A DNA stretch of 21,748 nucleotides, taken from a virus. Positions 1 through 21,748 of the stretch are shown here, piece after piece. Position 1 is the first letter of the stretch, and each line of letters opens with the position of its first letter. Under the pieces are notes generated by a model, which made no database searches, was not told where the DNA came from, and was given only the letters and a program-made list of their open reading frames with translations. Both the position numbers and the translations under genes were made by a program. The DNA lies in the IMG/VR virus record IMGVR_UViG_3300031787_000951, positions 1-21,748 of that record; one strand, written 5' to 3'.

Positions 1-1
1 T

Positions 2-655
2 TTTGATGAGGGGCTTTGCGACGAGCCGCGAACCCGTCGCGTGCGGCGGGTTCGGCTGCCCGAGCTGGTCGTCGTCGCATGGACGAAGGATGAGGTCGAG
101 AGGCTCCTGGCCGCCGCCGCCACGCTGCCACGCTGGCACCGCTGCGGACTCCGGCGGTCGGTCTGGTGGGATCTTGCGATCCGTGTTGCGTGGGATTCCG
201 GAATCCGCTGGGGAGACCTCGTCACGCTGCGGGTAGACCAGATCGGCCACGACGGGGCTTGCACGCTGTCGCAGAGCAAGACGGCGAAGGTGTCGGCCTT
301 CCGCCTGTCTCCGTCCACGCTGGCAGCCCTGCGGGCCTCCCTGGAAGCCTGCCCGCGGAAGCTTGTGTGCCCGTGGCCGACGAGCCCGGAAACCTTCCGC
401 GACCAAATGACGCGGCTTGTGGCGAAGGCGAAAATCAGGCCGGGCACATGGAAGTGGATCCGTCGTGGCTCTGGCAGCGATGTCGAGCTTCAGGCCCCTG
501 GCCTTGGCCACCGGCATCTTGGCAACACGCCGGCCGTTTTCCGGGCCAGCTACGATGACCAGACCATTACCGGGACTGGCATACCAACCCCCCGCGAGCT
601 GCGGCCGCAGATCGCACGGGCCGACGAAAAGCCTCCCGAGAAGCCAGCGGCTTGA
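2..655 (+). CDS. int: Tyrosine recombinase (phage integrase), C-terminal part; 5' end outside the window
   Basis: The frame is open from the left edge of the window, so the start codon and N-terminal core-binding domain are missing. A GTG at position 41 exists, but the residues before it read on naturally into the linker preceding the catalytic domain. Counting from that GTG, the first catalytic Arg lies in GIRWGDL (about residue 56), followed by the beta-hairpin Lys (QSK, about 80), a WKWIRRGSG box (about 137-145) matching the HxLRR region, LGHRH (155-159), and a terminal Tyr in RASYDD (about 171). The HxxR histidine appears replaced by Lys or Trp, which I have no alignment to confirm as tolerated. 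It would catalyse site-specific integration and excision. It is convergent with the minus-strand late operon, which suggests separate lysogeny control. Family assignment is good; activity is less certain. Confidence 0.85.
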   Translation, partial: FDEGLCDEPRTRRVRRVRLPELVVVAWTKDEVERLLAAAATLPRWHRCGLRRSVWWDLAIRVAWDSGIRWGDLVTLRVDQIGHDGACTLSQSKTAKVSAFRLSPSTLAALRASLEACPRKLVCPWPTSPETFRDQMTRLVAKAKIRPGTWKWIRRGSGSDVELQAPGLGHRHLGNTPAVFRASYDDQTITGTGIPTPRELRPQIARADEKPPEKPAA

Positions 656-694
656 CGTATGTCAATCGCCATCAGTCGTCCAGCTGCATGCAGC
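652..694. repeat. Two short inverted repeats in the int / late-operon convergence zone
   Basis: The 47-nt gap between the integrase stop (653-655) and the end of the minus-strand operon (703) has two symmetric elements. The first is TTGAC-GTAT-GTCAA (652-665), overlapping the int stop. The second is the perfect 12-bp palindrome GCTGCATGCAGC (683-694). No T-tract follows on either strand, so a standard intrinsic terminator is not supported. They could be recombinase or regulator sites, or simple transcription-convergence structure. Function unknown. Confidence 0.35.
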
Positions 695-702
695 CGAATC
701 GG

Positions 703-804
703 CTATCCGTCGTCGCGATGCCGTTGCCCAGATGTGATCGCAAGCCAGACTCCGACGGCCATGCAAAACATTGACGACAGCAGCAGTAGGTCGTCCTGAT
801 TCAT
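703..804 (-). CDS. Tiny single-pass membrane peptide (33 aa), last gene of the operon
   Basis: The start is ATG at 804, preceded by a near-perfect Shine-Dalgarno (GGAGGTGA, ending about 5 nt upstream). The frame also extends upstream, but the strong ribosome site fixes this start. The product is 33 residues: a short acidic N-terminus (MNQDD), a hydrophobic segment at about residues 6-24 (LLLLSSMFCMAVGVWLAIT), and a charged tail (RHRDDG). That architecture is a single membrane span with no recognisable domain. It is the last gene of the rightward-to-leftward late transcript. Small membrane peptides here can be holin- or superinfection-related, but nothing in the sequence shows this. Confidence 0.55.
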   Translation of the reverse strand: MNQDDLLLLSSMFCMAVGVWLAITSGQRHRDDG

Positions 805-820
805 CACTTCACCTCCGGCG
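802..820 (-). repeat. 19-bp direct repeat, copy 1 (RBS/coupling element)
   Basis: On the minus strand this reads CGCCGGAGGTGAAGTGATG: Shine-Dalgarno plus start codon of the 33-aa gene. It is identical to 1007-1025. The 14-nt core GAGGTGAAGTGATG also occurs at 1261-1274. Confidence 0.85.
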
Positions 821-1009
821 TCACTCAAACGCCACGTTGTCCCACCATGCGTGGGTACACATGATGCAGCAAAACCGCTGTCGAACTGTGACTCTGGCCA
901 GCCACCGCACCTCCCAGGTCGGGTACTTGTAGACGCTGACCGGAAACCACGCGAAAAACGTGCGGACACGCTCTTCTCCGTCTACGTAAATGCGGCCGGT
1001 GAATCGCAT
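821..1009 (-). CDS. Small protein of unknown function (62 aa), cassette bounded by direct repeats
   Basis: The chosen start is ATG at 1009, which overlaps the stop of the preceding gene as TGATG and has GGAGGTGA about 7 nt upstream. A GTG one codon earlier is badly spaced from that ribosome site. The 62-residue product is basic and aromatic, with WFPVSVYKYPTWEVRWL in the middle and a CCIMC cluster near the C-terminus before HAWWDNVAFE. I recognise no family. The gene sits exactly between two 19-bp direct repeats, so it may be a recently gained insert. Real translation is likely given the ribosome site, but function cannot be stated. Confidence 0.5.
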   Translation of the reverse strand: MRFTGRIYVDGEERVRTFFAWFPVSVYKYPTWEVRWLARVTVRQRFCCIMCTHAWWDNVAFE

Positions 1010-1025
1010 CACTTCACCTCCGGCG
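1007..1025 (-). repeat. 19-bp direct repeat, copy 2 (RBS/coupling element)
   Basis: Identical to 802-820. Here it encodes the last codons (EVK-stop) of the DUF551 gene, the ribosome site, and the ATG of the 62-aa gene, with stop and start fused as TGATG. Confidence 0.85.
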
Positions 1026-1263
1026 GCTTAACTGGCATCGGCATCCAGTGGGTCGGCTTCGCGTACGGCTCGTTTCCATGACGATCTACCCATCCGCAAA
1101 GACGCTCGTACTGTAGCACGTCAATCCACCCGTCGAAGTCGTCGCTGCATAGCACACGCTCGCCCTCTTCGGGCAACGCCTCTTCGACTGGAATCCACCG
1201 TCGATCCAATTCGTGCGGCTTTGGTTCCATCGCCTCAATGCCCTGTCGTTTCAGGTAGCCCAT
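1009..1263 (-). CDS. DUF551-like protein (84 aa)
   Basis: ATG at 1263 overlaps the upstream stop as TGATG and is preceded by GAGAGGTGAAG. The product carries the hallmark DUF551 pattern: RRWIPVEEALPEEGERVL (about residues 21-38), then a short variable stretch, then a terminal THWMPMPVKPP (about 70-80). DUF551 proteins are small phage and bacterial proteins common among accessory genes; their biochemical role is not established. It is translationally coupled on both sides, and the stop overlaps the ATG of the 62-aa gene by 1 nt. Family call is from the motif pattern only. Confidence 0.7.
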   Translation of the reverse strand: MGYLKRQGIEAMEPKPHELDRRWIPVEEALPEEGERVLCSDDFDGWIDVLQYERLCGWVDRHGNEPYAKPTHWMPMPVKPPEVK

Positions 1264-1274
1264 CACTTCACCTC
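1261..1274 (-). repeat. 14-nt core of the repeated RBS/TGATG coupling element, third copy
   Basis: Reads GAGGTGAAGTGATG on the minus strand. It encodes GEVK-stop of the upstream gene and the start codon of the DUF551 gene. It shares the 14-nt core with the copies at 802 and 1007. Confidence 0.75.
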
Positions 1275-1775
1275 TCCCGGAGCCCGGCACCCCGGCCCGC
1301 GGAGCGTCCCTGCGTTCAACTCGGGCCACAGTGACTCTGAGTGTATCGCAGCCAGCAAGCCCCATGCTGCATGAGGCAAATGATCCTCCGATCGGTCGCC
1401 GGACAGGTAGAGGTACACATGGCGGAGGGCGTGGTTCAGGAGGTCCGCCACCGGCATGCCCTTTTCCCAGTTGAAATCCCCGTACTTCGCCGCCCCCTCC
1501 GCGCACGTGCGAGCCACGGCCTCCAGGCCGATCGGCGAGATCAAGTCGTACCGCGTGGCCTCCGCGTCGCTCGACCGCACGGCCCCCGTAGCGAACCGCA
1601 CTGTCGACCCTTCCTGCTCCTTCACGTTGTCTGCCTCCTGGTAGTGTCTGACCATGCCGATGAGATGAATCACGTAGCCCGCAAGCGTGCCGCTTGTGCC
1701 GTGGTAGGCACCGCTGAATCGCCGCGCCCTACGCTCGGCGTCCCGCAGCTCGTCGTCCGTCAGCCAGTGGCTCAC
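1263..1775 (-). CDS. DUF5664-like protein, candidate dATP/dGTP diphosphohydrolase (170 aa)
   Basis: The start is GTG at 1775, overlapping the phosphoesterase stop as GTGA. The second half matches the DUF5664 pattern (now described in Pfam as a dATP/dGTP diphosphohydrolase domain): RYDLISP (75-81), AEGAAKYGDFNWEKG (92-106), HALRH (115-119) and HLPHAAWG (132-139). In MazG-related helical hydrolases such conserved Glu, His and Asp residues bind Mg and the nucleotide triphosphate. The first 70 residues are polar and helical and match nothing I know. If active, it would hydrolyse purine dNTPs to the monophosphate plus pyrophosphate in the cytoplasm. No PurZ-like partner is in the window. Family call is moderate; substrate is inferred. 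Confidence 0.6.
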   Translation of the reverse strand: MSHWLTDDELRDAERRARRFSGAYHGTSGTLAGYVIHLIGMVRHYQEADNVKEQEGSTVRFATGAVRSSDAEATRYDLISPIGLEAVARTCAEGAAKYGDFNWEKGMPVADLLNHALRHVYLYLSGDRSEDHLPHAAWGLLAAIHSESLWPELNAGTLRGPGCRAPGEVK

Positions 1776-2788
1776 GACGTCCGCACCTTTCCGTTCGCGA
1801 TTCGGAAATTGGAAACGTCAAACTGGCCGTCGGCCTGGACCTTGACCGACGCGAAGCCGTGATTGAACTTGTTGATGCGGGCGTACTCGGGCCGGAGATC
1901 GCACAGGCAGCCCGTGCTCCAGCAAAACACCTCCCGGCCGAACATATCCGGCTCGCAATGGGCGCTCGTGCGGTGCCCGTGGCCTTCGAGCACGGTGTGC
2001 TGGAGCCGGAGGAACGCCCCGCGGGCCTGGTTGACCGGGGCCGCGAACCCCTTGCCCTTCTCGTGCCCGTGGAGGATCGGCAGCTGGCCCGCCATGATCG
2101 GTCGCTGGTCGTCAACGTAGGCGATGCCGTGGTTCGCCATGTCGAGCCACTCGTCGAGGCCCGTCCGCTTGTCGTCGCTGATCTCCGGGGCGTGCTGCCA
2201 CAGCCAGTGGTTCCATCGCTCCTCGTGGTTGCCAGCCTTGAAGACGATCGGGATCGACGGGAACTGCCCGCGGATCCACGCGAGCATGTCGCGGGCGGCA
2301 TCCACCTCCGCGGAGAACTTCCGCTTCTTGGGGTTCTTTGTGTACCGGCTGATCGCGTAGAAGTCGCACGTGTCGCCGTTCAGCACCAGGGCGTCGATCT
2401 TGTCGCCCCGCAGCTGGTCGACGGCGGCCCGGAGGGCTACTTCGTCGTGGTAGGGCACGTGGATGTCGCTGAGCACGCCGACCTGGCCGGTGACGCCGAG
2501 ATAGTAAGGTGCCCACGCGTCGGCCTTCGACGGCGGCATTGGCGGGGCGGCCCCGGCGGATCGCTTGGCCCGCGGCGTTACTTTGTGCATGGTGCGGCGG
2601 TGGAACTCTCCGTTGATCCCGAGCTGCCGCCTGATTCGCGAGTAGGCTTGCTGGAGCGTGATGGCCCCGTTGGCCTCCTCCTGGAGGCGACGGCCGAGCG
2701 TTTTCGCAGGGGCGTCGGGGTGGGCCGCCACGAGACGGCGGGCCATTTCGGTGATCTCGTCGCCGCCTGTTTGTCCTTTGACTGGCAT
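1772..2788 (-). CDS. Calcineurin-like metallophosphoesterase with N-terminal helical (HTH-like) region
   Basis: ATG at 2788 has a strong GAGGAGG ribosome site a few bases upstream. The 338-aa product has the full metallophosphoesterase signature: DIH (108-110), NGDxxD (137-142), GNHE (186-189), HGH (240-242) and GHGH (269-272). These bind two metal ions and act on phosphodiesters or phosphomonoesters. Residues 10-60 (EMARRLVAAHP to QAYSRIRRQLG) look like a helix-turn-helix or winged-helix segment, hinting at nucleic acid binding. It is separated by 25 nt from the preceding tail-region gene and overlaps the next gene by 4 nt. Substrate is unknown; DNA or RNA end processing, or a role in host takeover, are possible. 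Enzyme class is secure. Confidence 0.88.
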   Translation of the reverse strand: MPVKGQTGGDEITEMARRLVAAHPDAPAKTLGRRLQEEANGAITLQQAYSRIRRQLGINGEFHRRTMHKVTPRAKRSAGAAPPMPPSKADAWAPYYLGVTGQVGVLSDIHVPYHDEVALRAAVDQLRGDKIDALVLNGDTCDFYAISRYTKNPKKRKFSAEVDAARDMLAWIRGQFPSIPIVFKAGNHEERWNHWLWQHAPEISDDKRTGLDEWLDMANHGIAYVDDQRPIMAGQLPILHGHEKGKGFAAPVNQARGAFLRLQHTVLEGHGHRTSAHCEPDMFGREVFCWSTGCLCDLRPEYARINKFNHGFASVKVQADGQFDVSNFRIANGKVRTS

Positions 2789-2813
2789 CCTTGCCTCCTC
2801 TTTGGTGTTTCGT

Positions 2814-3140
2814 TCAGTCGCCGACGTAGAACTTCTTCGCGGCGATCAAAGCGTTCCGTGCCTTGATCTGCACGCGGTTCCCGACTTCGTTCAGCCACCG
2901 CTTCCGCCCCTCGCACCCGCAGCATCCCGGCTTGCCTTCGGTGCGGGTCCACCGCTCGACCCGCTCCTTCGTGATGCCCAGGGCGGTCAGCCCTTTCTCG
3001 ACGAGGTCGCCGATGGGGATGGGTCGCCAGACCTTCTCGGGCACGGGTCGGCACTCACGGTAGGTCGGGAGCCGCTTGGCGTAGTAGCCGCACGTCGGGC
3101 ATGTCTGTGCCGGATTGTTGAAGTCGCAAAGCGTCTGCAC
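2814..3140 (-). CDS. Cys-rich zinc-ribbon-like phage protein (108 aa)
   Basis: The chosen start is GTG at 3140, overlapping the upstream TAG stop by one base (TAGTG). The same frame is open further upstream inside the big tail gene, but the other genes in this operon start at the previous stop. The ribosome site is weak, so coupling is likely. The product has CPTCG near residues 13-17 and CCGCEGRKRWLNEVG around 72-86, preceded by GDLVEKGLTALGITKERV. A short LGI...CGC..RK..LN motif of this kind recurs in phage tail-region proteins without a known function, as far as I recall. The Cys pairs suggest metal binding. Probably tail-tip associated. Confidence 0.55.
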   Translation of the reverse strand: MQTLCDFNNPAQTCPTCGYYAKRLPTYRECRPVPEKVWRPIPIGDLVEKGLTALGITKERVERWTRTEGKPGCCGCEGRKRWLNEVGNRVQIKARNALIAAKKFYVGD

Positions 3141-5587
3141 TACTGCACCGTCATCTTGAACGTGTTCAAGTGGTTTGGCCTTGGCGGCCCCGTGTAAGGG
3201 CCACCAAGCGGATCGCCGGCCTGCCATGTCGGGTCGTCGTTTTCTTCGCAACAGTTAGGGCAACCGGCCGCCGAAAAATTTTCGGAGCCGTTGGGGTCGA
3301 AGAATGAGAACTCCATCCCTTGCGGCGGCGCACATAGCGGAACGTCCATGCAATATGCGGCGCAGAGCGCGGTAGCCCTTTGCTCATCTGTGATCGACTG
3401 GTCGTAGTTCGGGCAGTTGCGGAGGTCGTCGTCCTCTGGGTCGGACCACGTCAGCGGGTGGCTGGAGATACTGCACCTGGCAACTACTTCGCATTTCTTA
3501 ACGCAGTTGTCGCAGTTGCCTACGTCAGGGTTGCCACACCTGCCTGGCGCTATCGAGAGGCCAACATTGAACCTAGTCCCGCACCAGCCATCGAGGCAGA
3601 TCGAGAAACCCCAGTTCGCTCCACCAAATCCGTACCACCCGAAGGCTGGCAGCACATACGTTCCAGATCGGCTCGTGTCTCCGTACCGATCCTGCTCGAT
3701 GTAGACCTCCACCTCCTGCGGAATGTCGTCCGCACCTTGGCAGCACTGCGTGCATGAGGCCCACGGGATTTCCGCTGTATGGCTTCCGTGCTTCCCCTTG
3801 AAGTGCTCGTCATAGCTGCCGCCAGGCTCGACCGACGCGGTAACGCCATGAACATTCGATGCTGTGAAAGAAAACTCGTCGCAGTTTGCAATAGGCTCCG
3901 CCGCCGTCATTGTCACGCCACATGCGGGGCCAATGTCGTCGCTGCTTCCCGTGCCAGGAGGCCGACCCTCCCTAGCGATGTACACGACAGGAGGAGATGT
4001 CGGTCCGTTGTATAAGACAGCAATACGCATGTAGCCATTTGAGTATCTGACATAAGGAGGCCCGCTGTATGACTGCGATGTCCACCCTCCGCATATCGCG
4101 TGCGAGTAAACGCACGGCCCAAGAAACGAAAGCCTGTTGCGCTTGAGCACGATCGGCATCCCGTTGAGCTGCCAGCCGCAGCAGGCGTTCGCGACCCACT
4201 TCCACGCCAGATAGCCTGTTCCGCCATTGGCAACAGCAAGGGCTGTAATCTTCCCAAAGTTGGGACTCTCGGGATCATCTTCAACGGTCGCGGTGAACGT
4301 CGCCCCTGTGCCGCCGCTTGGTGCCGTTTGAGACGCCACCGTTACGGTCACGGTCGCCACATACGGCGTCTGGCTGGCATCCTCGCGGTAATACTGTCCG
4401 GGCGCTGTAACATCGACGGCAGTGATCGCACCGCCGTCGTAGTAGGAGCCGCCGTATGAAATCTCGACGGAGTCAATCACTCCGGTGCTCTTGTAGAACA
4501 GGCCGCCGTCGTAAATCTCGACGGCCGTGATGGCACCGTTTTCGTCCACCTTGGACACGAATGCGTAGAACCAGGAATACTGCGATTGCTGCCCGTTCGT
4601 GGATGCGGTCAGCATGTCATACACGGAGTATCCAGAGCCGCCGTCGGTGATCGTAACGCCCGACACCGTCCAGGCTGGTCGCGCCGGGTAGTCGAGCGTT
4701 TCGGTGATCGTGGTCGAGAAGTCAGCCCCGGAGCCCGTGCCCGTGATGCCGACGCCGACGATCGGCTCCTCGCGTCCTGTCCTCACGACAGCCTGAGCCG
4801 ATTCGACGACCACCAGGTCGCTGCCACCGGAGAATGTCACCGCGGCCCCGTCCATGTAGCCGGTTCCGCCATTTGTGACCGACACGCCACTCACGCCCCA
4901 CGTTGCCGGCGTGCCGTAGTTGGCGGACGTTGAGGCTGACAGCGCGGCACCGCTGCCGCCGGCAACGCTGGCCGTTAGCGTCGGCTGCGTCCTTGCCGTG
5001 CGAACAACCGCCACGGCCGCCTGGGCCTCCGTGTCGCCCTCGGCCGCCGTGATCGTCAGCGGCTCGCCATCGACGTAACCAATGCCGCCCTTGAAGGCGA
5101 CCGACTTAAGCGCCCAAAACGGCACGCCGCAGGCGTCATCCTCGCTTTCGATCGTCGGCGTGAACGTCGCTCCAGTGCCGCTGCCGCCCGACACCGTCAG
5201 CGTCGGCTCGACCCGGCCCAGCTTCGCGTAGCCGCTGCCGCCATTCGTGAGCGAGACGGCAGAGATCGGACCTTTGTCGGTGTCAGGATCGCCGCCAGGG
5301 GCGGTCACGCGGGCAGACGCACCGCCGCCGAAGCATGCAGAGAAGCCGAGAGAGATCAAGTCTGGACCCGGCGTCTGGTCGGTGAAGCCGTTGAACGTCA
5401 CCGTCACCGTATCTGGCAGCTCGCCTTCGGTGCAGGTAGTGCATGGCGGAGTCTGGCCGCAGCATGCCGAGCAACTTCCCCCCAGCATGAAACCGACCGG
5501 GTACATGCCTGCCGCAAACGCAAACATCCCCCACAGGACGAACGACGGCGGGTCCACCGATTGGATGGCGGCGAGCAACTCGAGCAC
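3140..5587 (-). CDS. Large Cys-rich tail protein with GGSGY-type repeats (815 aa)
   Basis: GTG at 5587 lies one base after the upstream stop and has GGAG about 7 nt upstream. The N-terminus holds a hydrophobic stretch (about 16-37), possibly a signal or membrane anchor. Residues about 105-460 carry a degenerate beta repeat ending in GGxGY: GGSGY 116, GGIGY 167, GGTGY 240, GGSGY 316, GGLFY 361, GGSYY 379 and GGTGY 455, alternating with GGSGTGATFTPT-like strands. Such repeats are typical of phage tail fibre, spike or baseplate proteins. The C-terminal half is very rich in cysteine, with three CxxCC motifs (39-43, 612-616, 776-780) plus CTTC (49-52) and CDNC (692-695). It is probably the host-contacting tail tip or fibre. 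Role is inferred; exact function is unknown. Confidence 0.6.
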   Translation of the reverse strand: MLELLAAIQSVDPPSFVLWGMFAFAAGMYPVGFMLGGSCSACCGQTPPCTTCTEGELPDTVTVTFNGFTDQTPGPDLISLGFSACFGGGASARVTAPGGDPDTDKGPISAVSLTNGGSGYAKLGRVEPTLTVSGGSGTGATFTPTIESEDDACGVPFWALKSVAFKGGIGYVDGEPLTITAAEGDTEAQAAVAVVRTARTQPTLTASVAGGSGAALSASTSANYGTPATWGVSGVSVTNGGTGYMDGAAVTFSGGSDLVVVESAQAVVRTGREEPIVGVGITGTGSGADFSTTITETLDYPARPAWTVSGVTITDGGSGYSVYDMLTASTNGQQSQYSWFYAFVSKVDENGAITAVEIYDGGLFYKSTGVIDSVEISYGGSYYDGGAITAVDVTAPGQYYREDASQTPYVATVTVTVASQTAPSGGTGATFTATVEDDPESPNFGKITALAVANGGTGYLAWKWVANACCGWQLNGMPIVLKRNRLSFLGPCVYSHAICGGWTSQSYSGPPYVRYSNGYMRIAVLYNGPTSPPVVYIAREGRPPGTGSSDDIGPACGVTMTAAEPIANCDEFSFTASNVHGVTASVEPGGSYDEHFKGKHGSHTAEIPWASCTQCCQGADDIPQEVEVYIEQDRYGDTSRSGTYVLPAFGWYGFGGANWGFSICLDGWCGTRFNVGLSIAPGRCGNPDVGNCDNCVKKCEVVARCSISSHPLTWSDPEDDDLRNCPNYDQSITDEQRATALCAAYCMDVPLCAPPQGMEFSFFDPNGSENFSAAGCPNCCEENDDPTWQAGDPLGGPYTGPPRPNHLNTFKMTVQ

Positions 5588-5588
5588 G

Positions 5589-5939
5589 TCAGCACTCCGC
5601 AGCAGTCAGGAGCCACCGATCGCCAACAAACTCACACAGCACCTTTTTCGTGCCGCTCGCGACTGTGACAGTGGCGAAGTAGTTCGTGGCCTGAAAAGTC
5701 ACAGTCGGCGATAGGGAAGTCCCGTCGGCCTTGATCTGGGTGACTGTGGCCGTGGTGTTCTTCGTCCAGGTGGCCGCGATCCTGCCGAGCCGCGGCGGCT
5801 CTGGCATGTCTGGCTCGTCTCCGCCAGTCCGGAACCGGATCGGCGGCATGTCGCGATTGCCGCGCTCATACGCGAGCGTGGCCGCACCCACCCGGCGGGC
5901 GGCGTCCTCGGTGAACGCGACTTTCCGCTCGCCTGCCAT
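5589..5939 (-). CDS. Small tail-region protein of unknown function (116 aa)
   Basis: ATG at 5939 follows the preceding stop by 3 nt. The ribosome site is weak, suggesting reinitiation after the upstream gene. The first third is charged, then comes a Pro-rich linker (DMPEPPRLGRI), then a Thr/Val-rich beta segment (about 57-110, TWTKNTTATVTQIKADG onward). That segment looks like a small beta-sandwich virion domain and ends in ...LLTAAEC. No family is recognised. It sits between two tail-tip candidates and is one base from the 815-aa gene, so it is probably a minor virion component. Confidence 0.5.
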   Translation of the reverse strand: MAGERKVAFTEDAARRVGAATLAYERGNRDMPPIRFRTGGDEPDMPEPPRLGRIAATWTKNTTATVTQIKADGTSLSPTVTFQATNYFATVTVASGTKKVLCEFVGDRWLLTAAEC

Positions 5940-5942
5940 GCG

Positions 5943-6878
5943 TCACGCCGTTGGGATAATGAAGGGCTGGCCAAACTTCGCGGAGAACGTCGTCTTTGGG
6001 TACAGCTCAGCTCCGGCCCCGTTGTTGATGACTGACGGTGCCGCGCCATCGGATTTCTTTGTGCCGTTTGCGTTCAGGGCCACCGGCTGCCTCACGGGCT
6101 TCCCGTCGCCGCCGAGGATCACCTTTCGCTGCCCGCCGACGAGTTCATGAAAGCCGACATCCCACGGCATACTTCGCCATTTATTCGGTTCATACCGGAA
6201 GTCCCACACCGTCTCGACGATGACGAGATTGTCTTCCGATCCGCCGCTTGATGAGCCTTGCCCCTCCGTGGCGTTGCTGGCAGTCCGCCCGCGGGACACG
6301 TTTTGTATCTCGCGCCGCTTGGCCGATCGTAGGCCACACTTCCACGTCTCCGGCGCGCCTCCGTCCCACGTATCGCTGTTGAGGCTGCCGGCGTACAGCT
6401 CGGCGTCAGCCTTCCAGGAGTCGGTCGTGTAATACTTTGTGTGCGTCCAGTCCTTTTCCTCGCGCTCTTTCTGGAGCCCCTCCACCGGATCGCCCGCGGC
6501 GTTGACGATCATCTGGCCGAAGTAGTCCTGGAACACCGGGACCGCAGATTGGCCGCCAGACCGTTCCCAAAAGTCTTTCGGGATGCCGGTGCTTTCGTTG
6601 ATCTGCCTGTTGGGTGGCGGCGGGTAGAACGCAACGTCGAGCCGCCACGCAAGCCCCTCCTTGACGACCGGAGAGAGCTTGAATTCCATCGCCTTGCAGG
6701 CCGCGTTTTCCCAGTGGGCCGCATACCACCCGCACGGTACGGCCTTCACGATGCTCTGTTTCGTGTCGAGCATCGAGCTGTTTCGGATCAGCCATGCCTC
6801 GTCGTATCGCAGAGGCTCACCGACCTTCCCGGAAAAGCCGGTGCCTTCAAGGATGCGTCGCCAGCCGAGAATCGCCAT
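5943..6878 (-). CDS. Tail-tip / minor tail protein candidate (311 aa)
   Basis: ATG at 6878, 3 nt after the tape measure stop, with no strong ribosome site. The product is soluble-looking, rich in Trp and Tyr (for example GWYAAHWENAA, about 51-61; WRSMPWDVGFHEL, about 237-249), with a Gly/Ser linker (QGSSSGGSED, about 208-217) dividing two parts. I do not recognise a family. The gene directly after the tape measure in siphoviruses usually encodes the distal tail protein or another tail-tip component, and its size fits. This assignment is by position only. Confidence 0.55.
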   Translation of the reverse strand: MAILGWRRILEGTGFSGKVGEPLRYDEAWLIRNSSMLDTKQSIVKAVPCGWYAAHWENAACKAMEFKLSPVVKEGLAWRLDVAFYPPPPNRQINESTGIPKDFWERSGGQSAVPVFQDYFGQMIVNAAGDPVEGLQKEREEKDWTHTKYYTTDSWKADAELYAGSLNSDTWDGGAPETWKCGLRSAKRREIQNVSRGRTASNATEGQGSSSGGSEDNLVIVETVWDFRYEPNKWRSMPWDVGFHELVGGQRKVILGGDGKPVRQPVALNANGTKKSDGAAPSVINNGAGAELYPKTTFSAKFGQPFIIPTA

Positions 6879-6881
6879 GTG

Positions 6882-8285
6882 TTAGTCCAGTGCGAAGGCG
6901 TAGGTGTCGTCGCCGCCCGCGGTGTTTTCCGCGATCTTTTCGAGGACGGTGAGCTGCTGTTGCTGAACGTCCGCGCCCTGGCCGCGCATGAGGCGGAACA
7001 TTTCCGCCACGCCTTCGGCCGAGCGCGAGTCGATGCCCTTGATGGCCTGATTGATCGGCTCAGGGTCAATCACGATCGGCGGAAGCCTCAGCGGCTCCGG
7101 CGGCTTCGCGCCTCCATCCGCAACGGCGTTGATCCGCTTGAATGCCTCGTCTGCGCTTTTCACGAGATCGGTGAAAAACGTCGTGTCGGTTTGCCGCTGG
7201 GCGGCCACGACGTCCGTGAGCCGCTTCATTTCCTCTGAGAATGCTGGGTCGAGCTGAGTGACGAACCCGCCTGAACCAGGAATGATTGACTGCGGTGCAG
7301 TGCCGGCAGCCAAAGCCGCCTGCATTTCCTTGAGCTTTTTCGCTTCCTCAGAGACAGAGACGCCAAGGATGTCTGCCGCCGAAAAGAACATCTCCCTGAA
7401 CGACTTGACTACGAAATCGGCCACCTCCGCGAGATACCGCGCACCGTCAATGAGCGCACTGGCAATAGCCTTCCCGATGTTGTCTCCACCAGTGCTTTTC
7501 AGCTGCTCGGTGAATGAGTCGGCCACGGCCTGGACGTACGGCGAAATCTGAGCAACTACCTGAACACCAACGCCGCGCACGGCCTGGAAAGACCTTGTGA
7601 TGGCGTCGTTCATCGCCTCGACGGCCTGCCCCTGTGCCGTAGTGAGAGACAGCCCGAACCGATCGGCCTCCTCTCGGGCCGCCGCGATAGCGTCGGCACC
7701 GCCGGAAAAGAGCGGGAGCAGGCCGGCACCGGCCCGACCGAAGATCTGGACCGCGGCTGCCGCCCGATCAGCCTCGCTCGGGATGGCAGCGATAGCGGAC
7801 GCTATCGCTTCGAATCGGTCTGCGGCGTTCAGGCCGGAGAGCTGCTGCACCGTCAGGCCGAGCCCGGCGAAAGCGGCGGTGGCCGCCTTCGAGCCGTTCG
7901 TAGCCTTGACGAACGCAACGTCCGCCTTCGTGGCAGCCGCCCCAATTGCCTCCAGCCCGACGCCGGCGAGATCGCCGGCCAGGGCGATGCCGGACAGCTC
8001 ACCGTAGGTCATGCCGAGCCTGGATGCCAGCTTGCTCGTCTGGTCGATCACCTCTGCCTGAGCTTGGCCCATGCGGACCATGCTGCCGATGGCCGCACTG
8101 GCCGAGTTGACGATCTGCCCGAAGAACTGGGCCGCGTTGATCGCCACCAGGGCCGACATCCCGCCGCGGAGGCCAGAAATGTCGCTCTGGAGCGACTTGA
8201 ATGCCGCACTCGCTGAGTTGACGCCAGTGGTCAAGCCCGCCGTGGAGGCCGTGAATACCGCGCTGACTTTGCCGATGGTCGCCAT
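6882..8285 (-). CDS. Tail tape measure protein (467 aa)
   Basis: ATG at 8285, 1 nt past the stop of the frameshifted chaperone. The product is Ala/Ser/Gly-rich and mostly helical. It has the typical N-terminus of phage tape measures (repeated VFTASTAGLTTGVNSASAAF, then FKSLQSDISGLRGG), a hydrophobic helical stretch (about 44-70, ALVAINAAQFFGQIVNSASAAIGSM), and a PhageMin_Tail-like central region (RLGMTYGELSGIALAG, about 88-103; AAVQIFGRAGAGLLPLF, about 178-194). It sets tail length and is threaded in the tube. From about 0.15 nm of tail per residue, 467 aa gives a tail of roughly 70 nm, which is short. Position after the G/GT genes strongly supports the call. Confidence 0.9.
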   Translation of the reverse strand: MATIGKVSAVFTASTAGLTTGVNSASAAFKSLQSDISGLRGGMSALVAINAAQFFGQIVNSASAAIGSMVRMGQAQAEVIDQTSKLASRLGMTYGELSGIALAGDLAGVGLEAIGAAATKADVAFVKATNGSKAATAAFAGLGLTVQQLSGLNAADRFEAIASAIAAIPSEADRAAAAVQIFGRAGAGLLPLFSGGADAIAAAREEADRFGLSLTTAQGQAVEAMNDAITRSFQAVRGVGVQVVAQISPYVQAVADSFTEQLKSTGGDNIGKAIASALIDGARYLAEVADFVVKSFREMFFSAADILGVSVSEEAKKLKEMQAALAAGTAPQSIIPGSGGFVTQLDPAFSEEMKRLTDVVAAQRQTDTTFFTDLVKSADEAFKRINAVADGGAKPPEPLRLPPIVIDPEPINQAIKGIDSRSAEGVAEMFRLMRGQGADVQQQQLTVLEKIAENTAGGDDTYAFALD

Positions 8286-8286
8286 G

Positions 8287-8978
8287 CTATTCCAGCGTTT
8301 CTTCCTTGGGCACGTAGCGGCCTCCGGCCGCCTTCATCATTTCCGCCTGAATCTCGTCCTCTGTCATTTCCCTGTCGGGGTCGTAGCTGGGCAGGAACAT
8401 TTCGCGGAACTGCGGGTCGACATTCGCTCCAAGCGCTTTCAGGATCAGCATCGTCTGCAGCGCCGCGCGTCCCCATTCGTCTCCGAACGGCTCGACGCGG
8501 TAAGCGGCGATCCACCTTCGGAGGGCGGAGATCGGGATCCGCTTCTTCAGACGCTCGACGTTGATGATCTTGTGGTGAGCCGCAAGCCGGTACAGGAACC
8601 GTTCCGTCAGTCCTGCCCGGCTTCGGAGTTTTTTTCCACCTCGCTGATTTGTTCGTTGTCGTTCTTCATGACCGTGGCAAGGATGTGGTTGTAGAGCCAC
8701 ATGACATCGTTCGGATTGCCGCGCAATACATGGCCGATGTTCTCTTCGGTGAACATGGGCTCGCCGTTCTTCTTCACGACGCAGGCCCGAATCGTCTTGG
8801 CGACAAGTGACGCCGGGGCCGGCTTGCCGACATTGGCCGCGTGCTCGGTCGCGACAGCGTGCCAGTCGTCGAACACCGGGTAGCGCAGGTGAACGGTCTT
8901 TTTCGTGCCCGGGATGGTCGCCTCGATCGTCTCGGGCTCCCACGACAGGAGGTCGTCTTCTTTGTCGTTCGTGCTCAT
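8287..8978 (-). CDS. Tail assembly chaperone GT-type fusion made by programmed -1 frameshift (about 230 aa)
   Basis: Translation would start at ATG 8978 in the G frame, read to AAC at 8630-8628, slip back one base, and continue from 8628 to the TAG at 8289-8287. This gives 117 residues of G frame followed by 113 of T frame (LRSRAGLTERF... to ...PKEETLE). The T frame has no good start codon of its own near the junction and is otherwise orphaned between G and the tape measure. This is the layout of lambda gpG/gpGT and of most siphovirus tail chaperones, which bind the tape measure and recruit tail tube subunits. The slip heptamer and stem-loop are listed separately. Frame logic was checked codon by codon. 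Confidence 0.85.
8584..8623 (-). promoter_or_regulatory. Stem-loop stimulator downstream of the slippery site
   Basis: Starting 4 nt after the heptamer, AAGCCGG (8623-8617) pairs with CCGGCTT (8590-8584), a perfect 7-bp stem. Inside it CAGGA (8615-8611) pairs with TCCTG (8597-8593), separated by a small internal loop. The spacing and strength fit a frameshift-stimulating hairpin. The G-frame stop lies within the loop. Confidence 0.7.
8607..8978 (-). CDS. Tail assembly chaperone, gpG-like short form (123 aa)
   Basis: ATG at 8978 overlaps the upstream stop as ATGA. The non-shifted product ends SEVEKNSEAGQD at TGA 8609-8607, shortly after the slip site. The protein is small, acidic at the C-terminus and helical (DDWHAVATEHAANVG, about 37-51; PNDVMWLYNHILATVM, about 88-103), like the short chaperone of many siphoviruses. 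It would be made in excess over the fused form and assist tube polymerisation around the tape measure. Assignment rests on position, size and the frameshift arrangement rather than on sequence similarity. Confidence 0.8.
   Translation of the reverse strand: MSTNDKEDDLLSWEPETIEATIPGTKKTVHLRYPVFDDWHAVATEHAANVGKPAPASLVAKTIRACVVKKNGEPMFTEENIGHVLRGNPNDVMWLYNHILATVMKNDNEQISEVEKNSEAGQD
8628..8634 (-). promoter_or_regulatory. -1 ribosomal frameshift slippery heptamer A AAA AAC
   Basis: In the G reading frame the minus strand reads GTG GAA AAA AAC TCC. The heptamer A-AAA-AAC has the canonical X-XXY-YYZ form for a -1 slip in bacteria. After the slip the next codon is CTC (8628-8626), which enters exactly the open frame running to the TAG at 8287. 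Confidence 0.88.
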
Positions 8979-9379
8979 GCCGGCGGCATTACTCCAGAGA
9001 ACCGAAAGCGGGCTGTTCCGACGAGGAACTCGCCTACGTTTCCGGCGACGTCGAATGTTTCGAGGAAGGCGTCGAAGGTGAACGAGCCAGTTGCAAACCC
9101 CACAACCAAAACGCCGCGCATGCCAGATGCATCGACGAGGAACGGCGGGCAGTCTCTCAGCCTCACGTCAGCACCACCCGGCTCGATGCCGAGGCACTCG
9201 TACTGGTTGACGACACGAGCGTTCACGCCGGTTCCGATTACCAGAGATCCGACGTTCGTGACGTTCGTGAACTGTGCTGTGCCAGGGGTTACACGCCAGT
9301 TCGTCAACCTGCCGATCGGCGTTCCAGCAAAGGTCACGTATGACCCCTGCGATGACGGTGGTGGGTTGTTGGTTGGCAT
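8975..9379 (-). CDS. Small tail protein, tail-tube-like candidate (134 aa)
   Basis: ATG at 9379; the ribosome site is weak. The product has a Pro/Ser start (MPTNNPPPSSQGSYVTFAG) and then alternating hydrophobic/polar strands (GTPIGRLTNWRVTPG, about 19-33; VLVVGFATGSFTFDAFLETFDV, about 90-111) ending ...VGTARFRFSG. Mostly beta sheet, size and position just before the tail chaperones fit a tail tube or tube-associated protein. No family is recognised with certainty. It is the third of three consecutive small genes with the same likely role, and its stop overlaps the chaperone start (ATGA). Confidence 0.6.
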   Translation of the reverse strand: MPTNNPPPSSQGSYVTFAGTPIGRLTNWRVTPGTAQFTNVTNVGSLVIGTGVNARVVNQYECLGIEPGGADVRLRDCPPFLVDASGMRGVLVVGFATGSFTFDAFLETFDVAGNVGEFLVGTARFRFSGVMPPA

Positions 9380-9394
9380 GGGAAGACTCGTCTG

Positions 9395-9760
9395 TCAGAA
9401 GTCCGACGTGTACTCGGCCATTCCCTCGCGAAGCTTTCCAGAGTCGTTGACGATCTCAGACTTTGTGCATTTGCAGAGCTTTCCCTTGAACGTCTTGGTG
9501 TCGCCCTTCGCGGGAGGATCGCCCCACGTGCTGACGCTGGCCGTGACAGTGATGCCGTCAGTTCCACCATTCGGTCCTGGGTCGAACAGGCCGTTTTCGT
9601 AGACGCGGTCGCCGCCGTGCGCGATCGCCAGCGTCGACGCATCGAGCTGCGACGACGACGGACTCGGGCGCGACGACTTGATCGAGATCTTGTAGGCGTT
9701 CGAGATGCCGAAGCCCTGCCCTTGTGAGCTGAGCAACGATGGGCTGGATGGCGTGGTCAT
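9395..9760 (-). CDS. Small tail protein of unknown family (121 aa)
   Basis: ATG at 9760 with GAGGTAAC just upstream. The Ser-rich N-terminus is followed by beta-rich sequence (GITVTASVSTWGDPPAKGDTK, about 70-90) and a C-terminal segment with CKC (about 96-98) and ...LREGMAEYTSDF. It lies between two other small tail proteins, 14 to 15 nt from the next, in the tail-tube position of the operon. It could be a tube subunit, a second tube-like protein or a decorating protein; the sequence alone does not decide. Confidence 0.55.
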   Translation of the reverse strand: MTTPSSPSLLSSQGQGFGISNAYKISIKSSRPSPSSSQLDASTLAIAHGGDRVYENGLFDPGPNGGTDGITVTASVSTWGDPPAKGDTKTFKGKLCKCTKSEIVNDSGKLREGMAEYTSDF

Positions 9761-9768
9761 GTGTTACC

Positions 9769-10125
9769 TCACGGAGTGGAAGGAGCGATGTATTCCCAGC
9801 TGGCCGACCATTGCGCGTACTTGCCGGCCTCATAAACCTCTTCGGCGCTCGTGCAGATCCATCCGGTTTCGGCGGCTCCGTTTTGCGGCACGGGCGTGCA
9901 GGCAGGCAGCGTTCCCTTGGCCTGCCCAGACGCACTGCACGTTTGCGACACCTTGCCCGCGGAGCCTTCCTTCAGCGGCGAATCCGCATACTCGACCTTC
10001 GTGCTGTCGAGGTCCGTCACGTCTTCTTTTTGCGCTCCCGAGCTGGTGTCGATGCCAGCGATGTTCACGCGCTTGACTCCGGCCGGAAGCGTCGGCCCGC
10101 TGGTTGGCTTGGCTGAAAGTGGCAT
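9769..10125 (-). CDS. Candidate major tail protein or tail-associated protein (118 aa)
   Basis: ATG at 10125 has a good GAGGAG ribosome site, better than its two downstream neighbours, consistent with high expression. The product starts MPLSAKPTSGPTLPAGVKRV, has a polar, Gly/Ser/Thr-rich beta character, and holds three Cys (in SQTC, LPACTPV and WICTSAEE). It comes directly after the tail-terminator candidate, where lambda-type genomes place the major tail tube gene. That, plus the ribosome site, is the only support for a tube role; it is short for a tube protein and shows no diagnostic motif. Confidence 0.5.
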   Translation of the reverse strand: MPLSAKPTSGPTLPAGVKRVNIAGIDTSSGAQKEDVTDLDSTKVEYADSPLKEGSAGKVSQTCSASGQAKGTLPACTPVPQNGAAETGWICTSAEEVYEAGKYAQWSASWEYIAPSTP

Positions 10126-10128
10126 TGG

Positions 10129-10548
10129 TCACTCCTCTGAAAAACGGATTTCGACGGACTGCTCGACCGTGTAGGTAGGCTGCTCGCGCCCCTCGAGGTA
10201 GCCGGCGTCGCCGTCCCGCTCGTCAAGCACGAGGCAGTGGTCGATGGTTTCGCCGTGGGCGGTGCCGGCAAACTTGTGGATCGCACCCGAGACAGCCCGG
10301 GCGAGCTGCCACGCTTCGGCGTAGGAATCGGCGTAGATCACGACCGTGAAGCGGGCCACCGGGTTCAGCGTGTCCGGCTCGGGCGTCGCGTCGAACGTGT
10401 CGTCGAGCAGCTGCTCGCGGGCGGTGGCCTCGCGCGTGTAGATCGCGTAGGGCGGATCGCCGCCGCCGGTCATTTCGACGGGCCAGGCGGTGACTCCGGA
10501 GGCTGCCTCGATCGCCGCTTTGAGCCAGTTGTGGGGGGCGTTGGCCAT
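10129..10548 (-). CDS. Tail terminator / tail completion protein, DUF3168-like (139 aa)
   Basis: Two starts are possible: GTG at 10554, which overlaps the upstream stop as GTGA, or ATG at 10548, better spaced from a G-rich site. I use the ATG. The product has an N-terminal helix (WLKAAIEAASGVTAWP), then DPPYAIYTREAT, a hydrophobic strand (ARFTVVIYADSYAEAWQLARAVSGAIH) and a terminal strand (YTVEQSVEIRF). This order matches the DUF3168/lambda gpU-type ferredoxin-like fold that caps the tail tube. It follows the gp10-like gene, as expected in HK97-type genomes. The call is from pattern and position. Confidence 0.68.
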   Translation of the reverse strand: MANAPHNWLKAAIEAASGVTAWPVEMTGGGDPPYAIYTREATAREQLLDDTFDATPEPDTLNPVARFTVVIYADSYAEAWQLARAVSGAIHKFAGTAHGETIDHCLVLDERDGDAGYLEGREQPTYTVEQSVEIRFSEE

Positions 10549-10550
10549 GA

Positions 10551-11093
10551 TCACGCCCCCCCGAAGCTGCGAGTGGGATTCATGCCAGAGGCCAGCTCGT
10601 TCGCGGCCTTCTCCAGGGCACGAGACATTTCGTCAGCCAGGCGAGAGGCGGCAGGGCCGCCGTAGCGGGCCCGGAACTGATCGATCAGGTTCCGCGGCTT
10701 GACGCCGCGGCTCGTGCCGAACTCCAGCCAGATCGCCTTTCGGCTCTCGATCCCGGCCTTGTAGCCGACGACGCCGTAGACCACCCCGTCGCGGTTCCGG
10801 CCGATGAACTTCGCTTTGGCGGTGACGGCCCGACGCATCGCACCGCCGCGGACCCGGGACTTCTTCCCGCTTCCGGCGACGAACCGGCCGCCAGCCCCGC
10901 GCTTGAGCGCGGCCCGCACCGTCCTCGTGCCGCCCTTCGGCGTGACCGCCTTCAGGATCGGGACGCCGTCCTTCATCACGCGCTTCAGTGCCGCGATGAG
11001 ATGCTTCTTCGCGATGTGCCTGGGCAGTTCGTTGAACCGGGCCATGAGTGCCCCGATTTCGCCCTGCATGCCGTCCCAGTTGAGCGAGATCAT
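10551..11093 (-). CDS. HK97 gp10-like head-tail / tail completion protein (180 aa)
   Basis: ATG at 11093 overlaps the upstream stop as ATGA; upstream extension of the frame lies inside the previous gene. The product is basic. It has an N-terminal helix set (LMARFNELPRHIAKKHLIAALKR, in part), Arg-rich central loops, and the diagnostic IWLEFGTSRG (about 121-130) seen in HK97 gp10-family proteins before a Pro/Phe-rich segment and a C-terminal helix (RLADEMSRALEKAANEL). The family acts at the neck, joining head and tail. Neighbours (adaptor before, terminator after) agree. Confidence 0.85.
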   Translation of the reverse strand: MISLNWDGMQGEIGALMARFNELPRHIAKKHLIAALKRVMKDGVPILKAVTPKGGTRTVRAALKRGAGGRFVAGSGKKSRVRGGAMRRAVTAKAKFIGRNRDGVVYGVVGYKAGIESRKAIWLEFGTSRGVKPRNLIDQFRARYGGPAASRLADEMSRALEKAANELASGMNPTRSFGGA

Positions 11094-11413
11094 GCGACGG
11101 CCTCCTCGACGGTGAAGACGAGATCGCCGTCCGACTCGACCACGCTGGAGATCTTCATGACGGAGCCGCCGCGCGAGAGGCAGACCAGCTGCATCGACGC
11201 ATCGACCCCGGCGAACTCCCGGCACACGACGGTGGCCTGGCGGTTGCCGCCGACCTGTCCGCGACGCTGGGCCTGGCTGTAGCTCTCCTGGTCATAGGAG
11301 CCCATGAACACGCCAGCCTTGGCCCACGTCGTGATGTTCTCGCCCGACGCGTTCCGCGTCTGGACGGGGCGCTGCAGCTCGAAGCGGTGCGTCAGCCGGC
11401 CGGTCGCGATCAT
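11090..11413 (-). CDS. Phage head-tail adaptor / joining protein (107 aa)
   Basis: ATG at 11413, 3 nt after the connector stop, with GGAGGT about 9 nt upstream. The product has the typical start of SPP1 gp16-type or PF05521 adaptors: GRLTHRFELQRPVQTRNASGE, followed by TWAKAGVFMGSYDQES and a C-terminal strand pair (GSVMKISSVVESDGDLVFTVEEAVA). It is a small beta barrel that seals the connector and binds the tail. Size and place between the gp6-like connector and gp10 are as expected. Confidence 0.85.
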   Translation of the reverse strand: MIATGRLTHRFELQRPVQTRNASGENITTWAKAGVFMGSYDQESYSQAQRRGQVGGNRQATVVCREFAGVDASMQLVCLSRGGSVMKISSVVESDGDLVFTVEEAVA

Positions 11414-11416
11414 GCG

Positions 11417-11983
11417 TCAGTACCTCCCCGACCAGGAGGAGGCGGCGAGCAGATCGTCGAAGCCCATCGGCAGCACGACCGTCTGGTCATCGGCGAGCAC
11501 GCCGCGATTGCGGAACGCGTGATCGACGTACATGAGGATGGCCGAGTGCAGCATCGGGCAGAGGATGAACCCCGGGAGCTTCCCGGCCCACCACTCGACG
11601 ACGAGCTTCCCGGAAACACCGACCTCGAGGGCGATCTCGCCCGGCCGCACGTCGGCGTCCACTTCGTAGTCGGCCGGCGGCACCGGCTGGCCGTCGACTG
11701 TGACGCTGACGGGGTGATCGACATCGACGAGCAGGGGCGGCGCTGGCAGGGCGACGACCCGCGGGCATTGCCGCCACACGCCGCGGAGCTTCGTGGCCAC
11801 CATCGTGATCCCGAGCAGCTTTTCGATGAGCCGACGGGCGGTCGAAACCTTTTGGGCGATGAAGAAATTGTGCTCATCCTGCTCAGGCAGCAGGCCGATT
11901 TGGGCCTTCGCGTCGGCGAGCGACACGGGCTCGACGACCGGAGGGATCAGCACCTCGACGTTGTCGGGCGGGGCCAGAATCAC
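11417..11983 (-). CDS. Head-tail connector, HK97 gp6-like (188 aa)
   Basis: GTG at 11983 overlaps the upstream stop as GTGA and has GGAGGTG close by. The N-terminal third has the connector helices: PVSLADAKAQIGL (about 19-31), DEHNFFIAQKVSTARRLIEKLLG (about 36-58), then a beta-rich middle (LVDVDHPVSVTVDGQPV) and a C-terminal helix with LHSAILMYVDHAFRNRG (about 143-160). This is the PF05135-type DNA-packaging/connector pattern, which forms the ring below the portal. Good family confidence. Confidence 0.85.
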   Translation of the reverse strand: MILAPPDNVEVLIPPVVEPVSLADAKAQIGLLPEQDEHNFFIAQKVSTARRLIEKLLGITMVATKLRGVWRQCPRVVALPAPPLLVDVDHPVSVTVDGQPVPPADYEVDADVRPGEIALEVGVSGKLVVEWWAGKLPGFILCPMLHSAILMYVDHAFRNRGVLADDQTVVLPMGFDDLLAASSWSGRY

Positions 11984-12177
11984 GCCGCACCTCCCGGCCT
12001 GGCCACGGCACGCTCGACAAGCGGCTCGGCAGCCCTGGAGCCAGCTGCCGACGGGAAAGACTCAGCCCGGCCGGTGGACGTCAGGAACCGCGCCAGCTCG
12101 GGCGTGGCGTTGATGACCGCGCCTGGAGCGTTGCCACGGAAAGCGGTCAACAGCCGTACGGGTACAAGGGATTCCAC
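11980..12177 (-). CDS. Small head-region protein of unknown function (65 aa)
   Basis: The frame extends upstream into a stem-loop, but GTG at 12177 has a perfect GGAGG (12188-12184) with 6-nt spacing, so I place the start there. The product MESLVPVRLLTAFRGN has no membrane segment and reads like a short phage protein with a GxxxNATPELARFL motif (about 17-29). It overlaps the connector by 4 nt. Similar small genes sit between capsid and connector in some phages; no function is known to me. Confidence 0.6.
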   Translation of the reverse strand: MESLVPVRLLTAFRGNAPGAVINATPELARFLTSTGRAESFPSAAGSRAAEPLVERAVARPGGAA

Positions 12178-12200
12178 TACGGGCCTCCGTGCGGCCCGGC

Positions 12201-12229
12201 GGGGGCTGGCCTTGGGCGTGCCAGCCCCC
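12201..12229 (-). terminator. Strong 10-bp stem-loop between capsid gene and the neck genes
   Basis: GGGGGCTGGC (12201-12210) and GCCAGCCCCC (12220-12229) form a perfect GC-rich 10-bp stem with a 9-nt loop, 32 nt after the capsid stop. No T-run follows on the minus strand, so a complete intrinsic terminator is doubtful. It could act as a partial terminator, attenuator or mRNA-end stabiliser that raises capsid mRNA over neck genes. Confidence 0.5.
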
Positions 12230-12260
12230 ACCGGAAGCGGTGATCAGTCAATCAACTTGA

Positions 12261-13487
12261 TCAGGTCGCGGCCTTGGCCAGACGACCGACGAACTCGGGG
12301 CCGTGATTGCTCACGCCGAGCCGGGTGCTCGCGACGTAGAGCAGCTGGCGGCTCCGCACGAGCAGCTCGCGGGCCACGGTGATCTCCAGGCCGGTGTCCT
12401 TGATGCCCACTGCCGTGGCCATCGAGAAGTCACCGAAGAGGGCCAGCGTGTTGGCCGGCAGGCCCTTCACGATGTAGACCGGAGCGCCGTAGATCGTCGG
12501 GACCACGCGGCCGCCGCCGACCACTTGGGTGGTCTGCTGAGCCGACCAGATCTTCATGAGATCCACGTAGCCGGCCTTGGAGCACACCCACGCGCCCGTG
12601 CCCATGATCGACTCGTCAACCTTGCCGACGACGTCGGCGAGGTTGTTCGCGGTCGTCGAGGCGTTGGCCGCCACGGTGACGGTGTTGCCAGCCGCCACCG
12701 CACCGGCGAGGCCGCCGATGGTCGGGTTGCTGGCGTTGCCGCCGAGCCAGACCGTGTCGATCCAGCGGGCGAGCCCGTAGGAGCACCGATCGACGATCAG
12801 GCCGGCCACGTCGATCGGCGAATCCTCGACGAGCGAACGCGACACGGGGATCGAGGCACCGCCCTCGGAGAGGGTCAGGTCGGCACCGCTGGACGAAATG
12901 TCCTGGTCGGTGAACCCGACGCCTTCGCCGGCGAAGCCGAACGTCACGTCGCCGCTCTTCGGCAGAGTGATCTTCTGGCCGGCCGGCCGGAAGATGCTGG
13001 CCAGCTGCACGCCGACCGACTGGTAGGAGAGCCGGTTCACGATGGCGTTGTACAGCTCGCCCATGACGAAGTCGGCACCGTAGCCGGACACCGTCTCGCC
13101 CATCGCCCGCTTTTCGCCGGCGGCGATCGAGCAGAGCAGGCGGCCAGCGGCCTCCGCGATCTTCGCGGAGCGGAAGGCCTTCACGCCGGCCCGGATGTCC
13201 GGAGCCGCGAAGCGGTCTTCCTTCTCGCCCTCGAACTGCCGCTCGACGTCTTCCCGGGACTTGTCGGCGCTGCGGACGCTCTTCATGGATGCGATGGCAG
13301 CGTCGATCTCGTCCTCTCGCCTGGCTTCCGCGGCGATCTTCGTGGCGCGCTCGGTGGCGGCCTTCAGCCGGCCCTCGATGCTCTCGCGGTCGGCGTCGTC
13401 CTTGGGCTCGAGCTGACGGAGAGCGTTGATCTCGTTCTCCACCGCGACGCTCTCATCTTGAAGAAGGCGGGTCTTCGGGCTGGGCAT
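12261..13487 (-). CDS. Major capsid protein, HK97 fold, with N-terminal scaffold domain (408 aa)
   Basis: ATG at 13487 with GAGGA upstream. Residues 1 to about 95 are charged and helical (NEINALRQLEPKDDADRES, KAATERATKIAAEARREDE), matching the HK97 delta/scaffold region that the prohead protease removes. The rest shows the Phage_capsid (PF05065) features: a loop and strand region with PAGQKITLPKSGDVTFGFAGEG (in part), the DLTLSEGGASIPVSRSLVEDSP stretch, and the C-terminal GVKDTGLEITVARELLVRSRQLLYVASTRLGVSN-like end (read here as AVGIKDTGLEITVARELL). It forms the icosahedral shell. It is preceded by a 115-nt gap carrying copy B of the 22-bp element. Confident. Confidence 0.92.
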   Translation of the reverse strand: MPSPKTRLLQDESVAVENEINALRQLEPKDDADRESIEGRLKAATERATKIAAEARREDEIDAAIASMKSVRSADKSREDVERQFEGEKEDRFAAPDIRAGVKAFRSAKIAEAAGRLLCSIAAGEKRAMGETVSGYGADFVMGELYNAIVNRLSYQSVGVQLASIFRPAGQKITLPKSGDVTFGFAGEGVGFTDQDISSSGADLTLSEGGASIPVSRSLVEDSPIDVAGLIVDRCSYGLARWIDTVWLGGNASNPTIGGLAGAVAAGNTVTVAANASTTANNLADVVGKVDESIMGTGAWVCSKAGYVDLMKIWSAQQTTQVVGGGRVVPTIYGAPVYIVKGLPANTLALFGDFSMATAVGIKDTGLEITVARELLVRSRQLLYVASTRLGVSNHGPEFVGRLAKAAT

Positions 13488-13602
13488 GATGTCCTCGTTT
13501 GGAGTTGGTGCGCGGTCGATGTCGAACTCGCTTGCCGCAACCTATGAAGAGGCCACCGACTTGACCTATAGGCGGGCCACCAAAATTCTTTTCGGCTGCC
13601 GT
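13488..13602 (-). promoter_or_regulatory. 115-nt leader of the capsid unit, containing 22-bp element copy B
   Basis: This is the longest gap within the late operon. Copy B of the 22-bp element lies at 13552-13573, about 65 nt before the capsid start. No coding frame here looks real. No standard -35 hexamer is seen at 17 nt from the TATAGG part, so any promoter would be non-canonical. Confidence 0.5.
13552..13573 (-). repeat. 22-bp repeated element, copy B (upstream of capsid)
   Basis: The minus strand contains CCTATAGGTCAAGTCGG, flanked by G on one side and (C/T)GGC on the other. It matches 19728-19749 at 21 of 22 positions. CCTATAGG is itself an 8-bp palindrome. Located upstream of the capsid gene. 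Confidence 0.8.
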
Positions 13603-13884
13603 CTAGCCTTTGCGCCCCGCCACGAGCGCGTGGATCTCGCGCTGTCCTGCCGCCAGTTCTTGGAGCGTATCGGCCTGTTGCTCCTGGGTGCGGCCGAGCC
13701 CTTCAAGCGTGGCGGTCGTCTGCCTAAGAAACGATGAGTGGGCGTCCACCACCGGCACGAGTACCGTGCGGTGAAGAGCATGGGCGGCCTCGCGGAGAAG
13801 CCAGAGCAGCACGGCCAGCACGAGGCACGGGAAGCCGAACTCGCGAGCCGCACGGATACCAATCTCGATCAGTTCGCTGCTCAT
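13603..13884 (-). CDS. Small membrane protein with cytoplasmic/periplasmic helix (93 aa), holin-like architecture
   Basis: ATG at 13884 overlaps the upstream stop as ATGA; the longer frame upstream is inside the previous gene. It has a membrane segment at about residues 14-31 (FGFPCLVLAVLLWLLR), then an amphipathic or coiled region (HSSFLRQTTATLEGLGRTQEQ, about 50-70; LQELAAGQREI). One TM plus a coiled tail is common in small phage lysis-associated or holin-like proteins. Last gene before the capsid leader. Role is inferred. Confidence 0.55.
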   Translation of the reverse strand: MSSELIEIGIRAAREFGFPCLVLAVLLWLLREAAHALHRTVLVPVVDAHSSFLRQTTATLEGLGRTQEQQADTLQELAAGQREIHALVAGRKG

Positions 13885-14186
13885 TTGCGATGCTCCAACC
13901 ACCGTTGAACGAGAATCTCCACAATCTTCCCGATTGCCCACATGAGCAGCATCGACAGCAGCGGAGAGCCGCAGCGGTCGCGGTAGACCAGCCGAACGCG
14001 CTGCTCCCAACGTTCCCGCATGGCGTGGCTGTCGTGGCCGGCGAACAGGGATTCGCTACCCTTCGGTGATTCGACCAGTGTCGTCGCCACAATCGCGTCG
14101 CACCGCTCCCGGCCAAGCATGGCGCGGCGGACAGGGTAGGCCGCAAGCGACTGCCAGACGTGCTCGTCGATATCGGTGGAGGTCAT
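13881..14186 (-). CDS. Small protein with C-terminal hydrophobic segment (101 aa)
   Basis: ATG at 14186 overlaps the protease stop as ATGA and is preceded by AGGTG; a GTG 12 nt earlier is badly placed. The first two thirds are soluble and charged (MTSTDIDEHVWQSLAAYPVRR, ... AMRERWEQRVRLVYRDRCG), and the end holds a hydrophobic helix (LLSMLLMWAIGKIVEILVQRWL, about 75-97). It is a tail-anchored-like membrane protein. It is coupled with the secreted protease upstream and the 93-aa membrane protein downstream. No family recognised. Confidence 0.5.
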   Translation of the reverse strand: MTSTDIDEHVWQSLAAYPVRRAMLGRERCDAIVATTLVESPKGSESLFAGHDSHAMRERWEQRVRLVYRDRCGSPLLSMLLMWAIGKIVEILVQRWLEHRK

Positions 14187-15001
14187 CGTTTCGCACACCT
14201 TCCGTCCGGGCAGTCAGCCGGCCACTTCGCACGGGAGAGCAGGGACCGGATTTCGGTGGCGTGGCTGCCGATGGTGATCTCGCCATTGCTGCCAAACAGC
14301 ACAGCCGCCAGCTCGCCGTCGGTGTTGAACACTGGCCCGCCGGAATCGCCCTTCCTCGCGCCGGCCCGCAGCTCGACCATGTGCATCGGGTGCCGTCCGG
14401 TCGGGCCGAGGAGCTGGGTCATGGGGCCTGCCTGTTCGCGGTAGGCGAAGGGCGGCGGGCCGTAGCCGGCGATCGTGAGCCGGTCGCCCGGGGCAGGGGG
14501 GCGGGCCGCAAGCCGCACCGGGGCGGCGTCGGGGGCGGCCGTCACAAGGGCCGCCAGGTCGAAGGCGTCGTCGCTGGCCACCACGCGAGCCGGTGCTGAG
14601 CTGCCGTCCGGCCAGCGGATCGTGATCGAATCGCGGTTGCCGCGGACCACGTGCCAGGCGGTCAGCACAAGCGCGTGGCGGTCGCGGACATCGACGAGCA
14701 CGCCGGAGCCGCAGTCGGTGGAAGGGCCTGATCCGCAGACGATGCGAGGGACGGCCGGCCGGGGGCCGCCGGCAACGGCAGCGGGCGGCGGAGCCGGGGG
14801 CGCAGGCGGAGCGGCGATCAAGCCAGCCCCTTCGCAGAGCGGGCACACGAACCGCACCGGCCCTGGTCCGACAACGCGATCGCCGTGGCAGTTTTCGCAC
14901 GGTGCGGCCGCGGCGACCGTGGCGGCCCAGACGGCGATGAGTGCAGTGGCTCGCCGCAGCGCACGAACGACGGATCGGGTGTCGGCTTTGATCGCGATCA
15001 T
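14183..15001 (-). CDS. Secreted trypsin-like serine protease with N-terminal zinc-ribbon motif (272 aa)
   Basis: ATG at 15001 overlaps the upstream stop as ATGA, so I use this start and not the longer frame. A signal-type segment covers about 12-34 (positively charged start, then AVWAATVAAAA). Next comes CENC (35-38) and CPLC (53-56), a DnaJ-like zinc ribbon, then an Ala/Pro linker (63-85). The catalytic domain shows the complete triad: His117 in LTAWHVV, Asp148 in DDAFDLAAL, Ser220 in GDSGGP. It should be exported and cleave proteins outside the cytoplasm or in the virion. Two proteases in a row in a phage head block are unusual. Family is secure; target is unknown. Confidence 0.9.
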   Translation of the reverse strand: MIAIKADTRSVVRALRRATALIAVWAATVAAAAPCENCHGDRVVGPGPVRFVCPLCEGAGLIAAPPAPPAPPPAAVAGGPRPAVPRIVCGSGPSTDCGSGVLVDVRDRHALVLTAWHVVRGNRDSITIRWPDGSSAPARVVASDDAFDLAALVTAAPDAAPVRLAARPPAPGDRLTIAGYGPPPFAYREQAGPMTQLLGPTGRHPMHMVELRAGARKGDSGGPVFNTDGELAAVLFGSNGEITIGSHATEIRSLLSRAKWPADCPDGRCAKR

Positions 15002-15864
15002 GCTGGCTTGCTCCAGTCGTCGGGGAGTGTCATGGACGCGATCGCGAACGACCCCTTCCATGCGGATCGGGCCGTCCGCTCCGAGTCGTAGCGGACGATG
15101 TCGTATGAGTCCGGGTAGGCCATGAGCCGCTGGTCGGGGATCCACCGGGACCACGGCACCGCGTGGCCGTTGCGGCCCACGCTCACGACCAGGCCGTGTA
15201 GCAAGAGGCACACGGCCTGCTCATAGCTCGCCGGGAAAATCACCTCAAGCGGGCGGAACTGCCGGGCAGTCTCCTCCCAGCCCTCCGGGAACCGCGATAC
15301 CGACACCCACGGGCCGCCGGCCTGGTTCAAGCCGCCCTTGCCGGACGTGCCCACGATCGCATGCTTGAACTGGTAGTCGCGCGGCTGCACCGTCTCGGGG
15401 AGCATGCCGCGGCGGACGGCGATTTCGAGCACGGCCCGGACGTTGGCCCCGCCCCACTTCCGCGGGTTGGCCTCCGCGTAGACGGAGAGCGGCGAGAGCC
15501 AGACGGATCCGAAGTCCTTCGACTCCTGGTAGCGGAAGTCCTTTTTCGGCCCGCCGTAGTTCACGCCGCGGGCCCGGTTGCGGGCCGCCTCCGCGTTCGC
15601 TCGGAGACTGTGGCACGTGCATTCGTGGGTCGGATTCTGGTTCGTGAAGCGGTCGATGAAGTTGATGCCCCACGCTCCGGCCGCGTCGTTCTCTCGGGCC
15701 TTCGCGACCCAGTCGCGCGGCTCGATCCAGAGCGATTCTGGGAACTCGCGCGAGGCGTCGCCGCAGGCGTCGCGGAGAGCGTCGGTCGTGTCCTCCGCGG
15801 CCAGCTCGGCCGGGTAGCCGTCGTGCTCGTGCGGAAAGACGTCGATCAGGGAGGGGTCAATCAC
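14998..15864 (-). CDS. Papain-like (C1-type) cysteine peptidase candidate (288 aa)
   Basis: GTG at 15864 overlaps the upstream stop as GTGA. The pattern fits a papain-like fold: NQNPTHECTCHSL (75-87) with Cys84 in the place of the nucleophile after a Gln76, then LSPLSVYAEA (124-133) and GGANVRAVLEIAVRRGMLPE (138-157), typical of C1 domain middles, and NGHAVPW (232-238) with the His (234). The last Asn-containing NSWG element is not evident, so catalytic competence is unproven. No signal peptide is seen. It lies next to the trypsin-like protease and between a lipoprotein and it. Could instead be a structural protein with this fold. Confidence 0.6.
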   Translation of the reverse strand: MIDPSLIDVFPHEHDGYPAELAAEDTTDALRDACGDASREFPESLWIEPRDWVAKARENDAAGAWGINFIDRFTNQNPTHECTCHSLRANAEAARNRARGVNYGGPKKDFRYQESKDFGSVWLSPLSVYAEANPRKWGGANVRAVLEIAVRRGMLPETVQPRDYQFKHAIVGTSGKGGLNQAGGPWVSVSRFPEGWEETARQFRPLEVIFPASYEQAVCLLLHGLVVSVGRNGHAVPWSRWIPDQRLMAYPDSYDIVRYDSERTARSAWKGSFAIASMTLPDDWSKPA

Positions 15865-16238
15865 GGCACGGCCTCCATCACCGCGGCTTCACTCGCCGGG
15901 GCCGGCGTCACGCGGATCACCTGCACGCCAGCCAGGGCCACGACCGCAGGCAGCCCGGCCTTGCGGGCCGCCTCCAGGGCGAGCCGATACTGGGTCGGAA
16001 TCTCGCCATCGCCGTTGGTCGTGTCGTCCTCGAGGAGCGTGGCCACGATCTTCCGTTCACGGTTCAGCCTGTTGATTGCCACCGTCACGTGGGCCGGGAT
16101 CGCGTGATCGTCCTTCTCGTAGACGTACACCGCTGCGGTCGCCGGCCCGGCCGTCTGCTCCGTCGTGGCGCGGCAGCCGTCCACACGCGGCAGCGTGAGC
16201 AGGAGCAGGCCCGCGACGATGAAGGCAAACGGCCTCAC
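15861..16238 (-). CDS. Putative lipoprotein (125 aa)
   Basis: GTG at 16238 overlaps the upstream stop as GTGA; the longer frame is inside the previous gene. Residues 1-22 form a lipoprotein signal: MRPFAFIVAGLLLLTLPRVDGC, with VDGC as a lipobox and Cys22 as the lipid anchor candidate. The mature part has an Ala/Thr linker, an extended strand region (AAVYVYEKDDHAIPAHVTVAINRLNRE, in part) and an alternating helix/strand end. No family recognised. It is likely an outer- or inner-membrane-anchored periplasmic protein. Confidence 0.6.
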   Translation of the reverse strand: MRPFAFIVAGLLLLTLPRVDGCRATTEQTAGPATAAVYVYEKDDHAIPAHVTVAINRLNRERKIVATLLEDDTTNGDGEIPTQYRLALEAARKAGLPAVVALAGVQVIRVTPAPASEAAVMEAVP

Positions 16239-16477
16239 GACTTTGGTGCCTCCGGCTTCAGCAGCTCGTCGAGGAGCTGCTGGCACACGGCCACGGCCTG
16301 CGTCTTGCCCTGGTCACGGAGCCGGGCCGCAAGGTCGATCACCAGGCGGAGGTCGTCCACGGGTGTCCGCTCCCGCCGCCTGCCAAGCCGCGACCGGATC
16401 TGTTGCAAACCCACCACCACGCCGTAGCCGACGAGGCCGACGGCGATCACGATCTGGGCAACGGTCACGTAGCTCAT
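16235..16477 (-). CDS. Small membrane protein, N-terminal TM then charged helix (80 aa)
   Basis: ATG at 16477 overlaps the upstream stop as ATGA, with GGAG about 5 nt upstream. A TM helix covers about residues 6-24 (VAQIVIAVGLVGYGVVVGL), followed by RSRLGRRRER and then a helical tail (DDLRLVIDLAARLRDQGKTQAVAVCQQLLDELL). The basic stretch right after the TM suggests an N-out, C-in topology. Unknown function; part of the membrane-protein cassette. Confidence 0.5.
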   Translation of the reverse strand: MSYVTVAQIVIAVGLVGYGVVVGLQQIRSRLGRRRERTPVDDLRLVIDLAARLRDQGKTQAVAVCQQLLDELLKPEAPKS

Positions 16478-16725
16478 GTCTTCTCCATTTCCGCGGCCTT
16501 ATCGGCGATCCACCCGGCCAGGGCCGCGCCCTCCGGGGTCTTCAGCACGGCCGCCAGGTGGCGGGCCAGTTCGTCGTCGAGGCGGTTGCCCGTCTTGCTC
16601 GCGAGCCACTCCATGGCGTCGGCGATCACCTCGGCCCGCTGCCGGTCGTCGGTGGCTGCCGACAGCCGCCGGCCGTAGCCGAGCAGGGGAGCCCACTCCA
16701 CGATCAGCCGGACGTTGTCGAGCAT
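16474..16725 (-). CDS. Small helical protein (83 aa), cassette gene
   Basis: ATG at 16725, 2 nt after the previous stop, with GAGGG about 8 nt upstream; the longer frame lies antisense or out of frame in the previous gene. The product is a soluble helical protein (MLDNVRLIVEWAPLLGYGRR, then DRQRAEVIADAMEWLASKTG and a C-terminal TPEGAALAGWIADKAAEME). No family is recognised. Real translation is supported by the ribosome site and the tight packing. Confidence 0.5.
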   Translation of the reverse strand: MLDNVRLIVEWAPLLGYGRRLSAATDDRQRAEVIADAMEWLASKTGNRLDDELARHLAAVLKTPEGAALAGWIADKAAEMEKT

Positions 16726-16727
16726 CC

Positions 16728-17099
16728 TCAGGCCCTCACGAGCGGCAGCAGCTGCTCCACGGCACCGCTCGCCATGGCGATCACGAGCGACCGAACGGCG
16801 GGTCGGACGATGAGCCAGAGCGGCCAGACTGCCACAGGAATTGCCCGGTCGGCCACGGCGTCGAACAGCATGCCGACGGCCTCCAGAGCGAACGTCTTCT
16901 TCTCCGCTCCTGTCAGGAACTTGGCCGCGTCGATGGCAGGGATCACAAGCCGCAGCAGAGCCAGCATGAGGTCGCCGAACTCGGCCCACGTCAGGCCGTC
17001 GGCGGCCGCCGACTTGGCCGTGGAAATGAACGCGCGAATCTTGTCCATCAAGTTCGCGTCGAGGTTGGTGGCCACGGCCACCGGCGCAGACGAGATCAT
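16728..17099 (-). CDS. Small protein with C-terminal hydrophobic segments, holin-like architecture (123 aa)
   Basis: ATG at 17099 overlaps the prohead protease stop as ATGA. The first half is helical (DKIRAFISTAKSAAADGLTW; EFGDLMLALLRLVIPAIDAAKF, in part). The second half has a hydrophobic pair (DAVADRAIPVAVWPLWLIVRPAVRSLVIAM, in part, about 80-109) and a terminal SGAVEQLLPLV. It may associate with the membrane. No known family; it opens the membrane/peptidase cassette. Confidence 0.5.
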   Translation of the reverse strand: MISSAPVAVATNLDANLMDKIRAFISTAKSAAADGLTWAEFGDLMLALLRLVIPAIDAAKFLTGAEKKTFALEAVGMLFDAVADRAIPVAVWPLWLIVRPAVRSLVIAMASGAVEQLLPLVRA

Positions 17100-18109
17100 T
17101 TCGCCACCCCCGTCGAGGCAATTACCGTTCTCATGCGGGCGGCGGCCGCCGCTGCGGCAGCCCTCGCCCCGGAAAGCGTCGAGACCTTCACGCTACGCGG
17201 CGCACCCGCGGCCGACTTGCCGGCCTCCGGGATGCCCTCCGGGTAGTCGTCGATCCACACGTCGATGGTGAGGCCGGCGGCTGCTGCGGCCGACCGCTTT
17301 TGCTGGTCCCGCCCACAGAGCAGCACGCCGGCCAGCTCGTCGTGGAGATCGCCGAACGCATCCCGAAGGGCGCTCCGGTTCTCCTCTGTGTCCTCGCGTC
17401 GCGTGATGCACACGACGCGGTTGCCGCGGGCCTGCGCGTCGGTGACGAAAGACCGCCACAGGCCGGGGGCCGCGGTGAAGGTGCCGTCGAAGTCGAGAGA
17501 GATCGTGAGGCCCCGAGACTCGGCCCGGTGGGCCATCACGCTCCGGGCCTGCTTCCAGAGCGGCAGTGAACGGATGCCGGCCGTGCTCTGCGGATAGGCC
17601 GGGTAGGTGACGGCCGAGATGTCGTAGAGGCCGCTGGCCCGAAACACCGTCCGGATCACGTTGCCCTTTTCGTCCTCCGTCCACGTCTCCCCGTCGGACG
17701 CGGCGGTGAACGCGAAGCTCGCGCCGGTGATCGTGCGATCCTCCACGAGCATCGCGAGATCGCGGCCGTGGGTCGTCGGAATCGGGCGGTGAACGTATTC
17801 GAGGCCCTTTAATGCCTTGCGGATTTCGAGCCGGCCGTTCGTGGTGCGGCCCGTAATCAGGTGCGACAGGTGGTCAGTCAGGAACGGCACGTCGATCTTG
17901 CCGCGCGGATCGTTCGCCTTGCGGTCCACGAGGCCGTCGAATGCGGTCGGGGCGAACTTCTCGCGGAAGCCGCCGAGATCGACGGAGAAAGAATCCCACG
18001 GCGGCGAGATCCCGGTGATCACGGGCGGCTCGCCGTCACGCGTCTGGACGGTGATCGCGTCCGGGTAGTCGGCCGTCAGCAGGTACCGGCGCTCGATTGC
18101 AGTCGTCAT
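17096..18109 (-). CDS. Prohead protease fused to a HAD-like phosphatase domain (337 aa)
   Basis: ATG at 18109 overlaps the portal stop as ATGA. Residues 1 to about 180 match the HK97 U35-type prohead protease: PFLTDH with His80, a Leu-rich RKALKGLEYVHRPIP stretch, TITGASFAF with Ser131, and DISAVTYPAYPQ (163-173). This part cleaves the capsid scaffold. Residues 200-337 match a HAD phosphatase: LDFDGT (Asp206 and Asp208), CITRR (Thr236), a motif III Lys around 271, and WIDDYPE (Asp287/288). A possible internal start at Met192 (ribosome site GGAG 4 nt before) could yield the HAD part alone. I know no standard prohead protease with such a C-terminus. Confidence 0.85.
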   Translation of the reverse strand: MTTAIERRYLLTADYPDAITVQTRDGEPPVITGISPPWDSFSVDLGGFREKFAPTAFDGLVDRKANDPRGKIDVPFLTDHLSHLITGRTTNGRLEIRKALKGLEYVHRPIPTTHGRDLAMLVEDRTITGASFAFTAASDGETWTEDEKGNVIRTVFRASGLYDISAVTYPAYPQSTAGIRSLPLWKQARSVMAHRAESRGLTISLDFDGTFTAAPGLWRSFVTDAQARGNRVVCITRREDTEENRSALRDAFGDLHDELAGVLLCGRDQQKRSAAAAAGLTIDVWIDDYPEGIPEAGKSAAGAPRSVKVSTLSGARAAAAAAAARMRTVIASTGVAK

Positions 18110-19707
18110 GTGGTCCCCCCTGTGGAATCCGTGGAGAGCGGTGTGGCCGACAGCTCCGCCGTGAGCTTGCCAACGGTGAACTCGGTCGGCTCGTCGTTCA
18201 GGTAGACGCGGATGAGCGCGGCCGGCTGCTCTGGCGTGGCCTCGATCGCGAACGGCGAGCCCTCGACGCCGAGCGTCCCGGACGTCATCAAGTGCTCGAT
18301 CACGCCGTCAGCATCGGACCAGTACACGCGCTGGCCGAGCGTGAAGCCGCCGGCCGCGGGCACGCTCTCGCCCTGGACGTTGTCCGCGCCGCCCGGCACC
18401 GGATCGGCGACGGCCCCGGCGGGGGCCTTCTGCGCCTGATTCGCCGCCATCTGGAGCGTTGAGAAGCCGAGCTGCAGGAACGTCTTGTCGGCCTCCGGCT
18501 CTTCGAGCAGCGGGAAGTCCTCGAGGTCGCGGATCTCGTTCGGCGTGATGGCCGACATGGCGAACAAGGCCCGATACAGGTTCGCCCTGGCCACCGAATC
18601 GCCACGGAGCAACGCCCGGTTGTCGAGCTGGAAGAACGTGTTCTCGCCATAGGTGTCGTTCAGCCAGAGGTTGACCGCACCCTCGAACCGCTTCTGCCAC
18701 GGCAGCAGGCACCACACCTGCGCGGCAAGGTTGTCGGCCTCCGGGCTGCCGTAGCGCTGGGCCTTCGCGTCGCCCACGAGCGACGCCGGCACGCCCCAAT
18801 GGCTGCACACTTCGGGGAGGATGGATTCGCGGAGCTGCTGGAACTGCGACTGCTCCATCGTGCTCGACGGCATCGGGATCAGCTTGTCGCCCTCCCGCAT
18901 CACAGCCGGGGCACCGCGGTTTTCGCCGCCGTAGAGGTCGCGGAACTCGCTCCTGTAGCGGGCAGCCGCGGGGTCATCGAGCCGCTTCGCTGTCTCGATC
19001 ACGAAGTCGGGGCGGGCCCCGTTCTTCCAGTGGGCCATTGCGGCCGTGTCCAGTTCGCGGGCCAGACTGATTGCCGTCGACAGCGTGTCGGTGGCGGGGG
19101 TGCCGGTGATTCCGTTGTCCCCGAGCCAGCGGAAGTGGAGAACTTCACTCTGCTCCAGCCGGCTCCAGCGCCCCTTCTCGTCGAACCATTCGTACCCCAG
19201 CGTGTAGTCATCGAGCTGCGTGGTGCGCATGCGGCGCGGGTGCAGCGGGATAAGGTGGGTCATCGAGCCGCGGATTCCGGACACGACCCGCGCGAAACCG
19301 CCCCCGTGGAGGGCAGTCCAGTAGCCCTGGAGCGTCCAGAAATCGAACGGGCTTTGCCACGGGTTCGGCCGGACGCGCAGGGCCGCGACGCATTGCCGGT
19401 TGGGGCTCGCCTCGGGATCCCCGAACCCCTGGACAGCGTCGAGCGTCTTCCCTCCGAGCCGCACTTTCAGCCGCGGAGACATGCACCCGACGGCCTGCGC
19501 GATGAAGCGGCAGACCGCGAACACGCTCGACACCCGGATTGCCACGTCCGGATGGACGCGACGGCCGGCGTAGGTGCCCCACGCCAGCGGATCGAGCAGC
19601 GTGCTCGTGGCAATCGCAGAGCGCACGCCGCCGCGCGACGGCCTCCGCGAGGCCGGGCGTTCGGAACTCTTCGCCCGCCGGGGGGCCGCTTTGCTGGCGC
19701 GTGGCAT
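18106..19707 (-). CDS. Portal protein, HK97-like, with C-terminal SH3-like extension (about 533 aa)
   Basis: Two ATGs are close: 19716, with GGAAGG directly against it (spacing 0), and 19707, with proper spacing; I use 19707. The core is a Phage_portal (PF04860) protein: VRPNPWQSPFDFWTLQGYWTALH, in part, IPLHPRRM, SEVLHFRWLG, PSSTMEQSQFQQLRESILPEVCSHWGVPASLVGD (in part), and the NLWLNDTYG and AITPNEIRDLEDFP end. The last roughly 75 residues (FTLGQRVYWSD ... PAALIRVYLNDEPTEFTVGKL, in part) form an added SH3/tudor-like domain seen elsewhere in phage proteins. It forms the dodecameric DNA gate. Confident on portal; extension identity moderate. Confidence 0.9.
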   Translation of the reverse strand: MPRASKAAPRRAKSSERPASRRPSRGGVRSAIATSTLLDPLAWGTYAGRRVHPDVAIRVSSVFAVCRFIAQAVGCMSPRLKVRLGGKTLDAVQGFGDPEASPNRQCVAALRVRPNPWQSPFDFWTLQGYWTALHGGGFARVVSGIRGSMTHLIPLHPRRMRTTQLDDYTLGYEWFDEKGRWSRLEQSEVLHFRWLGDNGITGTPATDTLSTAISLARELDTAAMAHWKNGARPDFVIETAKRLDDPAAARYRSEFRDLYGGENRGAPAVMREGDKLIPMPSSTMEQSQFQQLRESILPEVCSHWGVPASLVGDAKAQRYGSPEADNLAAQVWCLLPWQKRFEGAVNLWLNDTYGENTFFQLDNRALLRGDSVARANLYRALFAMSAITPNEIRDLEDFPLLEEPEADKTFLQLGFSTLQMAANQAQKAPAGAVADPVPGGADNVQGESVPAAGGFTLGQRVYWSDADGVIEHLMTSGTLGVEGSPFAIEATPEQPAALIRVYLNDEPTEFTVGKLTAELSATPLSTDSTGGTT

Positions 19708-19727
19708 GCGCGCCATCCTTCCAAACA

Positions 19728-19749
19728 GCCGCCGACTTGACCTATAGGC
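19728..19749 (-). repeat. 22-bp repeated element, copy A (upstream of portal)
   Basis: Same 22-bp element as 13552-13573 with one mismatch, in the 37-nt gap between terminase and portal. Reads CCTATAGGTCAAGTCGG on the minus strand. It starts a few bases after the terminase stop and ends about 20 nt before the portal start. Confidence 0.8.
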
Positions 19750-19752
19750 CGA

Positions 19753-21396
19753 TCACCACAGGCGCTGCAGGAAAGGGCCGGAGTCTGGCCGCTCCGACAG
19801 CTCCGCGTCTTTCTCCATGGCGGCGGCGAACGCGTTGACTGCCGCCACGATCCCGTCGATCTTCTCCGGGCTCTTGTCCTTGTCGGGCTTGATCATCCCG
19901 GTCGAGTCCTCGACCCACACGAGATTGTTTGCGTTGAACAGCAGGATCGGGGATTCGTAGCCGAACTGCCCCTCGACCACACAGCCCTCCAGCATCTTCG
20001 CCGGTGCGTTCATGACGGTCGTGCTCGGCCGCACCGCCTTCAGGTCGATCGACTCCTCCTCGAGCATCGACGCGATCGGGCCGATCTGCCACGGGTCCGC
20101 ACCGACGAGGGCGATTCGGTTTTGCCGGTCGAAGTCCGCGATGTCCTTGGCGACGACCTTGTGATTGAGCCGAGCCCCCGGCGTGACAGTCAGCCAGCCC
20201 TCGCGGGCCCACGTCGAATACGGAATGTTGTCCTTCGTCTCGCGTTCGCGGACGGTTTCCTCAGGCACCCAGTATTTCATGACGGCGTAATATGAGCCGT
20301 CGGCGAGCTTGAAGAGAAAACACGCGGCCGTCATGTCGAGATTGCTGGCAACGTCGATCCCGCAGACACACACAAGACCCGTCAGGTCAGGCCGCTCCTT
20401 TCGGCAGTTGGCGAAATGCTCGCCTGGGAAGGCCCGGTTGTCGGGAGCCGTCCACACGTTCAAGGAATACCGCAGCCACTTTGAGAACTTCCGGGGGTGG
20501 GTGAGCGCGTCTTCGTAGTCGGAGCGGAACTCGTCTTCGGTGAAGGCCGTGCCCATGGCCGGGTTGGCCTTCGCCCACGTGGCCGGGTCGTGCGGGTCGT
20601 CGGCCTTCGGGTCGGCCCCGAAGATCACCCCGAGCAGGCCCGTGTTTACCGACGGGTCTTTGATCGCCAACTCCGTCGCCTCCCACCACTCCCAGCCGAT
20701 GCCGTTCCTGTTGTCGCCGGCCGTGGAGATCGAGCCGATGATTGCATTGGGGATGCCGCGGGTCGCGTACATGATGGTGTCGACGAGGTCCGGCTTTTTG
20801 AAGCTGTGGATTTCGTCGAGCAGCACGAGCCCATTGATGCCTTCCGACACTTTCGCGTCGGCAGACAGGCAGCGGATTTCCTTGCCGTTCCGTTTGTTGC
20901 GGATGAGGTACTTGTGATCGACAACGTCGAACACGGTTTCCAGGATCGGCGACGCCTGAATTGAATCGCGTACCATCCGCCACATGGTGCGGGCCTGGTC
21001 CTTGACGTTCGCCGCAAGGAACACGTCCATGCCGGCGACGACGTTGGCGAACTGGACGATCTGCGAACAGCTGGTCGTCTTCCGATTCTTCTTCGGAACG
21101 AAGACGGAGAACCGGCGGAACCGGAGCCGGCCATTCGGTCGACGCCAGCCGAACAGAGGGTAGAGCACGCGATCCCGGAACCACGGGATCGGAGACACCC
21201 GCACGATCTCGCCACCCTCCGCCCGGTGGCGGCAGCAATCCTCGATGAACTGCCGCGGCTTGTCGGCCTCTTCTGGTTTCCAGACAAACCCGGGGACGTA
21301 CTCCGGCCGCGTCGTCGGATCGACGAACAGGGACTCTGGCGGCGGGCTGCACGGCTCAGGAATACTTCGCGAGCGGGTCTTCCTTCTCCTCATCAT
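19753..21396 (-). CDS. terL: Terminase large subunit (547 aa)
   Basis: ATG at 21396 (second ATG at 21393) with GAGGA upstream; it overlaps the small subunit gene by about 40 nt. The ATPase domain has a Walker A-like PKKNRKTT (101-108) and Walker B LVLLDE (190-195) followed by IHSF. The nuclease domain has GIDVASNLDMTA with Asp348 and Asp354, GADPW with Asp434, and KIDGIVAAVNA with Asp513. Terminase_1 (PF03354) family: DNA translocating motor and cutting. The overlap with the small subunit suggests coupled translation. Confident. Confidence 0.93.
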   Translation of the reverse strand: MMRRRKTRSRSIPEPCSPPPESLFVDPTTRPEYVPGFVWKPEEADKPRQFIEDCCRHRAEGGEIVRVSPIPWFRDRVLYPLFGWRRPNGRLRFRRFSVFVPKKNRKTTSCSQIVQFANVVAGMDVFLAANVKDQARTMWRMVRDSIQASPILETVFDVVDHKYLIRNKRNGKEIRCLSADAKVSEGINGLVLLDEIHSFKKPDLVDTIMYATRGIPNAIIGSISTAGDNRNGIGWEWWEATELAIKDPSVNTGLLGVIFGADPKADDPHDPATWAKANPAMGTAFTEDEFRSDYEDALTHPRKFSKWLRYSLNVWTAPDNRAFPGEHFANCRKERPDLTGLVCVCGIDVASNLDMTAACFLFKLADGSYYAVMKYWVPEETVRERETKDNIPYSTWAREGWLTVTPGARLNHKVVAKDIADFDRQNRIALVGADPWQIGPIASMLEEESIDLKAVRPSTTVMNAPAKMLEGCVVEGQFGYESPILLFNANNLVWVEDSTGMIKPDKDKSPEKIDGIVAAVNAFAAAMEKDAELSERPDSGPFLQRLW

Positions 21397-21748
21397 CGTC
21401 CTCGATTGGCAGGCGAGCCACGGCCGCGGCCGTAAGGCCGAAGTCGCGAGCCAGCGCGACGAACTCCGTCCGGGCCGCCCTGAGCATGGTGTGGGCCGGA
21501 TGCTTCACGATGTCGCCCTTCGTGTTGACGATCGTGTCCCCGTCCTTCGCGATGCGTAGGTCGAGCCGCTCGATCTCCGCGTGGAGGCGACACATGAGGG
21601 CGAACGTCTCGGCCTGGTCGGCAGTGAGCCGGCCGTCCTCGATGAGCGTCGGGGCCAGCCGTTTCCAGAGGGCGGCGGCCGGCTTGTTCTTCGCGAGGCC
21701 GTGCGGCATGCGAACCGGATCGTCTGACCCGCGGCGCGGGGCGGTCAA
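21356..21748 (-). CDS. terS: Terminase small subunit, P27-like; start at or beyond the window edge
   Basis: The frame reaches the window end; a TTG sits at 21748, so the true start may be outside, or the ATG of MPHGLAKN at about residue 14. The product has the P27 family layout: WKRLAPTLIEDGRLTADQAETFALMCRLHAEIERL (in part) as helices, KDGDTIVNTKGDIVKHPAH as the beta part, and ARDFGLTAAAVARL near the C-terminus, with an acidic end (DDDEEKEDPLAKYS). It recognises the packaging site and regulates the large subunit. Its order before terL is standard. Confidence 0.82.
   Translation of the reverse strand: MTAPRRGSDDPVRMPHGLAKNKPAAALWKRLAPTLIEDGRLTADQAETFALMCRLHAEIERLDLRIAKDGDTIVNTKGDIVKHPAHTMLRAARTEFVALARDFGLTAAAVARLPIEDDDEEKEDPLAKYS

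Follow-up and report, generated by a model that had tools for sequence, protein, structure and literature searches.

A mobile, protease-encoding gene block proposed as the lysis module of temperate planctomycete phages

The closest described counterpart of the locus examined here is the lambda-type holin-endolysin-spanin cassette, a compact late module that combines small membrane proteins with one signal-less hydrolase and is transferred as a unit. Lambda-type lysis genes usually sit directly upstream of the terminase, portal and capsid genes. In the SAR endolysins, which have a lysozyme or transglycosylase fold, a signal-anchor allows export independently of a holin. Other endolysins have a papain-like topology and thus provide a cysteine peptidase-like enzyme for phage exit: the CHAP/Amidase_5 enzymes Skl and Pal are cysteine amidases (PMC8586454), and among mycobacteriophage LysA domains one has a match to proteases of the papain family (PMC6116114). 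These enzymes act on peptidoglycan and are detected by Pfam. For phages of planctomycetes, our search of the open literature found nothing on host lysis and no description of the module reported below, and non-lytic release, a mode of exit that we also considered, has been reported for the planctomycete phage ZRK32 (PMC10945688).

The window analyzed is the whole stretch of 21,748 nt, positions 1 to 21,748 of IMG/VR record IMGVR_UViG_3300031787_000951. On its minus strand, the interval from 17099 to 13603 is filled by eight ORFs (g1-g8) that separate, as the first-pass annotation had described, a prohead protease gene from a capsid gene; the protease is of the S78 type and the capsid protein of the HK97 type:

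17096..18109, minus strand: S78 prohead protease carrying a HAD-like domain at its C terminus, upstream flank (PF04586, 4.6e-24; phrog_80, phrog_4919)
16728..17099, minus strand: g1, 123 aa, possible holin-like protein with two weak hydrophobic segments (homologues, topology)
16474..16725, minus strand: g2, 83 aa, soluble helical protein (TM absent in 49/49 homologues)
16235..16477, minus strand: g3, 80 aa, TM at the N terminus, then basic residues (TM in 49/52 homologues)
15861..16238, minus strand: g4, 125 aa, conserved outer domain behind an N-terminal hydrophobic segment (signal or anchor) (homologues)
14998..15864, minus strand: g5, 288 aa, predicted papain-like cysteine peptidase that lacks both a signal and a TM (active-site spacing, remote homologues)
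14183..15001, minus strand: g6, 272 aa, trypsin-like domain preceded by an N-terminal hydrophobic segment and a CxxCxG...CxxCxG ribbon (PF13365, alignment)
13881..14186, minus strand: g7, 101 aa, membrane protein with a C-terminal tail anchor (TM in 51/51 homologues)
13603..13884, minus strand: g8, 93 aa, TM at the N terminus and a helical tail, probably a coiled coil (TM in 51/51 homologues)
12261..13487, minus strand: HK97-type major capsid protein, downstream flank (PF05065, 2.9e-18)

The near-universal 4-nt overlaps noted earlier are present at the protease/g1 junction and at all six junctions between g2 and g8; g1 and g2 are separated by 2 nt, and 115 nt lie between g8 and the capsid gene. 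All eight genes occur in unchanged order in 66 viral contigs, and comparison of g5 with three relatives gives a dN/dS of about 0.07-0.11, which indicates purifying selection; the block is therefore not a chance arrangement.

The two putative proteases of the block differ in how readily they can be assigned. The trypsin-like protease that the first-pass annotation had recognized is g6, which matches PF13365 at 1.4e-19 (71.7 bits, cut-off 27.6) and in which His117, Asp148 and Ser220 are invariant in 23 sequences, so that a Pfam match above cut-off and a His-Asp-Ser triad together place it among the S1 trypsin-like proteases. A CxxCxG...CxxCxG motif of zinc-ribbon type precedes the trypsin domain, a feature that the earlier description lacked. 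The papain-like candidate, g5, stands in part: its alignment has papain-type active-site spacing with Gln76, Cys82 and His234 invariant, but no match was found in Pfam (PF00112 included) or PHROGs, and the residue aligned with the catalytic Asn of papain is Asp in the window family (Asp252). The remote g5 homologues L259 and L261, from planctomycete prophages, have Asn at this position and retain the NSWG motif, and L259 scores 15.8 bits against PF00112, for which the cut-off is 20.7. The AlphaFold model of g5 was poor (pLDDT 39), and a structure comparison with it matched nothing. The predicted kinship of g5 with papains is based on its active-site spacing and these two remote homologues.

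Some viral contigs carry a second type of block at the same sites, with g1 shared and a different putative peptidase, c67, encoded; the two cassettes are interchangeable at two sites, and g1 is the sole gene common to both. The AlphaFold model of c67 has a C1A papain fold (Z 16.9 to xylellain, 3ois_A, 3.4 A over 222 residues), and Gln103, Cys108, His275 and Asn298 are invariant in 31 sequences. Fold and Gln/Cys/His/Asn residues are thus shared with xylellain, a bacterial C1A protease, whereas c67 is phage-borne and membrane-anchored and belongs to a fixed cassette that also encodes small membrane proteins. In BFVD, proteins of uncultured Caudovirales labelled Peptidase_C1 have a similar predicted fold, but only 11-18% identity. 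An N-terminal hydrophobic anchor is present in 63 of 64 c67 homologues, and c67 could therefore reach the envelope without a holin, as SAR endolysins do with a different fold. When the profiles of g5 and c67 were compared, no significant link emerged, and a search of the PDB with each alignment matched no sequence.

Among the remaining proteins, the two membrane proteins predicted to follow the trypsin-like gene were confirmed in g7 and g8. The block has membrane proteins of a size that fits holins, although no small protein of the block matched a holin or spanin family, and g1-g8 had no holin match in Pfam or PHROGs. By its architecture alone g8 is a holin candidate; a possible likeness to BhlA/UviB holins had no support in Pfam or PHROGs. 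Across its homologues, g1 has one or two weak hydrophobic segments; chromosomal prophages also encode homologues of g1, with E values from 1e-9 to 1e-16. The protein g2 weakly matches phrog_402, and g7 weakly matches the syntenic prophage protein G246_022 (E 0.004). The N-terminal hydrophobic segment of g4 is present in 53 of 59 homologues; g4 had been called a lipoprotein, a call that we reject because its Cys varies among homologues.

The block moves as a unit between phages with unrelated heads and occurs in three viral contexts. Two contigs, L003 and L034, match the DNA of the whole window over 13620-17018 only (85%), and 27 of the 66 contigs with the block lack the protease and capsid flanks, which answers the earlier suggestion to look for the block in other phages. 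INPHARED contained no relatives of g5, g6, the capsid protein, c67 or a remote g5 homologue. The location of the window block inside a head operon might suggest that its products are virion or morphogenesis proteins, with the proteases packaged or aiding head maturation or DNA entry. This is very improbable, since phages whose heads are unrelated have the same block, which is also found behind tail genes and upstream of terminase, and several of its products are small membrane proteins. A role in capsid maturation was rejected because the block is also found away from capsid genes. Planctomycete chromosomal prophages carry the block immediately upstream of the terminase, portal and capsid genes, the position that it shares with the lambda-type cassette, and a thioredoxin-like protein occupies the slot of the trypsin/zinc-ribbon protein g6. 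The block thus combines modular transfer with a genome position typical of lysis cassettes.

Another possibility is lysogenic conversion or surface modification, in which secreted proteases would trim the surface proteins of a lysogen, for example to block superinfection. These phages carry an integrase, and receptors could be stripped by proteases that are secreted. Accessory morons typically occur sporadically and have transcription of their own. In a survey of 43 distinct protease-capsid junctions, reached by capsid or portal probes and hence independently of the cassette, all 43 were occupied by the g1-g8 block or its g1-sharing replacement. Because no junction lacked a cassette and the genes, which are under purifying selection, overlap one another and the protease gene within the structural operon, lysogenic conversion, once thought equally plausible, is very improbable.

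We consider it fairly likely that temperate planctomycete phages have in this block a mobile lysis module that uses proteases in place of the endolysin. The remark that no endolysin is recognizable in the window held for the recognizable Pfam families, none of the peptidoglycan hydrolases among them matching g1-g8 or the window's other proteins. Beyond the window, Pfam likewise found no peptidoglycan hydrolase in three apparently complete relatives and one 37-kb relative (G022, G014, G018 and G015), and amidase_2 was absent from 40 records. Because an ordinary wall-dissolving enzyme is unrecognizable in apparently complete relatives, the block probably lets the virus exit the cell by protein-cutting enzymes; we infer lysis itself and, as the substrate, an envelope protein or a peptidoglycan peptide. 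The block thus differs from the lambda-type cassette in having proteases and redox-type proteins and no recognized peptidoglycan hydrolase, holin or spanin. The earlier reading of a protease-based lysis or envelope-breaching module is borne out in part, with strong circumstantial backing (unit mobility, constant presence of one of two versions, a late operon, lysis-type position in other phage types, papain- and trypsin-type proteases with small membrane proteins, and the lack of a recognized endolysin in apparently complete relatives) and with lytic activity as its conjectural part.

Since Pfam overlooks g5 and c67, a divergent endolysin could be overlooked too. It is possible, if rather unlikely, that g5 and c67 are themselves very divergent endolysins that cut peptidoglycan peptide cross-links, with the trypsin and redox proteins as accessories. 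The papain-topology endolysins offer a precedent, and planctomycete sacculi contain peptidoglycan (PMC4432640). The c67 model, however, matches C1A proteases across the list of structure matches (Z 15-17); CHAP and NlpC/P60 are absent among the listed matches, which does not amount to their exclusion. No wall-binding domain was seen, and the trypsin-like protease is transferred along with the block.

In the lysis module that we favor, g8, g7, g3 and perhaps g1 would open the inner membrane late in infection and release the signal-less g5, while g6 and g4 would be exported by Sec. Together, these proteins may cut, and possibly reduce, an envelope protein scaffold until the cell bursts. The peptidase of the alternative block would bring its own N-terminal anchor. 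A cysteine-rich, disulfide-stabilized protein layer has been reported for some planctomycete envelopes. We suggest tentatively, and may well be wrong, that papain- and trypsin-type proteases dismantle this layer with the help of an exported thioredoxin or Cys-rich ribbon protein, in a lysis system that has no peptidoglycan hydrolase.

Whether planctomycetes rely on peptidoglycan, a disulfide-rich protein layer or both has been debated since the 1980s (PMC3035269, PMC4432640). Lysozyme-sensitive planctomycete peptidoglycan (PMC4432640) would resist proteases alone, a point counted against lysis by proteases only. If our reading is true, a protease and thiol-redox exit module would be a natural probe of which envelope layer bears load and a source of new envelope-active enzymes, and it would explain how hundreds of such phage contigs come to have no lysis genes in their standard annotation. 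Some of the alternative cassettes also encode a protein, c131, with a weak match to Transgly_assoc (1.3e-4).

The eight genes (g1-g8) between the S78 prohead protease gene and the HK97 capsid gene are a real block and move as a unit among viruses. The window covers one entire IMG/VR record of 21,748 bases, and its minus strand reads terminase small subunit, terminase large subunit, portal, S78 protease, g1-g8, HK97 capsid, head-tail and tail genes, with these features:

17096-18109, minus strand: S78 prohead protease with a C-terminal HAD-like domain (LDFDGTF motif; phrog_4919, phrog_4256)
17099-13603, minus strand: g1-g8 block
Far end of the window, plus strand: tyrosine integrase

The first-pass annotation had described eight genes joined mostly by 4-nt overlaps, and the junctions agree (protease/g1 -4, g1/g2 +2, the next six all -4), with 115 nt from g8 to the capsid gene. 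Its limits for the block, 13603-17099, are nearly those of the sole DNA-level match across the whole window to loci L003 or L034 (13620-17018, 3.4 kb, 85.4%). The fusion of the S78 protease with a HAD-like domain is unusual and, judged by length, is retained in many relatives. Small accessory genes at 1009-2788 (minus strand) encode a dATP/dGTP diphosphohydrolase, a metallophosphoesterase and a DUF551 protein.

A query with g5, the papain-like candidate, recovered 102 viral loci, of which the best 80 were kept at 73-97% identity. Whether the block moves as a unit or sits elsewhere had been raised at the outset: all eight genes occur in invariant order in 66 contigs, in 27 of which the block lies away from the protease or capsid gene, and many of these contigs are near duplicates from related samples, which means that neither number counts independent events. 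Three viral contexts were seen, namely between protease and capsid (A), within another head/tail module (B; G003, G015, G013 and G016, with g1 not called in the G016 block), and behind tail genes, adjoining lysogeny genes (C; G001, G008, G011). Proteins of the G015 module match GpA terminase, lambda-type portal and Phage_capsid_4 in Pfam. g5 is under purifying selection, with dN/dS of about 0.07-0.11.

A second cassette replaces the block at the same sites. Relatives with a similar capsid that lack g5 carry g1, then c66 (a TM protein), c67 (about 360-390 aa), c68, in some cases c131, and then c93, and this cassette takes both the protease/capsid site and context C (L199, L204). c67 is the commoner enzyme (445 loci). 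Searches that used a capsid or portal probe as bait, and not the cassette, gave 43 distinct protease-capsid junctions, of which 14 held g5, 29 held c67 and none was empty. Thus, the cassette function appears to be one that these phages cannot do without, not a sporadic one, and a lysogenic-conversion block, which had been given equal standing at first, is unlikely with every junction occupied. The products might alternatively serve in the virion, which we also regard as unlikely.

Both cassettes appear to share a papain-like enzyme. A c67 model built from 31 sequences (pLDDT 70.5, pTM 0.74) matches C1A proteases (Foldseek, VIA-align), among them xylellain (3ois_A; Z 16.9, 3.4 A, 222 residues), cathepsin B1 (Z 16.6), Der p 1 (Z 16.1) and papain precursor (Z 15.2), and Gln103, Cys108, His275 and Asn298-Ser-Trp are invariant. 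One planctomycete genome encodes a distant c67-like papain protein (L246 and L270; G402:C1, around 1728118-1728855) beside which no phage gene is recognised; this protein may be the host's own relative of the phage enzyme, or else what is left of a prophage. For g5, sequence features give the papain-like assignment good but not final support. Gln76 and Cys82 are invariant, with papain spacing in most members and an insertion in a few, and His234 lies within GHAV. The remote homologues L259 and L261 (31% identity in alignment), each from a planctomycete genome, have the motifs RQTLGSCASHS, GHAIYAV and YANSWGTWGDAGYGY, aligned in register with g5; one matches Peptidase_C1 at E 0.015, under the cut-off, and its sole PDB sequence match is a weak one to the mite cysteine-protease allergen Blo t 1 (E 0.92). 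Against these points, neither Pfam nor PHROGs give a match for g5, profile comparison gave no link to c67, and the catalytic Asn position is Asp252 in the window g5 family; the g5 structure prediction has a pLDDT of 39. The call of g6 as trypsin-like holds (PF13365, 1.4e-19), a CxxCxG...CxxCxG ribbon preceding its protease domain, and that of g4 as a lipoprotein does not, since homologues do not conserve the g4 Cys.

Relatives of c67, g5 or g1 also lie in long contigs among 392 genomes of the planctomycete phylum. A 40-kb contig from a Planctomycetaceae MAG carries a g5 at 94%; two proteins at the contig's end have no counterpart in these phages, and the same Pfam scan shows amine oxidase, acyltransferase and MFS, families unexpected for the phage proteins scanned alongside, which suggests that the contig includes adjoining host DNA. 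By Pfam, the cassette neighbours are terminase and portal in G380 and G368, and also capsid in G380. This fourth context, directly upstream of terminase, is the position of the lysis genes in lambda-like phages. The G368 and G246 blocks parallel g1-g8: besides small membrane proteins they encode a homologue of g5, an exported protein whose CxYC motif is thioredoxin-like, a tail-anchored protein with weak similarity to g7 (E 0.004 and 0.04), and also a TM/coiled-coil protein. An exported thioredoxin also lies shortly downstream of c67 in G162, G380 (PF13899, 7.5e-8) and G374, and the N-terminal part of the exported thioredoxin matches that of c93 (E 1e-4 and 7e-4), whose C-terminus is Cys-rich. 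From this match and the parallel block order, one cassette slot appears to hold a trypsin with a Cys-ribbon, a Cys-rich protein or a thioredoxin.

Pfam found no endolysin family among the window proteins, as the first-pass annotation had observed, and none is recognisable in the relatives G022, G014, G018 and G015. The first three are 30-32 kb long and end in direct terminal repeats of 123-127 bp, so they are probably complete genomes; the record listing does not flag them as complete. Their proteins without a window homologue, together with the 37-kb G015, gave replication, recombination, nuclease, regulatory and structural families and, among the Pfam matches listed (25 of 28 families in one scan), no amidase, glycosidase, CHAP, NlpC/P60, M23 or transglycosylase. 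Amidase_2 was absent from 40 records and matched in six control genomes, and the best 25 of 61 PHROG matches in G022 include no lysis family. This absence covers recognisable enzymes only, since Pfam also misses g5 and c67.

A protease-based lysis module, as first proposed, is the best-supported reading and, in our estimate, a fairly probable one. Unit mobility, universality, purifying selection, the enzyme classes and, by hydropathy, the membrane topologies have direct support, and together with the lack of a recognisable endolysin they favor this reading; that the cassette is the lysis module of these phages we infer. g5 lacks a TM segment in 60/60 homologues, and c67 has an N-terminal anchor in 63/64 (hydropathy). 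The signal-less g5 would depend on the small membrane proteins to reach the envelope, in the way that classical endolysins depend on holins. c67, by contrast, would come with a built-in anchor, and the place of action of g6, g4, the thioredoxin and c93 would be outside the inner membrane. The cassette would then work like one of the known holin-endolysin kind, although the defining enzyme of that kind was sought and not found here. Cleavage of peptidoglycan peptides by the cassette enzymes stays a rival because planctomycetes have lysozyme-sensitive peptidoglycan (PMC4432640). The open literature searched holds no description of such a protease-based module, and INPHARED yielded no relatives of g5, g6, the capsid, c67 or the remote g5 homologue.

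In L017 (433-1713), g4 and g5 are separated by an inserted ORF that resembles an orphan DNA methyltransferase (DPPYGLSF motif), and g4-g5 gaps of similar size occur in L006, L011 and L092. The phage of the G015 record (L125, L126) has genes for two further proteins, a CsrA-family regulator (PF02599) and a kinase of deoxynucleotide monophosphates (PF21448). The 73,309-base G009 record (L131-L134) has two structural-gene sets and the start of a g1-g5 cassette at the contig end, and may represent two neighbouring prophages or else a chimera.

Follow-up and report, generated by a model that had tools for sequence, protein, structure and literature searches.

A HAD phosphatase-like domain fused to the prohead protease of a lake virus of planctomycetes, and its relatives on phage portal proteins

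Enzymes fused to phage head proteins are already known as a kind, as are the S78 protease and the HAD fold. Nudix domains are described as fused to MuF, to the portal or to a capsid-processing serine peptidase and are interpreted as packaged and injected (PMC9503650), and 2H, PBECR and InPase domains as fused to portal or MuF (PMC5512222). The C-terminal portal barrel of P22-like phages lies inside the head (PMC4992974, PMC5850374), where it aids the delivery of DNA and pilot proteins; such inward barrels are documented in P22-like phages and, according to the same source, occur less often elsewhere (PMC5850374). HK97 shells are produced by expression of the portal, protease and capsid genes (PMC10275583). 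The protein analysed here resembles the head-fused enzymes (Nudix, 2H, InPase, ART, PBECR) in that an enzyme domain sits on a portal, MuF or head peptidase, but a HAD phosphatase is not among the enzymes named in the available sections of PMC9503650 and PMC5512222, and in the present case one HAD clade alternates between the portal, a gene of its own and the protease. Among titles and the opening parts of abstracts, in a coverage that mostly leaves out subscription journals, we found neither a report of a HAD or phosphatase domain fused to a prohead protease or portal nor one of a single clade alternating between these two proteins.

With HK97-type prohead proteases (PF04586, phrog_80) the protein shares a domain above the Pfam cutoff, the His and Ser residues and a gene located right after the portal, and it differs from them by its C-terminal HAD domain and an Ala-rich tail. 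The phrog_4919/4256 proteins, such as phi32_47 of phiEco32 and the product of gene 208 of Salmonella phage PVPSE1, have this minimal HAD too and share its catalytic residues; they differ in being encoded by a separate gene of about 130 codons, located away from the head block in the records inspected, and in the absence of Arg237.

The window, i.e. the whole stretch of 21,748 nucleotides that was analysed, derives from a lake virus of planctomycete bacteria. The fusion gene (ORF P0001) is located at 17096..18109 on the minus strand and is translated from an ATG at 18109 down to 17096 into 337 amino acids; the plus strand of the same interval holds stop codons. It overlaps by 4 nt with the stop of the portal gene (18106..19716, minus strand; PF04860, E 8.6e-63), whose product carries no HAD in the window, HAD families being absent from its PHROG scan matches. 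The genes for the small (21356..21748, minus strand; PF05119) and large (19753..21396, minus strand; PF20441, PF03354) terminase subunits, the portal and the fusion follow each other in one direction, with the gene of the HK97-fold major capsid protein (12261..13487, minus strand; PF05065, E 2.9e-18) further downstream. The Pfam match of the capsid protein covers residues 139-392, and the N-terminal stretch before residue 139 could be the usual scaffold domain.

An earlier note on this DNA, made from the sequence alone and giving no strand, had recognised the motifs of a prohead protease (His80, Ser131) in the first half of the protein, and the family searches agree with this reading. Residues 22-178 (17576..18046, minus strand) match Pfam Peptidase_S78 (PF04586) with an E-value of 4.6e-24 and 85.8 bits (cutoff 21) and phrog_80, “head maturation protease”, with an E-value of 5.9e-25. 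The NCBIfam equivalog TIGR01543 (HK97 prohead protease) scored 49.8 bits, which is under its cutoff of 59, and we therefore place the protease in the wider S78 family, outside that equivalog. Ser131 is kept in 69/69 distinct fusion proteins and His80 in 67, the remaining two (L030 and L045) being gapped at this position; we take these two residues to be the catalytic ones of the S78 protease. In L045 the gap is due to the contig end, and the fusion protein of L030 (L030:2334-3233) has an in-frame deletion of about 40 residues including the catalytic His. In a Planctomycetales S78 protease without HAD (L134:7104-8591), the protease domain is preceded in frame by about 200 aa of other sequence.

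The protease domain is followed by a linker (residues 179-199; 17513..17575, minus strand), which varies in length and sequence, and by the HAD phosphatase-like domain (residues ~200-295; 17225..17512, minus strand). Matches to two phage families without an assigned function, phrog_4919 (E 3.3e-17) and phrog_4256 (E 3.4e-15), span residues 202-309 and 199-312, respectively. None of the curated HAD families of Pfam and NCBIfam is above its cutoff for this domain, so that automatic annotation would name the gene a prohead protease only; the sole HAD name among the curated-family matches is TIGR01672 (AphA), with an E-value of 0.16 for L184, far under the cutoff. The HAD motifs are D206-x-D208-x-T210, T236, K271 and D287-D288, as the earlier note had described them. 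In an alignment of 75 diverse homologues, comprising 21 protease-fused domains and 54 others, D206, D208, T210, R238, K271, D287, D288 and P290 are invariant and position 236 is always T or S (75/75), from which we conclude that the motifs are not due to chance. The wider set of 123 representatives includes one E at D287 and one N at D288, and L526 reads WIDN in place of WIDD.

The earlier note had also named structure prediction of the C-terminal part as a test. An AlphaFold model based on the 75-row alignment reached a mean pLDDT of 85.8, with 10-residue means of 88-97 over residues 203-292, and residues ~200-295 are predicted with confidence to form a small Rossmann-like HAD core without a cap. 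A full-length model agrees with it in the HAD part; its protease part, with a mean pLDDT of 46.8, was poor and was set aside. In the structure comparison by VIA, the best matches were the T4 Pnkp phosphatase structures 1rc8_A (Z 9.7) and 5uj0_B (Z 9.6), with an rmsd of 3.0-3.2 over 100 residues, followed by bacterial Pnkp1 (Z 9.0), MDP-1 (Z 8.9) and AphA (Z 7.8). The 3'-phosphatases of T4 Pnkp and Pnkp1 are thus the nearest solved folds (about 100 residues, 15-18% identity), yet the window HAD is without a kinase domain and a common fold is not a common function. Moreover, the top matches are mostly HAD phosphatases with Z from 9.7 to about 7, the best is barely above the next, and the gap between Pnkp-type folds (Z 9.3-9.7) and MDP-1 (8.9) is narrow; the substrate cannot be read from the modelled fold. 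Membership in a curated Pnkp family was considered and dropped, as no Pfam polynucleotide-kinase phosphatase match appeared at E-values of up to 1. Foldseek gave no match with E < 1e-3 in the PDB for the HAD model, and a BFVD fold search returned 12 viral models at E < 1e-3, which are phage proteins of 106-155 aa, almost none of them named. Sequence profiles of the PDB gave weak matches only, the best being a designed protein (E 2.6e-4) aligned outside the motif I-IV residues and the next a class B acid phosphatase (E 0.0068).

The C-terminus (residues 312-337; 17099..17176, minus strand) is Ala-rich and was predicted as a helix in both AlphaFold models. Of 100 protease-HAD ORFs whose tail exceeds 25 aa, 85 have the corresponding motif; among tails of that length, it was found in 0/14 portal-HAD and 0/19 stand-alone proteins.

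The fusion is by no means restricted to the window. The IMG/VR scans kept the best 80 loci each, and all class sizes given here are lower bounds and not prevalences; as loci overlap in contigs, distinct HAD sequences were counted as well. The first IMG/VR scan yielded at least 48 loci, of which 47 were inspected, 39 having both ends and 28 being distinct, and after addition of a second viral scan and a genome scan the fusion was present in 125 of the 137 listed loci. All HAD-related scans together gave at least 440 loci with 432 HAD ORFs, 266 of them distinct. If HAD pieces shorter than 82 aa are excluded, as was done for the count of distinct domains and for the tree, at least 76 distinct domains (at least 183 overlapping loci) are protease-fused, with a gap of 6-31 residues between the two profile matches, and at least 31 (at least 39 loci) are fused to HK97-type portals. 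The remaining distinct domains comprise at least two on lambda-type portals, at least three others and at least 121 stand-alone ones, L435 having been reclassified manually as a lambda-type portal (formerly “other”) on the strength of a Pfam match. The search for the same fusion elsewhere, which the earlier note had suggested, was thus positive in many IMG/VR contigs and in a Planctomycetaceae metagenome-assembled genome (MAG), and a sequencing error joining two genes is ruled out by the at least 76 distinct fused HAD domains across IMG/VR. Given this recurrence and the confident HAD model, neither of the doubts raised in that note, a non-HAD fold or a sequence error, holds.

The view that the fusion is unusual is supported by the records of cultured phages. 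Among 50,697 such records, 556 match the fusion protein and none of them covers 80% of it, nor did any place cover 80% of the two portal-HAD proteins that were tried against the same records, from which we conclude that the protease and portal fusions appear confined to uncultured phages. Stand-alone forms of the HAD abound in cultured phages, as an unnamed gene of its own (phrog_4919/4256), and separate query searches matched 297, 468 and 490 records. Of 392 Planctomycetota genomes, six match the HAD profile, with a long frame (365 aa) in G001 only and frames of 132-146 aa in the others. Among 50 IMG/VR records of mostly stand-alone HAD, Peptidase_S78_2 was found in one and Peptidase_S78 in one, the latter with the protease distant from the HAD; this scarcity of proteases indicates that the protease link is a trait of the head clade described below and not of the whole family. 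The BFVD search also returned matches named XkdF, for example A0A6J5N6Z6 (301 aa; rmsd of 2.6 across 93 columns), and others named “Prohead protease”, which hinted at a HAD on a second type of protease. A HAD on XkdF-type proteases was unconfirmed in sequence, no HAD being present at the 46 and 80 XkdF loci listed; the single HAD match in the 46-locus set belongs to L219, a fusion of the window type.

Besides the protease, portal proteins carry the domain. One of them is a 699-aa protein (L426:2186-4282; PF04860, E 1.8e-109) with the HAD at residues 604-698, directly downstream of which lies a separate S78 protease gene. Two lambda-family portals (PF05136; L361:2198-4285 and L435:326-2179) have a HAD at or near the C-terminus. 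The HAD is encoded by its own gene in L526, where it follows the portal and protease genes after 10 nt, and in L568, where it overlaps the end of a lambda-type portal gene. In L518/L519:4182-5303, a 374-aa protein has a Pfam match to the toxin-like Ntox46 domain (E 1.1e-9) ahead of the HAD, the portal-HAD of L556 runs on into a match to “minor head protein and DNA pilot”, and that of L515 into a weak, below-cutoff ADP-ribosyltransferase match. In L518, adjacent ORFs resemble each other in their N-terminal parts, as would variants of a head-associated protein arrayed in tandem. An 875-aa ORF (L209:1670-4294) ends in a HAD at the C-terminus and matches glycosyltransferase-9 and FkbM methyltransferase weakly.

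We constructed a maximum-likelihood tree from 123 representatives of the 263 candidate HAD domains; with this sampling and 100 alignment columns, the deep forks are unsure. One clade (support 100/98, 45 rows) contains all 22 HK97-portal-fused and all 19 protease-fused representatives together with four others, namely the Ntox46-HAD protein of L518, an ORF truncated where the contig ends (L521), L526 and L568; the lambda-portal pair L361/L435 lies outside. Arg237, which adjoins motif II, is present in 41/41 portal- or protease-fused rows as well as in L526 and L568, and in none (0/75) of the stand-alone rows that fall outside the head clade. In loci that show both genes, none of the protease-HAD loci has a HAD on the portal as well (0/153, among 183 loci listed), and none of the portal-HAD loci has one on the protease (0/33, among 39 loci listed). 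In the loci with both genes in view, portal and protease are thus mutually exclusive as HAD carriers.

Both halves of the fusion evolve under constraint. Over 1676 pairs, the median dN/dS was 0.39 for the protease and 0.30 for the HAD, from which we conclude that the HAD, and likewise the protease, is under purifying selection. In 26 of 1936 pairs the HAD was at least 97% identical with a protease identity of at most 72%, and in 8 of 1936 pairs the protease was at least 97% identical with a HAD identity of at most 80%. When mosaic pairs were laid out by residue, the mismatches stopped or thinned sharply near residue 180 in five of seven, which places the point of exchange between the two domains at the start of the linker (residues 179-199). 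The DNA of the seven HAD-conserved mosaic pairs is 93-98% identical in the block ahead of the portal's end: the protease plus adjoining sequence was swapped while the HAD was retained. The fusion is old enough to have diversified.

What such a domain does on a prohead protease can be narrowed down by its carriers. We propose with moderate confidence that the protease-HAD protein brings a HAD cargo into the head lumen, which would be freed by the protease and probably injected to dephosphorylate a nucleic-acid end or a nucleotide. The S78 prohead protease bears a capless HAD phosphatase, predicted to be active, on a short linker and with an Ala-rich tail, and the HAD would ride into the head lumen on a protein built into the procapsid, namely the protease here and, in relatives, the portal with its C-terminus. 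Once the head has matured, the protease would probably cut itself and thereby release the phosphatase, which may stay in the head, would most likely be injected with the DNA and could then remove a phosphate from a nucleic-acid end or a nucleotide early in infection. The same HAD on the portal of related viruses suggests an enzyme meant for loading inside the head, and since portal and protease share little beyond being built into the procapsid with access to its inside, the lumen is the most economical destination to assume for the HAD; by analogy, the C-termini of the HAD-bearing portals would point inward. Between an enzyme directed into the procapsid and a by-product of the cytoplasm, the portal-fused relatives thus favour the former. 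Somewhat more tentatively, we suggest that the HAD-head clade may represent an undescribed head-lumen phosphatase system of uncultured tailed phages, which would load an active nucleic-acid or nucleotide phosphatase by way of exactly one of two lumen-facing carriers (or an adjacent gene), with delivery to the host and the protease as a putative release device. HK97-type proteases and their fragments generally leave the maturing head, and a protease-borne HAD might therefore leave as well instead of being injected.

The main rival, which we regard as unlikely, is that the HAD acts in the procapsid during assembly or packaging, for example by trimming 3'-phosphates or ends of the incoming DNA or by dephosphorylating a head protein, and is not injected. 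Such a role would fit carriers that are both present before packaging, a HAD within the terminase-portal-protease block and nearest folds that are Pnkp 3'-phosphatases acting on nucleic-acid ends, but most phages, to our knowledge, package their DNA without such a phosphatase, and the homologues of large phages are located outside the head module. In addition, the Ntox46-HAD protein and the pilot-like extension point toward injected effectors, and together with the ART-like extension and the literature on head-fused enzymes they favour cargo, release and injection. We consider it rather less probable that the HAD is a cytoplasmic nucleotidase or end-repair enzyme working before assembly, whose incidental fusion merely ties its expression to the late genes. 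Most HAD relatives outside the head clade are indeed stand-alone and common in cultured phages, outside the head module in phiEco32 and beside a MazG-like gene in another cultured phage, which indicates that the ancestral role may have been cytoplasmic; however, chance fusion hardly accounts for a HAD mounted repeatedly, and in a mutually exclusive manner, on two kinds of head protein, lambda-type portals included. A structural role, in which HAD fold and Ala-rich tail would serve for scaffolding or targeting in the procapsid and catalysis is irrelevant, seems improbable: the tail is typical of protease-fused forms (85/100 versus 0/14 and 0/19) and could dock the protease, but catalytic residues invariant in 75/75 homologues are unexpected in a scaffold, and the capsid protein may have a scaffold domain of its own before residue 139. 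Least probable among these readings is internal initiation at Met192, which would yield a free HAD beside the fusion. The site that the earlier note had pointed out (GGAG, 4 nt, ATG; 17534..17544, minus strand) is present and is the sole internal ATG or GTG with such a site in the window gene, but an ATG with a like site occurs in this region in just 15 of 69 distinct fusion proteins, the aligned codon being ATG in 15, GTG in 32, GTC in 12, CTG in 5, GCC in 4 and GAA in 1 (V, L, A or E in 54). Separate translation of the HAD was thus dismissed as a general feature.

If cargo loading and injection prove true, the common unnamed family phrog_4919/4256 would gain its first testable setting, inside the head, and the published list of head-fused enzymes would be extended by a phosphatase. 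The exclusive mounting on portal or protease would amount to a natural experiment, with the shared lumen as a clue to function, and a maturation protease serving as both enzyme vehicle and release device would be a simple route for capsid loading.

The Planctomycetaceae MAG carries the fusion at 96% identity on a contig of 40,167 bp. A 55-bp exact direct repeat is found there at 218-272 (L277) and at ~34,446-34,500 (L278:6947-7001); an integrase-like ORF adjoins the left copy, and a tRNA-Arg gene overlaps the right one with its 3' half. The ORFs past the right copy are bacterial-like, judged by reading and not by family scan (transporter-acyltransferase, phytoene-desaturase-like). The repeats are likely attL and attR, and the layout of the contig is, by these sequence features, that of a putative prophage of ~34 kb in a tRNA gene.

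The window contains an integrase-like ORF at its left end, just below the Pfam cutoff. Two further genes on the minus strand lie between those of the prohead protease and the capsid protein, encoding a 288-aa protein without a family match (14998-15864), which on reading is somewhat papain-like, and a trypsin-like peptidase (14183-15211; PF13365). A calcineurin-like metallophosphoesterase (1772-2788, minus strand; PF00149, phrog_221) represents a second phosphatase-like gene of the phage. An unassigned 815-aa ORF with repeated GGxGY-type segments (3140-5587, minus strand) is resembled by a 1146-aa ORF of the MAG contig (L277:4321-7761).
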